Program-made: the position numbers and the translations under genes | Part shown: one piece after another, positions 1 through 64,000 of the stretch | How the letters are laid out: the number at the start of each line of letters is the position of its first letter | Numbering within the stretch: the stretch's first letter is position 1 | Notes under the pieces: model-generated | Seen by the model: the letters and a program-made list of their open reading frames with translations, nothing else | Told to the model about the DNA's origin: nothing | The model's database searches: none | NCBI GenBank assembly: GCA_029266525.1 | Contig: JAQSWQ010000007.1 | Location: 1-64,000, forward strand | Origin: Microvirga sp. | GTDB taxonomy: Bacteria; Pseudomonadota; Alphaproteobacteria; Rhizobiales; Beijerinckiaceae | DNA: 64,000 nt | Reading direction: 5' to 3'

Positions 1-373
1 CCGGTGCCCGCGCCGGGAACGCATGCCCGGTCCGGGTGGTCGGCTGAGGAACACGCGGTCCGAGGGGACGGGCGGGACTCTCCCAAAGAGAGGACCTGGG
101 CCTCTCCCCAGGCGCCGGTCGATCGGGCCTTGAAGTCCGATCCACTCGGCCTCAGCGGCGATCAAAACCACCGAAGCGCGGGGCGCCGACAGGCTCCCGT
201 ATAAAAATTAGGATCGAGCCGTCGCGTCCCGCGCCCCCTCGACCCTTCCGCCGCAACAGCTCGGGCCGAAAGGACCGCGAGCACGATGACGCATGGATGC
301 AGCAGCCCGCATTCGGAAAGCCGATCGCGTTCGCGCCCGACCTTGCAGCCGGAGCTCGGCGCCCCAACGGCTT
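1..373. other. No gene recognised
   Basis: This stretch lies downstream of the leftward nucleoside operon. The ORFs in it are short, overlap on both strands and show no family motif, so I do not call any. On the minus strand there are short self-complementary runs (around 85-120, with CCTGGGGAGAGGCCCAGG-like pairing) that could be terminator or small-RNA structure, but no U-tract makes this convincing. Confidence 0.4.
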
Positions 374-1318
374 TCAATATTGCAGCCGCGGATCGACCAC
401 GTTCTTCAGCTTCTCGCCGCGCTCGAAGGCGCCGACCTGCTCCGCGATCTGCTCGGCGATCGAATCCGGATTGCTCATGGCGGCGTTGTGGGGCGTGACC
501 GTCACGGCGGGATGGGTCCAGAGCGGCGAGTGAGCCGGCAGCGGCTCGGTCTCGAACACGTCGAGGGTCGCGGCATGGAGGGTGCCGTCCTCGAGCGCGG
601 CGAGGATGTCGGCCTCGACCTGGAGCCCGCCGCGCCCCGCATTGATCAGGATCGGCCCGCCGAGCTTGCCGTCGCGCGCCAGGCGCTCGAAGAGCGAGCG
701 GTTCAGGATGCCGCGCGTCGCCTCGGTCAACGGCAGCAGGCAGACGAGGATGTCGGTCCGGGCGAGAAAGGGCGTGAGGCCGCTTTCTCCCGAGAAGCTC
801 TGCACGTCTTCGACCTCGCGCGGCGAGCGGCTCCAGGCGGCGACGTCGAAGCCCATGACCTTCAGCTTGCGAGCGGCGTCCTGGCCGAGCACGCCGAGGC
901 CCATGATGCCGACCCGGACCTCGTGCGCGCCGGGCTGAAAGCGGTCGTCGAACCAGATTTTCCGGCGCTGCTGCTCGTCATGGCGCCGCTGTCGCCGCAG
1001 ATGCATGAGGCAGTGCAGCACGACGTACTCGCTCATGCGGGCGGTGAGGTCGGCGTCCACCACGCGCACGAGCGGCACCTTGGGCAGGAGCGGATCGCCG
1101 ATGAGGTGGTCGACGCCGGCGCCGAGCGAGAACAGCACCTGGAGATTCGGCAGCGCTGCGAGGCTGCCGGGCGGGTGCTTCCAGGAGGCGACGTAACGCA
1201 CCTCGGCAGGATCGAAGGCCTCGCCCAAGCCGAACACCCGCCGCTCCGGCATCAATCCGCGGAAGCGATCGATCCAGGGCTGCGGCTCCCACGCCGTGAT
1301 CGCGACGAGGAAGCTCAT
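374..1318 (-). CDS. D-2-hydroxyacid dehydrogenase, glyoxylate/hydroxypyruvate reductase A type
   Basis: Cytoplasmic NAD(P)H-dependent reductase of 2-ketoacids such as glyoxylate or hydroxypyruvate. The 314 residues match the GhrA subgroup length. The Rossmann motif GLGVLG lies at about 141-146, the substrate-binding Arg sits in NAGRGG (about 229), the catalytic Glu in DVFETEPL (about 256) and the His in TPHNAA (about 277). The ATG overlaps the deoA stop as ATGA, so it is co-transcribed as the last gene of the nucleoside operon. A link to nucleoside use is not obvious; the exact substrate cannot be read from sequence. Confidence 0.85.
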   Translation of the reverse strand: MSFLVAITAWEPQPWIDRFRGLMPERRVFGLGEAFDPAEVRYVASWKHPPGSLAALPNLQVLFSLGAGVDHLIGDPLLPKVPLVRVVDADLTARMSEYVVLHCLMHLRRQRRHDEQQRRKIWFDDRFQPGAHEVRVGIMGLGVLGQDAARKLKVMGFDVAAWSRSPREVEDVQSFSGESGLTPFLARTDILVCLLPLTEATRGILNRSLFERLARDGKLGGPILINAGRGGLQVEADILAALEDGTLHAATLDVFETEPLPAHSPLWTHPAVTVTPHNAAMSNPDSIAEQIAEQVGAFERGEKLKNVVDPRLQY

Positions 1319-2634
1319 CGGCCTGCCCCGATGCGTTCCGCGATCACGGGGCCCGGCTCGACCGGCCGCTCGCCGATCCGGTACGCCGCCCGCAGGGCTT
1401 CTTGGGCATGGGCGAACTGCTCCTCGGTACGCGCATGCACGAGGGCGAGCGGGCGCTCCGAATCGACGCTCTCGCCGATCCCGGCAAGCGCGCTCAAACC
1501 GATGGCATGGTCGATCGTCTGCTCCGGACGCGTGCGCCCGCCGCCGATGGCCACGACCGCGACGCCGAGCGCCCGTGTCGCGATCTCCTGCACGAAGCCA
1601 GGGGCCTGCGGGTGAGCCGGGCGGACGATCGGCGCCGCGGCAAGATAGTGCCCGGACTGCTCGAGGAGATCGGGCGGCCCGCCAAGCGCCGCGACCATGC
1701 GCCCGAAAACCTCGGCCGCGCGGCCCGAATCGATCGCCTCTTCCATGCGCGCTTCGCCGTCCCGCATGGACCCCGCGAGGCCGCCGAGCACCAGCATCTC
1801 CGCGCCGAGCGCGACGGTGACCTCATGAAAGCGCGGCTCGCGCCGGCGTCCGGTCAGATAATCGACCGCGTAGGCGACCTCGACGGCGTTCCCTGCCGCG
1901 GATGCGAGGGGCTGATTCATGTCGGTCAGGAGAGCGGCAATGGGGAGGCCGGCCCCGGTAGAGACATGCACCAGGCTGTCGGCGAGCGCGCGGGCACCGT
2001 CGATGGTCTCCATGAAGGCGCCCGATCCGAACTTCACGTCCATGGCGAGCCCGTCGAGCCCCTCCGCAAGCTTCTTCGACAGGATCGAGGAGGTGAGGAG
2101 ATCGAGCGACTCGGCCGTGCCGGTCACGTCGCGGATGGCGTAGAGCCGCTTGTCGGCGGGCGCGAGCTCGGCGGTCTGGCCGATGATGGCGCAGCCGACC
2201 GCGCGCACGACGCGTCGCAAGGTCGCAAGATCGGGCCCGGTGACGTAGCCGGGGATCGAATCCATCTTGTCGAGCGTGCCGCCGGTGTGGCCGAGCCCGC
2301 GGCCCGAGATCATCGGCACGAAGCCGCCGCAGGCGGCGACCGCCGGCGCGAGCGCGAGGCTCACCGTGTCCCCGACGCCGCCGGTCGAGTGCTTGTCGAG
2401 GACCGGGCCGGGCAGGTCCCAGGTCAGCACCTCGCCGGAGCGCGTCATCGCGCGCGTGAGCGCGACGCGTTCGGCGGTCGAGAGGCCGCGGAAGAACACC
2501 GCCATCGCGAAGGCCGCCGCCTGCGCCTCGGAGACCTCGCCGGTCTTCAGCCCGTCGATCACGAAGGCGATCTCGTCCGCTCCGAGCGGGCGGCCGTCGC
2601 GTTTCGCGCGGATGATCTCCTGCGGAAGCCGCAC
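1315..2634 (-). CDS. deoA: Thymidine phosphorylase
   Basis: Phosphorolysis of thymidine or deoxyuridine to free base and 2-deoxyribose-1-phosphate in the cytoplasm. The 439-residue length is standard for the family. The phosphate-binding signature KHSTGGVGD is at about 81-89, followed by GRGLGHTGGTLDK and later KFGSGAFM, all hallmarks of pyrimidine nucleoside phosphorylases. The start is GTG three bases after the deoC stop. It sits between deoC and a 2-hydroxyacid dehydrogenase in a salvage operon with cdd and punA, which fits conversion of pyrimidine deoxynucleosides to central metabolites. Confidence 0.95.
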   Translation of the reverse strand: MRLPQEIIRAKRDGRPLGADEIAFVIDGLKTGEVSEAQAAAFAMAVFFRGLSTAERVALTRAMTRSGEVLTWDLPGPVLDKHSTGGVGDTVSLALAPAVAACGGFVPMISGRGLGHTGGTLDKMDSIPGYVTGPDLATLRRVVRAVGCAIIGQTAELAPADKRLYAIRDVTGTAESLDLLTSSILSKKLAEGLDGLAMDVKFGSGAFMETIDGARALADSLVHVSTGAGLPIAALLTDMNQPLASAAGNAVEVAYAVDYLTGRRREPRFHEVTVALGAEMLVLGGLAGSMRDGEARMEEAIDSGRAAEVFGRMVAALGGPPDLLEQSGHYLAAAPIVRPAHPQAPGFVQEIATRALGVAVVAIGGGRTRPEQTIDHAIGLSALAGIGESVDSERPLALVHARTEEQFAHAQEALRAAYRIGERPVEPGPVIAERIGAGR

Positions 2635-2637
2635 CGT

Positions 2638-3387
2638 TCAGCGATCCGCCGTGCCTGGCGCCTCGATCGCGGCGACAAGGCTCTCGTAGAGCGCGCTCGC
2701 GCCGATGCGGAAGGTCTTCGGCGTCGCCCAGCCCGCTCCCATGACCCGATCGGCGAGATCGAGGTAGGTCCGCGCGCCATCGAGCGTCCGGATCCCCCCC
2801 GAGACCTTGAGGCCGGCCGGCTTGCCCGATGCGCGGATCGCAGCGAGGATCGCCTCGGCGGCCTCGGGCGTCGCCGAAACCCGGCTCTTGCCGGTCGAGG
2901 TCTTCACGAAATCGGCACCGCTCGCGATCGCGAGGCGGGCGGCCGCCTCGATCCGATCGGACGCGCCGAGCGCGCCGGTCTCCAGGATGGCCTTCAGCGT
3001 GCGGCCCGAGCCGACGACCTCACGCACCCCGCTCAAGAAGTCGGCGACGAACGCCGTCTCGCCGCGCTGGAGCGCGTCGTAGGGCAGCACGCAATCGATC
3101 TCGTCGGCGCCGTCGCCAAGCGCCTCCTCGGCATCCTCGATCACCTTCTCGATATCCTTGTCGCCGCGCGGGAAATTCACGACCGTTGCGATGCGCACCG
3201 GCGTGCCTTCGAGCGCGTCGCGCGCCCGCGTGACGAATTGCGGCCACACGCAGACGGCCGCGACCGGCCCGTGCGGCGTCAGCGCCTTGCGGCACAACCG
3301 GTCGATGAGAGCGTCGGAGCAGCTGTCGGACAGCTCCGTCAGATCGAGGCAGCGCAGGGCGCGCCGCGCCAGCGCCGCATCAGACAT
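2638..3387 (-). CDS. deoC: Deoxyribose-phosphate aldolase
   Basis: Cleaves 2-deoxyribose-5-phosphate to glyceraldehyde-3-phosphate and acetaldehyde. The protein is a class I TIM-barrel aldolase: VNFPRGD near residue 60, the Schiff-base lysine in VKTSTGKS and the second catalytic lysine in GLKVSGGIR are present. I chose the ATG at 3387 (MSDAALARR), which overlaps the punA stop by eight bases, over the TTG at 3405 used in the ORF track. It works after DeoA/PunA, although the phosphopentomutase DeoB needed to link them is not in the window. Confidence 0.93.
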   Translation of the reverse strand: MSDAALARRALRCLDLTELSDSCSDALIDRLCRKALTPHGPVAAVCVWPQFVTRARDALEGTPVRIATVVNFPRGDKDIEKVIEDAEEALGDGADEIDCVLPYDALQRGETAFVADFLSGVREVVGSGRTLKAILETGALGASDRIEAAARLAIASGADFVKTSTGKSRVSATPEAAEAILAAIRASGKPAGLKVSGGIRTLDGARTYLDLADRVMGAGWATPKTFRIGASALYESLVAAIEAPGTADR

Positions 3388-4216
3388 CGTCGATCCTGCC
3401 GACAAAACCGCGGATCAGGCGCCGCAAGCCGGCCGCCGCCCCGGAAGCCCGGTCCTTGGTCTCGGCATGCGAAGGCGAGGCCCCGCCGATTCCGGCGGCC
3501 ATGTTGGTCACGACCGACACCGCCGCGACCTTGAGGCCGAAATAGCGTGCCAGGATCACCTCCGGCACCGTCGACATGCCGACGATGTCGGCGCCGAGCG
3601 TCTTTGCCATCCGGATCTCGGCCGGCGTCTCGAAGCTCGGCCCGGCGAACCACACGTAGACGCCTTCGTGCACGTTGAGGCCGGCCGCGACGCCGGCGAG
3701 CTTCAGCTTCTTGCGCAGGCGCTCGTCATAGGCGCCGGTCAGCGAAACGAAACGGCGCTCGCTGCGGTCGCCGATCAGCGGGTTCCCGCCGGACAGGTTG
3801 ATGTGGTCGGTGACGATGACGAGGCTCGACGGCCGGATGTCGAGCTTGAGCGAGCCGCCGGCGTTGGTGAGAAGGAGCGGCGGCGAGCCGAGCGCGGTCA
3901 GCAACCCGATCGGCACGTGCATCGCCCCGGCATCCCCGGTCTCGTAGTAATGGGCGCGGCCCTGCAGGAGCAGCACCCGCTTGCGCTCCAGGCGCCCGGC
4001 AATGAGCTGGCCGGGATGGCCGGAAACCGAGGGCTGCGGAAAGTGCGGCACCTCCGCGTAGGGCAGCGCGATCGCGTCCTCGAGGTCGTCGGCGAGCTTG
4101 CCGAGGCCGGTGCCGAGCACCACGGCACAATCGTACCGGCCCTCGAAGCCGCGGGCGCGGAGCGCCTCGACGGCTTCCGCGATGCGCGGATCAGGGCTCG
4201 GCGTCGCGTTGGTCAT
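3380..4216 (-). CDS. punA: Purine-nucleoside phosphorylase, trimeric type
   Basis: Phosphorolysis of purine nucleosides to the base and (deoxy)ribose-1-phosphate. At 278 residues it fits the low-molecular-mass PNP/MTAP family. Visible motifs are VLGTGLG near the N terminus, GHPGQLIAGR, LLTNAGGSL, GPSFETPAEI and GMSTVPE, then VTNMAAG. The start MTNATPS (ATG at 4216) gives a perfect ATGA overlap with the cdd stop; the ORF-track extension to 4357 lies in the cdd coding region and is rejected. Substrate could in principle be methylthioadenosine, but the deo/cdd context favours nucleoside salvage. Confidence 0.9.
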   Translation of the reverse strand: MTNATPSPDPRIAEAVEALRARGFEGRYDCAVVLGTGLGKLADDLEDAIALPYAEVPHFPQPSVSGHPGQLIAGRLERKRVLLLQGRAHYYETGDAGAMHVPIGLLTALGSPPLLLTNAGGSLKLDIRPSSLVIVTDHINLSGGNPLIGDRSERRFVSLTGAYDERLRKKLKLAGVAAGLNVHEGVYVWFAGPSFETPAEIRMAKTLGADIVGMSTVPEVILARYFGLKVAAVSVVTNMAAGIGGASPSHAETKDRASGAAAGLRRLIRGFVGRIDDV

Positions 4217-4620
4217 GGCGCCAGATTCTCGGGTCCGAAGGAGAAGGGCAACAGCTCGTCCAACCGGAAGCTGCGCCTGATTCCGTTCACATCCGCGGTA
4301 TGGATCAAAGCGTCGGGCGCGGCAAATTCGCGGATGCGCTGTCGGCACGCCCCGCACGGGGTGACGAGCGCCTCGCCTTCGCCGAGAACCAGTACCGCGG
4401 CGATGCGCGCCTCGCCCGCCGCCACCATGGCGGCGATGGCGCCGGCCTCGGCGCAGGTGACGACCGGAAAGGCGGCGTTCTCGACATTGCAGCCGGCGAA
4501 GACGGCACCTCCCCGGGTCGCGACCGCGGCCCCGACCTTGAAACCGGAATAGGGGGCATAGGCGCGCTCGCGGGCGAGCCGCGCGGCTTCGAAAAGCGTC
4601 TGAAGCTGCGGGTCGGCCAC
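4213..4620 (-). CDS. cdd: Cytidine deaminase
   Basis: Zinc-dependent deamination of cytidine and deoxycytidine to (deoxy)uridine. The 135-residue length is that of the homotetrameric class. NVENAAFPVVTCAEAGAI supplies the first zinc Cys and the catalytic Glu; PCGACRQ supplies the other two zinc cysteines. The start is GTG with no obvious ribosome-binding site. It opens the cdd-punA-deoC-deoA string of overlapping genes and lies downstream of two nucleoside-type permease genes. Confidence 0.93.
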   Translation of the reverse strand: MADPQLQTLFEAARLARERAYAPYSGFKVGAAVATRGGAVFAGCNVENAAFPVVTCAEAGAIAAMVAAGEARIAAVLVLGEGEALVTPCGACRQRIREFAAPDALIHTADVNGIRRSFRLDELLPFSFGPENLAP

Positions 4621-4623
4621 GAG

Positions 4624-4713
4624 CTATCTACTTCGCGACCGCATGATGCTCATCGGCCGGCTTTCCGCCTGCCGGAGTGTGGTCGGGCTCGACGAGCTCA
4701 TGGTCGATGCCAT
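4624..4713 (-). CDS. Possible small ORF (29 codons) between permease and cdd
   Basis: Too short for the ORF track. The reading frame MASTMSSSS... ending in SRSR has an ATG preceded at about six bases by AGAGGAGC, the best Shine-Dalgarno sequence in the 145-bp gap. The Ser/Arg-rich product resembles no family I know. It may be a leader peptide, or the ribosome-binding site may be fortuitous. The cdd GTG just downstream lacks a clear ribosome-binding site, so translational coupling is conceivable. Confidence 0.25.
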   Translation of the reverse strand: MASTMSSSSPTTLRQAESRPMSIMRSRSR

Positions 4714-4765
4714 CACGTGCTCCTCTTTCAGCAACTATGGGGAAGTCGCCAAGGTACAGGCAAGC

Positions 4766-5671
4766 TCAGCGCTCTTTCACGTAAGGGACGCCCGCGGCCC
4801 GCGGCGGCACCGCGCGGCCGATCAGCCCGCCCAGCAGAACCACCGTCATCAGGTAGGGCAAGGCCTGCACGGCCTGCACCGGCACCTCGCCGATCCCGGG
4901 GAGCACCGTGCCCTGGAGGCGGATCGCGGCCGCGTCGAGGAGGCCGAAGAGGTAGCAGGTCCCGAGCGCCGGCCAGGCGCGCCAGCGGGCGAAGATCAGG
5001 GCGGCGAGCGCGATAAAGCCCTTTCCGGCCGTCATGTTGGGGATGAAGCCGGCCGATTGTGCGATTGCCAGATAGGCGCCGCCGAGCCCGCATAGCAGGC
5101 CGCCGATGAGAACGGCCGCGTAGCGCAGGCCCTCGACCGAGACCCCGGCCGTGTCCACCGCGGCCGGATTCTCCCCGACCGCGCGAACTCGCAGGCCGAA
5201 TCGTGTCTGCGCGAGCCCCCAGGCGGTGAGCGGAACAGCCAACAGTGCGACATAGACGAGAACGGAGTGACCGAGGACGACGTCGCCGAAGCGCCCGGCG
5301 CCGTCGACCGGCGGCGTGCGCCCGCCCTGGCCGAACCAGGCGTGGCCAAGGACCGCGGTGAGCCCCAAGGCCAGCATGTTGATCGCGACCCCGGACACGA
5401 TCTGGTTGCCGCGCTGGCTGATCGAGGCAAAGCCGTGCAGGACGGCAAAGGCGGCGGAGGCCGCAAGCGCCGCGGCGAGCCCGACCCAGGCCGAGGCGGT
5501 GGCGTAGGCCGCCGCTCCGGCCGCGAAGGCAGCGGCCAGCATCTTTCCCTCGAGCCCGATGTCGACGACGCCGGATTTCTCCGACCAGAGCCCGGCAAGG
5601 CAGGCGAAGAGCAGCGGGATCGAGAGCCTCAGCCCCGAGTCGAGGAGAGCGAGGAGCCCGGCCGCGTCCAC
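4766..5671 (-). CDS. ABC transporter permease, nucleoside uptake (NupQ/YufQ type)
   Basis: Inner-membrane permease of the BPD_transp_2 family with many hydrophobic segments over 301 residues. The N-terminal SEKSGVVDIGLEGKMLAAAF and the central AVGENPAAVDTAGVSVEGLRY are typical of the second permease of Bmp-type nucleoside importers. The start is GTG, one base after the stop of the partner permease. Downstream salvage genes support nucleoside uptake. No ATPase or substrate-binding lipoprotein gene is next to it. Confidence 0.85.
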   Translation of the reverse strand: MDAAGLLALLDSGLRLSIPLLFACLAGLWSEKSGVVDIGLEGKMLAAAFAAGAAAYATASAWVGLAAALAASAAFAVLHGFASISQRGNQIVSGVAINMLALGLTAVLGHAWFGQGGRTPPVDGAGRFGDVVLGHSVLVYVALLAVPLTAWGLAQTRFGLRVRAVGENPAAVDTAGVSVEGLRYAAVLIGGLLCGLGGAYLAIAQSAGFIPNMTAGKGFIALAALIFARWRAWPALGTCYLFGLLDAAAIRLQGTVLPGIGEVPVQAVQALPYLMTVVLLGGLIGRAVPPRAAGVPYVKER

Positions 5672-5672
5672 T

Positions 5673-6776
5673 TCAGGCGCTCGCCAGGGGAAGAGGCTTC
5701 AAGCTCGCCGCGATGATGCGCCGGAACAGGCCTTCGAGCGCGCCGGCCATCAGGATCACGATCCCGCCCATCACCACGATCATGTCGCGGGTGATCTTAG
5801 GCTGCTCGAAGGAGAGCTCGGCCCCGCCCTGGTAGAGCACGCCGAACAGGAGCGCCGCGAGGACGATGCCGGCCGGATGCCCCCGCCCCATCAGCGCGAC
5901 CGCGATCCCCACGAAACCGTAGCCCGCGCTGAACTCGAGGATGAGCCGGTGCTGGTAGCCCATGAGTTCGTTGACCGCGAGCCCGCCCGCGAGGGCCCCC
6001 GACAGGACCATCGCCACGATCGTGATCCGCTCGACCGAGATGCCGGCATAGACGGCGGCGCGCGGGTTCTGGCCGACGACGCGGATGGCGTAGCCAAGGC
6101 GAGAGCGGTAGATCAGCAGCCAGACGGCAACCGCCGCGACGAGCGCCATTAACAGCGACAGGTTGAGCTGCGAAGTCGGCGCCTCGACGCCGAAGCCGCG
6201 CAGCACGTCATGCATGAAGGGGACGTGCGATGCCGGCACAAAGCTGCGCGTCTCCGGATTCATGGAGGCGGGCTCGCGCAGGACGTTCACGAGCAGGTAG
6301 ACCATCAAGACGTTGGCGAGCCAGTTGAACATGATGGTGGTGATGACGACGTGGCTGCCGCGCCGCGCCTGCAGGTAGCCCGGGACGAAAGCCCAGGCCG
6401 CGCCGAACAGGGCCGCGGTGCCGATGCCGAGCGGGACCAGCAAGGGCGCGGGCAGGCTTCCGAGATGCAGGCAGACGAGCGCCACGCCGAACCCGGCAAG
6501 CGTCGCCTGGCCTTCTCCGCCGATGTTGAACAGGCCGGCGTGGTAGGCGACCGCGACCGCAAGCCCCGTGAAGATGAAGTTCGTCGCGTAGAAGAGCGTG
6601 AAGCCTAGGCCCTCCGCGGAGCCGAGGCTGCCCTGGACGAGGATGCGGCTCGCCTTCAGCGGGTTCTCGCCGATTCCGAGCACGACGAGCCCGGCCAGGA
6701 GAAAGGCCGCCGCGACTGCAACCGCCGGAACCAGCGCCACCTCGGCCCAGCGCGGGAGGTCGCGCACCGCTACCAC
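5673..6776 (-). CDS. ABC transporter permease, nucleoside uptake (NupP/YufP type)
   Basis: First permease of the pair, 367 residues, BPD_transp_2 family. NIGGEGQATLAGFG, the long periplasmic region (SMNPETRSFVPASHVPF) and VGQNPRAAVYAGISVERI mark it as a nucleoside/Bmp-type permease. The start is GTG at 6776; a GTG nine bases further in is also possible. It heads the permease-permease-cdd-punA-deoC-deoA unit. A 92-bp palindromic element separates it from the aminotransferase gene upstream, in the place where an ATPase gene is usually found. Confidence 0.85.
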   Translation of the reverse strand: MVAVRDLPRWAEVALVPAVAVAAAFLLAGLVVLGIGENPLKASRILVQGSLGSAEGLGFTLFYATNFIFTGLAVAVAYHAGLFNIGGEGQATLAGFGVALVCLHLGSLPAPLLVPLGIGTAALFGAAWAFVPGYLQARRGSHVVITTIMFNWLANVLMVYLLVNVLREPASMNPETRSFVPASHVPFMHDVLRGFGVEAPTSQLNLSLLMALVAAVAVWLLIYRSRLGYAIRVVGQNPRAAVYAGISVERITIVAMVLSGALAGGLAVNELMGYQHRLILEFSAGYGFVGIAVALMGRGHPAGIVLAALLFGVLYQGGAELSFEQPKITRDMIVVMGGIVILMAGALEGLFRRIIAASLKPLPLASA

Positions 6777-6802
6777 GGCAGCGGTTCTTGCAGAGCGCGC
6801 CG

Positions 6803-6894
6803 GTCGTCCCGGCGAGAGCGAAGCGAAGAGCCGGGACCGATGCCCTGCGCCGGCGCTGTGGATCCCGGATCAGCCTTCGGCCGTCCCGGACAAC
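6803..6894. repeat. 92-bp extragenic palindromic element, family A copy 1
   Basis: It begins GTCGTCCCGG and ends CCGTCCCGGACAAC, with two inner hairpins around GCGAAGCGAAGAGCCGGGA and GGATCCCGGATCAGCC. It is the same length and arrangement as the copy at 44690-44781, and the copy at 30310-30357 matches one half. Located between dat and the permease genes on the minus strand. Confidence 0.75.
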
Positions 6895-6912
6895 CAGCTC
6901 TCGAGATGAGGA

Positions 6913-7773
6913 TCAAGCCGCCTTGGCCGGAGCGCCGGCCATCTCGAGATAGAGCTGGCGCAGGCGCCGGGTCAGCGCGCCCGGGCGGCCGTTGCCGACC
7001 GGCTTGCCGTCGATCTCGACCACCGGCATCACGAAGCTCGAGGCGCTGGTGAGGAAGGCCTCGGCTGCCGCATGCGCCTCCTCGATCGTGAACAGGCGCT
7101 CCTCGACCTTGAGCCCATGCTCCTGCGCAAGCCGCATCACCGACTGTCGCGTGATGCCGGGCAGGATCGCGTTCGACAAAGGCCGGGTCACGATCCGGCC
7201 GTCCCGCGTGATGATGAAGGCGGTCGAGGAGCTGCCCTCGGTGACGTGGCCGTCCTCGACCATCCAGGCCTCGAACACGCCGGCTTCCGCCGCCGCCTGC
7301 TTTGCCAGCACCTGCGCGAGGAGCGCGACCGATTTGATGTCGCGCCGCTTCCAGCGCAGGTCTTCGACGGTCACCACGGCGACGCCGGTCTCTGCGGCCG
7401 GGGCGCGGGTGATGTTCTTCACCTGCGTGAACATCACGACGGTCGGTTTGGCATCCTTCGGGAAGGCGAAGTCGCGCTCGGCGGCGCCGCGCGTCACCTC
7501 CATGTAGACGACGCCTTCGACGAGGCCGTTGCGGCGCACGAGCTCCTCCTCGAGCCGCGTCCATTCCTGCGCCGTGTAGGGGTTAGCGATGCGGATCTGG
7601 TCCAGCGAGCGGTCGAGCCGGGCGAGATGCGCGTCGTTTTCGACGAGCCGGGAGTTGAGCACCGCGCTCACCTCGTAGATGCCGTCGGCGAACAGGAAGC
7701 CCCGGTCCATGATCGGGATCGAGGCCTCCTCGAAGGGCAGGAAGGAGCCGTTGACGAAGACGATGCTGGACAT
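6913..7773 (-). CDS. dat: D-amino-acid transaminase (class IV aminotransferase)
   Basis: PLP-dependent fold-type IV transaminase, usually exchanging the amino group between D-alanine/D-glutamate and 2-oxoacids. The 286-residue length fits. DRGFLFADGIYEV lies near residue 23, the PLP lysine is K147 in RRDIKSVALL (the DIKS context is that of D-amino-acid rather than branched-chain enzymes), and EGSSSTAFI follows. The ATG has a good upstream site (GGAGAAGG). Divergent from the DapA-like gene. Branched-chain transaminase or aminodeoxychorismate lyase are less likely alternatives. Confidence 0.85.
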   Translation of the reverse strand: MSSIVFVNGSFLPFEEASIPIMDRGFLFADGIYEVSAVLNSRLVENDAHLARLDRSLDQIRIANPYTAQEWTRLEEELVRRNGLVEGVVYMEVTRGAAERDFAFPKDAKPTVVMFTQVKNITRAPAAETGVAVVTVEDLRWKRRDIKSVALLAQVLAKQAAAEAGVFEAWMVEDGHVTEGSSSTAFIITRDGRIVTRPLSNAILPGITRQSVMRLAQEHGLKVEERLFTIEEAHAAAEAFLTSASSFVMPVVEIDGKPVGNGRPGALTRRLRQLYLEMAGAPAKAA

Positions 7774-7912
7774 GCGGAGCCTTCTCCGGAAACCGCGCCG
7801 ACTCTATGCGCGCGCTTCATGAAGGCACAAGGGCGGGCGGCGCATGCACCGTTGCGCGGGCCGGCCGCCGGGACTAGCGTCCGCCCGATTTGCGCATCCC
7901 GAGGAGAGCCCG

Positions 7913-8845
7913 ATGCTCGATGCTTCCGCCAGCGGCGTCTATGTGATCGCGCCGACGCCCTTCCACGACGACGGCCGCATCGACGAGCGCTCGACCGACC
8001 GCATGACCGACTTCTTCCTGGAGTCGGGCGTGACCGGCATCACGGTGCTCGGCCAGATGGGCGAGGCGCCGAAGCTCGACCATGCGGAGGCGGTCGGCAT
8101 CGCGGCCCGCGTGATCAGGCGCGCCAAGGTGCCGGTGATCGTCGGCGTCTCGGCGCCGGGCTTTGCGGCGATGCGCTCGATCACGCGCGAGGTTATGGAG
8201 GCGGGCGCGGCAGGCGTCATGATCGCCCCGCCCTCCTCGCTGCGCACCGACGACCAGATCGTCGGGTACTATCGGCAGGCCGGCGAGGCGGTCGGCACGG
8301 ACGTCCCCTTCGTCATCCAGGACTATCCGCTCACCTTCTCGGTGGTGATGACGCCGGCCGTGATCCGCCGCATCGTGCAGGAGAACCCCTCCTGCGTGAT
8401 GCTGAAGCACGAGGATTGGCCGGGGCTCGAGAAGATCTCGGCGTTGCGCGGCTTCGAGAAGGACGGCTCGATGCGCCGCATCTCGATCCTGTGCGGCAAT
8501 GGCGGGCTGTTCCTCGATTTCGAGATGGAGCGCGGCGCCGACGGCGCGATGACCGGCTACTGCTTTCCGGACATGCTCGTCGACGTCGTCCGCCTCCAGA
8601 AGGCCGGCCGGCGCGACGAGGCGCATGATCTCTTCGACGCCCATCTGCCCCTCATCCGCTACGAGCAGCAGCCGGCCGCCGGGCTCGCGGTGCGCAAATA
8701 CGTGCTGAAGCGCCGCGGCATCCTTTCGAGCGACGCCCAGCGCAAGCCCGCAGGCGCGCTTTCGGCCACGGCCAAGGCCGAGATCGACTATCTCCTCTCG
8801 CGCCTCGGCCAGTCCGACCAGCGCGCGCTCAAGCTCGCGGCATGA
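7913..8845 (+). CDS. DapA/N-acetylneuraminate lyase family aldolase
   Basis: TIM-barrel class I aldolase or dehydratase acting on a 2-oxo acid through a Schiff base. The protein has 310 residues from the ATG at 7913, preceded by GAGGAGAG; the ORF-track extension lacks family sequence. The catalytic Tyr is in IQDYPL (about 138) and the lysine in CVMLKHEDWP (about 165). The usual GTTGE loop reads GQMGEAPKL, so this is probably not the housekeeping dihydrodipicolinate synthase. Substrate unknown. Convergent with pxpC. Confidence 0.75.
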   Translation: MLDASASGVYVIAPTPFHDDGRIDERSTDRMTDFFLESGVTGITVLGQMGEAPKLDHAEAVGIAARVIRRAKVPVIVGVSAPGFAAMRSITREVMEAGAAGVMIAPPSSLRTDDQIVGYYRQAGEAVGTDVPFVIQDYPLTFSVVMTPAVIRRIVQENPSCVMLKHEDWPGLEKISALRGFEKDGSMRRISILCGNGGLFLDFEMERGADGAMTGYCFPDMLVDVVRLQKAGRRDEAHDLFDAHLPLIRYEQQPAAGLAVRKYVLKRRGILSSDAQRKPAGALSATAKAEIDYLLSRLGQSDQRALKLAA

Positions 8846-8866
8846 GGCCGCCGGGCGCGGCTCGTT

Positions 8867-9889
8867 TCACGGCTGCGCGGCAAACGCATCGACCGCCTCG
8901 CCGGCAAGGTTGAGGCCGAGCAACGCCTCGGTCGCCGGAAGCCCGGCTCCGAGCGGGCGCGCCGCCGCGGGAAGGAGCCGGATCGCCTCGGCCCGCTCGC
9001 GGGCGAGGGCCTGCGCCTCCTCGATCGACACCGCCGCGAAGCGGATCGCTTCGCCGGAGCGCCGCTGCGCCACGAGGCGCAGATCGGCCGAGATCACGGT
9101 CGCGAGCTTCGGGTAGCCGCCGGTGGTCTGACGATCGGCCATCATCACGATCGGCTCGCCGGAGCCCGGCACCTGCACGGAGCCGGTCACGATCCCGTCC
9201 GAGACGATGTTGAAGCCGCGGGCGTGCGCGATCTTCGGACCGGTCAGGCGGTATCCCATGCGGTCGGCCTCGCGGGAAACCGTATAGGCGGACGAGAGAA
9301 AGGTCTCGATCCCCGCCTTGGTGAAGTAGTCGTCCTGCGGGCCGAGCACGATCCGGACCGTCGCTGCGTCGAGCGGCACGGGATCGAGCGCCAGCTCGGG
9401 ACCATCCGGCGCATCGGCAAGGATCAGCGGCAGCAGGTCGCCGGCCTGCAGCGCCCGGCCGCCGAGCCCGCCGATGCCAGCCCGCGGCTGCAGTGAGAGG
9501 CTGCCGAGCTGCGGGTTAAGAGCAAACCCGCCCGAAGCCGCGAGATAGGCGTAGACGCCCGACTGCGCCGGCCCGACCGTCACGACCTCGCCGGCGCTCA
9601 GCGAGACTGCGCTCATTGGCAAGACCTGCCGGCCGTCAAGGGTCACCGCGCAAGGCGCGCCGGCGATGGCGATTCGCACCGAGCCGCCCTGCGCCTCGAA
9701 GGTCCCGCCCATCAGCATGAACTCGATCGCGGCGGCGCCCGGCCCGTTACCGACGAGCGCGTTGGCCGCCGCCAGCGCGAGCCGGTCCATCGCGCCCGAG
9801 CTCGAGACGCCGTAGCGCTGCCAGCCGAAGCGGCCGGAATCCTGGATCGAGGTCATCGGGCCGCAGGCCTTCACCGACAGCGCCGTCAC
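8867..9889 (-). CDS. pxpC: 5-oxoprolinase subunit PxpC (biotin-dependent carboxyltransferase-like)
   Basis: Part of the PxpABC complex that hydrolyses 5-oxoproline (pyroglutamate) to glutamate with ATP; formerly KipA/allophanate hydrolase-like subunit 2. From the GTG at 9889 the protein has 340 residues. TSIQDSGRFGWQRYGVSSSGAMD near the N terminus is the family signature, and MADRQTTGGYPKLATVISADL occurs later. The GTG overlaps the pxpB stop as GTGA. The track ORF extending to 10375 is a shadow of pxpB. PxpA (LamB/YcsF) is not in the window. Confidence 0.88.
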   Translation of the reverse strand: MTALSVKACGPMTSIQDSGRFGWQRYGVSSSGAMDRLALAAANALVGNGPGAAAIEFMLMGGTFEAQGGSVRIAIAGAPCAVTLDGRQVLPMSAVSLSAGEVVTVGPAQSGVYAYLAASGGFALNPQLGSLSLQPRAGIGGLGGRALQAGDLLPLILADAPDGPELALDPVPLDAATVRIVLGPQDDYFTKAGIETFLSSAYTVSREADRMGYRLTGPKIAHARGFNIVSDGIVTGSVQVPGSGEPIVMMADRQTTGGYPKLATVISADLRLVAQRRSGEAIRFAAVSIEEAQALARERAEAIRLLPAAARPLGAGLPATEALLGLNLAGEAVDAFAAQP

Positions 9890-10608
9890 CCGATCACCTC
9901 CGCGACCGGCTTGCCCGCGGCGGCCGCCGCATCGAGGCGCGCCCACTCGGAGGCGGCGATCGGCTCGAACCGGACCCGGTCGCCGGCTTCCAGGATGAAC
10001 ACCGGGTCGCGCTCGGCCATGAAGTTGCGCACCGGGGTGCGTCCGAGGAGATGCCATCCGCTCGGCGCTTCGAGCGAGGCGACGAGCGCCTGGATGCCGC
10101 CGATGGAGATCGTGCCCGCCGGGGTCATGAGCCGCGGACTCTCGCGCCGCGAGATGGCGATCGAGGGATCGAGCCCGCCGAGATAGGCAAAGCCCGGCAG
10201 GAAGCCCATCATGTAGACTCGATAGATCGGCGCCGAATGCCGGCGGATGAGCTCGTCCGTCGAGATGCCGTGATGAGCCGCGACGCTTTCGAGGTCGATC
10301 CCGAACCTGCCGCCATAGACCACCGGGATGCGCCACAGCCGCCCCTCGGCGGGGGTGTCGCTCAGATCTGCGCACATCGCGAGAAGCGCGTCGCCGAGGC
10401 TGCGGTAGTCGGTGGCGGTCGGGTCGTAATGGACGAGAAGCGATCGGTAGGTCGGGACTGTCTCGATCACGCCCGGCAGCCCTTGCGCGACGCGCGCGTC
10501 GAGTGCGAGCACCCGCGCGTTGAGCGCCGGGTCGATCTCCTCGCCGAACTGCACGACGAGCGCCGCATCCCCGCAGGGAAGGAGCCGCGGCGCATCCGAA
10601 CCCTGCAT
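9886..10608 (-). CDS. pxpB: 5-oxoprolinase subunit PxpB
   Basis: Subunit of 5-oxoprolinase (formerly KipI/allophanate hydrolase-like subunit 1). It has 240 residues from the ATG at 10608 (MQGSDAPRLL). LLPCGDAALVVQFG at the N terminus, TYRSLLVHYDP, and YMMGFLPGFAYLGGLDPSI followed by RTPVRNF are characteristic. It overlaps pxpC and forms a two-gene unit. The N-terminal extension in the track is Arg/Pro-rich and lacks family sequence. Confidence 0.88.
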   Translation of the reverse strand: MQGSDAPRLLPCGDAALVVQFGEEIDPALNARVLALDARVAQGLPGVIETVPTYRSLLVHYDPTATDYRSLGDALLAMCADLSDTPAEGRLWRIPVVYGGRFGIDLESVAAHHGISTDELIRRHSAPIYRVYMMGFLPGFAYLGGLDPSIAISRRESPRLMTPAGTISIGGIQALVASLEAPSGWHLLGRTPVRNFMAERDPVFILEAGDRVRFEPIAASEWARLDAAAAAGKPVAEVIG

Positions 10609-10672
10609 GAGCACCCTCTCCGGAGCCGGACGGTTCGCCGCTCCGGCGCCGGGCGTCAAGCGGGGTCTTGGG

Positions 10673-11059
10673 TCAGAGCGCGGGCCGCTCGGCGGTAAGG
10701 GCGAGCGCGGCCGGCCGGCCAGTCCCGGCGGAGGCCCCCGGCAGGCAGGCGAGGATCGCCTCCTCCAGAAACGGCTTTGCCACGAAGCCCGCACAGGAGA
10801 GCGCCGCCGGGATCTCGCTGCGCTTCGACCCGGTCACGAAAGCGAAGCCGACGGCGCGCTCCTGAAACGCCAGAGCAACCTCGAAGCTCTTGCCGTCGCG
10901 CACGTCGACGTCGAGCAGCGCGAAATCGATGTCGTCGTCGAGCCAGCGCCGCGCTTCGGCGACCGAAGCGCAGACGCTCGCGACGTGGCCCTCGGCCTCG
11001 ACGATGGCCTGCAGGTCGAGCGCGATGAAGGGGTCGTCTTCGAGAATGAGGATACGCAC
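10673..11059 (-). CDS. Single-domain response regulator
   Basis: A receiver domain with no output domain, 128 residues from the GTG at 11059 (VRILILEDD). That GTG is preceded by GTGGAG at a normal distance, so I prefer it to the GTG at 11080. The acidic pocket is in LEDD, the phosphoacceptor Asp in FALLDVDVRDG, the switch Thr in FVTGS and the conserved Lys in FVAKPF. Such stand-alone receivers pass or drain phosphate for histidine kinases, often in the alphaproteobacterial general stress response. An EcfG-like promoter lies about 100 bp upstream, which supports that role. Confidence 0.85.
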   Translation of the reverse strand: MRILILEDDPFIALDLQAIVEAEGHVASVCASVAEARRWLDDDIDFALLDVDVRDGKSFEVALAFQERAVGFAFVTGSKRSEIPAALSCAGFVAKPFLEEAILACLPGASAGTGRPAALALTAERPAL

Positions 11060-11156
11060 GGCGATACTCCACTTCCGCACGGACGTTCGCGCCGCTCGCA
11101 GGACCTCGAAGGGCCTGCTGGCGTGACCGACGCTCGCCGTTACGGAACGCGGGAAG

Positions 11157-11182
11157 AACGAAGCTTCAAACCCGGGAGTTCC
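11157..11182 (-). promoter_or_regulatory. EcfG-type promoter for the response regulator gene
   Basis: On the minus strand GGAAC (11182-11178) is followed after 17 bases by CGTT (11160-11157). This matches the published GGAAC-N16/17-CGTT consensus of the alphaproteobacterial general-stress sigma factor EcfG. A transcript would start near 11150 and have a leader of about 90 bases before the GTG at 11059. Confidence 0.6.
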
Positions 11183-11285
11183 TGGGTCGGCGCCGAATGC
11201 GGATAAGTTGAGGGATTAGGTTTAAGCGAGCGTTACCGGCGGCCCCCGTTGAAAAACGCCCAGCCGCCCCCATATCCCGAACAAG

Positions 11286-11303
11286 CCGGCGGCAAGCCGC
11301 CGG
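11286..11303 (-). terminator. Perfect GC hairpin after the small ORF, weak terminator
   Basis: CCGGCGGC-AA-GCCGCCGG is a perfect eight-base-pair stem immediately after the stop of the 21-codon ORF. The following minus-strand bases (CTTGTTCGG) form only a poor U-tract. Confidence 0.35.
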
Positions 11304-11304
11304 G

Positions 11305-11370
11305 TCAGGCCACGATGCTGGGACGGTGACGCCGGATGTACGCGCACTGTTTCGCCGTGGCCGTTCTCAT
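11305..11370 (-). CDS. Possible small ORF (21 codons)
   Basis: Below the track cutoff. MRTATAKQCAYIRRHRPSIVA is preceded by AGGAGCGGAGA directly before the ATG, a very strong ribosome-binding site, and is followed at once by a perfect hairpin. The basic peptide belongs to no family I recognise. The 398-bp interval 11060-11457 otherwise contains only the EcfG-like promoter and the terminator at 11402. Confidence 0.3.
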   Translation of the reverse strand: MRTATAKQCAYIRRHRPSIVA

Positions 11371-11401
11371 TCTCCGCTCCTGCCGCTGACGCGGCGCAGC
11401 A

Positions 11402-11436
11402 CAAACGGAAACGCCGGGCCCTCGCGAGCCCGGCGC
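11402..11436 (-). terminator. Rho-independent terminator
   Basis: The minus-strand stem CGCCGGGC...GCCCGGCG (11412-11435) is followed by TTTCCGTTTGT. It lies just after the stop at 11458 and would end the leftward membrane-protein operon. Confidence 0.7.
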
Positions 11437-11457
11437 TTCGGTTTCGTGACGCTGCGG

Positions 11458-12255
11458 TCAGTGGTTCTGGAAGCGTCCGGCCGGGCCGCGGCGCTGCTCG
11501 TCGCCGCGCCACTCCGACTCGTGCGACGCGAAGCGCTCGTCCCCTTCCCCGAAAGCTTCGTCGACGTATTCCCGTCCGCGCTGGGTCATGTCGCGGGCAT
11601 AGCGCATGCCTTGGTTTCGGACCTCGTCCGACCAGCGGCCGAAGGTGCGGTCCTCCTGGCGGGTGCGGGGCAGGAGCGCGCCGAGGAGAAGGCCGGCGGC
11701 AAGCCCGACTACGCCGACCAGAACCGGGTTCTCGCTCACGAAGCGCTGCACCGAGCCGCCGTACCGGCTCACATCCGGCATCGAGCGCCGCATCTGCTCG
11801 AACTGCCGCGAGCCCTGCTCATAGGCGCCGCGCGCCCATTCGGAGGCCTGGTCATAGGCCTCTCCGGCCATCTCGGAGGCCTGCTCGTAGACTTCCCCGG
11901 CCCGCTTCTGGACCTGGTCCATGGTTCCGGCGCCCTGGGATGACGACCCGCCTTGCCCGGCACCCGAGCGATGCTCGCCGCCGAGGCCCTTGCCGGCGTC
12001 CTTGTCCTGGTGCCGCAGGTGCTCGGGCCCCTGGCTGGACTGGCCCGAGCCGGTCTGAGAGCCGCCCATCGGCTTCGAGGTGTGGGAAGCCAGCGTTGCG
12101 CTCTGGCCCGAACGCGCCTGCGGGTTCGGCGGCTGGCCGGCGCCGCCGGTCGAGCTGCCTGCCGAGATGTTTGCGGCGGAGACCGTGTCGGAGCCGCTGC
12201 GCTGCTGGTTCGACGGGTTCGTGCCTTGTGGGTTGCTGCCGGGCTTCGGGTCCAT
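11458..12255 (-). CDS. Low-complexity protein with C-terminal DUF883-like membrane segment
   Basis: About 265 residues. The first half is rich in Gly, Ser and Gln and looks disordered. The second half has helical repeats (YEQASEMAGEAYDQASEWARGAYEQGS) and then ENPVLVGVVGLAAGLLLGALLP, a single membrane segment like the glycine-zipper tails of ElaB/YqjD (DUF883) proteins. After it comes a charged tail. Start chosen at the ATG preceded by GAGGAGGAA; the ATG at 12294 overlaps the previous stop as ATGA but has no such site. Last gene of the stress module, before a terminator. Function unknown; envelope or ribosome tethering is inference from the family. Confidence 0.75.
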   Translation of the reverse strand: MDPKPGSNPQGTNPSNQQRSGSDTVSAANISAGSSTGGAGQPPNPQARSGQSATLASHTSKPMGGSQTGSGQSSQGPEHLRHQDKDAGKGLGGEHRSGAGQGGSSSQGAGTMDQVQKRAGEVYEQASEMAGEAYDQASEWARGAYEQGSRQFEQMRRSMPDVSRYGGSVQRFVSENPVLVGVVGLAAGLLLGALLPRTRQEDRTFGRWSDEVRNQGMRYARDMTQRGREYVDEAFGEGDERFASHESEWRGDEQRRGPAGRFQNH

Positions 12256-12290
12256 GTGTTCCTCCTCGTTCTCTCTCTGGTTCGGGTCGT

Positions 12291-12695
12291 TCATGCGCGG
12301 GCGCTGATCTCGCGCCGGGTCTCGACGACATCCTGCGTCGGATGCCGGGGCGAGCTGTCGGGGTCGTAGACGCGGTCCTGACCGGTGACGATCAGCGGCA
12401 CGCTCTCCTCCTCAATCATCTCCGCCCGCCTGAGCTCCGGCGAGCGGCGGTCCCGGCCCATGCGATAGAACAGCCAGCCGAGCCCGGCAGCGACCAGCAT
12501 CACCGGCACGGGGTTGCGCCGGACGACCTCCACTGCGTGGTCGAACACCGGGCCGAACTCGGTCTTGCGCACCGACCCCATCATCTCGTCGACGATCCCG
12601 GACGGCGAGAGCTTGTCCTGGATCTGATCGATGGTGTGGTCGAGGCGGGCGCGGCTCGCTTCGATGTCACGTTCGAGCCGCTCGATCTCCGTCAT
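12291..12695 (-). CDS. DUF3618 domain protein
   Basis: 134 residues from MTEIERLERDIEASRARLDHTIDQIQDKLSP, which is the DUF3618 N-terminal helix signature. It is followed by a hydrophobic segment NPVPVMLVAAGLGWLFYRMG and a charged C terminus. The ATG overlaps the stop of the holin-like gene as ATGA. DUF3618 proteins are small inner-membrane proteins of unknown function that usually occur next to DUF1469/holin-like genes, as here. The N-terminal extension in the track is a shadow of the upstream gene. Confidence 0.82.
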   Translation of the reverse strand: MTEIERLERDIEASRARLDHTIDQIQDKLSPSGIVDEMMGSVRKTEFGPVFDHAVEVVRRNPVPVMLVAAGLGWLFYRMGRDRRSPELRRAEMIEEESVPLIVTGQDRVYDPDSSPRHPTQDVVETRREISARA

Positions 12696-13087
12696 GCCGA
12701 CGCCCTCTCCGAGAGGACCGTGGCGTCGCGCTGGACGTTGCGGATGGTCCGGTCGGGCGCGAGCGTCGAGGCCGACATCTTGCTGCGCCCGTACATCACG
12801 AGCCCACCGGCGATCGCGCCCATGACCACCGCAACGATGAGCGAGGCGAGCGCCTCCGAGTTCAGCCGGACCGCGAGCCACTCGACGAGCGACTGCGTGA
12901 GCAGGCTGATCGAGATGATCGCGAACACCGCCGCGCCGACGAACATCCCGAGCCCGATCGCGAGGTTCCGGACGTTCTGGCTCATCTCGGTCTTGAACAG
13001 CGCGAACTCCTTGCGGGCAAGGTCGGTGCTGTCGCGTAGCGCATCGCCGAGGAGCGCGTGGATCGATTGACCCTGATGATCAGCCAT
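12692..13087 (-). CDS. Holin-superfamily III / DUF1469 membrane protein
   Basis: 131 residues from MADHQGQS, with GGGGAGGC upstream. The N-terminal amphipathic helix (LLGDALRDSTDLARKEFALFKTEMSQN) is followed by two membrane segments (GMFVGAAVFAIISISLLTQ and ALASLIVAVVMGAIAGGLVMY). This is the layout of the Phage_holin_3_6/DUF1469 family. Despite the name there is no phage context; it sits in a chromosomal string with DUF3618 and DUF883-like genes. Its role is unknown. Confidence 0.8.
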   Translation of the reverse strand: MADHQGQSIHALLGDALRDSTDLARKEFALFKTEMSQNVRNLAIGLGMFVGAAVFAIISISLLTQSLVEWLAVRLNSEALASLIVAVVMGAIAGGLVMYGRSKMSASTLAPDRTIRNVQRDATVLSERASA

Positions 13088-13100
13088 TGAGAGCCTCCCC

Positions 13101-13673
13101 TCAGGCGCCGGCATAGGCGGAGCCGGGCGAGGCCTGCGCGCGGGCGCGCTGTCCCTGCCCGCGCGACCGCTTCGAGGCGGTGCGGCGTCGCTGCTGCTCG
13201 TCGCGGATGTTCTCGGCCGAGGCCTTGATGAAGCGGGCGACCAGGAAGCCCGCCATCATGGTCGCGGCGGCGACGGCGCCCGGCCGGCGGCGGATCAGGT
13301 ATTCGGCCTCGTCGAAGAGCTCGTTGAAGCTGCGGGCGCGGATCGAGTCCGCAAGCTGGTCGATGCCCTGGGCAGCGTTGTCCACCAAGGTCTTGATGTT
13401 GGGGCGGTCGTCGAACTGCCCGCAGGCCTCGCGCAGGGAGTGGCCGAAATCGGCGATGGACTGCGCGATGGCATCCTTGCGCTGGTCCATGTAGCCCGTG
13501 GCCTGATCGCGGGCGGAGCTCAGGAACTCGCGGCCCTGATCGGCGGCTGCGCCTGCGATGCCGCTCACGTCGTCCTTGATTGCGTCCCACGACTGGGGCA
13601 CGCCACCGCTCGCGGCCGAAGGAGCCGACGCCTGCTGGTTTGGACGTTGCTGTCCGCCATTGCCCACGGCCAT
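13101..13673 (-). CDS. Hypothetical membrane-associated protein of the stress module
   Basis: 190 residues from MAVGNGGQQ, preceded by CAGAGGAGG. A polar N terminus is followed by helices (QGREFLSSARDQATGYMDQRKDAIAQSIADFGHSLREACG), a region EAEYLIRRRPGAVAAATMMAGFLVARFIKASAEN with one hydrophobic segment, and a basic tail (RRRTASKRSRGQGQ). I cannot assign a family beyond a general likeness to DUF883/apolipoprotein-like helical proteins. First gene of the four-gene unit with the holin-like, DUF3618 and DUF883-like genes, and it has an EcfG-like promoter. Confidence 0.75.
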   Translation of the reverse strand: MAVGNGGQQRPNQQASAPSAASGGVPQSWDAIKDDVSGIAGAAADQGREFLSSARDQATGYMDQRKDAIAQSIADFGHSLREACGQFDDRPNIKTLVDNAAQGIDQLADSIRARSFNELFDEAEYLIRRRPGAVAAATMMAGFLVARFIKASAENIRDEQQRRRTASKRSRGQGQRARAQASPGSAYAGA

Positions 13674-13702
13674 GGGTGAACCTCCTCTGTGTTGTACGAG
13701 GA

Positions 13703-13727
13703 AACCCTGCCAAGCGCGGCAGGTTCC
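13703..13727 (-). promoter_or_regulatory. EcfG-like promoter for the four-gene membrane module
   Basis: Minus-strand GGAAC (13727-13723) is followed after 16 bases by GGTT (13706-13703), one mismatch from the EcfG CGTT element. The spacer and flanks form a dyad AACCTGCC-N6-GGCAGGGTT, which could also bind a regulator. The likely transcript start is about 25-30 bases ahead of the ATG at 13673. Confidence 0.45.
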
Positions 13728-13821
13728 CTTGGGCGAACGCGGGCGCGCCGAAGACTCAGCCCTCGATGCGTCCAAACGCGCCCGCGAGGGCGAGGGCCTA
13801 TTTCCGCTCAGCCGACCGGCG

Positions 13822-15033
13822 TCACGCCTGCGCGGCGCCGACCCGATCCGCCATCTTCGCGCCGCGGGCGCCGAGCGGCTTCTTCGGGCCTTCGGTCGTG
13901 TCCTTCGCGGTCTGGTGCTCGAGCTCCGCGTTGAGCTCGCCGCCGAGAAGCACGATCGTGGTCGACAGCCAGATCCAGGTCATGAAGCCGATCGCCGCAC
14001 CGAGCGAGCCGTAGGTCTCGTTGTAGTTGCCGAAATTGGCGACGTACCAGGAGAACAGCATCGAGCCGACGAGCCACATCGTTCCGGCGATGCCGCTGCC
14101 CCAGGTCACCCAGCGCCACTCGGCTTTGTCCCGGCTCGGCCCATAGCGGTAGAGGCAGGCAAGCCCGAACAGGATGCCGAGCAGAAGGAGCGGCCAGCGG
14201 GCGAAGGACAGGAGCTTCTCGATGAATCCCCCGAACGGGATCAGCTTGAGCACCACGGGGATGACCACGACGGCCGTGAGCGCGGCGAGCAGGAACAGGA
14301 TCGCGCCGAGCGTGAAGGTGAGCGAGATCAGGTTCAGCTTGAAGAAGGAGCGCTTCTCGTCCTCCTCGTAGACGATGTTGAGGGCGTCGAACATCGCCTT
14401 CATGCCGGCGTTCGCGCTCCACAGCGAGATCGCGAGGCCGAAGAAGAAGGCGAAGCCGAGCGCGCCGCCGGGCTTCGAGGTGATGTTCTTCACCTGCTCC
14501 TCGATGATCTGCAGGGCGCCGCCGGGCAGGAAGCCGGAGAGCAGCGCAAGGTGCTGGTTGATCGTGCTCGCGTCGGCGACGAGGCCGTAAAGCGAGACGA
14601 AGGCGGCGATGCCGGGGAAGATCGCAAGGAGCGCGTAGAAGGTGACGCCGGCCGCGACGGCGAGGATGCGATCCTCGCCCATCTCGGCATAGACGCGCCA
14701 GAGGATGTCCTTCCAGCCCTTGGCCGGCATCTCGCTCGGCGTCTCGGCGTCGCGGCCGCGATCCTTCTCGGTGAGCTCCTTGCGGGCGGCCTCCGGACCG
14801 GCGTGCGAACGTTCGTCAGACGACCCGCGGTCGCGCCGCGCATCCGGCCGCCGCGCCGGAGCGGCGGTTCCGCGCCTCACCAGGGCGGTCGCTCCGACGG
14901 GTGCGGCGGCGCCGCGCTTCGCGCCGGCGAGCTTCGTCAGCGCGTAGCCGAGAAGAAGCGTGCCCAGGGTCGAGAGGGGGCCTCGCGAGCGCGAAGCGTC
15001 GCTGCGATGTGCGCCGGCCGATGCGACTGCCAT
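13822..15033 (-). CDS. YihY/BrkB family inner-membrane protein
   Basis: 403 residues from MAVASAGAHRSD. An N-terminal Arg/Ala-rich cytoplasmic region of about 110 residues is followed by the YihY/virulence-factor-BrkB domain. Its hallmarks are ILAVAAGVTFYALLAIFPGIAAFVSLYG, LGFAFFFGLAISLWSANAGMKAMFDALNIVYEE and YGSLGAAIGFMTWIWLSTTIVLLGGELNAELE, with about six membrane segments. An exact EcfG promoter ends at the ATG at 15090, so the transcript should begin inside that frame, making 15033 the usable start. The track ORF running to 15933 is a shadow of the upstream ATPase. Function of the family is not established. Confidence 0.85.
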   Translation of the reverse strand: MAVASAGAHRSDASRSRGPLSTLGTLLLGYALTKLAGAKRGAAAPVGATALVRRGTAAPARRPDARRDRGSSDERSHAGPEAARKELTEKDRGRDAETPSEMPAKGWKDILWRVYAEMGEDRILAVAAGVTFYALLAIFPGIAAFVSLYGLVADASTINQHLALLSGFLPGGALQIIEEQVKNITSKPGGALGFAFFFGLAISLWSANAGMKAMFDALNIVYEEDEKRSFFKLNLISLTFTLGAILFLLAALTAVVVIPVVLKLIPFGGFIEKLLSFARWPLLLLGILFGLACLYRYGPSRDKAEWRWVTWGSGIAGTMWLVGSMLFSWYVANFGNYNETYGSLGAAIGFMTWIWLSTTIVLLGGELNAELEHQTAKDTTEGPKKPLGARGAKMADRVGAAQA

Positions 15034-15090
15034 GTTGCGTCCGCGAGCAAGGAAAGGACCGGCCGGCGCAAGCGCTCCGGTTGTGACCAT

Positions 15091-15115
15091 AACGGAGGCT
15101 CGCCGGGCAAGTTCC
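15091..15115 (-). promoter_or_regulatory. EcfG-type promoter for yihY-like gene
   Basis: Minus-strand GGAAC (15115-15111), 16 bases, then CGTT (15094-15091): a perfect match to the general-stress consensus. It lies immediately after the stop of the peptide transporter ATPase gene and would give the yihY-like gene its own stress-induced transcript. Confidence 0.7.
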
Positions 15116-15116
15116 G

Positions 15117-16111
<995 letters not shown>

Positions 16112-16115
<4 letters not shown>

Positions 16116-17095
16116 ACGGCCTCGGCCGGGGTCAGCACGAGCGGGTGGTGGCAGCGGGCCCGGCGCACCGCGTCGCCGGTCGGCTCCGGCATGACGGTGC
16201 AGGCCGGGCTTGCGCGCGGGCAGCGGGGCCGGAAGGGGCAGCCCTCGGGCAGGCGAAGCATCGAGGGCGTCGAACCCGGGATCTGGGCGAGCTCGCGCCC
16301 GGGCTCGGCCCGGGAAGGCAGCGAATCGAGGAGGCCGCGGGTGTAGGGATGGCGCGGCTCATCGAGGACGACGGCGGTCGGACCCTCCTCGACGATCCTG
16401 CCGGCATACATCACGGCGATCCGGCGCGAGAGCGCCGACACTACCGCGAGGTCGTGCGAGATCCAGATCAGCGAGGTGCCGAGCTCGGAAACCAGTTTCG
16501 CCATCTCGGCGAGGATCTGGGCCTGGATCGAGACGTCGAGCGCGGTGGTCGGCTCGTCGGCGACGATCACCGCCGGCCGGTGCAGGAGCGCGATCGCGAT
16601 CGCAACGCGCTGACGCATGCCGCCCGAGAATTGGTGGGGGTAGTCGTCGAGCCGGCGCGCGGCATCCGGAATGCCGACGCGGGTCAGCGCCTCGGCCGAG
16701 CGCGCCCGCGCCGCCCTCGGCGAGGCCCGCTCATGGGCGAGGATCGCAAGCCGCATCTGGCGCTCGATGGTGAGCACAGGGTTCAGGGTCATCATCGGGT
16801 CCTGGAAGACCATCGCGATGCGCCGCCCGCGGACATCGCGCAGTTCGTCGTTGGGCAAGCCCACGAGCTCTCGCCCCTCGAGCCGGATCGAGCCCGAGAC
16901 GATCCGGCCGGGCGGATCGACGAGGCCGAGGAGCGAGAACCCGGTCACGCTCTTGCCGGATCCGGATTCGCCGACGAGCCCCAGCACCTCGCCGCGCGCG
17001 AGCGAGAACGAGACCCCCTCGACGGCCCTCACCACGCCGGCCTTGGTGAAGAAATGCGTCGAGAGGGCCGAGACCTGGAGAACGGGCTCCGTCAC
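16112..17095 (-). CDS. Dipeptide/oligopeptide ABC transporter ATPase (DppD/OppD type)
   Basis: Partner ATPase, 327 residues from the GTG at 17095, whose GTGA overlaps the permease stop. Walker A is [15 protein letters not shown], the signature [19 protein letters not shown], Walker [13 protein letters not shown], and the switch His lies in [10 protein letters not shown]. The oligo_HPY motif ([26 protein letters not shown]) is at the C terminus. The long N-terminal extension in the ORF track is a shadow of the DppC-type gene. Confidence 0.92.
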
Positions 17096-17967
17096 CGCCT
17101 CAGCCTCGGATTGAGCTGGTCGCGGATCTGGTCGCCGACGAGGTTGATGGCAACGATCAGGATGATGAGCGCGATGCCCGGATAGACCGAGATCCAGTAG
17201 CGGCCGCTCATCATGTACTGGAAGCCGTTGGCGATCAGCATGCCCAGCGAAGGCTCGGTCGGCGGCAGGCCGAGTCCGAGGAAGGACAGCGTCGCCTCGA
17301 GCGAGATGGCGTTCGCGACCTGCACGGTGGCGACCACGATCAGCGGCGGCAGCGAGTTCGGCAGGAGATGGCGGAAGACGATGCGGCTGCCCGAGAGCGG
17401 CGTCGCGGCCGCCGCCTCGACGTAGTCCTTGCGGCGCTCGGCCGAGGCCGCGCCGAAGGCGGTGCGGGCGAAATAGGCGTACTGGGCCGCGACGAGCGCG
17501 CTGACGAGCTGCGTCTTGCCCTGGCCGAGAAGCGCCGCAAGCACCAACGCCAGCAGGATCGCCGGAAAGGACAGCTGCAGATCGACGATGCGCATGATCA
17601 GCGTCTCGATCCGGCCGCCGAAATAGGCCGCCACGATGCCGAGGGTGCCGCCGATCGAAAGCGCGATCGCGCCCGCAACAAGCCCCATCTGAAGCGAGAT
17701 GCGCAAGCCGTATAGGATGGCCGAGTAGAGATCGCGCCCCTGCGCGTCGGTGCCGAGCACATGCGCGTAGCCCTTGGAGCCGACGAAACCCGGCGGCCGG
17801 CGCGCATCGGAGAGCGAGAGATTGCCGAGGTCGTAGGGGTCCTGCGGCGTGATCAGCGGCGCGCATACGGCGGCGGCGACGATCGCGAGCACGACCGCGA
17901 GCGCCGCGACCGAGATCCGGCTCTCGCTGAACTCGTCCCAGAACGCCCGCAGGGCCTCGGCGTTCAA
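17092..17967 (-). CDS. Dipeptide-type ABC transporter permease (DppC)
   Basis: Inner-membrane permease with 291 residues from a TTG at 17967 that overlaps the DppB-type stop as TTGA. The N-terminal OppC cap with SRISVAALAVVLAIVAAAVCAPLITPQDP is followed by LGTDAQGRDLYSAILYGLRISLQMG and the EAA-type loop YVEAAAATPLSGSRIVFRHLLPN. The TTG start gives the normal DppC length. Substrate not predictable; peptide or peptide-like compound. Confidence 0.88.
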   Translation of the reverse strand: MNAEALRAFWDEFSESRISVAALAVVLAIVAAAVCAPLITPQDPYDLGNLSLSDARRPPGFVGSKGYAHVLGTDAQGRDLYSAILYGLRISLQMGLVAGAIALSIGGTLGIVAAYFGGRIETLIMRIVDLQLSFPAILLALVLAALLGQGKTQLVSALVAAQYAYFARTAFGAASAERRKDYVEAAAATPLSGSRIVFRHLLPNSLPPLIVVATVQVANAISLEATLSFLGLGLPPTEPSLGMLIANGFQYMMSGRYWISVYPGIALIILIVAINLVGDQIRDQLNPRLRR

Positions 17968-18938
17968 GCCGCCCTCCCGCGTCGCAGGCGCGGGTCGAGG
18001 AGCGCGTAGACGAGATCGACCGTCAGGTTGATGGTGACGAACAGGAAGGCGATGAGGATCAGGTAGGCGACCATCACCGGGCGGTCGAGCTGGGCGATCG
18101 AATCGATGATGAGCTTGCCGACGCCCGGCCACGAGAAGATGGTCTCGGTCACCACCGCGAAGGCCAATGTCGAGCCGAACTCGAGCCCGAACACGGTGAC
18201 GATCGGGATCGAGATCAGCTTCAGCACGTGTTGCCGCAGGATGGTCCACTCCGACAACCCGGCTGCGCGCGCGAACTTGATGGTGTCGGTCAGCATGATC
18301 TCGCGCGTGCCGGCGCGGGAGAGGCGGATCATCATGGCAAGCTTGAACAGGGCGAGGTTCGTCGCCGGGAGGACGAGGTGCTTCCAGCCGTCGAGCGTGA
18401 GCACGCTCCACTCGACGCCGAGGAAGCTGCGCGTCGCGCCCCGGCTGCCGGCCGGCAGCCAGCCGAGATGCACGGCGAAGAAGAGGATGAGGATCAGTCC
18501 AATCCAGAAGGTCGGCACCGAGAAGCCGAGGATCGACACCGCCATGATGGTCTTGGATATCGGGCTCTGGGGGCGGTAGCCGGCATAGATTCCGAGCGGC
18601 ACGCCGGCGAGCGTCGCCCCGATCACCGCGACGAGCGTCAGCTCCAAAGTCGCGGGCAGGCGCTGCATGATCAACTGCAGCACCGGCATGCCGAACACGA
18701 AGGAGCGGCCCATGTCGCCGGAGAGGATGTTGCCGACGAAGGTGAAGTATTGCTCGTACAGAGGCCGGTCGAGGCCGTAGCGGGCGATGGTCTCGGTGCG
18801 GATATCCTGCGTCGCGTCGGGCGAGATGAGGACGTCGATGGGATTTCCGACGGCATAGACGCCGATGAAGACGAGCGCCGACATCACCGCCATGACGAGC
18901 ATCGCCTGCAGAACCCGCTGGATGATGAAGCCGAGCAT
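17964..18938 (-). CDS. Dipeptide-type ABC transporter permease (DppB)
   Basis: First permease, 324 residues from MLGFIIQRVLQAMLVMAVMSALVFI, a typical DppB N terminus. DMGRSFVFGMPVLQLIMQRLPATLELTLVA and the loop FARAAGLSEWTILRQHVLK are present, and it ends in VYALLDPRLR. First gene of the leftward dppBCDF-like unit. The binding-protein gene is divergent, 133 bp away, so the intergenic region 18939-19071 should carry both promoters. Confidence 0.9.
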   Translation of the reverse strand: MLGFIIQRVLQAMLVMAVMSALVFIGVYAVGNPIDVLISPDATQDIRTETIARYGLDRPLYEQYFTFVGNILSGDMGRSFVFGMPVLQLIMQRLPATLELTLVAVIGATLAGVPLGIYAGYRPQSPISKTIMAVSILGFSVPTFWIGLILILFFAVHLGWLPAGSRGATRSFLGVEWSVLTLDGWKHLVLPATNLALFKLAMMIRLSRAGTREIMLTDTIKFARAAGLSEWTILRQHVLKLISIPIVTVFGLEFGSTLAFAVVTETIFSWPGVGKLIIDSIAQLDRPVMVAYLILIAFLFVTINLTVDLVYALLDPRLRRGRAA

Positions 18939-19071
18939 CGCTCTCCGCCGCGGCCGTGGCCGAGCGGATTCATAGCACGAGGCGTCAGACCGGCTACGGT
19001 GGGCGATTTCGGCAGTTGAGGGCGAGGCCGGTCCGCCCCTAAACTGCGGAAACGAAGGAGAGGACCATCCC

Positions 19072-20667
19072 ATGCGCCCGACGAACCTGCTGCGCCGCTT
19101 CGCTGTTGTCGCCGCCGCCTCGACCGTCCTCTGCGGCTCCGCCTTCGCGCAGACCTTGACGATCGGCGTCCGCGCCGGCCCCGAATCGATCGACCCGCAC
19201 TACACCGCGACCGGCACCCATGCGGAGGCGCTGAAGCACGTCTTCGACACGCTCGTGTGGTCGGGCGACAAGCTGCAGCTCGAGCCGGGGCTCGCCGCTT
19301 CCTGGAAGGTCGTCGATCCGACGACCTGGGAATTCAAGCTGCGCGAAGGGGTGAAATTCCACGACGGCTCGGACTTCACGGCCGAGGACGTGAAGTTCTC
19401 GATCGAGCGCATCCCGATCGTCTCGGGCCCGAATCCGACCATGATCTATGTCCGGCGGGTCAAGGAGGCAAAGGTCGTCGACCCGCATACGATCCACATC
19501 GCGACCGACGGGCCGGCGCCGACGCTGCCGAACGACTTCATCCGGCTGTTCATCGTCTCGCACAAGGCGGCGGCCGGGCTCACCAAGGAGAGCGCGAACC
19601 AGGCCTTCAACTCGGGCAAGGCGGCGGTCGGCACGGGTCCGTTCAAGTTCGTGTCCTGGACGCCGAAGGAGGAGTTCACGGTCGAGCGCTTCGACCAGCA
19701 CTGGCGTGGCGCCTCGCCGTGGCAGAAGGTCGTGCGCAAGGAGATCCCGAACGATTCGGCCCGCGTCGCACAGCTCAAGGCTGGCCAGGTCGACATGATC
19801 GTGCGCGTGCCCGCAGCAGACGTGCCGACTTTGGAAAAGGACCAGAAGCTCAGGATCGTGAAGGTCGACACGCCTTACGTCTTCAACCTCGAATTCGACT
19901 TCCGCGACAAGCCTCCGCAGATCTCGGGAAAGGACGGCTCGGCCTTGGCCCAGAACCCGTTCAAGGACCCCCGTGTGCGCGAGGCAGTCGACCTCGCCAT
20001 CGACCGCCCCGCGCTCGCCGAGGTCTCGATGGAGGGGCTCGGCAAGCCGGTGACCCAGATGGTGACGCCCGGCATCTTCGGCTACAACGACAAACTCCCC
20101 GAGCTGAAGCCTAACGTGCAGCGCGCGCGCCAGCTCCTTGCCGAGGCCGGCTACCCGAACGGCTTCAAGGTCACGCTCAACTTCACCAACGACCGTTTGC
20201 CGGGAGACCGCGCCGTCGGGACCTCGCTTGCGCAGATGTTCGCCCGCGTCGGGCTCGACGTGCAGGCGAACGGCCAGCCCGCGGCGGTGCTCTTTCCGGC
20301 CCGCACGCGCGGCGACTACTCCTTCGTCATGTCGGGCTGGGGCACGATCACCGGCGAGGCGCACTACACGCTGTCCTCGCTCGGCCACTCGAACGACCCG
20401 CAGCGCAAGATGGGCGCCTTCAACTGGCGCGGCTACAAGAACGAGGCGCTCGACAAGCTTCTGCAGGATGCCGCGGTCGAGCTCGACGAGGGCAAGCGCC
20501 GCCAGCTCCTCGAGGATGCCGGCGCGCTGTTCATGAAGGAGCGCGTCTCGCTTCCGCTCGTGGCGGTCTCGTCGGCCTGGGCGCTGCAGAAGGACAAGGT
20601 CGACATCCCGAAGCCGCGCAGCGACGAGGACACGCTCGCGCACGACATCGTGCCGGCGAAGAGATGA
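19072..20667 (+). CDS. Periplasmic peptide-binding protein (SBP_bac_5, DppA/OppA type)
   Basis: Periplasmic substrate receptor of the divergent dppBCDF-type genes, 531 residues. A signal peptide (MRPTNLLRRFAVVAAASTVLCGSAFAQ) precedes the mature start. WEFKLREGVKFHDGSDFTAEDVKFSIER is the SBP_bac_5 signature, and DPRVREAVDLAIDR occurs in the second half. GGAGAGG lies ahead of the ATG. Substrates in this family range from peptides to opines or glutathione. Confidence 0.92.
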   Translation: MRPTNLLRRFAVVAAASTVLCGSAFAQTLTIGVRAGPESIDPHYTATGTHAEALKHVFDTLVWSGDKLQLEPGLAASWKVVDPTTWEFKLREGVKFHDGSDFTAEDVKFSIERIPIVSGPNPTMIYVRRVKEAKVVDPHTIHIATDGPAPTLPNDFIRLFIVSHKAAAGLTKESANQAFNSGKAAVGTGPFKFVSWTPKEEFTVERFDQHWRGASPWQKVVRKEIPNDSARVAQLKAGQVDMIVRVPAADVPTLEKDQKLRIVKVDTPYVFNLEFDFRDKPPQISGKDGSALAQNPFKDPRVREAVDLAIDRPALAEVSMEGLGKPVTQMVTPGIFGYNDKLPELKPNVQRARQLLAEAGYPNGFKVTLNFTNDRLPGDRAVGTSLAQMFARVGLDVQANGQPAAVLFPARTRGDYSFVMSGWGTITGEAHYTLSSLGHSNDPQRKMGAFNWRGYKNEALDKLLQDAAVELDEGKRRQLLEDAGALFMKERVSLPLVAVSSAWALQKDKVDIPKPRSDEDTLAHDIVPAKR

Positions 20668-20924
20668 GCGCGGTGTCTGCCGTCCATTACTTCCGCTCGA
20701 CGGCGGGCCACCTGCACGGCTTCACCGACGATCGGAGCGGAGCGAAGCTGCCACAGGAGCAGGGACCGTGGCGCTTCGTGCGCACGGTCGCGCCGGACGA
20801 GGGCTGGACGGCTGCCGCCGAAATAGGCGCCGTTCGCGCCGGCATCCGGGCGAACGGTTTCTTCCTCGCCGATTACTCCGGCGAACTCACCTTCGATGAG
20901 GCCGCGGTGAAGCCGGGCGACTGA
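20664..20924 (+). CDS. Small hypothetical protein
   Basis: 86 residues, starting with an ATG that overlaps the binding-protein stop as ATGA, so it is probably translationally coupled. The product is soluble (HYFRSTAGHLHGFTDDRSGAKLPQEQGPWRF... DYSGELTFDEAAVKPGD), with no signal peptide and no motif I recognise. The overlap and codon use favour a real gene. Confidence 0.5.
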   Translation: MSAVSAVHYFRSTAGHLHGFTDDRSGAKLPQEQGPWRFVRTVAPDEGWTAAAEIGAVRAGIRANGFFLADYSGELTFDEAAVKPGD

Positions 20925-21058
20925 CCCGGTTGCGCGCCTTTGTTCAGCCATGTTGATCAACGGCCGCTAAACGGCGCGCTGCCCGGCCGTTCAGCAGCGC
21001 GGTCGTAGATGTCTTCCTGCCCGCCGGCCTCGATACAGCGGCGGGTAGGGAGAAACAG

Positions 21059-21304
21059 ATGTTGCGCGCTTTCGTGCTTGCGACCGTGGCGGCTGCCGGG
21101 ATTGGCGCCGCGCTTCTCGGGACCAGCGCCCCCGCCGCCGCGGGGCAGTGGGGACACGGCTATGGGTATGGCGGTCCCCGCCACTACGGCCCGCCGCCGC
21201 GGCATTACGGGTGGGGCGGCCCGGGCTGGCGCCATCGTCACCACGGCCACCGTCACTGGGCCCGCCCGGTGCCGCCGTGGCACCGTCACGGCCCGCGCTG
21301 GTGA
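21059..21304 (+). CDS. Secreted Gly/His-rich small protein
   Basis: 81 residues. A signal peptide (MLRAFVLATVAAAGIGAALLGTSAPAAAG) leads into a mature region made almost only of Gly, His, Pro, Tyr, Trp and Arg (HGYGYGGPRHYGPPPRHYGW... HRHHGHRHW). The composition suggests metal binding or an adhesive envelope peptide. GGGAG lies ahead of the ATG and a strong terminator follows directly, so it is a single-gene transcript. No named family recognised. Confidence 0.7.
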   Translation: MLRAFVLATVAAAGIGAALLGTSAPAAAGQWGHGYGYGGPRHYGPPPRHYGWGGPGWRHRHHGHRHWARPVPPWHRHGPRW

Positions 21305-21325
21305 CGCGCGCGGACGACTCGAAGC

Positions 21326-21356
21326 AGCCCTCCCGGCAATCCGGGAGGGCTTTTTT
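21326..21356 (+). terminator. Rho-independent terminator
   Basis: AGCCCTCCCGG-CAAT-CCGGGAGGGCT forms an eleven-base-pair stem followed by six T. It ends the Gly/His-rich protein gene. Confidence 0.9.
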
Positions 21357-21428
21357 CATCCGGGACCTTTGCCGGGCTGGCGCTTGCCGATATGTGGCGG
21401 TCTCCCGCCGAGAGTTCCGGTACAGGCC

Positions 21429-22139
21429 ATGCGTATCGCCGACATGAACTGGATGCAGGTCGAGGCGTATCTCGCCTCCGATGACCGCTGCGTCCTGCCG
21501 ATCGGCTCGACCGAGCAGCATGCGCAGCTCTCGCTCTGCGTCGACGCCATCCTGGCCGAGCGCGTGGCAGCCGAGGCGGCGGAGCCGCTTGGGGTACCTG
21601 TCTATCCGGCCATGCCCTTCGGGCTCGCACCCTATTTCCTGGCTTTCCCGGGCACCATCTCGCTGAAGGTCGAGACTCTGCTCGCGGTGGTGCGCGATGT
21701 TGTCGCCTCGGTGCACCGGTCGGGCTTCCGGCGCGTGCTGATCGTCAACGGCCATGGCGGGAACATGCCCGTGGCGGCGCTCGCGCAGGAGCTGATGGCG
21801 GAGCGCCCGAGCCTGTCGGTCAAGTTCCACAGCTGGTGGAATGCGCCGAAGACCTGGGCCAAGGTCCAGGAGATCGACGCGTCCGGCACCCACGCCAATT
21901 GGATGGAGAACTTTTCGTGGACGCGGCTCGCCAATGAGGCTGCCCCCGACGCCGCGAAGCCCGCGCCCGACCTCGCGCTGATGCGCGCATCGCCGCCCGA
22001 CGACGTCCGCACCATCCTCGGCGACGGATGCTTCGGGGGCGAATACCAGAAGCCTGACGAGATCATGCTCGAGCTCTGGCGGGCCGGGGTCGCGGAAACG
22101 CGCGAGGCGCTGGAGGGTCCGTGGCCGAGCCGGTCCTGA
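21429..22139 (+). CDS. Creatininase family amidohydrolase
   Basis: Metal-dependent amidohydrolase fold (creatininase, or FAPy-type deformylases). 236 residues from the ATG at 21429 (MRIADMNWMQVEAYL). PIGSTEQHAQLSLCVDAILAE contains the conserved Glu, His and Asp metal ligands, and LIVNGHGGN the central His/Asn. The C terminus overlaps the next gene by 19 bases. The exact amide substrate is unknown. The reductase and SDR genes that follow suggest a small catabolic operon. Confidence 0.85.
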   Translation: MRIADMNWMQVEAYLASDDRCVLPIGSTEQHAQLSLCVDAILAERVAAEAAEPLGVPVYPAMPFGLAPYFLAFPGTISLKVETLLAVVRDVVASVHRSGFRRVLIVNGHGGNMPVAALAQELMAERPSLSVKFHSWWNAPKTWAKVQEIDASGTHANWMENFSWTRLANEAAPDAAKPAPDLALMRASPPDDVRTILGDGCFGGEYQKPDEIMLELWRAGVAETREALEGPWPSRS

Positions 22140-23161
22140 TCTGGGGCGCCGGCGCGATCGGCGGCACGATCGGGGCCTATTGGAGGCGCGCCGGAATCGA
22201 CGTGCTGCTCGTCGACAAGGACGCCGAGCACGTCGAAGCCTGCCGCACCGCCGGGCTTTCGATCGAGGGGCCGGTCGACAGCTTCAAGGAAGTCATCCCT
22301 GCCGCGACGCCGGACGAGATCGACGGGGTCTTCAGTCGCATCGTGCTCGCAGTCAAGGCGCAGCACACCGAGGAAGCGCTCGATGCGCTCGCGTCCCACC
22401 TCGCCGAGGACGGCTATGTCCTCTCGGCCCAGAACGGGCTGAACGAACTTGCAATCGCACAGCGGATCGGGCCCGAGCGGACCATGGGCTGCTTCGTCAA
22501 TTTCGGCGCCGATTGGCTCGGGCCCGGACGCATCCTCTACGGCAACCGCGGCGCTGTCGTGACGGGCGAGATCGACCGCTCTATCCGCGAGCGCACGCGC
22601 GAGATGCACGCGCTTCTCAAGCTCTTCGAGCCCGAGGCGGTGCTGACCGACGACATCTGGGGCTATCTCTGGGGCAAGCTCGCCTATGGCGCGATGCTCT
22701 TCGCGACCGCGCTCACGCCGGACTCGATGTCGGAGAACTTCGCGGATCCGGCGCGGGCGCCGGCCTGGCTCGCGCTCGGGCGGGAGGTGGTCGCGGTCGC
22801 GCAAGCGCGCGGCGTGACCCCGCGCGGCTTCGGCGAATTCAGGCCCGAGGCCTTCGCGCCCGGCGCGCCCGAGACCGAGGCGCTCGCCGTCACTGCCTGG
22901 CTCGCCGACTACACCAGCCGAACGGCTAAGACGCATTCCGGCATCTGGCGCGACCTTGCGGTGCGCAAGCGCAAGACGGAGATCGACGCGCAGATCGGGG
23001 TCATCGGCGCGCTCGCGCGCGAGAAGGCCATCCCGACCCCGGCGCTCGACCGGCTTGTCACCCTCATCCACGACGTGGAGGACGGACGCCGCAAGCAATC
23101 GATCGAGACCTTGAACGAGCTTCTGAAGGCATGCAGCTCCGATTTGACGCCCGCGCCGTGA
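22121..23161 (+). CDS. Ketopantoate reductase family protein (ApbA/PanE)
   Basis: 346 residues from a GTG start. The N-terminal Rossmann motif is WGAGAIGGTIGAYW, followed by VLAVKAQHTEEAL and SAQNGLNE, as in 2-dehydropantoate 2-reductases. The C-terminal helical domain contains WGKLAYGAMLFATAL, with the catalytic-type Lys, and ends near RKRKTEIDAQIGVI. It is longer than PanE and lies between a creatininase and an SDR, so it probably acts on another 2-oxo acid rather than in pantothenate synthesis. Confidence 0.8.
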   Translation: MAEPVLIWGAGAIGGTIGAYWRRAGIDVLLVDKDAEHVEACRTAGLSIEGPVDSFKEVIPAATPDEIDGVFSRIVLAVKAQHTEEALDALASHLAEDGYVLSAQNGLNELAIAQRIGPERTMGCFVNFGADWLGPGRILYGNRGAVVTGEIDRSIRERTREMHALLKLFEPEAVLTDDIWGYLWGKLAYGAMLFATALTPDSMSENFADPARAPAWLALGREVVAVAQARGVTPRGFGEFRPEAFAPGAPETEALAVTAWLADYTSRTAKTHSGIWRDLAVRKRKTEIDAQIGVIGALAREKAIPTPALDRLVTLIHDVEDGRRKQSIETLNELLKACSSDLTPAP

Positions 23162-23886
23162 TCGTCACGGGCGCGGCCCAGGGGATCGGGCGCGCCATCG
23201 CGCACGCCTTCCGGGAGGGCGGCGCGCGCGTGCATCTCGCCGATCTCGACGAGGCCGGGGTCCGGCGAAACGCGGAGGAGGTAGGCGCCATCGCGCACCC
23301 GGTCGACCTATCCGATCGCGCCGGCGCGCACCGGCTTGTCGAGACTGTCGTCGCAGCCGAGGGCCGGCTCGACGTGCTGGCGCTCGCGGCCGGCGGGGTG
23401 CGCGGGCAAACTGGGCGTCCGATCGAGGAGATCTCCGAAGCGGATTGGCGCGCGCTGTTCCAGGCCAATGTCGACGGGGCGTTCTGGCTTGCCCAGGCCG
23501 CCGCTCCGCACATGAAGCGCGCCGGCTGCGGGCGCATCGTCACGATCTCGTCGGGCGCGGGGCTTCGTCCGAGCTTGACCGGCATCCAGGCCTACGCGGC
23601 CGCGAAGCACGCGCTGGTCGGGCTGACGAAGCAGCTTTCCTGGGAGCTCGCACCGCACGGCATCACCGTGAACTCGGTCGCGCCCGGCTTCGTCCTGTCC
23701 AATCCCGCGACCGAGCGGCAGTGGGAAAGCTATGGTCCCGAGGGGCAGAAGCGGCTTGTGGATTCGATCCACACTAAGCGGCTCGGCTCGCCGGAGGACA
23801 TCGCAGCGGCGACGCTGTTCTTCGCAAGCGAACAAGCGGGCTGGATCACCGGCCAGGTCCTGTCGGTCGACGGCGGGCGGTCCTAG
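23131..23886 (+). CDS. Short-chain dehydrogenase/reductase
   Basis: Classical SDR, 251 residues. The coenzyme motif TGAAQGIG is at about 12-19. The catalytic residues appear as Ser in TISSGAG and YAAAK. GITVNSVAPGFVLSNPAT and GQVLSVDGG at the C terminus are family features. It overlaps the upstream reductase gene by 31 bases, so the three genes form one operon. The stop is followed directly by a palindromic repeat. Substrate unknown. Confidence 0.88.
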   Translation: MQLRFDARAVIVTGAAQGIGRAIAHAFREGGARVHLADLDEAGVRRNAEEVGAIAHPVDLSDRAGAHRLVETVVAAEGRLDVLALAAGGVRGQTGRPIEEISEADWRALFQANVDGAFWLAQAAAPHMKRAGCGRIVTISSGAGLRPSLTGIQAYAAAKHALVGLTKQLSWELAPHGITVNSVAPGFVLSNPATERQWESYGPEGQKRLVDSIHTKRLGSPEDIAAATLFFASEQAGWITGQVLSVDGGRS

Positions 23887-23887
23887 A

Positions 23888-23931
23888 GCATGATCCTGAA
23901 AGTGGGAACCGGTTTCGGATAAAGATCATGC
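23888..23931. repeat. Extragenic palindrome, GCATGATC...GATCATGC type
   Basis: GCATGATCCTGAAAGTGGGAACCGGTTTCGGATAAAGATCATGC is a single imperfect hairpin. Near-identical elements recur in Hyphomicrobiales genomes. It follows the SDR stop and could act as a terminator between the convergent SDR and CoA-transferase genes. Confidence 0.75.
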
Positions 23932-23982
23932 GAAAACAAAGGGATAGAGCGGGATGGCGAGTCGAAGAGAACTCATCCGGCT

Positions 23983-25143
23983 CTAGCCGGCCGCGCGCTT
24001 GCCGTCGCGCGGCATCTCGCGCACCCCGAACTCCGCGTGGATCGCTTCGGTGTGCTCGCCGAGGCCGGGCACGCGGCCGAGCTCAGGCAGGACCCCGTCG
24101 AAGATCATTCCGGGCGCGAGGAGCTTCACCGGCCCGGCGGGCGTTTTGACCTCGACGACCCGGTTCTGGGGGTGGGCCTTGAGGTCCTCGAGCGTGCTCA
24201 CCCGGCCATAGGCGACGCGCGCCTCCTCGAGCCGCTCGATGATCGTCTCTCGGGAGGCGGCGGTGAACGCCTCGGCGATGATGGCATCGAGGGCCGGCCG
24301 GTTCGCGACGCGGAGCGGGTTGGTTGCAAAGCGCGCGTCATCCGCGAGCTCGGGTCGGCCGAGCACCTCGGCGCACAGCATCCGCCACTCGGTCTCATTC
24401 TGGATCGAGAACAGCACGGCCTTGCCGTCGCCGCAGACGTAGTCGCCGTAAGGTGCGATGGTCGGGTGATTCAGCCCCGAACGCACCGGCGTGTGCCCGC
24501 CATAGACGTATTGGAGGTACGGCACGTTCATCCAGTCGGCGAGGGCGTGGTAGAGCGACACTGCGACGTGGCGGCCTTCGCCCGTGCGGCCGCGTCCGAT
24601 CAGCGCCTGCAGGATGCCCTGGAAGGCCGTCATGCCCGCGGCGATGTCGCAGACCGAGACGCCGACGCGGGCCATCCCGTGCTCGTTGCCGGTGACGGTC
24701 GAGAGCCCGGTCTCGGCCTGCACCAGGAGGTCGTAAGCCTTGAGATCGCGATAGGGCCCTTCGTCGCCATAGCCCGAGATCGAGCAGGTGATGAGGCGCG
24801 GGTTCTTGCCCCGCAGTTCGTCCGGCGCGAAGCCGAGGCGCTCGACCGCGCCCGGAGCGAGGTTCTGGATGAACACGTCTGCCCGCTCGACCAGGGAGGC
24901 AAGGAGAGCGCGGTCTGCCTCGCTCTTGAGGTCGAGGCAGACGGATTCCTTGCCGCGGTTCAGCCACACGAAATAAGCGCTCTCGCCCTTCACGTAAGCA
25001 TCGTAGCGCCGGGCGAAATCGCCCTCCGGCCGCTCGACCTTGATAACCCGCGCGCCGGCGTCGGCGAGGCGCCCTGAAGCGTAGGGCGCCGCCACCGCCT
25101 GCTCGACCGAGACGACAAGGAGGCCTTCGAGGTCGCGGTTCAT
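23983..25143 (-). CDS. Class III CoA transferase (CaiB/BaiF family)
   Basis: 386 residues from the ATG at 25143 (MNRDLEGLLVVSVEQAVAAPY). Moves CoA between carboxylic acids in the cytoplasm. The N-terminal ADAGARVIKVERPEGDFARR and LDLKSE regions, ISGYGDEGPYRDLKAYDLLVQAETGL with the nucleophilic Asp, and GVSVCDIAAGMTA are typical. The MaoC-like hydratase and acyl-CoA dehydrogenase genes further right are read in the same direction, so they may share a pathway (for example citramalate/mesaconate CoA esters), although a toxin-antitoxin pair lies between. Confidence 0.88.
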   Translation of the reverse strand: MNRDLEGLLVVSVEQAVAAPYASGRLADAGARVIKVERPEGDFARRYDAYVKGESAYFVWLNRGKESVCLDLKSEADRALLASLVERADVFIQNLAPGAVERLGFAPDELRGKNPRLITCSISGYGDEGPYRDLKAYDLLVQAETGLSTVTGNEHGMARVGVSVCDIAAGMTAFQGILQALIGRGRTGEGRHVAVSLYHALADWMNVPYLQYVYGGHTPVRSGLNHPTIAPYGDYVCGDGKAVLFSIQNETEWRMLCAEVLGRPELADDARFATNPLRVANRPALDAIIAEAFTAASRETIIERLEEARVAYGRVSTLEDLKAHPQNRVVEVKTPAGPVKLLAPGMIFDGVLPELGRVPGLGEHTEAIHAEFGVREMPRDGKRAAG

Positions 25144-25270
25144 CCCGCGAGCAATGCCACTCCAGACGATCGTTCTCAACAGGAAAGCGCCCTACGTCCG
25201 ACGCAGCCGCTTGCCGATCTTCCGGCTGCTGACTATTTATCTGACTATCTCCACTCGTCGGGATCGCATC

Positions 25271-25528
25271 GTGAAAAGCTGGCCAGTACAGGACGCCAAG
25301 GCGCGTTTCAGCGAGCTGCTCGATCGCTGCCTCGAGGAGGGGCCGCAGATGGTGACGAAGCGAGGCGCGGAGGCAGCCGTGCTCGTGCCGCTCGCCGAGT
25401 GGAAGCGCCTCCAGCATTCGGCTCGTCCGACCTTGAAGGAGCTGCTGCTGGCAGATCAGCCTCGCGCGGACATCCCGGTGGCGCCGCGGGGCAGGCTGCG
25501 CCGACGCGCACCTCGAGCGCTCGACTGA
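25271..25528 (+). CDS. Antitoxin, Phd/YefM family
   Basis: 85 residues from the GTG at 25271. VQDAKARFSELLDRCLEEGPQMVTKRGAEAAVLVPLAEWKRLQ is a complete Phd/YefM DNA-binding domain. The C-terminal tail (LADQPRADIPVAPRGRLRRR) would wrap the toxin. It ends two bases ahead of the PIN toxin gene. The upstream ORF extension crosses the intergenic region and is not needed. Confidence 0.88.
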   Translation: MKSWPVQDAKARFSELLDRCLEEGPQMVTKRGAEAAVLVPLAEWKRLQHSARPTLKELLLADQPRADIPVAPRGRLRRRAPRALD

Positions 25529-25530
25529 GC

Positions 25531-25947
25531 ATGGCTTATCTTCTCGACACCAATGTTGTCTCCGAGCTGCGCCGGCCGCGTCCGCATGGCGCGGTGCTCG
25601 CCTGGTTGAGCGACATCCCCGATGCGGAGCTGCATGTCTCGGCCGTGACGCTCGGCGAGCTGCAAGCCGGCGTCGAAGTCACGCGCGAGCAGGATCCGGC
25701 GAAGGCGGCCGAGATCGAAGCTTGGGTCGATCGGCTTGCCGAGGCCTACAACGTCATATCAATGGATGCCCGCTGCTTCCGACAATGGGCGCGGCTCATG
25801 AGCCGTCGATCGGGCGACCTTGTCGAAGACGCAATGATTGCCGCCACCGCGCAGGTGCATGGGCTGATCGTAGCGACACGCAATACGCGCGACTTCACAG
25901 CGCTCGGCGTCGGGTCGTTCAACCCCTTTCACGGGCGCAGCCGTTGA
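25531..25947 (+). CDS. Toxin, VapC-type PIN domain ribonuclease
   Basis: 138 residues. The acidic PIN residues are visible: Asp in LLDTNVVSE, Glu in TLGELQAGV, and Asp in VEDAMIAATA, with TRNTRDF before the last strand. In this family the toxin cleaves RNA (often tRNA) and the antitoxin blocks it and represses the operon. The 2-bp gap indicates a bicistronic module, inserted between catabolic genes read on the other strand. Confidence 0.9.
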   Translation: MAYLLDTNVVSELRRPRPHGAVLAWLSDIPDAELHVSAVTLGELQAGVEVTREQDPAKAAEIEAWVDRLAEAYNVISMDARCFRQWARLMSRRSGDLVEDAMIAATAQVHGLIVATRNTRDFTALGVGSFNPFHGRSR

Positions 25948-25984
25948 GAACCGGGCGGCGGCAGCCTTCCGCGTATGGGCGCTC

Positions 25985-26830
25985 CTAGCTCGCGAAGCGG
26001 CCCTGCGCGGCCATCGAGACCCGGCCATCGCTCAGCGCCTTCGCTTCAACCTTCTCACCCACGGGCGCGGTGGCAAGGCTCAGAGGCCGCCCGACGAAGC
26101 TTGGAGAGAGGCCGCGGAACGCAAAATGCTCGATCCGCCTTCCCCGCCCCTCGCGCGCCGCCGCGCGCAGGAGCAGCGTCGCGATCAGCGGTCCGTGCAC
26201 GACGAGGTCGGGATAACCTTCGACCTTCCGGGCGTATTCCTGGTCGTAATGGATGCGGTGGCCGTTGAAGGTCACCGCCGAATAGCGGAACAGCAGCACG
26301 GGGTCCGGCGTGATCGTCTGCACGATGCGCTCGCAGGCGTCGCCTGTCGCGGCGGGCTCCGGAGGGCTCTCGCCAAGCTTCGGATCCTCGCGATAGACCA
26401 GCGTCTGGCGCTCGGTCACGCAGGGCAGGCCTTCCTGCATGTAGAGGTGGTCGAGCTCGAGGAAGCAGAGCAGGCCGCTGCGGCCCTTCTTGAGCTCAAG
26501 CGACGCGATGGTGGTCTGCCGCGTGACGTTCAGCCCGACGATCAGCGGGGCGTGGAAAGTGAGCGCCCCCGCCGCCCACATCCGGCGCGGCAGCGGCACC
26601 GGCGGCATGAAGCCCTCGCGCTTCGGGTGGCCGTCGCGCCCGAGGCCGCTCGCCCGCACGCCCGGATTGCCGAGACACCAATGGATGCCGAGCGGCGCCT
26701 CGTCGCCGGATTCGTAACGGCGTGGCTCCTCGTCGAGCATCGCGTCGAAGGCTTCCGCGAGCCGAGGTGTGAGGAGGTCCGAGCGCACCTCGGTGCGGCC
26801 GATCCAGCTCTTGAGGTGATCGAGGTCCAT
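25985..26830 (-). CDS. FAS1-like/MaoC-type hydratase (mesaconyl-C4-CoA hydratase-like)
   Basis: 281 residues with two hot-dog halves. The N-terminal half begins WIGRTEVRSDLLTPR. The C-terminal half carries LLFRYSAVTFNGHRIHYDQEYA, the hydratase-2 type motif with Asp/His, and GYPDLVVHGPLIA. Proteins of this type hydrate mesaconyl-C4-CoA or itaconyl-CoA, or related beta-hydroxyacyl-CoA esters. The neighbouring acyl-CoA dehydrogenase and CoA transferase fit such a route. The exact substrate is inference. Confidence 0.75.
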   Translation of the reverse strand: MDLDHLKSWIGRTEVRSDLLTPRLAEAFDAMLDEEPRRYESGDEAPLGIHWCLGNPGVRASGLGRDGHPKREGFMPPVPLPRRMWAAGALTFHAPLIVGLNVTRQTTIASLELKKGRSGLLCFLELDHLYMQEGLPCVTERQTLVYREDPKLGESPPEPAATGDACERIVQTITPDPVLLFRYSAVTFNGHRIHYDQEYARKVEGYPDLVVHGPLIATLLLRAAAREGRGRRIEHFAFRGLSPSFVGRPLSLATAPVGEKVEAKALSDGRVSMAAQGRFAS

Positions 26831-27161
26831 CGTGCTTCTGGGCAGGTGAGGGCAGGCCGGGGTGGAACGAAACCGCCGGCCGTGCTATATGCGGAGTGGA
26901 CGAGGAGGGTCTCCCCTCCCCGCCCTTTAGCAGGCTATCCGAGAGCCACGCGGAGGGTGAGGGTCCAGCTCACCTTCCGCACTCTGCGGATGCTTACCGA
27001 TACGCTGATGCGCGGGATGATCCGCCACATCTTTGTATCCTCCGTGATCGGGCGAGGCTGTCGCCCGCAGGCATCGAGAGCCGATTCTCGACGCGGGGCT
27101 CCTGGTCGAGCCCTGGCTTCCGCCCGATCGCCGCGACAATAGACGCGCTTCGCGGTGCCGC
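26831..27161. other. 331-bp intergenic region, one small ORF seen
   Basis: The gap between two leftward genes. Apart from the 31-codon ORF at 26935-27030 I see only GC-rich imperfect dyads (for example GGAGGGTCTCCCCTCCC near 26904) and no convincing promoter. Confidence 0.4.
26935..27030 (-). CDS. Possible small basic membrane-interacting peptide (31 codons)
   Basis: MWRIIPRISVSVSIRRVRKV... ends in LTLRVALG. The ATG is preceded by GGAGGATACAAAG, a textbook ribosome-binding site. The peptide alternates basic and beta-branched residues and looks amphipathic. It was masked in the ORF track by a longer in-frame ORF. No family recognised. Confidence 0.35.
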   Translation of the reverse strand: MWRIIPRISVSVSIRRVRKVSWTLTLRVALG

Positions 27162-28334
27162 TCAATACGAGCGCGGCAGCCCGAGCACGTGCTCGGCGAG
27201 ATAGGCGAGGATGAGGTTGGTCGAGATCGGCGCCACCTGATAGAGCCGCGTCTCGCGGAACTTGCGCTCGATGTCGTATTCCTCGGCGAAGCCGAAGCCG
27301 CCATGGGTCTGCACGCAGACGTTCGCGGCCTCGAAGGAGGCGTCTGCCGCAAGCATCTTGGCCATGTTGGCCTCAGCGCCGGGGTTCTGGCCGGCCTCGT
27401 AGAGGCGCAGCGCCTCCTGCACCATGAGCTCGGCCGCCCGCATGTTGGCGTATACTCTGGCGATCGGGAACTGGACGCCCTGGTTCTGGCCGATCGGACG
27501 GCCGAACACCACGCGCTCCTTCGCATAGGCGACGGCCTTGTCGATGAACCATTTCGCATCGCCGACGCACTCGGCGGCAATCAGGATGCGCTCGGCGTTC
27601 ATGCCGGAGAGGATGTAGCGGAAGCCCTTGCCCTCCTCGCCGATCAGGTTCTCGGCCGGGACGCGCAGATCGTCGAAGAAGACCTCCGTGGTCGCGTGGT
27701 TCATCATGGTGCGGATCGGGCGGATGGTGAGGCCGTTGCCGCGCGCCTCGCGCATGTCGACGAGGAACACCGAAAGCCCCTCCGTGCGCTTCTTCACCTG
27801 ATCGAGCGGCGTGGTGCGGGCGAGGAGCAGCATCAGGTCCGAATGCTCGGCCCGCGAGGTCCAGATCTTCTGGCCCTTGACCAAATAGGCGTCATTGCCT
27901 TCCCGGCGCGCGGTCGTCTTGAGCGCCGTCGTGTCGGTGCCGGAGGTCGGCTCAGTGACGCCGAAGGCCTGGAGGCGCAGGCGCCCGGCGGCGATCTCGA
28001 GCAGATACCGCTCCTTCTGCTCCGGCGAACCGTGCCGCAGCACCGTGCCCATGGTGTACATCTGGGCATGGCAGGCGGCGCCGTTGCAGCCGGCGCGCTG
28101 GATCTCCTCCAGGATCGCGGCCGCGCCCGAGAGCGGCAGGCCGGCGCCGCCGTACTCTTCGGGAATCAGGACGGAGAGGAAGCCGGACTGGGTGAGCGCG
28201 TCGACGAACTCGCTCGGATAGCGCCCCTCGCGATCGAGGCCCCGCCAATACTCGCCCGGGAAGCGCTCGCACAGGCGGGCCACGGCTTCGCGGATCTCGG
28301 GATAGGCGGCAGCTCGCTCAGCTCCCTCGGGCAC
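27162..28334 (-). CDS. Acyl-CoA dehydrogenase
   Basis: FAD-dependent alpha,beta-dehydrogenation of an acyl-CoA. 390 residues from the GTG at 28334, with GGAGG upstream. FGVTEPTSGTDTTALKTTA binds FAD and substrate, IWTSRAEHSDLMLLLART follows, and RVVFGRPIGQNQGVQFPIAR and QTHGGFGFAEEYDIERKFRE are in the C-terminal helical domain. No Glu is obvious at the usual catalytic position without an alignment. It is 25 bases after the TRAP permease stop, so probably co-transcribed with it; the imported acid may be its substrate after CoA activation. Confidence 0.88.
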   Translation of the reverse strand: MPEGAERAAAYPEIREAVARLCERFPGEYWRGLDREGRYPSEFVDALTQSGFLSVLIPEEYGGAGLPLSGAAAILEEIQRAGCNGAACHAQMYTMGTVLRHGSPEQKERYLLEIAAGRLRLQAFGVTEPTSGTDTTALKTTARREGNDAYLVKGQKIWTSRAEHSDLMLLLARTTPLDQVKKRTEGLSVFLVDMREARGNGLTIRPIRTMMNHATTEVFFDDLRVPAENLIGEEGKGFRYILSGMNAERILIAAECVGDAKWFIDKAVAYAKERVVFGRPIGQNQGVQFPIARVYANMRAAELMVQEALRLYEAGQNPGAEANMAKMLAADASFEAANVCVQTHGGFGFAEEYDIERKFRETRLYQVAPISTNLILAYLAEHVLGLPRSY

Positions 28335-28359
28335 GATCGACCTCCGCCGGACCTGCGGG

Positions 28360-30291
28360 TCAGGCCGGCTCGGCGCCGCGGCGCAGGAAGCGCGCATAGG
28401 CCCAGACGGCAGCGCAGAGCGCAAGCCCGATGAGATCGGTGATCGTGCCCGGCGCGATCAAGCACACAGCGGCGACAAGGGCGATCGCCCGCAGCGGCCA
28501 GTTCAGCCGCCCGCCGAGCCAGCCTTCGGTCGCGCAGGCGAGAAGCACCACGCCGATCGAAGCCGAGACCAGCGCCTGCAGCACCGGCCAGAGCTGACCC
28601 TGGCCGAGAAGGAGCGGGCTGTAGAAGAACATGAATGGCACGATGAAGGTCGCAAGTCCCATCTTCACCGAGATGAACGACGTCTTCCAGGGATCCGCCC
28701 TGGCGATCGCCGCCGCGGCAAAGGAGGCGAGCGCGACAGGCGGCGTGATCGAGGAGATGACCGCGTAGTAGAAGATGAACATGTGCGCGACGAGCGGCGG
28801 CACGCCGATGCGCTGCAGACCGGGCGCGACGACGGCCGCGGCGATGGCATAGGCCGCCGTCGTCGGCATGCCCATGCCGAGGACGAGCGCGATCACCATG
28901 GCGAAGATCATGGCGTAGAGCTTGTGCTCGCCAGCGAGCGCCAGCATGAGCTGGGCGAAACGCCCACCGATGCCGGTAAGCGCGATCACGCCGACGATGA
29001 TGCCGGCGCAGGCGCAGACCGCGACCAGTTGCAGGCAATCGCGGGCCGCTTGCGTGAGCCCCTCCATCGCCCGGCGCGGCCCGATCGCGGTGTCGCGCGA
29101 GAGCCAGCTCACCACGATCGCGGCGACGATGCCGAGCGTGCCGGCGCGAAAGGCCGAGAACCCCTGCATCAGCGTCCATACCATCACGACGATCGGGGCG
29201 AACAGATAGGCCTTGCGCAGCAGCGCCCCGAGCGGCGGCAGCTCGCTGCGCGGCAGGCCCCTCAGGCCGTGGATGCGCGCATGCAGCTCCACATGCATGA
29301 AGCAGGCGATGTAGAACAGGATGCACGGGATGATGGCCGCAAACGCGATCTCGCCGTAGGAGATGCCGGTGATCTCGGCCATCAGGAAGGCGCCGGCGCC
29401 GAGCACCGGCGGCGTGATCTGCCCGCCGGTCGAGGAGGTCGCCTCGACCGCCGCCGCGGTCGGCCGGTCGTAGCCGACCCGGCGCATCATCGGGATCGAG
29501 ATCGCGCCCGACGCGACGACGTTCGCGACGGAGGATCCGCTGATCGCGCCGAAGAGCACGCCGGACGCGACGGTCGCCTTGGCCGGCCCGCCGCGGGTCC
29601 AGCCGAACAGGCTGAAGGCCAGGTCGTTGAAATAGTCCCCGACCTTCGAGACCTGCAGGAAGGCGCCGAAGGCGACGAAAAGCACGATGAAATTCGACGA
29701 GGCTTCGGTCGTCGTGCCGAAGATGCCGAGGTCCGAGTAGATGTAGGGGAAGAAGCGCTGCCACTCGTAGCCGCGATGATAGAGCACTCCCGGCAGCCAC
29801 GGCCCGACGAACACGTAGAGGATGAACACGCCAGCGATGATCGGGAGCGCGACCCCGGAGGTGCGGCGCGCGAACTCGAGCACGATCAGCGTGCCGACGA
29901 GCCCGGCCACGATGTCGGCTGGGTCGGGGATCGCGCCCGCCCGGAAGAGCAGCCCCTCCAGCTCGACATAGATGTAGGCGCAGCAGGCGAGGGACGATGC
30001 GATTAGGACCCAGTCGTACCAGGGCACCCGGTCGGCCCGAGCCGCGGCGAAGGGCCGGTAAAGGGCGAAGCCGAGCACCGCCGCCCACGCCACATGCGTC
30101 GCCCGGAAGAGCAGCGCCTCCTGCGGATAGAGGTTCAGGACGATGAGATGATAAACCGTGAAGCCCGCTGCGAGCGCGTAGAAGAGGAGATGTTGAGCGC
30201 TCGGGAGGGTGCGCTTCAGCCCGGCGAACTCCTCCTCGGGCACGACGACCGGCTGGTCCAGCTCCGCTTGGGGCTTCGCCGCGACGCTCAT
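28360..30291 (-). CDS. TRAP transporter fused permease (4TM/12TM, TAXI type)
   Basis: Inner-membrane fused small and large TRAP subunits, 643 residues from the ATG at 30291 (MSVAAKPQAEL). Many hydrophobic segments are present. GSSVANVVASGAISIPMMRRVGYDRPTAAAVEATSSTGGQITPPVLGAGAFLMAE is the DctM-type signature, repeated in weaker form at GMGMPTTAAYAIAAAVVAP and SSITPPVALASFAAA. It uses the ion gradient to import the ligand delivered by the TAXI protein next to it. Typical substrates are dicarboxylates, glutamate or other organic acids. Confidence 0.93.
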   Translation of the reverse strand: MSVAAKPQAELDQPVVVPEEEFAGLKRTLPSAQHLLFYALAAGFTVYHLIVLNLYPQEALLFRATHVAWAAVLGFALYRPFAAARADRVPWYDWVLIASSLACCAYIYVELEGLLFRAGAIPDPADIVAGLVGTLIVLEFARRTSGVALPIIAGVFILYVFVGPWLPGVLYHRGYEWQRFFPYIYSDLGIFGTTTEASSNFIVLFVAFGAFLQVSKVGDYFNDLAFSLFGWTRGGPAKATVASGVLFGAISGSSVANVVASGAISIPMMRRVGYDRPTAAAVEATSSTGGQITPPVLGAGAFLMAEITGISYGEIAFAAIIPCILFYIACFMHVELHARIHGLRGLPRSELPPLGALLRKAYLFAPIVVMVWTLMQGFSAFRAGTLGIVAAIVVSWLSRDTAIGPRRAMEGLTQAARDCLQLVAVCACAGIIVGVIALTGIGGRFAQLMLALAGEHKLYAMIFAMVIALVLGMGMPTTAAYAIAAAVVAPGLQRIGVPPLVAHMFIFYYAVISSITPPVALASFAAAAIARADPWKTSFISVKMGLATFIVPFMFFYSPLLLGQGQLWPVLQALVSASIGVVLLACATEGWLGGRLNWPLRAIALVAAVCLIAPGTITDLIGLALCAAVWAYARFLRRGAEPA

Positions 30292-30309
30292 CGGGCAGCG
30301 CCAGCCGTC

Positions 30310-30357
30310 GCGCAGGCGCGTGGATCCCGGATCGGCCTGGCGGCCGTCCGGGATGAC
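30310..30357. repeat. Half copy of family A palindromic element
   Basis: GCGCGTGGATCCCGGATCGG... GGCCGTCCGGGATGAC corresponds to one half of the 92-bp elements at 6803 and 44690. It lies between the TAXI binding protein and the TRAP permease genes. Confidence 0.7.
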
Positions 30358-30382
30358 CAACGTGCTGTCATGAATCGGACGC

Positions 30383-31369
30383 TCAGCCGACGAGGTTCGC
30401 CGGGATGTTCTGCCCGCGCTCCTTGTAGTAGCGCGCCGCGCCGGGGTGGAAGCTCAGGAAGGCGTTCTTCGAGACCGCCTCCGGCACCGTTTCCTTCGCC
30501 GCGGCGTGCCCGCGCACCATCGCGTCGTGGTTCTCGTGGACGGCCTTGACGATCGCGTAGGCCAAGCTGTCCGGCAGCTCCTTGTGGGCGATCGCGAAGT
30601 TGAACACCCCGACCGTTGCCTGAGCCGCGGGCATGCTCTTGTAGGTGCCGGCCGGGATCTCGGCCGGCGAAAGCTCCGGCATCGCCTGCTGGAGCTTGGC
30701 GATCTGCTCCGGCGTGAAGGAGAAGAAGGTCACCTCGTTCGTCGCCTCGAGCTCGGAATAGGAGGCGATCGGCAGCCCCGCGGCGAAGGCGAAGCAGTCG
30801 ATGAGCCCGTCGGCGAGCTGCGAGGCCATGTCCGAGCCCTGCCCGTTGCGGATGGTGACGTTCTGGATCCCGAGCGTCTGGAACATGATCGGGTAATAGG
30901 TGCCGGGCGTGCCTGCGCGCGGGCCGACGCCGACGCGCTTGCCGGCGAGCTGCGCCACCGAGTTGATGCCGGAGCGCTTCATCACGACGAAGTGGAACGG
31001 CGTGTCGTACATCGGAAACAGCGCGCGGATGTCGCGCATCTTCTGGCCCTTGGTCCAGTCGCCCTGCCCGTTCCAGGCCTGGAGCGCGATGCCCATGGTG
31101 GTCATGCCGAGATCGATGTTCTTGCCTTGCACGAGGATGACGTTCTGGTTCGGGCCCTGGGTCTGCTGGGTGTTGATCGGGACGCCGATCTTCTCGCCGA
31201 CGAGCGTCGCCCAGGCTTGGCCGTAGACGAAATAGGTCCCGCCGACCGAGGCGGTGCCGAGGGTCAGGGTTTTCGGCCAGCTCGGGTCGGGCGTCTGGGC
31301 GCGGACGAGGCCGGGCGCGGCGACGAGGGCCGCGGCGCTCGACAGGAAAAGGCGTCGCGTGACGGTCAT
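30383..31369 (-). CDS. TAXI-family TRAP solute-binding protein
   Basis: Periplasmic receptor for the TRAP permease next to it, 328 residues from the ATG at 31369, with GGAGGAAT upstream. The N terminus MTVTRRLFLSSAAALVAAPGLVRAQ has a twin-arginine motif, so Tat export is likely. LTLGTASVGGTYFVYGQAWATLV, RVGVGPRAGTPGTYYPIMF and ASQLADGLIDCFAFAAGLPIAS are TAXI features. Divergent from the azlCD genes. Confidence 0.92.
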   Translation of the reverse strand: MTVTRRLFLSSAAALVAAPGLVRAQTPDPSWPKTLTLGTASVGGTYFVYGQAWATLVGEKIGVPINTQQTQGPNQNVILVQGKNIDLGMTTMGIALQAWNGQGDWTKGQKMRDIRALFPMYDTPFHFVVMKRSGINSVAQLAGKRVGVGPRAGTPGTYYPIMFQTLGIQNVTIRNGQGSDMASQLADGLIDCFAFAAGLPIASYSELEATNEVTFFSFTPEQIAKLQQAMPELSPAEIPAGTYKSMPAAQATVGVFNFAIAHKELPDSLAYAIVKAVHENHDAMVRGHAAAKETVPEAVSKNAFLSFHPGAARYYKERGQNIPANLVG

Positions 31370-31572
31370 CGGGCATTCCTCCGGGCTATCGGCGGCTTCG
31401 CGGCCGCCTATCTTGGTGGATGCGGGGATAATGGACGCGCGCCTTCGCCAAAGCCAAGCCGATTCTTTGCGAACAGGTTCAACAGAAGGCGGCATCTCTC
31501 ATGCGCAGATGCCGCTACAGCCCGGGCGCCGGGTGAGCTATCGATCATCCGGCATCCTGACGGACGGTCTCA

Positions 31573-32295
31573 TTGCCCGCGACGCCCCGCACCAGCGGCC
31601 AGCTCTTCCTTCGCGGCGCGCTCGACGCGCTCGCGCTCCCGGCCTGGGTGGTCGGGATGTCGCTCTTCGCGGTCGGGAGCCTCGCCGGCGAGACCGGCTT
31701 CCCGGCCGGCGCCGCGGTGCTCTCGACTCTGCTCATCTGGGCGGGTCCCGCCCAGGTGATCTTCTTCGCCGGCATCGCCGCCGGCACCGCCCTGCCGGCG
31801 ATCGCGCTCGCGGTCGGGCTCTCCTCGATCCGCCTCTTGCCGATGACGATGTCCGTCCTGCCCATGCTGCGCGAGCAGGCAAAGGACGCGCCGAGGCAGA
31901 TCCTCGTCGCGCATTACGTCACCGTGACGGTCTGGGTCGAGGCGCTGCGACGCCTCCCCGCGATGCCGCCGGACGCCCGCCTGCCCTACTATCTCGGCTT
32001 CGCAAACACCTGCCTCGGCCTTTGCGCGGTCACGACCTTCATCGGCTACAGCCTGGTCGGAGCGCTGCCGCTGCCGCTCGCCGCAGGCCTGCTCTTCCTG
32101 ACCCCGACCTTCTTCACGCTGTCGCTCGCGGCCGGCGCGCGCGGCACGTCGGACTGGTTCGCCATTGGCGCGGGCTTCGTTCTCGCGCCGCTGTCGACGG
32201 CGCTCGTCGGCAAGGACATCGACCTCCTCGTCACCGGCCTCGTCGGCGGCACCGCCGCCTACCTGTTCGGCAGGCCGCGACGGGGCGCCGCGTGA
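31573..32295 (+). CDS. azlC: AzlC family branched-chain amino acid exporter subunit
   Basis: 240 residues from a TTG start; an in-frame stop 15 bases upstream leaves no better start. The first membrane segments contain LPAWVVGMSLFAVGSLAGETGF and LLIWAGPAQVIFFAGIAAG, with SIRLLPMTMSVLPML next, which are the AzlC hallmarks. With AzlD it forms a branched-chain amino acid efflux pair (LIV-E family). The next gene overlaps as GTGA. Confidence 0.88.
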   Translation: MPATPRTSGQLFLRGALDALALPAWVVGMSLFAVGSLAGETGFPAGAAVLSTLLIWAGPAQVIFFAGIAAGTALPAIALAVGLSSIRLLPMTMSVLPMLREQAKDAPRQILVAHYVTVTVWVEALRRLPAMPPDARLPYYLGFANTCLGLCAVTTFIGYSLVGALPLPLAAGLLFLTPTFFTLSLAAGARGTSDWFAIGAGFVLAPLSTALVGKDIDLLVTGLVGGTAAYLFGRPRRGAA

Positions 32296-32654
32296 GCTCC
32301 GAGGCGCTGCAGAGCGGCCTTTGGCCCTATCTCTTGGTGATCGCCTTCGGCTTCTTGCCGAGCGAGGTCTGGCGGGTGCTGGCGGTTTTCCTGGCGCGCG
32401 GCTTCGACGAGCGTTCGGAGATCCTGGTCTGGGTGCGCGCGGTCGCGACGACCCTCGTCGCGGGCGTCGTCGCGAAGATCCTCTTCGCGCCGGCAGGCGC
32501 GCTCGCGGCTGTGCCGCTCGGCTGGCGGCTCGGCGCCCTGGCGCTCGGCATCGCCGCCTTCTTCCTCGCCCGCCGTTCGGTCATGGCCGGCGTCGTCGCG
32601 GGCGAAGCGGCGCTCGTCGCCGCCACCTGGTGGATCGCGGGCGCGCTGCCGTAA
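32292..32654 (+). CDS. azlD: AzlD family membrane protein
   Basis: 120 residues with four hydrophobic segments, starting at a GTG that overlaps azlC as GTGA. LWPYLLVIAFGFLPSEVWRVLAVFLARG and VWVRAVATTLVAGVVAKILFAP resemble AzlD (DUF/branched-chain transport) proteins. The size and the location directly after azlC support the call. Convergent with the feruloyl-CoA synthase gene, with only three bases between stops and no visible terminator. Confidence 0.8.
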   Translation: MSSEALQSGLWPYLLVIAFGFLPSEVWRVLAVFLARGFDERSEILVWVRAVATTLVAGVVAKILFAPAGALAAVPLGWRLGALALGIAAFFLARRSVMAGVVAGEAALVAATWWIAGALP

Positions 32655-32657
32655 CGG

Positions 32658-34535
32658 TCAACCGGTGGGTCGTGGAATCACGATCACCTCGGCATGGGCG
32701 GGCTCCGCGTAGAGTCGCTCGACCAGCCCGGCCCGGCGCTGCAGGACGGCGCGCTGGTTGATGTAGCCCTTGTCGGTGATCTCGTTGGCGTCGATCGAGG
32801 CCGGCTCGTGCATGAGGATGACGCGCGCGATCTCCATTGAGGAGCCGCCGCTCGCGGCGTTGTGGCGGGCAAGCCCGCGTATGATCGCCTCGCGCACCGC
32901 TCGATGCGCCAGGACCTCCGCCGGCGGGCAGTCGCCGGCAAGATCGAGGCATAACCCACGGCAGGCGGCGAGATTGGCGAAAGCGAGGAGCCCGGCCTCG
33001 TCGCGATCGTGGCCGGTCACCACCGCGTCCTCGATCAGCGGCGAGACCGCAGCGAGGGCCGCAACTCTCAAAGGTCCGACGTTGACCCAGGTTCCGCTCG
33101 ACAGCTTGAAGTTCTCGGCGACGCGCCCGTCGAATACGATGCCTTTCGCGGGGTCGCGCGGGTCCTCGAAGCGGGCCGCGTCGCCGGTGCGGAGCCACCC
33201 CTCCTCGAACGCCTTTTGGGTGAGGTCCGGCCGCTTCCAGTAGCCCGGCGTGACATTCGGCCCGCGCACCAGCATTTCGAGGCGGTCGCCGGAGGGCTTG
33301 AGCTTGATCTCGACGCCGGGCCCCGGGATGCCGATGCTCCCCGCCCGGGCAATCGGGAAATGCACCATCGTTGCCATCGGCGCCGTCTCGGTCATGCCCC
33401 AGGACGAAACCATCGGCACCTTCGCCCCCCGTGCCTTGACCGAGCAGGCCTCGAGCCGCTCCCACAGGCTCTGCGGCAGCCCGGCACCGGCGTAGAAGAT
33501 GAGCTTCAGCCGGCTGAAGAACTTCTCGTTCAGCGCCGGGGCGGCCTCGAGGCGGTCGAGCAGCATGCCGTAGCCGCGCGGCACGTTGAAATAGATCGTC
33601 GGCGCGATCTCCGAGAGGTTGGCGACCGTGCGGTCGAGCAGCGCCGGTACCGGCTTGCCCTCGTCGATATGGAGCGAGCCGCCATTGCGCAGCATCATAT
33701 TGAAGTTGTGGTTGCCGCCGAAGGTGTGGTTCCAGGGCAGCCAGTCGACGATCACCGGCGGCTCGTCTTCGACGAAGGGCCAGACCTGGGCGATCGCCTC
33801 CTGGTTCGAGCAGAGCATGCGCTGCGTGTTGATCACGCCCTTGGGCAGGTCGGTCGAGCCGGAGGTGAAGAGTATCTTGGCGACGGTGTCCGGCCCGACC
33901 GTCGCATTCGCCCGCTCCACGGCGTCGGTCGCGGCGGTCGCGAGGAGATCGGCGAAAGCCGTCATGCCTTCGCGCGGACGGCTCGACACGATCTCGGCGC
34001 CGCGCCAGTCGACAGCCGCGAGCGCATCGCCGTAGCGGGCAGGATCGTCGATATAGACGAGCTGCGGCTCGATCAACTCAAGGATGTGGCGCAGCTTCGC
34101 GAAATCCTTGCTGAGACGCGCATAAGCCGTCGAGACCGGCGTCACCGGAATGCCGATATGCATGCCGGCGAGCGCCACAAGCCCGTGGTCGATGCCGTTC
34201 TCGGAGAGCAGCAGCACCGGCCGCTCGGCCGAGAGCTTCCGCTCGAGGAGCGCCTGCGCAAGGGCGCGGACCTGCGCATGGGCGTCCGCAAAGGTGAGCC
34301 TGCGCCAGCCCTGCCCCGGGGTCGCGCCGGCGCGCTCGGCGAGGAACACGCGATCGGGCGCTTCCTTGGCCCATCGTTCGAGCCACACCGACAGGCAGCG
34401 CGGCGGCTCGTTCAGCGGCACCGGCGAGCGCAGGATCACGCCGCCGTCGGCGAGACGCTCGACCTCGACGAGCGGCGACGCGAAGAGCCTGCTTTTCAGC
34501 GGTGCCTCCGCTCGTTTGAGCTCGATCGGCGGCAT
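32658..34535 (-). CDS. Feruloyl-CoA synthase
   Basis: ATP-dependent CoA ligase of hydroxycinnamates such as ferulate, p-coumarate or caffeate; 625 residues, the length of the alphaproteobacterial feruloyl-CoA synthase subgroup of the ANL superfamily. The phosphate loop is ILFTSGSTDLPKGVINTQRM. DWLPWNHTFGGNHNFNMML, YAGAGLPQSLWERLE and SSWGMTETAP are characteristic of this subgroup, and LRTGDAARFED precedes the C-terminal hinge. It lies downstream of crotonase and thioesterase genes, separated by a palindromic element. Confidence 0.88.
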   Translation of the reverse strand: MPPIELKRAEAPLKSRLFASPLVEVERLADGGVILRSPVPLNEPPRCLSVWLERWAKEAPDRVFLAERAGATPGQGWRRLTFADAHAQVRALAQALLERKLSAERPVLLLSENGIDHGLVALAGMHIGIPVTPVSTAYARLSKDFAKLRHILELIEPQLVYIDDPARYGDALAAVDWRGAEIVSSRPREGMTAFADLLATAATDAVERANATVGPDTVAKILFTSGSTDLPKGVINTQRMLCSNQEAIAQVWPFVEDEPPVIVDWLPWNHTFGGNHNFNMMLRNGGSLHIDEGKPVPALLDRTVANLSEIAPTIYFNVPRGYGMLLDRLEAAPALNEKFFSRLKLIFYAGAGLPQSLWERLEACSVKARGAKVPMVSSWGMTETAPMATMVHFPIARAGSIGIPGPGVEIKLKPSGDRLEMLVRGPNVTPGYWKRPDLTQKAFEEGWLRTGDAARFEDPRDPAKGIVFDGRVAENFKLSSGTWVNVGPLRVAALAAVSPLIEDAVVTGHDRDEAGLLAFANLAACRGLCLDLAGDCPPAEVLAHRAVREAIIRGLARHNAASGGSSMEIARVILMHEPASIDANEITDKGYINQRAVLQRRAGLVERLYAEPAHAEVIVIPRPTG

Positions 34536-34560
34536 TCTTTTCCTCCCATAACGCGACCCA

Positions 34561-34691
34561 CCTCTCCCGGAGGGAGAGGTCGAGCGACGCCGATAGGCGG
34601 CGTCCGGGTGAGGGGAGCGCCCTATCCCGGATAAGCCGTAACCCCTCGCCCGGACGGCTGCCGCCGTCTCGACCTCTCCCTCCGGGAGAGG
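34561..34691. repeat. 131-bp extragenic inverted repeat with 24-bp arms
   Basis: The outer arms CCTCTCCCGGAGGGAGAGG-TCGAG and CTCGA-CCTCTCCCTCCGGGAGAGG are exact reverse complements, and the interior holds a second imperfect dyad (GGCGTCCGGGTGAGGGG with CCCCTCGCCCGGACGG). It separates the crotonase and feruloyl-CoA synthase genes and could form a long hairpin in their transcript. Confidence 0.85.
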
Positions 34692-34694
34692 TTG

Positions 34695-35480
34695 TTAGCG
34701 CTTCACCCTCTCGCTCCGCCGCTCCAAAAAAGCACGCAGCCGCTCGCCCGCTTCCTCTCCGGTCTGCGCCAGCGCGGCCATAAGCGACTCGGTGAAAAGC
34801 CCGTCCCTCATCGACATGTCCTCGATGCGCGGGATCGCGTTGAGGATGGCGTAGTTCGAGAGCGCCGCGTTGCCGGCGATGCGTTGCGCAAGCTCAAGCG
34901 CCTTGTCGAAGGCCTCGCCCGGCTCGACGAGATAGTGCGAGAGCCCGAGCCGCTGGCCTTCCTCGGCATCATAAGCGCGCCCGGTCAGCATCATCTCCAC
35001 GAGCCTCCCCGAGCCGATGAGGCGCCCGACCCTCACGGTCGCACCGCCGCCGACGAAGATGCCGCGCTGGCCCTCGGGGAGCGCATAGAAGGCGGTCCTG
35101 TCGGCGACGCGCACATGGGTCGCGGCCGCGAGCTCGAGACCGCCGCCGATCACCCCGCCCTGCATGGCGCTCACCACCGGCACGCGGCCGAACTGGATCT
35201 TCTCGAAGACCCGGTGCCACATCTGCGAATGCTGCATGACGCCGAAGGCGTCGCGGTGCTGGTGCTCGGAGAGGTCGAGCCCGCCGCAGAAATGCTCGCC
35301 GTTCCCGGCGAGCACCACGGCCTTCATGCGCTCGGGCACGGCCTCGAAGAAGCGCTCGAGGCTTGCGATCAGCCCGTCGTTGACGGCGTTGCGCTTTTCC
35401 GCCCGGTCGAGCCGCACCACCGCGATGGCGTCGCGCTCCTCGATCGCGAGATGCGGCAGCGGATGGACCGGCGCGTTCAT
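34695..35480 (-). CDS. Crotonase family hydratase, probably hydroxycinnamoyl-CoA hydratase
   Basis: 261 residues. LDRAEKRNAVNDGLI, the oxyanion-hole sequence EHFCGGLDLSEHQ and MQGGVIGGGLELAAATHVRVADRTAFYALPEGQRGI define a crotonase. Next to feruloyl-CoA synthase it most likely hydrates, and possibly cleaves, feruloyl-CoA-like esters; ordinary enoyl-CoA hydratase is the alternative. The ATG overlaps the thioesterase stop as ATGA. Confidence 0.82.
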   Translation of the reverse strand: MNAPVHPLPHLAIEERDAIAVVRLDRAEKRNAVNDGLIASLERFFEAVPERMKAVVLAGNGEHFCGGLDLSEHQHRDAFGVMQHSQMWHRVFEKIQFGRVPVVSAMQGGVIGGGLELAAATHVRVADRTAFYALPEGQRGIFVGGGATVRVGRLIGSGRLVEMMLTGRAYDAEEGQRLGLSHYLVEPGEAFDKALELAQRIAGNAALSNYAILNAIPRIEDMSMRDGLFTESLMAALAQTGEEAGERLRAFLERRSERVKR

Positions 35481-35911
35481 GCGGTCTCGCCGGCCGGGCC
35501 GGTGAAGCGGGCGATCACGTCTTGCGGGATTGGCGCAGCCCGCATCGGCTTCTCGCCGGAAGGATCGGGCACGGCCCAGACCCGCACCTCGTGGCCCTCG
35601 ACCGCGAGCTCGCCGTCGCGGAAGAAGCGGTGCTCGACCCGGAAGGTCTTGCTCTTCCACTCGACCACCCGGGTCTCGACGTCGAGGACGTGGCCGTAGC
35701 CGGACCCGAAATGGAAGCGAGCGCCGACGTCGAGCAGCGGAACTCCCACCATGTTCCGCTCGGCGAACATCTCGTGGAACGGCAGCCCGGCGGCGCGGAA
35801 CAGCGCCGTCGTGCAGAGCTCGAACCACTCGAAATAGCGCGGGAAGAAGACGATCCGGGCCGGGTCGCAATCGCCCCAGCCGACCTCGATCGAATGCCGC
35901 CCGACCAACAT
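35477..35911 (-). CDS. 4-hydroxybenzoyl-CoA thioesterase family protein
   Basis: 144-residue hot-dog acyl-CoA thioesterase. EVGWGDCDPARIVFFPRYFEWFE carries the catalytic Asp in the WGDCDPA context of the Pseudomonas 4-hydroxybenzoyl-CoA thioesterase. VEWKSKTFRVEHRFFRDGELAVEGHEVRVW forms the central strands. In the operon with crotonase and feruloyl-CoA synthase it could release the shortened aromatic acid (vanillate or hydroxybenzoate) from CoA, or rescue trapped CoA. Divergent from the liv operon. Confidence 0.87.
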   Translation of the reverse strand: MLVGRHSIEVGWGDCDPARIVFFPRYFEWFELCTTALFRAAGLPFHEMFAERNMVGVPLLDVGARFHFGSGYGHVLDVETRVVEWKSKTFRVEHRFFRDGELAVEGHEVRVWAVPDPSGEKPMRAAPIPQDVIARFTGPAGETA

Positions 35912-35984
35912 CCGCGCCCTTTGCCTCGGCGTTGCGCCGGCGGCAACCTGCCCTTGCCCTGCCGGCCGGTCAACGCGGAAAGAT

Positions 35985-36029
35985 GAACTATCTTGCTTGC
36001 TCGGCAGAAGAAACCGGCACTATGCTGCA
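35985..36029 (+). promoter_or_regulatory. Two 13-bp operator-like sites, 32 bp apart (liv/thioesterase region)
   Basis: GAACTATCTTGCT (35985-35997) and GCACTATGCTGCA (36017-36029) each match GAACTATAGTGCA at 10 of 13 positions, lie in the same orientation and start exactly 32 bp apart. The same motif and spacing occur ahead of boxC. Located between the divergent thioesterase and liv binding-protein genes, so either or both could be controlled. Predicted target of BoxR (inference). Confidence 0.5.
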
Positions 36030-36150
36030 GGAAAGCCCCAACAGACCGCGCCGGAACGAGGCGGATGACTTCAAAGCGGTTCTGGGCGAAGCTTGAGGAA
36101 CGCCGTCCGTCCTTGTTTCGGGATCAACAGCCTTGAGGGAGGAGCACGCC

Positions 36151-37368
36151 ATGAATGGCGACAGCCGTCTGATCCTGCCGACCCGCCGCACGATCCTCAA
36201 AGGGGCGACCGGCGCCGCGGCGCTTGGCCTCGTCTCGCCCTTCCCGAAGCCGGCGATCGCGCAAGGCGCGCCGCTCAAGGTCGGCTTCATGCTGCCCTAC
36301 ACCGGCACCTTCGCGAAGCTCGGCAAGTTCATCGACGAGGCCTTCCGGCTCCACGTCGAGCAGAAGGGCGGCAAGCTCGGCGGGCGTCAGGTCGCCTTCG
36401 TGCAGGTCGACGACGAGTCGAAGCCCGAGGCCGCGACCGACAACATGAACCGCCTCGTCGGGCGCGAGAAGGTCGACGTCGTGGTCGGCACCGTGCATTC
36501 CGGCGTCGCCATGGCGATGGTCAAGGTTGCGCGCGACACCAACACGCTCCTGATCATCCCGAACGCCGGCGCGAACGAGGCCACGGGCCCGGCCTGCGCA
36601 CCGAACATCTTCCGCACCTCCTTCTCGAACTGGCAGCCCGCCTTCCCGATGGGCAAGGTCATGGCCGAGGCCGGCCACAAGAACATCGTCACCATCACCT
36701 GGCGCTACGCGGCCGGCCAGCAGATGGTCGATTCGTTCAAGGAGAACCTCGCCCAGACCGGCAGCGGCGCGAAGATCGTCGAGGAGCTCTACCTGCCCTT
36801 CCCCGAGGTCGAGTTCCAGTCGCTGATCACCCGCATCGCGACCCTCAGGCCCGATGCGGTGTTCTCGTTCTTCGCCGGCGGCGGCGCGGTGAAGTTCGTG
36901 AAGGACTACGCGGCGGCGGGGCTGAAGGAGAGAATCCCGCTCTACGGCACGGGCTTCCTGACCGACGGCACGATCGAGGCGCAGGGCGAGGCGGCGAACG
37001 GCATCAAGACCACGCTCCACTACGCCGACAACCTCGACAACCCGGCCAACAAGGCCTTTCTCGAGGCGTTCAAGAAGAAGACGAACCTCGACGGCGACGT
37101 CTATGCGGTCCAGGGCTACGACTCGGCGGCGCTCCTCGACATTGGGCTGACGGCGGTCGGCGGCGATGCGGGCGCCCGCGACAAGATGATCGCCGCCATG
37201 GAGGGCGCGAAGATCGACAGCCCGCGCGGGCCGATCAGCTTCTCGAAGTCCCACAACGTCGTGCAGAACATCTACCTGCGCGAGGTCCGCAACGGCCGCA
37301 ACGAATACGTCTCGGTGGCGCACGCCAACCTCGCGGACCCCGCCCGCGGCTGCCGCCTGTCGGCCTGA
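36151..37368 (+). CDS. Branched-chain-type ABC transporter substrate-binding protein
   Basis: Periplasmic receptor (Peripla_BP_6 family), 405 residues from the ATG at 36151, with GGGAGGAGC upstream. The N terminus has a twin-arginine signal (PTRRTILKGATGAAALGLVSPFPKPAIAQ). LKVGFMLPYTGTFAKLGKFIDEAFRLHVEQKGGKLGGRQV is the usual start of the mature domain. It heads livHMGF-type genes inside an aromatic-acid island, so benzoate or hydroxycinnamate is a more likely ligand than leucine. That reading is inference from context and the shared operator motif. Confidence 0.9.
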   Translation: MNGDSRLILPTRRTILKGATGAAALGLVSPFPKPAIAQGAPLKVGFMLPYTGTFAKLGKFIDEAFRLHVEQKGGKLGGRQVAFVQVDDESKPEAATDNMNRLVGREKVDVVVGTVHSGVAMAMVKVARDTNTLLIIPNAGANEATGPACAPNIFRTSFSNWQPAFPMGKVMAEAGHKNIVTITWRYAAGQQMVDSFKENLAQTGSGAKIVEELYLPFPEVEFQSLITRIATLRPDAVFSFFAGGGAVKFVKDYAAAGLKERIPLYGTGFLTDGTIEAQGEAANGIKTTLHYADNLDNPANKAFLEAFKKKTNLDGDVYAVQGYDSAALLDIGLTAVGGDAGARDKMIAAMEGAKIDSPRGPISFSKSHNVVQNIYLREVRNGRNEYVSVAHANLADPARGCRLSA

Positions 37369-37383
37369 CGAGCCGCTTCAAGT

Positions 37384-37466
37384 GTCATGGCCGGGCTTGA
37401 CCCGGCCATCTCTTTTCCGCCGGGCACTCCTCGTGTCGAGATCGCCGGGCCGAGCCCGGCGATGAC
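37384..37466. repeat. Extragenic palindromic element, family B copy 1
   Basis: GTCATGGCCGGGC-TTGACCCGGCCAT and GATCGCCGGGC-CGAGCCCGGCGATGAC form two hairpins within a larger inverted repeat. It lies inside the liv operon between the binding-protein and first permease genes, where it may lower downstream expression or protect the upstream mRNA. The related copy is at 43119-43203. Confidence 0.75.
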
Positions 37467-37476
37467 AAGGTAGGGA

Positions 37477-38349
37477 ATGGACCTCGTCAGCTTTGCCGTC
37501 CAGCTCCTGAACGGAGTGCAGTACGGGCTCGTGCTGTTCCTCGTCGCGAGCGGGCTGACGCTCGTCTTCGGCATCCTCGGCGTGATCAACCTTGCCCACG
37601 GCGCCTTCTACATGCTCGGCGCCTACCTCGCCTATTGGATCACGGCCCGCACCGGCAGCTTCTGGGCGGCGCTCGTCGGCGGCGTCGCGATCGCCTTCGT
37701 GGTCGGGCTCCTGCTCGAGGAGATCTTCGTGAAGCGCCTGTACGGGCGCGATCACCTCGCCCAGGTGCTCCTGAGCTTCGGCCTCATCCTCGTGCTCGAC
37801 GAGATCCGCCACATCCTGTTCGGCAAGGACGTGCATTCGGTGCCGGCGCCCGAGTTCCTGCGCGGCTCGATCCAACTCACGGAGGTCCTCTCCTATCCGG
37901 TCTACCGGCTCGCCATCTGCGTCTTCTGCCTCGCGGTCGCGGCGGCGATCTTCCTCGTCATCCAGAAGACCCGGATCGGGATGATCGTGCGCGCCGGAGC
38001 CGAGAACCGCGACATGACCCGCGCGCTCGGCATCCGCTTCGACGTCGTCAACCGCTACGTCTTTGCGGTCGGCATCGTGCTCGCAGCGCTCGGCGGCATC
38101 GTGGTCGCGCCGATCTCGACCGTGTTCCCGGGCATGGACAACCAGATGCTGATCCTGTCCTTCGTGGTGGTGGTGCTCGGCGGGATCGGCTCGGTCGCGG
38201 GGGCCGCGATCGGCGCGCTTCTGATCGGCGTCGCGGATTCCTTCGGGAAGGTGTTCATGCCGAACTTCTCGAGCTTCACGATCTACGTCCTGATGGCCGC
38301 CGTGCTGCTGTGGCGGCCGAACGGCATCCTCGGCCGGCGCGAGATCTGA
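37477..38349 (+). CDS. livH: Branched-chain-type ABC transporter permease LivH
   Basis: 290-residue inner-membrane permease. LLNGVQYGLVLFLVASGLTLVFGILGVINLAHGAFYMLGAYL is the LivH N-terminal signature, RAGAENRDMTRALGIRFDVVNR the ATPase-coupling loop, and SFVVVVLGGIGSVAGAAIGALLIGV the later segment. Followed after one base by livM. The gene symbol reflects family, not leucine specificity. Confidence 0.92.
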   Translation: MDLVSFAVQLLNGVQYGLVLFLVASGLTLVFGILGVINLAHGAFYMLGAYLAYWITARTGSFWAALVGGVAIAFVVGLLLEEIFVKRLYGRDHLAQVLLSFGLILVLDEIRHILFGKDVHSVPAPEFLRGSIQLTEVLSYPVYRLAICVFCLAVAAAIFLVIQKTRIGMIVRAGAENRDMTRALGIRFDVVNRYVFAVGIVLAALGGIVVAPISTVFPGMDNQMLILSFVVVVLGGIGSVAGAAIGALLIGVADSFGKVFMPNFSSFTIYVLMAAVLLWRPNGILGRREI

Positions 38350-38350
38350 C

Positions 38351-39364
38351 GTGGCTCGGGGGGCGCTGACGAGCCGGCTCGTCGCGGTCGCGCTCGTCGC
38401 CGTCGCGGTCGCGCTGCCGTTCTTCGCCGCGACCTATTACCTTCAGCTCGCGAGCAAGGTCCTGCTGATGGGCCTGCTCGCCATGGCATTGAACCTCGTC
38501 GTCGGCTTCGGCGGGCTGGTCAGCCTCTGCCATGCGGCCTTTTTCGGCCTTGCCGGCTACGTGCTGGCGCTCACCTCGCCGCCCTACGAGGCGGCCTCGA
38601 TCTGGATCACGCTGCCGGCCGCGGTCGGCGCGGCGGCGCTCGCGGCGCTGGTCATCGGCGCGCTCTCGCTCAGGACCCGCGGCATCTATTTCATCATGGT
38701 GACCCTCGCCTTCGGCGAGATGCTGTTCTTCTTCTTCCACGACACGCGCGTCGCCGGCGGCTCCGACGGCACCTTCATCTACTTCAAGCCGTTGGTGGCG
38801 ATCGGCAGCCTGCCTCTCCTCGACCTCGAGAAGGCGCGCACCTTCTACTGGGTCGTGCTCGGGCTGACGCTCGCCGGCATCGCGCTCCTCGTCGTCATCG
38901 TGCGCTCGCCCTTCGGCCACGCGCTCGCGGCGAGCCGGGTGAACGAGCGGCGGGCACGCTCCTTGGGCTTTCCGATCTACCGCATCCGGCTTGCCGCCTT
39001 CGTCATCTCCGGCGCGCTTGCCGGACTGTCCGGCTATTTCGCCGCGGCGCAGTTCGGCTACGTCGCACCGCAGATGCTCGGCTGGCACGTCTCAGCCACC
39101 GCCCTCGTCATGGTGGTGCTCGGGGGCATGCGCACGGTCACCGGCCCGCTCCTCGGCGCCGCGATCCTGATGGGGCTCGAGGAGTTCCTGCGCGCCTCGA
39201 CCGAGCATTGGAAGCTCCTCGAGGGGCTGATCATCATCGGGCTGGTGCTCGCCTTCCCCGACGGCGTGCGCCAGCTCTTCGACATGGCGCTGAAGCCGCA
39301 CGCTTTCCCGGCGCTGCGCCGGATGCGCCGCCCGGCCGTGCCGCGGGAGGCCGGCAATGCCTGA
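38351..39364 (+). CDS. livM: Branched-chain-type ABC transporter permease LivM
   Basis: 337-residue permease from a GTG start. LASKVLLMGLLAMALNLVVGFGGLVSLCHAAFFGLAGYVLAL is typical LivM, and AASRVNERRARSLGFPIYRIRLAAFVISGALAGLSG is the coupling region. The last eight bases overlap livG. The C-terminal RMRRPAVPREAG tail is cytoplasmic. Confidence 0.92.
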   Translation: MARGALTSRLVAVALVAVAVALPFFAATYYLQLASKVLLMGLLAMALNLVVGFGGLVSLCHAAFFGLAGYVLALTSPPYEAASIWITLPAAVGAAALAALVIGALSLRTRGIYFIMVTLAFGEMLFFFFHDTRVAGGSDGTFIYFKPLVAIGSLPLLDLEKARTFYWVVLGLTLAGIALLVVIVRSPFGHALAASRVNERRARSLGFPIYRIRLAAFVISGALAGLSGYFAAAQFGYVAPQMLGWHVSATALVMVVLGGMRTVTGPLLGAAILMGLEEFLRASTEHWKLLEGLIIIGLVLAFPDGVRQLFDMALKPHAFPALRRMRRPAVPREAGNA

Positions 39365-40112
39365 GGTCGCGTTGCGCGCCGAGGGGCTCGAGAAGCGCTT
39401 CGGCGGCCTGCGTGCGGTGCGGGAGGTATCGCTCGACGTCCACATCGGCGAGATCCACGCCGTGATCGGCCCCAACGGCGCGGGCAAGTCGACCCTGATC
39501 AATCTTCTCTCGGGGGAGCTCGGAGCGACCGCGGGCTCGATCCTTCTCCGCGAGCGCCCGGTGGGTCGGCTCGGCGTGCACCACCGCGCGCTGGCCGGGA
39601 TCGGCCGCTCCTACCAGAAGACCACGATCTTCCTGCCCTTCACGGTCCTGGAGAACGTCCGGCTCGCGGCGCAGGCGCGTACCCGAGGAGGGCTACGGCT
39701 CTTCGGCTCGCCTGAGCGCGACGCGGATCTCAACGCGAACGCGCGCGCGGCCCTCGATCAGGTCGGCCTCTCGGGGCGGGCGGAGGTCGCGGCGGGCCTC
39801 CTCAGCCACGGCGAGCAGCGCCAGCTCGAGATCGCCATGGTGCTGGCGACCGAACCCAAGATCATCCTCCTCGATGAGCCCCTCGCCGGGATGGGCACAT
39901 CCGAGGCGAAGGCGATGATCGAGCTGATCCGCTCGCTGAAAGAAGGCCGTGCCGTGCTCATCGTCGAGCACGACATGGACGCGGTGTTCTCGCTCGCCGA
40001 CCGCCTCACCGTGATGGCCGACGGGCGCGTGATCGCGTCGGGGAACCCCGAGGAGGTGCGCCGCCATCCGGCCGTCCGCGCCGCCTATCTCGGCGAGGAG
40101 GGTCCGCCGTGA
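39357..40112 (+). CDS. livG: Branched-chain-type ABC transporter ATPase LivG
   Basis: 251-residue ATPase. Walker A is GPNGAGKSTLINLLSGE, the family-specific GIGRSYQKTTIFLPFTVLENVRLA follows, the signature LLSHGEQRQLEIAMVLA replaces LSGGQ as usual in LivG, Walker B is IILLDEPLAGMG, and the switch His lies in VEHDMDAVF. Its stop overlaps the livF GTG. Confidence 0.93.
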   Translation: MPEVALRAEGLEKRFGGLRAVREVSLDVHIGEIHAVIGPNGAGKSTLINLLSGELGATAGSILLRERPVGRLGVHHRALAGIGRSYQKTTIFLPFTVLENVRLAAQARTRGGLRLFGSPERDADLNANARAALDQVGLSGRAEVAAGLLSHGEQRQLEIAMVLATEPKIILLDEPLAGMGTSEAKAMIELIRSLKEGRAVLIVEHDMDAVFSLADRLTVMADGRVIASGNPEEVRRHPAVRAAYLGEEGPP

Positions 40113-40816
40113 GCCTCCTCGCGGTCGAGAAGCTCGAGGCCTTCTATGGCCCGATCCAGGTCCTGCGCGGCATCGACCTCGCTCTTCGCCCGGGCGAGAC
40201 GCTCGCGCTGATGGGCCGCAACGGCATGGGCAAGACGACGCTGCTGCGCTCGCTCATCGGCCTCGTCGCCGATCGGCGTGGACGCATCCTGCTCGACGGC
40301 AAGGACGTGACGAGGGCGCCGCCGGAGGCGATCGCGCGCGGCGGCGTCGCGCTCGTGCCGGAGGGGCGCGGCGTCTTTGCGTCGCTCTCAGTGGTCGAGA
40401 ACCTGGTCATGGCCGCTCGGCCGGGACGCCGCGGCAAGCGGGCCTGGACCCTCGACAGGATCTTCGAGCTCTTCCCCCGCCTGCGCGAGCGCCGCCACAA
40501 CGGCGGCCATCAGCTCTCCGGCGGCGAGCAGCAGATGCTGACCATCGGTCGGGCGCTGATGACCAACCCCGATGTCATCCTCATCGACGAGGCGACCGAG
40601 GGACTTGCGCCGCTCGTCGCGGCCGAGATCTGGCGTACCATCGAGCGCATCCGAGCCGAGGGCGTCGCGACGATCATCGTCGACAAGGATTTCCGCGCCC
40701 TCTCCCGCCTCGCCGACCGTGCGGCGATCCTGTCCAAGGGCGAGATCGTCTTCGAAGGCACGCCCGGGGAGCTCGCGGCAAGGCCGGAGGTGCTGGAGCG
40801 GCATCTCGGGGTGTGA
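40109..40816 (+). CDS. livF: Branched-chain-type ABC transporter ATPase LivF
   Basis: 235-residue ATPase from the overlapping GTG. Walker A is GRNGMGKTTLLRSLIGL, GVALVPEGRGVFASLSVVENL is a LivF hallmark, the signature is HQLSGGEQQMLTIGRAL and Walker B is VILIDEATEGLAP. The switch position reads VDKDFRALSRLADRA, with Lys-Asp where most ATPases have His-Asp; this variant is seen in some LivF-like proteins. Last gene of the operon; a palindromic element follows. Confidence 0.92.
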   Translation: MSLLAVEKLEAFYGPIQVLRGIDLALRPGETLALMGRNGMGKTTLLRSLIGLVADRRGRILLDGKDVTRAPPEAIARGGVALVPEGRGVFASLSVVENLVMAARPGRRGKRAWTLDRIFELFPRLRERRHNGGHQLSGGEQQMLTIGRALMTNPDVILIDEATEGLAPLVAAEIWRTIERIRAEGVATIIVDKDFRALSRLADRAAILSKGEIVFEGTPGELAARPEVLERHLGV

Positions 40817-40821
40817 GCGCC

Positions 40822-40947
40822 GTCATTCCGGGGCGGTGCGAAGCGCCGAGCCCGGAACCCATGAACACAGGCCTCTCCGATCGAGCGCGGATGGCGCCAG
40901 CGGCGTTTATGGGTTCCGGGTTCTCGCTTCGCGAGCCCCGGAATGAC
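40822..40947. repeat. 126-bp extragenic inverted repeat
   Basis: GTCATTCCGGGGC...GCCCCGGAATGAC outer arms and CCCGGAACCCAT...ATGGGTTCCGGG inner arms. It sits between the convergent livF and boxR genes and could form a bidirectional transcription end. Confidence 0.8.
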
Positions 40948-40953
40948 AGCGCG

Positions 40954-41883
40954 CTAGCCCCCGCCTGCGAACAGCCGGGCCGCCGTCTCGGCGAGCTCCG
41001 CCACACACTCCTCCACCGCCCGCCCGCTCGTATCGATCTGCGCATGGGCGCGCCGATACTCCGGCTCGCGCGCCTCGAGGATCGCGATGAGGTCCTTCAT
41101 GGCCTCGCGGTTGCGGCCCATGGGGCGGAAATCGCCCTGCTCCATGACACGGCTCATGTGCTCGGCGGGCGAGGCCTTGAGCCAGACGACATGGGTCGCG
41201 GCGCGCAGGAGCGCGAAGCTATCCTCATCGGCGACGATTCCGCCGGCGGTCGCGATCACCGCGCTCTCATGGGAGCCCACGACCCTCTCCAGCGCCTCGC
41301 GCTCGTAACGCCGGAAGGTCGCCTGGCCGTAGACCTCGAACAGCATCGAGACACCCGCTCCGTGCTCGCGCTCGACGAGCTTGTCGAGCTCGATGAAGGG
41401 GCAGCCGAGCCGAGCCGCGAGCGCGGCCCCGAGCGTGGTCTTGCCGGCGCCGCGCAACCCGATCAGCGAGATGCGCCGTCGGCGCGCTCGTTGCGGGCCA
41501 TGCGCCTCGCCGGTGTCGAGGAAACGCGCGACCGCGCTGAGCTCTTCGGCCGACAGGCGCCGCAGCCGCCTGCCGAGCCGCACCTGGGCGGCATCGCTTT
41601 CGCCAAGCGGCAGAAGGTCGAACAGCGTGAGGCCGAGGCCGCGCGCCACCGCCTCGAGCACCAGCACGGTCGGATTGCCTTCGCCGCTCTCGATCTGGGC
41701 GAGGTACCGCTCCGAGGTCTGGGACAGGGACGCGAGCGTCTTGCGGGTCATGCCGCGCTTCGCGCGGGCGCGGCGCAGGATGCGGCCGATCTCCGAGAGC
41801 AGCGGAGAGCGCGCCGCGGCCGTGCCGAGCACGGGCTCGGCTTCGAGCGCCGCCTCGCGGGGCTGCAGGAGGTCGCGGTCCAT
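40954..41883 (-). CDS. boxR: BoxR-type regulator: XRE helix-turn-helix plus shikimate-kinase-like domain
   Basis: About 309 residues. The N-terminal HTH (RRARAKRGMTRKTLASLSQTSERYLAQIESGEGNPTV) is followed by a linker and a shikimate-kinase fold with Walker A GLRGAGKTTLGAALAARLGCPFIELDKLVE. This architecture is specific for BoxR/BzdR; in Azoarcus these repress benzoyl-CoA pathway genes until benzoyl-CoA binds the kinase-like domain. The gene is directly downstream of boxA; a TTG at 41895 that overlaps the boxA stop is an alternative start. It is the likely reader of the 13-bp motif pairs in this window. Confidence 0.92.
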   Translation of the reverse strand: MDRDLLQPREAALEAEPVLGTAAARSPLLSEIGRILRRARAKRGMTRKTLASLSQTSERYLAQIESGEGNPTVLVLEAVARGLGLTLFDLLPLGESDAAQVRLGRRLRRLSAEELSAVARFLDTGEAHGPQRARRRRISLIGLRGAGKTTLGAALAARLGCPFIELDKLVEREHGAGVSMLFEVYGQATFRRYEREALERVVGSHESAVIATAGGIVADEDSFALLRAATHVVWLKASPAEHMSRVMEQGDFRPMGRNREAMKDLIAILEAREPEYRRAHAQIDTSGRAVEECVAELAETAARLFAGGG

Positions 41884-41891
41884 CCTCGCGC

Positions 41892-43088
41892 TCAATAGGT
41901 CTCGACGTGGTAGCGGCCTGAGCCGCGCATCTCGGGCTTCAGCGCCGCCCAGTCGATGCCGGCGTGGCGGCAGATATCGGCGAAGGCCTCGTCGACGCCG
42001 CTTTCCATGCCCTTAAGGCCGCAGATATAGACATGGGTGTTCGCCTCCTTGAGGAGCGAGGCCACGAACGCCTCCTCCTGGCGGAGCCGGTCCTGGACAT
42101 AGGTCTTGGGCTGCCCGGCGACCCGCGAGTAGCAGAGATGCTGGGTGAGCAGATTCGCCGGCACCTTCTGCAGCGGGCCGAAATAGGGCAGCTCCTCCGG
42201 CCGTCGCGCGCCGAAGAACAGGACGAGCTTGCCCGCGGCCTGCGGCATCGCCCGGCGGCGCCGCTCGGTGAAGGCGCGGAAGGGCGCCGAGCCGGTGCCG
42301 GTGCAGATCATGATGATGTGCGCGGCTGGGTCGTTCGGCATCAGGAAGGTCGCGCCGAACGGGCCGGTGACCTCCACTTTCGCGCCCTTCGGGAGGTCGC
42401 AGAGATAGTTCGAGCAGACGCCGCCGGGCTCGCGCTTCACGGTGAGGGAGACGTTGTTGGCGTTCGGCTTCTCGCCGTCGCGCGGGCTTGCGATCGAGAA
42501 GAGGCGCACCGCGTGCGGGGCGCCGTTGGCGCCGGTTCCGGGCGGCAGGACGCCGATGCTCTGGCCTTCCAGCACCGGAAAGGGCATCTCGCCGAAATCG
42601 AGGATGATGTGGCGGACGTCGTTCTCGGCGGCGTTGTCGGTCAGGCGGAAATTGCCCACGACCGTCGCCTTGGCCGGCTTGCCGCGGTTGTAGAGGTTGA
42701 CGGTCGGCTTCGAGGCCGAGGCCGGTGCCACGGCCTTGCCGCCGAGACCCTTGCGGGCCTCCTCGAGGATCGCCCCGACCTCGTCCTCGAGCGCCTCGAT
42801 GATCGCCCCCGCCGCTTCGTCCTGCGGCAGCTCCTCCTGGCTCGGCAACTCGCCCCAGGAGAACTGCTCCTCGAGCGTGTAAGGCCGCGACACGATTCGC
42901 CAGTTGTCGATCGCCCCGGTCGGGCAGGGCGCGATGCAGTCCATGCAGTAATTGCAGATCTCGACCTGCACGACGTAGTTGTTGTCGTCGTGCGTGACCG
43001 CATCGATCGGGCAGGTCTCCTCGCAGGTGTTGCACCGGATGCAGATCTCGGGATCGATCAGGTGCTGTTTTTTCACGGGAGCGTTCAT
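41892..43088 (-). CDS. boxA: Benzoyl-CoA 2,3-epoxidase reductase component BoxA
   Basis: Iron-sulfur flavoprotein that passes electrons from NADPH to BoxB; 398 residues. Two [4Fe-4S] motifs are near the N terminus ([12 protein letters not shown] at 16-27 and [12 protein letters not shown] at 45-56). A linker of about 80 residues leads to a ferredoxin-NADP reductase-type domain with [12 protein letters not shown] (FAD), [15 protein letters not shown] (NADPH) and [12 protein letters not shown], ending in Tyr. boxA-boxB-boxC run leftward with gaps of 128 and 133 bp. Confidence 0.95.
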
Positions 43089-43118
43089 CGGGCTCGTCTT
43101 GCCTTAAGCCCCTCCATT

Positions 43119-43203
43119 GTCATCACCGGGCTTGTCCCGGTGATCCCGATCCGAAGGGCGGTGTGCTTCCGATCGAGATGGCCGGGTCAAGCCCGGCCAT
43201 GAC
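43119..43203. repeat. Extragenic palindromic element, family B copy 2
   Basis: GTCATCACCGGGC-TTGTCCCGGTGAT and ATGGCCGGG-TCAAGCCCGGCCATGAC form paired hairpins. Same layout and almost the same length as 37384-37466. Located between boxB and boxA in their presumed transcript. Confidence 0.75.
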
Positions 43204-43216
43204 AAGCTGATGTCGA

Positions 43217-44662
43217 TCACGCCGCGATCTTCACGTACTCGAAATCGCCCGGCTTGTTGTCGATGCCGACCTTGGGCGGCGCGATCCAGCCGGCGAATTT
43301 CGCGGGCTCGGTCTCGGGCTTCATCAGCGCCTCGATGAAGTCGCCGTCCTCCTTCGAGGGCAGCCACTGGTCTTTGCCTTTCTCCCACTCCGCTTCGCCG
43401 ATGGCCTCGCCCTCGGGCGAGACCTTCACATCCCTGAACTCGCCGATGTGGCGGTGGAAGGCGACGTGCGGCAGCTCCAGGCGGAACTTGACGCCGCTCT
43501 TCTCGATGATCTTGTTCCAGCGCTCGACGCCCTTGGCGCAGTCGGCGACGTAGTCGTCGCGCAGCCGCATGTTGAGCGCGGTCAGCGCCGGCTCGTCGAC
43601 GAGCTTCACCTCGCCGTCGATGAGCTTCGAGACCGGATAGGTCGCGCTCGTCAGACGATGGTCGTCGTCGATCTTGGTCTCCTGGAAGCGGCCCTTGAGG
43701 CCTGAGTTGTAGAAGTTCGCCGCATTGGTCGAGACCTCGGAGCCGAAGAGGTCGAGCGACAGCGTGAAGTGCAGGTTCATCTTCTTCTGGATGGTCGGAA
43801 GGTCGATGACCCCGAGCGAGCGCACCCGGTCCTTGTCGTAGGGATCCTCGACGCCCGCCGCCGTCATCGCCTCGCAGGTGCGCTGCAAGGTGCGGCCGAC
43901 GCCGGTCTCGCCGACGAACATGTGATGCGCCTCCTCGGTCAGCATGAACCGGCAGGTACGCGAGAGCGGATCGAAACCCGATTGCGCGAGCGATTCGAGC
44001 TGCATCTTGCCGTCGCGGTCGGTGAAGAAGGTGAACATGAAGAAGGAAAGCCAGTCCGGCGTCGCCTCGTTGAAGGCGCCGAGCATGCGCGGCGCGTCGG
44101 CGTCGCCGGAGCGGCGGCGCAGCAGGTCGTCGGCTTCCTCGCGCCCGTCGCGGCCGAAATACTTCTGCAGGAGATAGACCATCGCCCAGAGATGGCGGCC
44201 CTCCTCGACATTGACCTGGAAGAGGTTGCGCATGTCGTAGAGCGAGGGCGCGGTCTTGCCGAGATGGCGCTGCTGCTCGACCGAAGCCGGCTCAGTGTCG
44301 CCCTGGATAACGACGAGGCGGCGCAGCATGGCGCGGTATTCACCCGGCACCTCCTGCCAGGCCGGCTCGCCGAGGTGCTCGCCGAAATTGACGTTGCGGC
44401 CTTCCTCTTGGGGAGCGAGCAGGATGCCCCAGCGGTACTCGGGCATCTTCACGTAATCGAACTTCGCCCAGCCCTTCGGATCGACCGAGACTGCGGTGCG
44501 CAAGTAGACGAGCGACTCCTGGAAACCCTCCGGCCCCATGTCGTTCCACCAGTCGAGATAGCCCGGGTGCCAGCCCTCGAGCGCCTTAAGCACCTGCCGG
44601 TCCGAGCCGAGATTGACGTTGTTCGGGATCTTGGTGGTGTAGTCGACGTTCAGGCCGTCCAT
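43217..44662 (-). CDS. boxB: Benzoyl-CoA 2,3-epoxidase oxygenase component BoxB
   Basis: Di-iron oxygenase that converts benzoyl-CoA and O2 to 2,3-epoxybenzoyl-CoA; 481 residues, normal length. Carboxylate/His iron ligands are visible in NLFQVNVEEGRHLWAMVYLLQKYFG (about 145-170) and LTEEAHHMFVGETG (about 240). The N terminus MDGLNVDYTTKIPNNVNLG is typical of BoxB. Works with BoxA; the product is opened by BoxC. Confidence 0.95.
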   Translation of the reverse strand: MDGLNVDYTTKIPNNVNLGSDRQVLKALEGWHPGYLDWWNDMGPEGFQESLVYLRTAVSVDPKGWAKFDYVKMPEYRWGILLAPQEEGRNVNFGEHLGEPAWQEVPGEYRAMLRRLVVIQGDTEPASVEQQRHLGKTAPSLYDMRNLFQVNVEEGRHLWAMVYLLQKYFGRDGREEADDLLRRRSGDADAPRMLGAFNEATPDWLSFFMFTFFTDRDGKMQLESLAQSGFDPLSRTCRFMLTEEAHHMFVGETGVGRTLQRTCEAMTAAGVEDPYDKDRVRSLGVIDLPTIQKKMNLHFTLSLDLFGSEVSTNAANFYNSGLKGRFQETKIDDDHRLTSATYPVSKLIDGEVKLVDEPALTALNMRLRDDYVADCAKGVERWNKIIEKSGVKFRLELPHVAFHRHIGEFRDVKVSPEGEAIGEAEWEKGKDQWLPSKEDGDFIEALMKPETEPAKFAGWIAPPKVGIDNKPGDFEYVKIAA

Positions 44663-44689
44663 CGCTGCTTCCTCTCTTTTTCCGTCTCG

Positions 44690-44781
44690 GTCATCCCGGA
44701 CGGCCGCAGGCCGATCCGGGATCCATGGCGCAGGCGCCCGAGCTGGATCCCGGCTCTCCGCTTCGCTCCGGCCGGGATGAC
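44690..44781. repeat. 92-bp extragenic palindromic element, family A copy 2
   Basis: GTCATCCCGGACGGCCG... GGCCGGGATGAC, with an internal GATCCGGGATCC / GGATCCCGG dyad. Exactly the length of the copy at 6803-6894. Lies between boxC and boxB. Confidence 0.8.
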
Positions 44782-44795
44782 TCGGGGAGCGTGGC

Positions 44796-46478
44796 CTAAA
44801 CCCTCGTCATGTCGAACGCCGCCTTCTGGCCCGTGCCGTAGCGGCTCAGCGCGCCTTCGGGCCCGACCGCGTTCGGGCGCTGGAAGATCCAGTTCTGCCA
44901 GGCGGTGAGGCGGGCGAAGATCTTCGATTCCATGGTCTCCGGCCCGCCGAAGCGAAGGTTCGCTTCCATGCCGGTGAGCGCGTCGGGCGAGAAGCTCGAG
45001 CGCTCCTCGAGGAAGACGCGGACCTCGTCCTCCCAATCGATGTCGTCGAGGGCGAAGGTGACGAGGCCGAGATCGTCGGCGTCCTTGCCTTCGAGCGGCT
45101 TGCCGACAGCGGCTTTCGCGGCCTCGACCGAATCCGGCGTGCCGAGGAAGCGCGTCTGAAGGCGCGTGAGGCCGTTCGACATCGGGTAGGGGCCGAAGCT
45201 CGCCGCGCTCAAGGTCAGCGTCGCCGGCGGGCGATTGTCGCCCTCGAACTGGCCGATCAGCATGTAGGACCGGTCGGCTGCGAAGGCCAATTCGGCGAGC
45301 GTGCCGGCAAAGCACGAGCCCGGCTCGATCACGGCGACGAGGGTGCGGGAGGTGAGGTCGACCCGCTTCAAGACGCGCTTCCACAGATGCCGGATCTCGC
45401 GCGCGAGCCAATGCTGCTGGTTCTCGTCGATGAAGCGGTCGTGCTCCATCGCGAGCGCCGGATCGCCAAGCGTCTTGAACAGCAGGATCGCGGTGCCGGG
45501 CTCGTTGAGGCGCAGACACAGGATGGCGTCGTCGAGCTCGCGGGCGGCGCGCAGCATCCAGGTCTCGGCGCCTTCCGCGACGAGCGCATCCGGATCGGCC
45601 GGCGGCGTAGCGGCGGGGCCGTGCACGGTCAGCGTCGCTACGCGGGTCTCGCGGTCGATCTCGAGCTCGACCGCCGAATAGCGTACGCGGTCAGATCCGA
45701 TCTCGCGCTTCAACGGCGTGAGCGCGATGCCCTTCAGCCCCTCGGGACGGGTCGAGCGGGCGAGGAACTCGTCGACGCGCGCCTTGACCTTCTCCTCGAC
45801 GCGCGAGCGCGGCAGGACCTCGTCGACGAGCCGCCATTCGACCGCGCGGCGGCCCTTGATGCCTTCCTCGATGGTGCAGAAGACGTCGGCGTGGTCGCGG
45901 CGGACCTTGCGCTTGTCGGTGACCCGCGTCAGCCCGCCGGTGCCGGGGAGGACGGCGAGCAGCGGCACCTCCGGAAGGGCGACGGCGGAGGAGCCGTCGT
46001 CGACGAGCATGATATGATCGGCCGCGAGCGCGAGCTCGTAGCCGCCTCCGGCCGCGGTGCCGGTCACGACGCAGATGAATTTCTGGTCCGAGAACGCGGA
46101 AGCGTCCTCGATGTAGTTTCGGGTCTCGTTGGTGAACTTGCAAAAGTTCACCTTGTGCATGTGCGAGGCGCCGGCGAGCATGCGGATATTGGCGCCGGCA
46201 CAGAAGACGCGGTCCTTGCCGGAGCGCAGCACCACCACCTTGACCTCGGGATGCTCGAAGCGCAGGCGCTGGACGGCGTCGGCAAGCTCGATATCGACCG
46301 AAAGGTCGTAGGAGTTGAGCTTGAGCGGATAGCCCTCGAACAGGCCGCCGTCCTCGTCGACGTCGAGGATGAGCTGGGCGACCTCTCCCCGGACCTCGAG
46401 CTTCCAATGGCGGTAGCGCGTCGGGTCGGTCTGGAAGTCGACGAAGCCGTTCTTCGGCACGCCGTTGCCTTCGGCCAT
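44796..46478 (-). CDS. boxC: 2,3-epoxybenzoyl-CoA dihydrolase BoxC
   Basis: Ring-opening hydrolase that turns 2,3-epoxybenzoyl-CoA into 3,4-didehydroadipyl-CoA semialdehyde plus formate. 560 residues from the ATG at 46478, with GGGAGGAAC upstream. It has two crotonase-like parts; the first contains VVVLRSGKDRVFCAGANIRMLAGASHMHKVNFCKFTNETRNY and VTGTAAGGGYELALAADHIML, the second VAVIEPGSCFAGTLAELAFAADRSY. First gene of boxCBA(R); two operator-like sites lie directly ahead. Confidence 0.95.
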   Translation of the reverse strand: MAEGNGVPKNGFVDFQTDPTRYRHWKLEVRGEVAQLILDVDEDGGLFEGYPLKLNSYDLSVDIELADAVQRLRFEHPEVKVVVLRSGKDRVFCAGANIRMLAGASHMHKVNFCKFTNETRNYIEDASAFSDQKFICVVTGTAAGGGYELALAADHIMLVDDGSSAVALPEVPLLAVLPGTGGLTRVTDKRKVRRDHADVFCTIEEGIKGRRAVEWRLVDEVLPRSRVEEKVKARVDEFLARSTRPEGLKGIALTPLKREIGSDRVRYSAVELEIDRETRVATLTVHGPAATPPADPDALVAEGAETWMLRAARELDDAILCLRLNEPGTAILLFKTLGDPALAMEHDRFIDENQQHWLAREIRHLWKRVLKRVDLTSRTLVAVIEPGSCFAGTLAELAFAADRSYMLIGQFEGDNRPPATLTLSAASFGPYPMSNGLTRLQTRFLGTPDSVEAAKAAVGKPLEGKDADDLGLVTFALDDIDWEDEVRVFLEERSSFSPDALTGMEANLRFGGPETMESKIFARLTAWQNWIFQRPNAVGPEGALSRYGTGQKAAFDMTRV

Positions 46479-46494
46479 CCGTTCCTCCCGATCC

Positions 46495-46539
46495 GAATTA
46501 TAGTGCAGCTTTGCGCTCGTTAGCATGAACTATAATGCA
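46495..46539 (-). promoter_or_regulatory. Two 13-bp operator-like sites, 32 bp apart, ahead of boxC
   Basis: Read on the plus strand, GAATTATAGTGCA (46495-46507) and GAACTATAATGCA (46527-46539) agree at 11 of 13 positions and start 32 bp apart, about three helical turns. They lie 17-61 bp ahead of the boxC ATG and overlap the last codons of the DUF309 gene. A third copy is at 49712. TGCA is the core reported for BzdR/BoxR operators, so BoxR is the likely ligand (inference). Confidence 0.65.
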
Positions 46540-47073
46540 TGTTCCCGGCCGAGTCCAGCCCTCGACGATGCCGCGAAGCGGCCGCAGAAGCGCCTCGGCG
46601 GTCACCGGCAAGCGTTCCGGCCTCCGCTCCGGCCTCAGCTCCGGCTCCGTCCCGGCGAGCGCCCGGCGCAGTTCCGGCAGATCGACGCCCATCAGCCCGG
46701 CGCCTGCGCCGGCGGCGAGGCACTCCCCGATCAGCTCCTCGGCTTCCGCCAAGAGCCGCCGCGCCGCGTTGGCGCGGCCCATCCTCAGCTTGAGAGCGGC
46801 GTTGGCGATCTGGATGAGGGCGCGCAGGAACCGCCGCTCGCGCGAGTTCGGCGGGCAAGCGAGCCACACCGCCTCCCAAACCTCATGCGCCTCCCAGAAG
46901 AAGCCCTCCAGGCACAGCGCCGCGCCGTAGCGATAGGGCTGGTTGCCTTCCCAGGCGGCGGCGATCACGGGCCGCCGCACGAGGGCTTTCGCAGCCTCGA
47001 GCGGCGCACGGTCGGGCTCGGTTCCTGCACCCGGCACATGGGCCCTGCGGGGCAGAGCAAGCGGCGCGCTCAC
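46498..47073 (-). CDS. DUF309 domain protein
   Basis: 191 residues. GAALCLEGFFWEAHEVWEAVWLACPPNSRERRFLRALIQIANAALKLRMG is a complete DUF309 signature (EAHExWE). Its biochemical function is not known. The gene follows the alpha/beta hydrolase by four bases. Its last 14 codons coincide with the boxC operator pair, so the C-terminal tail TCIIVHANERKAAL may be constrained more by DNA function than by protein function. Confidence 0.8.
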   Translation of the reverse strand: MSAPLALPRRAHVPGAGTEPDRAPLEAAKALVRRPVIAAAWEGNQPYRYGAALCLEGFFWEAHEVWEAVWLACPPNSRERRFLRALIQIANAALKLRMGRANAARRLLAEAEELIGECLAAGAGAGLMGVDLPELRRALAGTEPELRPERRPERLPVTAEALLRPLRGIVEGWTRPGTCIIVHANERKAAL

Positions 47074-47077
47074 CGGG

Positions 47078-47902
47078 TCAAGCCGCCCGCTCCATCGCCG
47101 CTGCCTCGCCGTGCAGATCGAAGATGCGGCTCACGAAGGAACTCACCGCCTCCAGCGTCTCCGCGGGCTTGTCGCGGTAAGGGGCGTGGCCGCAGCCCGG
47201 CAGGAGCATCGCGTCGACCGGGCAATAACACTCTTCCTCGGCGACCCGGATCTGCCTGACGGTGCCGTACGGGTCGTCCTCACCCTGCAGGATCAAGATC
47301 GGCACGCGGATATAAGCGAGCGGCTCGACGATATCGAAGACGCTGCCGAAAGCCGGGTCGAGCCAGGCGTCGTTCCAGCCCCGGAACGCGTTGTCGACAT
47401 CAGCATGGTGGCGCGAAAGCTTCGCGCGCAGATCGCCGGCGTCGTAGCGCTCCTTCGCGTGCCGGATCTCCTGAAGCGAGAACTCCTCGACGAAGAAATG
47501 CGGGGCGAGCAGGGCAAGGCCTCGGATACGGTGGTCCTGGACGCTGCCGGCATAGATCGCCGCGATCGACGCCCCGTCCGAATGGCCGAGGAGCACGCCC
47601 CGGCGGAAACCGATGGCGTCGAGCAGCTTCGGCAGCACCTCGGTCGCTTCCTGGGTCATGTAGTCGAGCGGGCGCGGCAGGGACACGGGCGAGGAGCGTC
47701 CGTATCCCGCGCGGGAATAGACGAAGAAGCCGGCTTTCGTTCGCTCCGCCAACCGCTCGGGGAAGTCGCTCCAAAGCCCCGCCGCGCCAAGCCCCTCGTG
47801 CAGCATGACGATGGTCGGCGCCTCGTGCGGGCGCGGCCCGATCATGCGGTATTCGAGCTTCGCTCGGCCGACCTCGACAAAGCCTTCGTCCGGCAGTGCC
47901 AT
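47078..47902 (-). CDS. Alpha/beta-fold hydrolase of the box cluster
   Basis: 274 residues from the ATG at 47902, with GATGAGGAG upstream. Nucleophile Ser in LLGHSDGASIAAIYAG, acid Asp in ILQGEDDPYGTV and His in LPGCGHAPYRDKPAET give a complete triad. Hydrolases of this kind occur next to benzoate-CoA ligase and box genes in other Hyphomicrobiales. The substrate may be an ester or lactone derived from the epoxide, or an aromatic ester feeding benzoate; neither can be shown from sequence. Confidence 0.82.
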   Translation of the reverse strand: MALPDEGFVEVGRAKLEYRMIGPRPHEAPTIVMLHEGLGAAGLWSDFPERLAERTKAGFFVYSRAGYGRSSPVSLPRPLDYMTQEATEVLPKLLDAIGFRRGVLLGHSDGASIAAIYAGSVQDHRIRGLALLAPHFFVEEFSLQEIRHAKERYDAGDLRAKLSRHHADVDNAFRGWNDAWLDPAFGSVFDIVEPLAYIRVPILILQGEDDPYGTVRQIRVAEEECYCPVDAMLLPGCGHAPYRDKPAETLEAVSSFVSRIFDLHGEAAAMERAA

Positions 47903-47923
47903 CGAGTTCTCCTCATCTCCAAC

Positions 47924-48045
47924 GCCGTCATCCTCGGCCGGAGGCGTGAAACGCCGGAGAGCCGAGGACCTCAGGACGTTCGGGCGCCTAATCCCCACGA
48001 GGTCCTCGGGTCAACGCGCTTCGCGCTCCGCCCGAGGATGACGGC
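47924..48045. repeat. 122-bp extragenic inverted repeat
   Basis: GCCGTCATCCTCGG... CCGAGGATGACGGC outer arms and CCGAGGACCT...AGGTCCTCGG inner arms. It lies between the benzoate-CoA ligase stop and the hydrolase start and could terminate or attenuate the ligase transcript. Confidence 0.8.
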
Positions 48046-48053
48046 CGAGGGGG

Positions 48054-49598
48054 TTACGCTCCCGCCCGCAGCTTGAACCGCTGGATCTTCCCCGTGGCCG
48101 TCTTCGGCAAGCTCTCCACCACCTCGATCCAGCGCGGATATTTCCAGGGACCGATCGCGCCCTTGACGTGCTCCTTCAGCTCATCCGCGAGCCCGTCGCC
48201 GGCGACGGCGTCGGTCTTCAGCACGATATAGGCCTTCGGCTTCTCGAGGCCCTCCGCGTCGCGCGCCGGCACGACCGCGGCCTCGAGCACCGCGCCGTGG
48301 CTGATCAGGGCTGCCTCGACCTCGAAGGGCGAGACCCAGATGCCCGAGACCTTGAACATGTCGTCGGTGCGCCCGCAGCAGACGAAGCGCCCGTCTGCCT
48401 CGCGAATGTATTTGTCGCCGGTGCGGGTCCAGGCGCCCTCGAAGGTGCGGCGCGACTTCTCGCGCTGGTTCCAGTAGCCCTCGGCATGGGAGGGCCCGCG
48501 CACCAGCATCTCGCCGATCTCGCCGACCGCGACGTCGCGGCCCTCCTCGTCAACAACGCGCAGCTCGTAGCCCGGCACTGCGCGTCCGGAGGTGCCGTAG
48601 CGGATGTCGCCGGGAGCGTTGGTCAGGTAGATGTGCAGCATCTCGGTCGAGCCGGTGCCGTCGAGGATGTCGAGGCCGAACTTCCTCTTCCAGGCCAGCC
48701 CGACATGCTCCGGCAGCGCCTCGCCGGCCGAGACGCACAGGCGCAGCCGCTGCGAGCCGTTCGCGGGCGTGCAGTCCGGGTCGTTGAGGATCGCGGCATA
48801 GAGCGTCGGCACGCCGAAGAAGATCGTCGGCTGCTCGCGCTTCATGATCGCAAAGACCGATTTCGGCGTCGGACGCTCGTCGAGGAGCGCAGCCGCGGCG
48901 CCGACTGCCATGGGGAACGTCATGGCGTTGCCGAGCCCATAAGCGAAGAACAGCTTCGCGGCCGAGTAGACCACGTCGTCCCCGCGCATGCCGAGGACGC
49001 CCTGGCCGTAGAGCCGCGCGGTTTCCATCAGGCTCGAATGGACGTGCTTTGCGCCCTTCGGCATGCCGGTCGAGCCTGACGAGTAGAGCCAGAAGGCGAC
49101 CTCGTCGGCGGACGTGTCGGCTGGCTCGGCCGCGGGCTCGGCGTCGGCAAGGAGATCGGCGAGGCACGAATGCGGGCCGCCATTCTCGCCAGCGACCACG
49201 ATTGGAACCTTGCGCGCTGAAGCCGCGAGCGCCTCTTCGGCGACGGCCAGGAGAGCCCGCGACACCACGACGAGGCGCGCCCGCGAATCCTCGATCATGT
49301 AGCGGTATTGGTCGGCGCCAAGAAGCGTGTTGAGCGGCACCGGCACGATGCCGGCTCGGATTGCGCCCCAGAACACGACCGGGAAATCGACGGTGTCGAG
49401 CATCAGCATCACGACGCGGTGCTCGCGCTCGACCCCCAGCTCGGCGAGGGCCGGGCCCACCCGATGCACCCGATTCCGAAGCTCGTCATAGGTGAGCGAG
49501 CGGCACGGGTCCCGGAAGGCGGTCTTGCCCCCCCGCCCCTCCGCGACGTTACGGTCGACGAAATCGACGGCGGCATTGTAGCTGCGCGCCTCGGCCAT
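48054..49598 (-). CDS. Benzoate-CoA ligase
   Basis: Activates benzoate with ATP and CoA to benzoyl-CoA, the entry step to the Box pathway. 514 residues from the ATG at 49598, with CGGAGGAAGC upstream. The phosphate loop is FWLYSSGSTGMPKGAKHVHSS, ILDGTGSTEMLHIYLTN is diagnostic for benzoate-CoA ligases, TGDKYIREADGRFVCCGRTDDMFKVSGIWVSPFEVE is the hinge region, and PKTATGKIQRFKLR holds the catalytic Lys. Usual symbols are bclA or badA. An exact operator-like motif lies about 115 bp upstream. Confidence 0.94.
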   Translation of the reverse strand: MAEARSYNAAVDFVDRNVAEGRGGKTAFRDPCRSLTYDELRNRVHRVGPALAELGVEREHRVVMLMLDTVDFPVVFWGAIRAGIVPVPLNTLLGADQYRYMIEDSRARLVVVSRALLAVAEEALAASARKVPIVVAGENGGPHSCLADLLADAEPAAEPADTSADEVAFWLYSSGSTGMPKGAKHVHSSLMETARLYGQGVLGMRGDDVVYSAAKLFFAYGLGNAMTFPMAVGAAAALLDERPTPKSVFAIMKREQPTIFFGVPTLYAAILNDPDCTPANGSQRLRLCVSAGEALPEHVGLAWKRKFGLDILDGTGSTEMLHIYLTNAPGDIRYGTSGRAVPGYELRVVDEEGRDVAVGEIGEMLVRGPSHAEGYWNQREKSRRTFEGAWTRTGDKYIREADGRFVCCGRTDDMFKVSGIWVSPFEVEAALISHGAVLEAAVVPARDAEGLEKPKAYIVLKTDAVAGDGLADELKEHVKGAIGPWKYPRWIEVVESLPKTATGKIQRFKLRAGA

Positions 49599-49679
49599 GC
49601 TTCCTCCGGGCCACTTCATCGCGGCCTAACCCGGTTCGGACGGAGCGGCAGTATATTTCCGCTTTGCCACCCCGCAACC

Positions 49680-49724
49680 TGCACCCAAGACCCAGGCGGA
49701 GGGTGTCCGCATGCACTATAGTTC
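49680..49724 (+). promoter_or_regulatory. Operator-like site (plus weak partner 32 bp away) between ligase and ABC operon
   Basis: TGCACTATAGTTC (49712-49724) is the reverse complement of the boxC motif GAAYTATARTGCA. A weaker site TGCACCCAAGACC (49680-49692, 8 of 13) starts 32 bp before it in the same orientation. The region separates the ligase gene (-) from the ABC binding-protein gene (+), so both could respond to BoxR. Confidence 0.55.
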
Positions 49725-49818
49725 GTTTGCAAGCCGCGTGACAGCCGCGTGCGCTGACAATAGAGAATGGCTGAGAAGACGCGGATGTCGAGCCGCGCGG
49801 GCCGATCGGGAGAAAGCC

Positions 49819-50846
49819 ATGGGTTCCGTAAGCGCGCTCCGGCGGCGCGAGATCATCAAGCTCTTCGGCGCGGCAACGCTCGCCTCGCTCGGGCCGACAG
49901 GCGCGCTGGCGCAAGGCAAGACCGTGCGGCTCGGCGTGCTGCGGCTGGCCTCGGCCGGCCCGGTCTTCGTCGCGACCGAGAAGGGTTACTTCAGGGATGA
50001 GGGGCTCGCCGTCGAGCTCAAGTTCTTCGACGCCGCCCAGCCGATCGCGGTCGCGGTCACCTCCGGCGATGTGGACCTCGGCGTCACGGCCTTTACCGGC
50101 GGTCTCTTCAACCTTGCCGGGAAGGGCCAGATGAAGATCGTCGCGGCGCAGTCGCGCGAGGAGCCGGGCTTTCCGCTCATCGCCTATCTCGCCTCGAAGC
50201 AGGCACATGAGGCCGGCCTCAAGACGCTTGCCGATTTCCGCGGCAAGACGGTCGGCATCACCCAGATCGGCTCGTCGTTCCACTATTCGATGGCGCTGCT
50301 TGCGAAGAAACTCGGGTTCCCGCTAAGCGAGGTGCGTCTGCAGCCGCTGCAGTCGCTCTCGAATGTCTCGAGCGCGCTCATCGGCGGCTCGGTGCAGGCG
50401 GCGCTCCTGCCCGCGACCGTGTCGCAGCCATTGGTCGACAGGGGCGAAGCGGTGCGGCTTGGCTTCGTGGGCGATGAGACGCCCTGGCAGCTCGGCGCGC
50501 TCTTCGCCGCGACGCGGTGCAAACCGACCGCGACGCGGTCGCACGCTTCGTGCGCGCCTACCAGAAGGGCTGCCGCGACTACCACGACGTGCTCCTGAAA
50601 AAGGGCCCGAACGGCAAGCTCCAGCACGGGCCCGAGGCCCAGGAGCTGCTCCAGGCGATCAGCAAGCACGTAAACCAGCCCGTCGACGTGGTGACCCGCA
50701 GCCTCGCCTTCGTGGAGCGCGATGGGCGGCTGCTCCTGAACAGCGTCGCCGACCAGATCGAGTTCTACCAGTCGAGCGGCATGGTCGACAAAGGCTTCGG
50801 GGCGAAGGACATCGTGGACACCTCCTTCGTGCCCCCGATCACCTGA
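49819..50846 (+). pseudogene. ABC transporter substrate-binding protein (nitrate/taurine type), frameshifted
   Basis: Periplasmic NMT1/SsuA-like receptor. The ATG at 49819 follows GGGAGAAAG. The signal sequence is MGSVSALRRREIIKLFGAATLASLGPTGALAQ, then VRLGVLRLASAGPVFVATEKGYFRDEGLAVELKFF. The frame breaks near 50508-50517: after GALFAATR it runs into a Ser/Thr/Ala-rich shadow, while the family sequence continues in another frame (QTDRDAVARFVRAYQKGCRDY...). Adding one base to ACGCG/GTGCAA restores a single protein of about 343 residues. Either a real one-base deletion or a sequencing error; the intact neighbours favour the error or a very recent event. Confidence 0.8.
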
Positions 50847-50857
50847 GGTTCGTCCCG

Positions 50858-51631
50858 ATGCGCCTCGTGGTCGAGGGCGTGTGGCACGCATTCGGCGCGA
50901 CGGCGGTGCTGGAGGACATCTCGTTGACGGTCGACGCCAGCGAGGTGGTGGTGGTCATCGGACCGTCCGGCTGCGGCAAGAGCACGTTGCTCTCGATCGT
51001 CGGGGGGCTGCTGCAGCCCGTCGCCGGCACGGTGGCGATCGAGGGTGCGCCGCCCAAGGAATCGCTCAACCCGATCACCTTCGTGTTCCAGGATTTCGCC
51101 CTCCTGCCCTGGCGCTCGGTACGCGACAACGTGGCTTTCGCGCTCGAGCACCACGCGCTATCCCGCGCGGAGCGCGACCGGCTCGTGCACGACGCCCTTG
51201 CCCGCACCGGCCTTTCTGATTTCGCCGGCGCGCTGCCGAAGCAGCTCTCGGGCGGCATGCGCCAGCGGGTCGGCATCGCCCGTGCGCTCGCGGTCTCGCC
51301 TGCGGTGTGCCTGATGGACGAACCGCTCTCTGCGCTGGACGCGCAAACGCGGGAAATCCTCCTGGAGGATTTCCGCCTGATCTGGGAACGTGAGCGGGTC
51401 GCGACGGTCTACATCACCCACAACCTCGACGAGGCCCTGCGGCTCGCGGACCGCGTGGTCGTCCTCTCGCGCCGGCCGGGGCGGATCAAGGATGTGATCG
51501 CTGTGCCGATCCCGCGGCCTGAGCGCACGAGCGAAGCCGCCGCCCCGGAGCTGGCGCGCCTTCACAACCGCCTCTGGCGCCTCATCCGCGACGAGGCCAT
51601 CGCCGCCGATCGCGAGCTTGCCCTCCACTGA
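50858..51631 (+). CDS. ABC transporter ATPase (SsuB/NrtD/TauB type)
   Basis: 257 residues from the ATG at 50858. Walker [42 protein letters not shown] (the Q-loop form of the nitrate/sulfonate family), signature [18 protein letters not shown], Walker B VCLMDEPLSALDAQTRE and switch His in ITHNLDEAL. Follows the frameshifted receptor gene by 11 bases. Substrate unknown; aromatic acid is plausible from context. Confidence 0.9.
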   Translation: MRLVVEGVWHAFGATAVLEDISLTVDASEVVVVIGPSGCGKSTLLSIVGGLLQPVAGTVAIEGAPPKESLNPITFVFQDFALLPWRSVRDNVAFALEHHALSRAERDRLVHDALARTGLSDFAGALPKQLSGGMRQRVGIARALAVSPAVCLMDEPLSALDAQTREILLEDFRLIWERERVATVYITHNLDEALRLADRVVVLSRRPGRIKDVIAVPIPRPERTSEAAAPELARLHNRLWRLIRDEAIAADRELALH

Positions 51632-51642
51632 TCAGGTACGTC

Positions 51643-52479
51643 ATGGCAACGACCTCTGTTCAAGCTACCCTTGCTGCCGCCACTCGCGACGGCCTGCTGC
51701 GCACGCCAATTCCCTTCCGCGGCGGCGGCTTCGCACCATCCTCGAACGCGCTCCTCGCGGTCGCCGGGCTCGGCTCCTTTCTCGTGTTGTGGGAGCTCGC
51801 CTTCGCTATGCGATGGGTCAATCCGGTGCTGCTGCCTGGGCCGATCGAGGTCGCCCAGGCGCTGTGGCACCTCCTCATTACGGGCGAGCTCGAGAAGCAC
51901 CTTTCAGCGTCGCTCTACAGGATCGGAATCGGCTGGGCCCTCGGCGCGGTCGGCGGCGTCGCGCTCGGGCTCGCGATCGGGCTCTCGACCGCCGCACGCT
52001 CGATCGGCATTCCCGGCGTCTCCGCGCTCTTCCCGATCCCGAAGATCGCGATCATGCCGATCCTCATCCTCTGGCTCGGCATCGGCGAGGCTTCGAAGGT
52101 CGCGACCATTGGGCTTGGGGTCTTCTTCCCCATGGCGGTCGCGACCTTCGGCGCGATCGACAACGTGCCGCGCAATCTCGTGCGCATGGCGCAAAGCTTC
52201 AACGTCCCTTTCGCCCAGGTGGTCCGGAAGGTTCTTCTGCCCGGCGCCCTGCCCGGCATCCTCTCCGGTTTCCGGATCTCGGCCTCGATCGCGCTTCTTC
52301 TCGTCGTCGCGGCCGAGATGATCGGGGCCGACCGCGGCATCGGCGCCTTTGTGATGCAGGCCGGCAACCTCATGCAAACCGATCAGCTGCTCGCCGGAGT
52401 CGCCGTCCTCTCGATGCTGGGGCTCCTCATCGGCATCGGCCTGTCGCGGCTCGAGCGCGCGCTGCTTGCCTGGCGCTGA
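51643..52479 (+). CDS. ABC transporter permease (SsuC/TauC type)
   Basis: 278 residues with about six membrane segments. LWELAFAMRWVNPVLLPGPIEVAQALWHLL is typical of the N terminus. IPKIAIMPILILWLGIGEASKVATIGLGVFFPMAVATFGAIDNVPRNLVRMAQSF is the family coupling region. It ends one base before the FAD oxidoreductase gene, so it is part of the same operon. Confidence 0.9.
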   Translation: MATTSVQATLAAATRDGLLRTPIPFRGGGFAPSSNALLAVAGLGSFLVLWELAFAMRWVNPVLLPGPIEVAQALWHLLITGELEKHLSASLYRIGIGWALGAVGGVALGLAIGLSTAARSIGIPGVSALFPIPKIAIMPILILWLGIGEASKVATIGLGVFFPMAVATFGAIDNVPRNLVRMAQSFNVPFAQVVRKVLLPGALPGILSGFRISASIALLLVVAAEMIGADRGIGAFVMQAGNLMQTDQLLAGVAVLSMLGLLIGIGLSRLERALLAWR

Positions 52480-52480
52480 C

Positions 52481-53854
52481 ATGATCCGCGAACCCGCCCG
52501 TGCGGTGCCCGTCCTTGTCGAGCACGAGATCGTCGTGCTCGGCGGTGGGCCGGCCGGCATCGCAGCCGCGACCGCGGCAGCGAGGCAGGGCGCCGACGTA
52601 CTGCTCGTCGAGCGCTACGGGTTCCTCGGAGGTATGGGCACCGCCGGGGGCGTTACCAATTTCGCCGGCCTCTACGGCCTGGTCCACGGCGAGACCGCGC
52701 AGGTGGTGCATGGGGTGGCAGACGACCTCCTCGACCGCATCGACCGACTCGGCGGCCTGAACGCGCCGCAGCAGGGGCTGCAAGGCCGAATCACGGTGCG
52801 CTCTTACGATGTCTCGGCCTACAAATGCGCGGCAGACCAACTATTGCTGGACGCGGGCGTGAAGCTCCTCTTCCACACGCTCGCCGCCGACGCAGCAATG
52901 GAGGAGGACAGAATAGAGGCGCTGATCGTCGAGACCAAATCGGGCCGCGGCGCGATCCGGGGGCGCGTCTTCATCGACGCCTCAGGCGACGCCGATCTTG
53001 CCGCGCATGCCGGCGTGCCCTTCGAGACCGGTGACGGGCATGGAAGCGGGCTCTTCCCGACCACGATGTTCCGGGTCGGCAATGTCGATCCGGAGAAGGC
53101 GCTCGCGGCGATCGGCGAGTTCAAGGCGATCGACCGACTGATGGCGGAGGCCTCCGCGAGCGGAGCCTACAGCTTCCCGCGCGAGGGCGCGATCGTGCGC
53201 CCGCAGAAGAACCCGACCGAGTGGCGGGTCAACGTCACGCAAATCCGCAACGCGCAAGGCCGCGCCATGGATGCGACTGACGCGCTTCAGCTCAGCGCCG
53301 GCGAGGTCGAGGGGCGGCGTCAGGTGCAGGAGTATTTCCGGTTCCTCAAAGAGGAGGTGCCCGGCTTCGAGAACATTCACATCGTCGAGATCGCGCCGCA
53401 GGTCGGGGTCCGCGAGACGCGGCGCGTGGAAGGGCTCTATCGCCTCTCCGGCGAAGACATCCTCGTCTGTGCCGATTTCGATGACGCTATCGGCGTTAAC
53501 GCCTGGCCCATGGAGCTGCATGTCGCGGGCAAGGTCGAGTGGCGCTTCTTCCCCGACGACAGCCGCGGCTATTGCGAGCTGCCCTTCCGCATGCTCGTGC
53601 CGAAAAGCGTCTCGAACCTTCTCGTCGCGGGCCGCTGCGCGTCCATGACGCATGAGGGCCAATCGGCCGCACGCGCCAGCGGCGCCTGCTTCGCGATGGG
53701 CGAGGCAGCCGGCGCGGCAGCCGCGCTTTCGCTCCGCTCCGACGTTGTTCCGGGTGCGCTCGAGCCGGCTGCGCTCCAGCGCGCCCTTGAACGCGCAGGC
53801 GCCTTCCTCGGGCGGCTTACGCCTCGGCGCGCTTCTTCTCGAGATCGCGCTTGA
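52481..53854 (+). CDS. FAD-dependent oxidoreductase
   Basis: 457 residues from the ATG at 52481. The N-terminal dinucleotide fold is [46 protein letters not shown], which fits the FAD_oxidored (PF12831-like) family. [21 protein letters not shown] and [37 protein letters not shown] close the FAD site. The substrate is not known. Its location after an ABC importer suggests it acts on the imported compound. The 3' end overlaps the convergent rpmB gene by 38 bases. Confidence 0.85.
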
Positions 53855-54104
53855 GCACGCGGACGTTCGGCGACAGCTCGCTCTCAGGGGCCTTGGCCAG
53901 AAAGGCGTCAAGCCCGCCGCGATGCTCGACCGTGCGCAGCGCGTTGGCCGAGACCCGCAGGCGCACCGAGCGCTGCAGCTCATCCGACTGGAGCGTGACG
54001 TTCACGAGGTTCGGCAGGAACTTGCGCTTGGTCTTATGATTTGAATGGCTCACGAGATGCCCCGAGAGCACCGCCTTGCCGGTGAGTTCGCAACGGCGCG
54101 ACAT
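53817..54104 (-). CDS. rpmB: 50S ribosomal protein L28
   Basis: 95 residues. [38 protein letters not shown] is the complete L28 N-terminal signature, and the C terminus [12 protein letters not shown] has the alphaproteobacterial extension. It is a core housekeeping gene that anchors this region as chromosomal. Its 3' end overlaps the FAD oxidoreductase gene, which leaves no room for a separate terminator. Confidence 0.97.
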
Positions 54105-54348
54105 GAATCATTCCCTCGTTGAGTCGCGGCCACTGCTTAAATCGGCGAACGAGCCTGCGGCCCATTCACGGCGACCGGACGCCTGAAGTCTTGGAAGGGC
54201 AGCGCTATATGCGCAAAGAGGGCCCGCCGTCAAGAATCGCCGGCCCTCTCGGGTCGCCTTCGTCGGAGCGCTTGTTAACCGGCGCACCGTCACGATTTGT
54301 CCTGATTCGGGCCGGAGAACCGGCCGCTTGCGGGGATTCGACACGCCG

Positions 54349-55194
54349 ATGCGGTGGAGAGGGCGATCCGGGCCGTTCCTGGCGACTGTCGTGGCCGCGC
54401 TGCCGCTTGCCGCGGCGCAGGCTCGCGCCGTCACGCTCAACGTCGATTACGGTCTGTATCTTGCCGGCATCCCGATCGGCTCGGCCGAAGTCAAGGGCAC
54501 CTTCGAAGGCACGCAATACCGGCTGGAGCTTCAGGCGCGACTGAGTGGTCTCGGCGCGCTCGTCGGCGGCGACGGCAGCGCGACTGCGGCGGGCTCGATG
54601 GCGAGCGCGCGGCCTACCCCCTCGGCCTTCGCGGCGCGAGCGCGCACCTCGGCCGGCGAACGCACCTTGCGCATGGGGCTCGTCGGCGGCAACGCGGTTG
54701 CGGTCTCGATCGAGCCGCCACTCGACCCGAAGCTCGACAAGGTGCCGCTTGCCGAAATCCACAAGCGCGCGATCATCGATCCCCTGAGCGCCGTGGTCGC
54801 ACCGGTCGTGCGCGGAGCTCTGAGCGAGCCCTCGAACTGCAACCGCACCGTCCCGGTCTTTGACGGCGGCACCCGCTTCGACATGGTCTTGAGCTACGCC
54901 GGCACGCGCGAAGTGGAGAAACCGGGCTATAGCGGCCCGGTCCTCGTCTGCAACGTCCGATACGTGCCCATCGCCGGTCATCGCCCGAACCGGCCGGCGA
55001 CGCGGTTCATGCAGGAAAACCGCGACATCTCGGTCTGGCTCGCGCCCGTCGAGGGCGCGCGCGTGCTGGTGCCGATCCGGATCTCGCTCAAGACCATGAT
55101 CGGCACGAGCGTGGTCGAGGCGACCCGCTTCGCCTTGGACGGGGCGCAGATCGTGCCGGCCTCTACGCGGCGGCTTCGCAGGCCTCGGACGTAG
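54349..55194 (+). CDS. DUF3108 domain periplasmic protein
   Basis: 281 residues from the ATG at 54349. A signal peptide (PFLATVVAALPLAAAQARA) is followed by TLNVDYGLYLAGIPIGSAEVKGTFEGTQYRLEL, the N-terminal strand pattern of DUF3108. The C-terminal half contains ARVLVPIRISLKTMIGTSVVEATRF. Function unknown; probably an envelope beta-rich protein. Divergent from rpmB, an arrangement I recall from other Hyphomicrobiales. Confidence 0.82.
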   Translation: MRWRGRSGPFLATVVAALPLAAAQARAVTLNVDYGLYLAGIPIGSAEVKGTFEGTQYRLELQARLSGLGALVGGDGSATAAGSMASARPTPSAFAARARTSAGERTLRMGLVGGNAVAVSIEPPLDPKLDKVPLAEIHKRAIIDPLSAVVAPVVRGALSEPSNCNRTVPVFDGGTRFDMVLSYAGTREVEKPGYSGPVLVCNVRYVPIAGHRPNRPATRFMQENRDISVWLAPVEGARVLVPIRISLKTMIGTSVVEATRFALDGAQIVPASTRRLRRPRT

Positions 55195-55270
55195 CCATCG
55201 CTAGCGCGCCTGGCCCGAGCGTCGCGACGGGTCGCAGGCGCCATGCCGCCAGCACAGGCCTGGCCTTCTG

Positions 55271-57055
55271 TTGTCAGCTGCGGTGTCCCCTACTAGCCTT
55301 ACCCGAGGCTTAGGCGGGCGGATCGCGGGCGTGACTGGCGGGGCGCACTATTTTGGACATGGCCGCGTGCTGATGGGCAGCCGCCACATGGTGTCGGCCG
55401 GGCATTATTCAGCCGCGCATGCCGGGTTCCTCGTGCTCGAAGCGGGCGGCAACGCGGTCGACGCCGGGGTCGCCGCGGGAATGGCGCTCGGCGTCCTGCA
55501 CAGCGATATCGTGAATGTCGCTGGCGTCGCGCCGATCATGATCCGGCTCGCGGATTCGGGCCAGGTCGTGACCATAGACGGGCTCGGCGTCTGGCCGGCC
55601 GCGGCTTCGGCTCAGTTCTTCCGCCGCGAGCATGGCGGGCGCATCCCGGAGGGACTCTTGCGGACGGTGACGCCGGCCGCACCCGCTTCCTGGATCGCCG
55701 CGCTCGAGCGCTACGGCACGATGAGCTTCGGCGAGGTCGCGCAGCACGCGATCCGCTTTGCCGCCGAGGGTTTCCCGGTTCATCCGACCATGGCGGAGTT
55801 CGTCTCGGGCCACGTCGCGGATTACGTACGCTTTCCGCAGAACGCCGCTCTCTATTTGCCGGGCGGCCGGCCCATGGCGGTCGGGGAGACCTTCGTCCAG
55901 ACGGAGCTCGCGGCGACGCTGCGGCACATGGCCGACCAGGAGAAGGCGCAGGCGCAGAAAGGCCGCAGCGCCGGGCTAGCGGCGGCGCGCGCGGCCTTCT
56001 ATGAGGGTGAAATCGCGGGAAAGATCGCCGCCTACCATCGCGAGAACGGCGGCTGGATGACCCGCCCGGACCTCGCTTCGTACCGCGTGAGCTTCGAGCC
56101 GCCGGTGCGCACGAGCTATGCCGGCGTCGAGGTCTTCTCCTGCGGGCCGTGGTGCCAGGGTCCGGTGCTGGGGCAGATTCTCGCTATCCTGGACGGTATC
56201 GACCTCCGCGCCACGGGCCACAACAGCCCACGCTACATCCATTGCCTCACCGAGGCGATGAAGCTCGCCTTTGCGGACCGTGAGGCTTGTTACGGTGATC
56301 CGCGCTTCGTCGAGGTGCCGCTCGATCGGCTGCTCTCGCCGGAATTCGCAGCGGAACGCCGCCGGCGCATCGACCCGAACCGCGCGACCTCGCATATGCC
56401 GGAGCCGGGCATTGCCTCCCCCATCGCGAGGGCTGAGGAGCCGCGCCTCGTCGCGCGCGAACCGGCGCTGTCACCCGACACCTCCTACGTCGCGGTGATC
56501 GACCGGCATGGCAACGCCTTTTCGGCGACCCCGAGCGACACCTCCTACGACACGCCGATCATTCCCGGCACGGGCTTGTGCCCCTCCTCGCGCGGCTCGC
56601 AATCCTTCACCGCGCGCGGGCACCCGAGCGAGGTGATGCCGGGCAAACGCCCGCGTCTCACGCCGAACCCGGCGATCGCGATCCTGCGGGATGGCTCGGT
56701 GATGCCTTTCGGCACGCCCGGCGGCGACGTGCAGATCCAGGCGATGCTGCAGGTCCTCCTGAACCTGGCTGTCTTCGACATGGACGTGACGAGCGCCGTC
56801 GACGCGCCACGCTTTGCGACCTACAGCTTCCCGAGCAGCTTCGAGCCGCATGAGGAGCTGCCGGGCCGCCTCATGCTCGAGGCGCGGGTAGGAGACCAGA
56901 CGGTAGAGGCGCTCAACGGCCTCGGCCACGATGCCCGGGCCTGGCCTGAATGGACAAACCAGGCCGGCGCCGTCTGCGCGGTTTCGCGCGAGCCCAGCGG
57001 CCTGCTTAGCGGCGCGGCCGACCCGCGCCGCTCGACCTACGCCGTCGGCTGGTGA
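55271..57055 (+). CDS. Gamma-glutamyltransferase family protein
   Basis: Ntn-hydrolase precursor of about 594 residues that should self-cleave before a Thr. VLEAGGNAVDAGVAAGMALGVLHSDIVNVAGVAPIMIRL is the N-terminal Ggt signature. The cleavage/nucleophile region is DTSYVAVIDRHGNAFSATPSDTSY (about 404), and GTPGGDVQIQAMLQVLLNL occurs near the end. No signal peptide is visible. The start is uncertain (TTG at 55271 or GTG at 55283). With the transporter genes that follow it may process gamma-glutamyl compounds. Confidence 0.85.
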   Translation: MSAAVSPTSLTRGLGGRIAGVTGGAHYFGHGRVLMGSRHMVSAGHYSAAHAGFLVLEAGGNAVDAGVAAGMALGVLHSDIVNVAGVAPIMIRLADSGQVVTIDGLGVWPAAASAQFFRREHGGRIPEGLLRTVTPAAPASWIAALERYGTMSFGEVAQHAIRFAAEGFPVHPTMAEFVSGHVADYVRFPQNAALYLPGGRPMAVGETFVQTELAATLRHMADQEKAQAQKGRSAGLAAARAAFYEGEIAGKIAAYHRENGGWMTRPDLASYRVSFEPPVRTSYAGVEVFSCGPWCQGPVLGQILAILDGIDLRATGHNSPRYIHCLTEAMKLAFADREACYGDPRFVEVPLDRLLSPEFAAERRRRIDPNRATSHMPEPGIASPIARAEEPRLVAREPALSPDTSYVAVIDRHGNAFSATPSDTSYDTPIIPGTGLCPSSRGSQSFTARGHPSEVMPGKRPRLTPNPAIAILRDGSVMPFGTPGGDVQIQAMLQVLLNLAVFDMDVTSAVDAPRFATYSFPSSFEPHEELPGRLMLEARVGDQTVEALNGLGHDARAWPEWTNQAGAVCAVSREPSGLLSGAADPRRSTYAVGW

Positions 57056-57082
57056 GCCGGCAATGATCGAAGGGAGTGGACG

Positions 57083-58147
57083 ATGAAACGACGCGACTTG
57101 CTGATCGGCTCCGGCGCCTTGATGGGCGGATCGCTTCTGCCCGGGCTACGGCACGCCGCCTTCGCGCAGGCCAAACCCTCGCAGATGGTGCTGATGACCT
57201 GGGGCGGCTTGTGGGGCGACGCCATGCGTGATGGCGCCGGCAACGCCTTCGAGAAGGAGACCGGCATCAAGATCGTTCAGGATCGCAGCGGCAGCCCCGC
57301 CGACCGCATCACCAAGATCAAGGTCAACATCGCCGACCAGAAGTTCGACCTCGTCCAGCTGCATGACGGGCTCGTCCCGCTCGCGGTGGCGCAGGGCGTG
57401 CTCGAGCCGCTCAACAAGGATTCGCCGCGGCTCTCGAACCTCAAGGACGTGGGGCCGCGCTTCATCCAGAGCCACTGGGTGGCGGCGATCTATTCGCCGC
57501 TCGGCATCATCTACAACACGAAGCTCGTCAGGAACCCGCCGACCTCCTTTGCGGATCTCTGGAAGCCGGAGTTCAAGCGCCAGATCGTGCTGCCCGAGAT
57601 TACGCATTCGATCGGCCCCTACATCATCCCGATCGGAGCGGTCGCCGCCGGCAAGCCGCCGACCGACGCCGAGGCCGGCTTCGAGATGCTGAAGAAGATG
57701 GTGGTGCAGCAGCCGATCTGGGCCAAGGACACCGACACCATCATGAACTCGCTACGCGGCGAGGACGCGGTGATCGGCCTTCTCTACAAGTCACAAACCT
57801 ACACGGTGAAAGGCTGGAAGGTGCCGGCCGAGTGGGTCTACCCGAAGGAGGGCGCGATCCTCTACAGCGCGGGCACGGCAATCGCGAAGGGCACGAAGAA
57901 CCTCGAGTTCGCGGAGGCCTTCCTAAACCTGACGCTCGATCCGAAGCTCCAGACGATCTACACTGAAAAGTTCAACTATCCGGGGACAAACAAGAACACG
58001 GAGGCGGCGCTTCCGCCGGAGCTGCAGGAGCGCGTGCAATCGACGCCCGAGGAGATGAGCCGCCTCATCGATCTCGATCACGCGACCATGGCCGAGAAGC
58101 GCCCGGAGTGGACGGACCGCTGGAACCGGATCGTTGCCGCGGGCTGA
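57083..58147 (+). CDS. Polyamine-type ABC transporter substrate-binding protein (PotD-like)
   Basis: 354-residue periplasmic receptor. The N terminus MKRRDLLIGSGALMGGSLLPGLRHAAFAQ has a twin-arginine-like signal. MVLMTWGGLWGDAMRDGAGNAFEKETGIKIVQD and VKLVRNPPTSFADLWKPEF-like sequence match the SBP_bac_1/PotD group. GAAGGGAG lies ahead of the ATG. It is followed by PotA, PotB and PotC-like genes, with one unusual gene between. Confidence 0.88.
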   Translation: MKRRDLLIGSGALMGGSLLPGLRHAAFAQAKPSQMVLMTWGGLWGDAMRDGAGNAFEKETGIKIVQDRSGSPADRITKIKVNIADQKFDLVQLHDGLVPLAVAQGVLEPLNKDSPRLSNLKDVGPRFIQSHWVAAIYSPLGIIYNTKLVRNPPTSFADLWKPEFKRQIVLPEITHSIGPYIIPIGAVAAGKPPTDAEAGFEMLKKMVVQQPIWAKDTDTIMNSLRGEDAVIGLLYKSQTYTVKGWKVPAEWVYPKEGAILYSAGTAIAKGTKNLEFAEAFLNLTLDPKLQTIYTEKFNYPGTNKNTEAALPPELQERVQSTPEEMSRLIDLDHATMAEKRPEWTDRWNRIVAAG

Positions 58148-59600
58148 TCGGGGTCGCCCGCCACAGGCGCTCCATCGGCTTTCCTGGTCCGAAAACGGCG
58201 ACCGCCTCGACGTGGCGGCCGCCGCAAACCGTCTTGCGGCGGCAGGCCGTGAGGTCTGGCGCTGTCCCGAGCCGGGTGACGGCCTCGAGGCTGGCGATTA
58301 CCTCGTCGAGCTGACCCCGAAGCTCGTCGACGCCCTGCGCGGCGCGGGTCTTGCCGTCGAGTCGTGGACGGCCGCGCCCCGGTCGGAGGCGTTCCGGGTC
58401 AAGCATGCGCGCATCGCCGTGCTCGCCGGCAAGGCCTCGGCCTATCCTTACTACGGCTACTACGCGCTTGCCCTGACGCGGCTCGGCTATGCCTTTGCGG
58501 CAGTCGACGGCACCGCAATTGCGGCCGGCGCGCTCGGGGCAGAGAACATCGCCGTCCTTCCGGGTGGGTTCTCGAATTGGGGCCTCGATGCGAAGGAGGA
58601 GAGCGCAGGCGCGGACATCGCTTTCCGGCGCTTTCTCCACCAAGGCGGCGCAGCCGTCGCCTCGTGCGGCGGGGCCTACTACCTGTCGCGGGGCCGCCCG
58701 GCCTGGCTCGGAGTCGCCGATGCGCGGCCGGTCTTCACGCAGGAGTATCTGCGCACCGGCGTCGGGGTTACGACCTGCCGCCTCGCGCCGGGGCCTCTTC
58801 GCCTCGGCCTGCCGCCGACCTTGGAACTCCCCTACTATCACGGGCCCGTCTACGACGAACTCGGGCCGGACTGCACGCCGCTCGCGGAGTTTCGCGACCT
58901 TTACGGCCATGGGCGGCTGTTCATCGACAACCCGCTGTCGGAGGCGCGCTTCGCAAAGCACATGCAGGGCCGAATCGCGGCGCTCCGCGCCTCCGGTCCG
59001 CGCGGCGAGGCGGTGTTGTTCTCGCCCCATCCCGAGATGGGCGACCTCCTGCGCAAATACATGGCGATCGAGAGCTACGTTCCCCGCTACCTCCCGGTCC
59101 GCGGCGAGCTCGTGATGCGCGAGACGCTCGACAGCTTCTTGCCCGCCGAGTCACGCAGCTTCCTAATGGTGCTGAACGCCATCGACAATCTTCTGCCGCG
59201 CGCCCGCGACGGCGCCGCGCAGATAGGAGCTTCCGACGTCCCCCCGACCACTCCCATCGAGCTCGCCGCGGCGTGGCGCCGGCGCCGCGCGTCACTGAAG
59301 CCGAGCGAGGGCCCGATCGGTAGTCTCGAGCGCCGGCTCGTGGCCGGCTTTGAGCAGCGCCTGGCTCCGGCCGAGCGCCGTCTCGCCGAGCTGTTGCCTC
59401 GCGTTGCCGACGCGCCGGCCGATGGGCCCCGCATCGCAAGCTCCTTCGCCGCGATTGCCGGCCACGCCTGTGCCGCCTGGTCCGATCCGCCCGAGCGCAG
59501 ACCAGCCGAGCTGCTTCTCGAGCTGGAGCTCGCACTCCTCCTTATCGAGGCGTGGGCGCGGCTCGCCGAGCTCCACGTCGTCGCGTCCCGCCATGACTGA
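58134..59600 (+). CDS. GATase-like/BPL_N-type protein inside a polyamine-type ABC operon
   Basis: 488 residues from a TTG that overlaps the receptor stop; no better start is visible. Residues about 90-300 look like a class I glutamine-amidotransferase-like fold: ARIAVLAGKASAYPYYGYYALALTRLGYAF, ENIAVLPGGFSNWGLD and AVASCGGAYYLSRG, where Cys takes the nucleophile-elbow position, then HPEMGDLLRKY near 305. The first 80 residues resemble the region ahead of the GATase-like tail of some M14 carboxypeptidases. The last 130 residues are helical and unassigned. It overlaps PotA by eight bases, so it is a fixed part of the operon. Possibly an amidase or gamma-glutamyl hydrolase; function not established. 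Confidence 0.6.
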   Translation: MPRADRGRPPQALHRLSWSENGDRLDVAAAANRLAAAGREVWRCPEPGDGLEAGDYLVELTPKLVDALRGAGLAVESWTAAPRSEAFRVKHARIAVLAGKASAYPYYGYYALALTRLGYAFAAVDGTAIAAGALGAENIAVLPGGFSNWGLDAKEESAGADIAFRRFLHQGGAAVASCGGAYYLSRGRPAWLGVADARPVFTQEYLRTGVGVTTCRLAPGPLRLGLPPTLELPYYHGPVYDELGPDCTPLAEFRDLYGHGRLFIDNPLSEARFAKHMQGRIAALRASGPRGEAVLFSPHPEMGDLLRKYMAIESYVPRYLPVRGELVMRETLDSFLPAESRSFLMVLNAIDNLLPRARDGAAQIGASDVPPTTPIELAAAWRRRRASLKPSEGPIGSLERRLVAGFEQRLAPAERRLAELLPRVADAPADGPRIASSFAAIAGHACAAWSDPPERRPAELLLELELALLLIEAWARLAELHVVASRHD

Positions 59601-60684
59601 GAACGCCTATCAGAACGCCGACGTCCGCTTCGAGCGCGTCACCAAGCGCTTCGGGCGGGCGGTCGCGGTGCGCGACCTCTCGCTCGACATCCCGCAGGGC
59701 ATGTTCTTCTCGCTGCTCGGCCCCTCGGGCTGCGGCAAGACCACGACCCTGCGGCTTGTCGCCGGCTTCGAGCAACCGGAAGAGGGCGCAGTCTACATCC
59801 GCAACCGCAACGTCACCGGCGTGCCGCCTTTCAAGCGCGACTTCGCAATGGTGTTCCAGAACTTCGCGCTCTTCCCGCACCTGAACGTTGCGGAGAACGT
59901 CGCATTTGGGCTGAAGATGCTGCGGGTGCCTCAAGTCCAGCGCGCCGAAGAGGTCCGCAACGCGCTTGTCCTCGTCAAGCTTGAGGGCTTTGCCGAGCGC
60001 TATCCGAAGCAGCTCTCGGGTGGTCAGCAGCAGCGCGTCGCGATCGCGCGCGCGATCGTCATGAAGCCTGTCGTGCTGCTTCTCGACGAGCCGCTCGGCG
60101 CGCTCGACAAGAACCTGCGCGAGGAGATGCAGGTCGAGCTGCGCTCGCTCCAGCGCCAATTAGGCATCACCACGGTCTTCGTCACGCACGACCAGGAGGA
60201 GGCCTTGACGATGTCGGACCGCATCGCGGTGATGCGGGACGGGCTCATCGAGCAGCTCGGCGCGCCCCGCGAGGTCTATGAGCGCCCTGCGACCGAGTTC
60301 GTCGCGACCTTTCTCGGCGCGAGCAACCTCATCGATGCGGTCGCAATCGGCAGCGAGAATGGCCGCAGCCTGGTCGAGGCGGCACCGGGCCGTTTCGCCA
60401 TAGCGAGCACCGGCTTTTCGGCGGGGCAGCGTCTCCGTCTCGCCGTGCGCCCCGAGCGGGTAAGGATTCGGCCGATCGGGGCCTCGGGCTTACCTGCGAC
60501 GGTGCGCGAGGTCGTCTACCGCGGCGCCGCGACGCACCTCTTCATGGAGAGCAAGGGCCTGCCGTTGATCGCCTTCCTCCAGAACGACACCGGCGCCTCC
60601 TCGGGCTGGCAGCCCGGGCAGGCGGTGTCGGTCGATTTCGAGCCCGACAGTGTGGTCGTACTCGACCGCACCCGCTCCGCATGA
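59593..60684 (+). CDS. Polyamine-type ABC transporter ATPase (PotA-like)
   Basis: 363 residues from the ATG at 59593. Walker A LLGPSGCGKTTTLRLVAGFE, FAMVFQNFALFPHLNVAENVAFGL, signature KQLSGGQQQRVAIARAI, Walker B VVLLLDEPLGALDKNLRE, and switch His in VFVTHDQEEALTMSDR. The C-terminal TOBE-like region (RLRLAVRPERVRI) is typical of spermidine/putrescine importers. Start and stop overlap both neighbours. Confidence 0.92.
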   Translation: MTENAYQNADVRFERVTKRFGRAVAVRDLSLDIPQGMFFSLLGPSGCGKTTTLRLVAGFEQPEEGAVYIRNRNVTGVPPFKRDFAMVFQNFALFPHLNVAENVAFGLKMLRVPQVQRAEEVRNALVLVKLEGFAERYPKQLSGGQQQRVAIARAIVMKPVVLLLDEPLGALDKNLREEMQVELRSLQRQLGITTVFVTHDQEEALTMSDRIAVMRDGLIEQLGAPREVYERPATEFVATFLGASNLIDAVAIGSENGRSLVEAAPGRFAIASTGFSAGQRLRLAVRPERVRIRPIGASGLPATVREVVYRGAATHLFMESKGLPLIAFLQNDTGASSGWQPGQAVSVDFEPDSVVVLDRTRSA

Positions 60685-61550
60685 GCCGCGGATTCGCGCT
60701 TGGCCCGCGCGGCGCGACGATCGCGCTGCTTATGCCGCCCCTCGCGCTGTTCGTGCTTTTTTTCGTGGCGCCGCTCGCAACGCTGTTCTGGGCGAGCCTG
60801 CACGGCTCGTCGCAGGCGCAGCTATACGGCGACGAGCTGACCCTTGCGAATTACCGCACTATCATCGAAGACCCGTTCTACCACACGATCCTGCTGCGCA
60901 CGCTCGGCACGGGCGCGACGATCGTCGGCATCACCCTCGCGCTCGGCTATGCGACCGCCTATGTGATCGCGCCGCTGCCGCCGCGTCGGCGCCTCCTGCT
61001 CCTCATGCTCCTGCTGGTGCCGCTGATGGTCAGCAACGTGATCCGCGCCTATGGCTGGATCGCGATCCTCGGCCGCCAGGGCCTCGTCAACAGCGTGCTG
61101 CGCGGGGCAGGCATCATCGACCGGCCGCTCCTGTTGCTGAACTCTTTCGAGGCCGTGGTGGTAGGGCTGATGACAATCCTCTTGCCCTATATGGTGATCT
61201 CGATAGCCAACGCGCTCAGCGCCATCGATGTGCAGTACCGCGACGCCGCCCAGTCTCTGCGCGCCTCGCCTTTCCGCACCTTCGTACACGTGACCTGGCC
61301 GTTGTCGAGCCCCGGCGTCGCCTCGGGCCTGCTCCTCGTCTTTCTCCTCACCTTGAGCGCCTACGTCACTATCACCGTGCTCGGCGGCCCTCGCACCAAG
61401 CTTCTCGTCAGCCTCGTCTTCGATTCGGTCGCTTCCTTCCGCTGGCCGCTCGCTGCGGCCCTGTCCTTCGTGCTGCTTGCCGTGGCTCTCGCCTTCTCCG
61501 GCGTGATCCTCGCGCTGTTGCGGCCGCAGAAAGTGCAGGGGAGAGGCTGA
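60681..61550 (+). CDS. Polyamine-type ABC transporter permease (PotB-like)
   Basis: 289-residue permease. LMPPLALFVLFFVAPLATLFWASLHG forms the first segment, NVIRAYGWIAILGRQGLVN is a PotB-type motif, and the coupling loop is YRDAAQSLRASPFRTFVHVTWPLSSPGVASG. The ATG overlaps the ATPase stop as ATGA, and its stop overlaps the next ATG by one base. Confidence 0.92.
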   Translation: MSRGFALGPRGATIALLMPPLALFVLFFVAPLATLFWASLHGSSQAQLYGDELTLANYRTIIEDPFYHTILLRTLGTGATIVGITLALGYATAYVIAPLPPRRRLLLLMLLLVPLMVSNVIRAYGWIAILGRQGLVNSVLRGAGIIDRPLLLLNSFEAVVVGLMTILLPYMVISIANALSAIDVQYRDAAQSLRASPFRTFVHVTWPLSSPGVASGLLLVFLLTLSAYVTITVLGGPRTKLLVSLVFDSVASFRWPLAAALSFVLLAVALAFSGVILALLRPQKVQGRG

Positions 61551-62341
61551 TGACGCGCGCGCTGCTCATCGCGCTTGCAGGGCTGAGCTACCTATTGGTG
61601 CTCGGGCCGATCCTGATAGTGATCGTGACGGCGTTCTCACCGACCGAGTTCTTCGTCTTCCCGCCGCCGTCCTTGAGCCTACGCTGGTTCGCGGCGTTCT
61701 TCGAAACCGAGAGCCTTCGCGATGCATTCGTGCGGTCGGTCTGGCTTGCAGCCCTGTCCTGCGTGTGTGCGACGGTCGTCGGTACCATGGCGGCGCTCGC
61801 AATCGCGCGGCGGCGCGGATGGGTCTTCACGACGCTTCAGAGCCTCTTCCTCGCGCCGCTGATCTTCCCCGCGATCGTGTTCGGGCTATCGCTTCTGTTG
61901 TTCTTCAAGCTGATCGGCGGCGTGCCGGAGTTCCCGGGCCTCGTCATCGCCCACACGATCCTCGGCACGCCTTTCGTGGTGCGTGCGGTCTCGGCGAGCG
62001 TGCTCGCCGTCGATCCCGTGCTCGAGGAGGCAAGCGCAAGCCTGCGCGCCGGCCCCTTGCGGACCTTCCGCCTCGTCACCCTGCCGCTGATCTGGCCCAG
62101 CATCATTTCCGGTGCGCTGTTCGCCTTCATCCTTTCGCTCGGCGAGCTCAACGCGGCGCTGTTCCTCACCGGCCCCGGCGTGACGACGCTGCCGATCGAG
62201 ATCTTCAGCTATCTGCAGTTTCAGGGCGGCCAACTCGTCATCGCGGCCGCATCGGCGGTGCAGGTCGGCATCATCCTCGTGCTGGTCGTGGCGGTGGAGC
62301 GCCTCATCGGCCTGCGGCGGATCGTCCGCTCCCCGTCGTAG
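61550..62341 (+). CDS. Polyamine-type ABC transporter permease (PotC-like)
   Basis: 263-residue permease from the ATG at 61550 (TGATG overlap). LLVLGPILIVIVTAFSPTEFFVFPPPSLSLRWFAAFF is the PotC N-terminal pattern, and LEEASASLRAGPLRTFRLVTLPLIWPSIISG is the coupling loop. Completes the PotD-GATase-PotA-PotB-PotC set. The ORF-track extension to 60650 is a shadow of PotB. Confidence 0.92.
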   Translation: MTRALLIALAGLSYLLVLGPILIVIVTAFSPTEFFVFPPPSLSLRWFAAFFETESLRDAFVRSVWLAALSCVCATVVGTMAALAIARRRGWVFTTLQSLFLAPLIFPAIVFGLSLLLFFKLIGGVPEFPGLVIAHTILGTPFVVRAVSASVLAVDPVLEEASASLRAGPLRTFRLVTLPLIWPSIISGALFAFILSLGELNAALFLTGPGVTTLPIEIFSYLQFQGGQLVIAAASAVQVGIILVLVVAVERLIGLRRIVRSPS

Positions 62342-62416
62342 CGAAGCGGGCCTTGCGTAGCGTCAGCGGATTGACAGCCGCGCGCCAGCCATGCCCTCAA
62401 TCGGACGGGGGCAACG

Positions 62417-63079
62417 TTGGGCTATCGCTTCAATTTCCGGGATGTGTTCGCGCAGCAGGACTTCCTCCTTGAGGGCCTCGTCCTGACGCTGCAGCTCTCG
62501 TTCGTGGCCATGGCGCTCGGGCTGCTCGTCGGCGTGACCGGCGCCGCGCTGCGCCTCTATGGCCCCCGCCCGGTCCGGGCGGTCGTCGCGACCTATGTCG
62601 AGGCCATCCGCAACACGCCGCTTTTGGTTCAGCTCTTTCTCGTCTTCTTCGGCCTGCCGAGCCTCGGCATCCGGCTCGACGCCACGACGGCTTCGATTAT
62701 CGCGCTCACCGTCAACCTCGGCGCCTACGCGACCGAGATCGTGCGGGCCGGGCTCCAGGCGATCCCGCGCGCCCAGATCGAAGCTGGGGTGTCGCTCGGC
62801 CTCTCGCGGCTGCAGGTCTTCCGCTACATTGTCCTGATGCCGGCGCTCAGGGTCATGTACCCGGCGCTCGCGAGCCAGTTCATCCTCCTGATGCTCGCGA
62901 CGAGCGTGGTCTCGCAGATCTCGGCGCCCGACCTCTTCCACACCGCCTCGATCATCCAGTCGCGCACCTTCCGCGATTTCGAGGTCTATATCGTGGTCGC
63001 TGCGCTCTATCTCGCGCTGGCGCTGGCCTTCCGCCTCGCCTTTGCCGGCCTCTATCAGGTGGCTTTCGCGCGAAGATGA
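62417..63079 (+). CDS. Polar amino-acid ABC transporter permease 1 (HisM/GlnP family)
   Basis: 220 residues from a TTG start. EGLVLTLQLSFVAMALGLLVGVTGAALRLYGPRPVRAVVATYVEAIRNTPLLVQLFLVFFGLP is the HEQRo-type N-terminal signature, and GLQAIPRAQIEAGVSLGLSRLQVFRYIVLMPALRVMYPAL is the coupling loop. First gene of a second importer after a 75-bp gap; no receptor gene precedes it. It overlaps the second permease by four bases. Confidence 0.9.
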   Translation: MGYRFNFRDVFAQQDFLLEGLVLTLQLSFVAMALGLLVGVTGAALRLYGPRPVRAVVATYVEAIRNTPLLVQLFLVFFGLPSLGIRLDATTASIIALTVNLGAYATEIVRAGLQAIPRAQIEAGVSLGLSRLQVFRYIVLMPALRVMYPALASQFILLMLATSVVSQISAPDLFHTASIIQSRTFRDFEVYIVVAALYLALALAFRLAFAGLYQVAFARR

Positions 63080-63726
63080 TCCGCGAGTTCGGCTTCATCG
63101 ACTTCATGTACCTCCTCGCGGCGGCGCGCTGGACGGTCGCGCTCTCCGGGGTCGCCTTCCTGGGCGGAGGCTTGGTCGGCCTCCTCGTCGCGCTGATGCG
63201 CGTGACGCCGCTGGCGCCGGTGCGCTGGCTCGCCACCATCTACGTCCAGGCGGTGCAGGGCACGCCGCTGCTCGCCTGGCTGTTCCTGTTCTATTTCGGC
63301 CTTCCCCTCGTCGGTCTCGTGGTCAACCCCTGGATCGCGGCGGCGACCGCCTTCGCGATCTATGCCGGCGCCTTCCTCGGCGATATCTGGCGCGGGGCGC
63401 TCGCCGCAATCCCGCGCACGCAGTGGGAGGCGGGCGCCTCGCTCGGCTTGAGCTTCCTCGACCAGCTCCGCTACATCATCATGCCGCAGGCGGTGCGGAT
63501 CGCCATCCCGCCCACGGTGGGCTTCCTTGTCCAGCTCATCAAGAACACCTCGCTCGCCGCCGCGATCGGCTTCGTCGAGCTCACCCGCGAGGCGCAGATC
63601 ACCAATGCGTCGACCTTCCGCCCCATGACCGTGTTCGTGATCGTCGCGGCGATTTATTTCGCCATGTGCTTCCCGCTGACCCAGTGGAGCCGATACCTCG
63701 AGCAGAGGCTTCATGTCGCTCGTTGA
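63076..63726 (+). CDS. Polar amino-acid ABC transporter permease 2
   Basis: 216 residues. ARWTVALSGVAFLGGGLVGLLVALMRVTPLAPVRWLATIYVQAVQGTPLLAWLFLFYFGLP and ALAAIPRTQWEAGASLGLSFLDQLRYIIMPQAVRIAIPPTVGFLVQLIKNTSLAAAIGFVEL are the family motifs. Pairs with permease 1; its last 14 bases overlap the ATPase gene. Confidence 0.92.
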   Translation: MIREFGFIDFMYLLAAARWTVALSGVAFLGGGLVGLLVALMRVTPLAPVRWLATIYVQAVQGTPLLAWLFLFYFGLPLVGLVVNPWIAAATAFAIYAGAFLGDIWRGALAAIPRTQWEAGASLGLSFLDQLRYIIMPQAVRIAIPPTVGFLVQLIKNTSLAAAIGFVELTREAQITNASTFRPMTVFVIVAAIYFAMCFPLTQWSRYLEQRLHVAR

Positions 63727-64000
63727 GCTTTCACATGTCGTCAAGCGCTTCGGGACCAACACCGTGCTCGACGACGTCTCGATGACGGTCGCGCCGGGCG
63801 AGATCATCGCGGTGATCGGGCGCTCGGGCTCGGGCAAGAGCACGATGCTTCGCTGCATCAACGGGCTCGAGCCGATCCAGGACGGCCGCATCCTGTTCGA
63901 CGGCGCCGTCGTGAACGATCCGCAGACCGACCTGCGCGCCCTGCGCCAGCGCGTCGGCATCGTCTTTCAGAGCTACAACCTCTTCCCTCACCTGTCGGTC
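63713..64000 (+). CDS. Polar amino-acid ABC transporter ATPase, partial (GlnQ family)
   Basis: Only the first 96 codons lie in the window. MSLVELSHVVKRFGTNTVLDDVSMTVAPGEIIAVIGRSGSGKSTMLRCINGLE contains Walker A, and VGIVFQSYNLFPHLSV the Q-loop. It runs off the right end. The receptor gene, if linked, should lie further right. Confidence 0.92.
   Translation, partial: MSLVELSHVVKRFGTNTVLDDVSMTVAPGEIIAVIGRSGSGKSTMLRCINGLEPIQDGRILFDGAVVNDPQTDLRALRQRVGIVFQSYNLFPHLSV

Follow-up and report, generated by a model that had tools for sequence, protein, structure and literature searches.

An EcfG-type site upstream of an orphan receiver gene

The window is the whole stretch of DNA analysed, 64,000 nucleotides from a Microvirga sp. 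genome. Its minus strand carries a cluster of five genes followed by a gene for a single-domain receiver, and the features of this region are listed in the direction of transcription.

15091-15115, minus strand: second EcfG-type site, GGAAC-N16-CGTT, before the YihY/BrkB gene (counterpart in the congener L085)
13822-15033, minus strand: opening gene of the upstream cluster, for a membrane protein of the YihY/BrkB family
13703-13727, minus strand: third EcfG-type site, GGAAC-N16-GGTT, about 30 bp before ATG 13673 (counterpart in L085)
13101-13673, minus strand: uncharacterised cluster protein
12692-13114, minus strand: Phage_holin_3_6 superfamily membrane protein of the cluster
12291-12707, minus strand: DUF3618 protein of the cluster
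11458-12294, minus strand: uncharacterised last gene of the cluster
11408-11439, minus strand: terminator-like hairpin with a 14-pair stem, between the upstream cluster and the receiver gene
11219-11225, minus strand: TTAAACC, the equivalent of TTAACC in near relatives, placed 43 bp upstream of the -35 box
11157-11182, minus strand: EcfG-type promoter GGAAC-N17-CGTT (-35 at 11182-11178, -10 at 11160-11157)
11067-11070, minus strand: GGAG, putative ribosome-binding site of the receiver gene, from direct reading
10673-11059, minus strand: single-domain receiver of 128 aa, GTG start at 11059 (longer alternative, GTG 11080)

An earlier note on this DNA had described a GGAAC-N17-CGTT motif about 100 bp ahead of a stand-alone receiver, and this description was confirmed. 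The site is exact: GGAACTCCCGGGTTTGAAGCTTCGTT, at 11157-11182 on the minus strand, is made up of GGAAC, a 17-nt spacer and CGTT. It is intergenic and on the same strand as the receiver gene, and the same-strand gene upstream stops at 11458. The end of the -10 element lies 97 bp from GTG 11059, the best start, and 76 bp from GTG 11080, the start of the longest reading frame. Because GTG 11059 has GGAG 7 bases upstream and begins the family's conserved start VRILILEDDP, the receiver was taken to be 128 aa long. The reading frame is indeed single-domain, matching Pfam Response_reg with an E value of 7e-6 (26.6 bits, slightly under the curated cut-off of 30.2), and no kinase gene adjoins it in the window, where it stands as an orphan.

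The possibility that the receiver is the last gene of the YihY-DUF3618 cluster was considered and set aside, as the 14-pair hairpin at 11439-11408 and the gap of about 400 bp favour a separate unit; terminator-like sites in the region numbered 3 against 2.0 expected. The congener L085 has EcfG-type sites at all three places, those of the cluster being at L085:10192-10216 and 8873-8897, and the YihY-holin-DUF3618 genes probably form an envelope operon of the general stress response. Cluster and receiver are kept together in Enterovirga and likewise in Microvirga, although no YihY gene was detected in the stretch read from the latter, and other neighbours are shared by the Salinarimonas receiver.

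Conservation of the promoter across genera

Taken alone, a single promoter match is weak evidence for EcfG control. The window contains two GGAAC-N16/17-CGTT sites against 0.94 expected, a count equalled in 22 of 100 shuffles, and the whole genome contains 92 such sites against 58 for the reversed pattern. Both counts lend something to the view that the motif matches by chance and that the gene is free of EcfG control. Relatives of the receiver, collected by one scan of genome contigs, numbered 80 and came from Microvirga, Enterovirga, Salinarimonas, Bosea, Methylopila, Belnapia and others. The motif GGAAC-N16/17-[CGT]GTT was present at -145 to -30 in 48 of the 80; TGTT here, and likewise CATT, are our own widening of the consensus, made after the data were seen. 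The corresponding figure in shuffles was 0.3 on average and 3 at most, and the density of the motif elsewhere in the relatives' loci predicts 1.3 sites. With the strict form, GGAAC-N16/17-CGTT, the same interval held a site in 26/80 relatives against 0.07 in shuffles.

In orthologues of the same bacterial family the motif recurs between -78 and -108, counted from the matched segment of the receiver; eight loci have it exact, and in others a single base differs. Upstream of the FTTGYG-type receivers of those same genomes there was no exact motif match. In a tree of 106 receivers, a site preceded 34 of the 58 members of the window receiver's clade and 2 of the 48 receivers outside it; these rows are not independent, 40 of the 80 loci (thinned for the tree) being from Microvirga. 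Since the site is conserved at a specific position across several families (48/80 against 0.3 in shuffles), and other receivers of the same genomes are without it, we reject a chance match as very improbable. The EcfG-like reading of the promoter is strongly supported by this conservation across genera, and the comparisons point strongly to EcfG control of the receiver gene.

The window site, GGAAC-N17-CGTT, also fits the EcfG consensus published for Methylobacterium, GAAC-N16,17-C/GGTT (PMC4814048). Seven Methylopila-group species have GAAAC-N16-CGTT at -68 to -70 instead (L165, L170, L171, L172, L175, L182 and L184), possibly a lineage-specific variant of the EcfG -35 element, and no recognisable site was found in some clade members, namely Belnapia, Phreatobacter and some Methylobacteriaceae MAGs. 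A class-wide profile search pulled in general receivers, and its yield is no measure of the breadth of the clade.

The stress circuit of the host genome

PhyR is encoded on C4, scoring 366 bits against a cut-off of 240, and the genome also encodes NepR (divergent; Pfam match), two EcfG-type sigma factors, on C100 and C129 and both away from the phyR locus, and HWE kinases, with 14 matches. With PhyR, NepR and two EcfG-type sigma factors present, an EcfG-type promoter can be served in this genome. Separate FATGUY-type receivers are encoded at C108 and C129.

Several further features of this circuit were observed. The gene for the first EcfG-type sigma factor (L193:2080-2652) is preceded, at about 280 bp, by an EcfG-type site. 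That of C129 (L194:2572-3414, minus strand) has an N-terminal extension that appears NepR-like by eye; a NepR-like extension of an EcfG-type sigma factor has been reported for Methylobacteriaceae (PMC4814048). Around phyR-nepR, ten strict GGAAC-N16/17-CGTT sites are densely placed on both strands, several as divergent pairs (L073:3096-9309; G000:C4:91-97 kb). On C108, an EcfG-type site lies 56 bp before what looks like an operon encoding a PAS-HWE kinase together with a FATGUY receiver that has the motif PFVFATGYG (L075:974-2879; G000:C108:50973-52878).

A separate subfamily of receivers

The acidic pair E7 and D8, the phospho-acceptor D50 and K95 are invariant in 58/58 clade members, in which residue 76 is S or T without exception (T76 in the window protein). 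With its phosphorylation residues complete, the receiver should be phosphorylatable. AlphaFold2 returned a confident receiver fold and nothing else (pLDDT 88, with low confidence for residues 110-124). Helix 4 is missing from this model, which makes a CheY-like output face unlikely.

Among known proteins, the FATGUY receivers SdrG, MrrA and Sma0114 are alike in standing alone, in having a complete phosphorylation site and in having no helix 4, a helix absent from Sma0114 (PMC9981736) and from our model. They are also the nearest solved relatives by sequence, SdrG being the best sequence match and second-best fold match in the PDB. However, where FATGUY receivers have PFxFATG[G/Y], the clade has [PG]F-A-F-V-[ST]-[GA]-S (consensus PFAFVS[GA]S; GFAFVTGS in the window receiver), and D+2, which is N in MrrA, is D or E in the clade. 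PRK13435, the nearest curated group in NCBIfam, scored 30-47 bits against cut-offs of 119-171. In a tree that also sampled the known groups, the clade stood apart from the FATGUY receivers SdrG and Sma0114, from PhyR receivers and from five LOV-kinase-adjacent receivers, with support of 98/92. Identity as an SdrG/MrrA-type receiver was rejected on the absence of PFxFATG[G/Y] and on this separation.

LovR of Caulobacter is likewise a single-domain receiver; expression of LovR/LovKR is under the general stress sigma factor SigT and a negative feedback that drains phosphate has been proposed (PMC5964349), while EcfG-type control of the window receiver is a prediction. LovR is encoded and works with the kinase LovK, whereas the window gene is an orphan, and this genome gave no LOV-kinase match at E 1e-70. 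The five LOV-kinase-adjacent receivers, which do not include Caulobacter LovR, fall outside the clade without forming one group, and HSGD, STG or LTA replaces the FVSGS-type motif in them. Identity as LovR is not supported by the orphan state of the gene and the position of the LOV-linked receivers sampled.

The receiver domain of PhyR resembles the clade in helix 1 and, more weakly, in the beta5-alpha5 face. The window receiver differs from PhyR in having no sigma-like domain, in having D rather than Q at D+2, and in regions 3 and 4. In receivers, helix 1 belongs to the surface on which kinases dock. The window receiver shares 60% identity with the host's own PhyR in this helix, which in 58/58 clade members is nearer to PhyR than to FATGUY receivers. 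This likeness is not exclusive, as FATGUY receivers are nearly as near to PhyR there (1.99 vs 2.22 per column), and the idea of a uniquely PhyR-like helix 1 is weakened to that extent.

By motif and by tree, the receiver family is a separate subfamily, outside the FATGUY group and the sampled LOV-kinase-linked receivers. It is best called a subfamily of the single-domain receivers linked to the general stress response, an already known kind. The earlier note's suggestion of a new member among the known feedback receivers thus holds in part: a receiver linked to the general stress response is likely, but it is neither a FATGUY receiver nor grouped with the LOV-linked receivers sampled. No description of the subfamily was found in the open-licence literature searched, a scope outside which most subscription papers lie.

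Relatives in general stress response loci

The gene of the Bosea relative is part of the phyR-nepR-ecfG locus, with about 2 kb between it and phyR. It stands tail to tail with the gene for a CHASE3-HisKA_2 kinase, and the NCBIfam family that this kinase matches best is PhyK. The Phreatobacter relative lies beside phyR and ecfG. An HWE kinase gene adjoins the relative in Belnapia, Roseicella, Paracraurococcus, Chthonobacter and one Salinarimonas copy, with an overlap between the two genes in the case of Chthonobacter. These neighbourhoods support the connection with the PhyR-EcfG cascade that had been proposed for the window receiver, and indicate that the receiver is likely to be involved in the general stress response.

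A proposed feedback on PhyR phosphorylation

From the conserved promoter, the full set of phosphorylation residues and the stress loci around relatives, we infer EcfG dependence, phosphodonors in common with PhyR and a direction of feedback. The proposal is an orphan, phosphorylatable receiver, transcribed by EcfG from 11182-11157, that would feed back negatively on PhyR phosphorylation through shared donors; we give it a little short of an even chance. Under stress, phosphorylated PhyR would bind NepR, freeing EcfG, which would then transcribe the receiver gene from this promoter. The receiver would take phosphoryl groups from the donors of PhyR, either HWE/HisKA2 kinases or a PhyK/PhyT-like phosphotransferase, and would thereby feed back on PhyR phosphorylation, most likely negatively, as a phosphate sink or competitor. 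FATGUY receivers have kinases in common with PhyR (PMC5898713), and by analogy the present family could use PhyR's donors too. The sign is a guess, in which negative feedback is favoured because the FATGUY tyrosine has been lost and because the SigT-controlled LovKR sink offers a precedent.

The opposite sign would follow if the receiver were a positive relay like SdrG or MrrA, handing phosphoryl groups of stress kinases on to PhyR by way of a PhyK/PhyT-like phosphotransferase, with EcfG control acting as positive feedback. SdrG and MrrA are single-domain receivers upstream of PhyR (PMC5898713, PMC5964349), and FATGUY receivers act positively. The rank of SdrG in the sequence and fold searches and the PhyK-like kinase gene adjoining the Bosea relative are also consistent with a relay. 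Nevertheless, the PFxFATG[G/Y] of known relay receivers is absent from the window receiver, including the exposed tyrosine thought to help them touch the partner kinase (PMC9981736), and the genome has FATGUY-type receivers of its own, so that we consider a relay unlikely.

Negative feedback could also be exerted by direct inhibition, as by Osp and FixT, single-domain receivers of negative feedback loops acting on a kinase (PMC9430884). A receiver of this type would bind a kinase of the general stress response and block its autophosphorylation, itself unphosphorylated; its helix 1, being PhyR-like, could serve for docking on the same kinases. Osp and FixT have no acidic residues before helix 1 and are unphosphorylated (PMC9430884), whereas here the site is full, with E7, D8 and D50 invariant in 58/58, and direct inhibition seems distinctly improbable.

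As the arrangement is found again in many related genera, at times within the core stress locus, the receiver is probably an undescribed feedback part of the general stress response, whose switching-off and tuning are poorly known in Hyphomicrobiales. The subfamily offers a defined and conserved candidate, with its promoter, its motif (LDxDxxDGK, PFAFVSGS) and culturable relatives in Bosea and Microvirga, and suggests that control of receivers by EcfG is more frequent than one would gather from the few cases studied.

A conserved element upstream of the promoter

In Microvirga, Enterovirga and Salinarimonas the GGAAC box is preceded by TTAACC at a distance of 42-44 bp. Within the same loci, TTAA(A)CC was found about 30-55 bp upstream of 30/60 receiver sites and of 0/242 other EcfG-like sites, and TTAACCAT is present upstream of the receiver promoter in nine loci. 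We take TTAACCAT and the TTAACC element to be CtrA-half-site-like. A TTAACC common to the nepR promoter, 40 bp upstream of it, occurs in this genome but in none of 29 relatives, and is probably due to chance.

The conservation of this element in near relatives would suit a receiver that is an output of the EcfG regulon with a target outside the stress circuit, for example in motility, the cell cycle or the envelope. The window neighbours are of similar bearing, being a membrane-protein cluster with EcfG-type sites of its own and no signalling genes. Against such an output stand the relatives found in phyR-ecfG loci and beside HWE kinases, as well as the model, which is without helix 4, an element of the face commonly used for output; we think a target outside the circuit improbable. 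If feedback on PhyR phosphorylation is the true role of the receiver, the CtrA-like element in Microvirga, Enterovirga and Salinarimonas would also link that feedback to the cell cycle.
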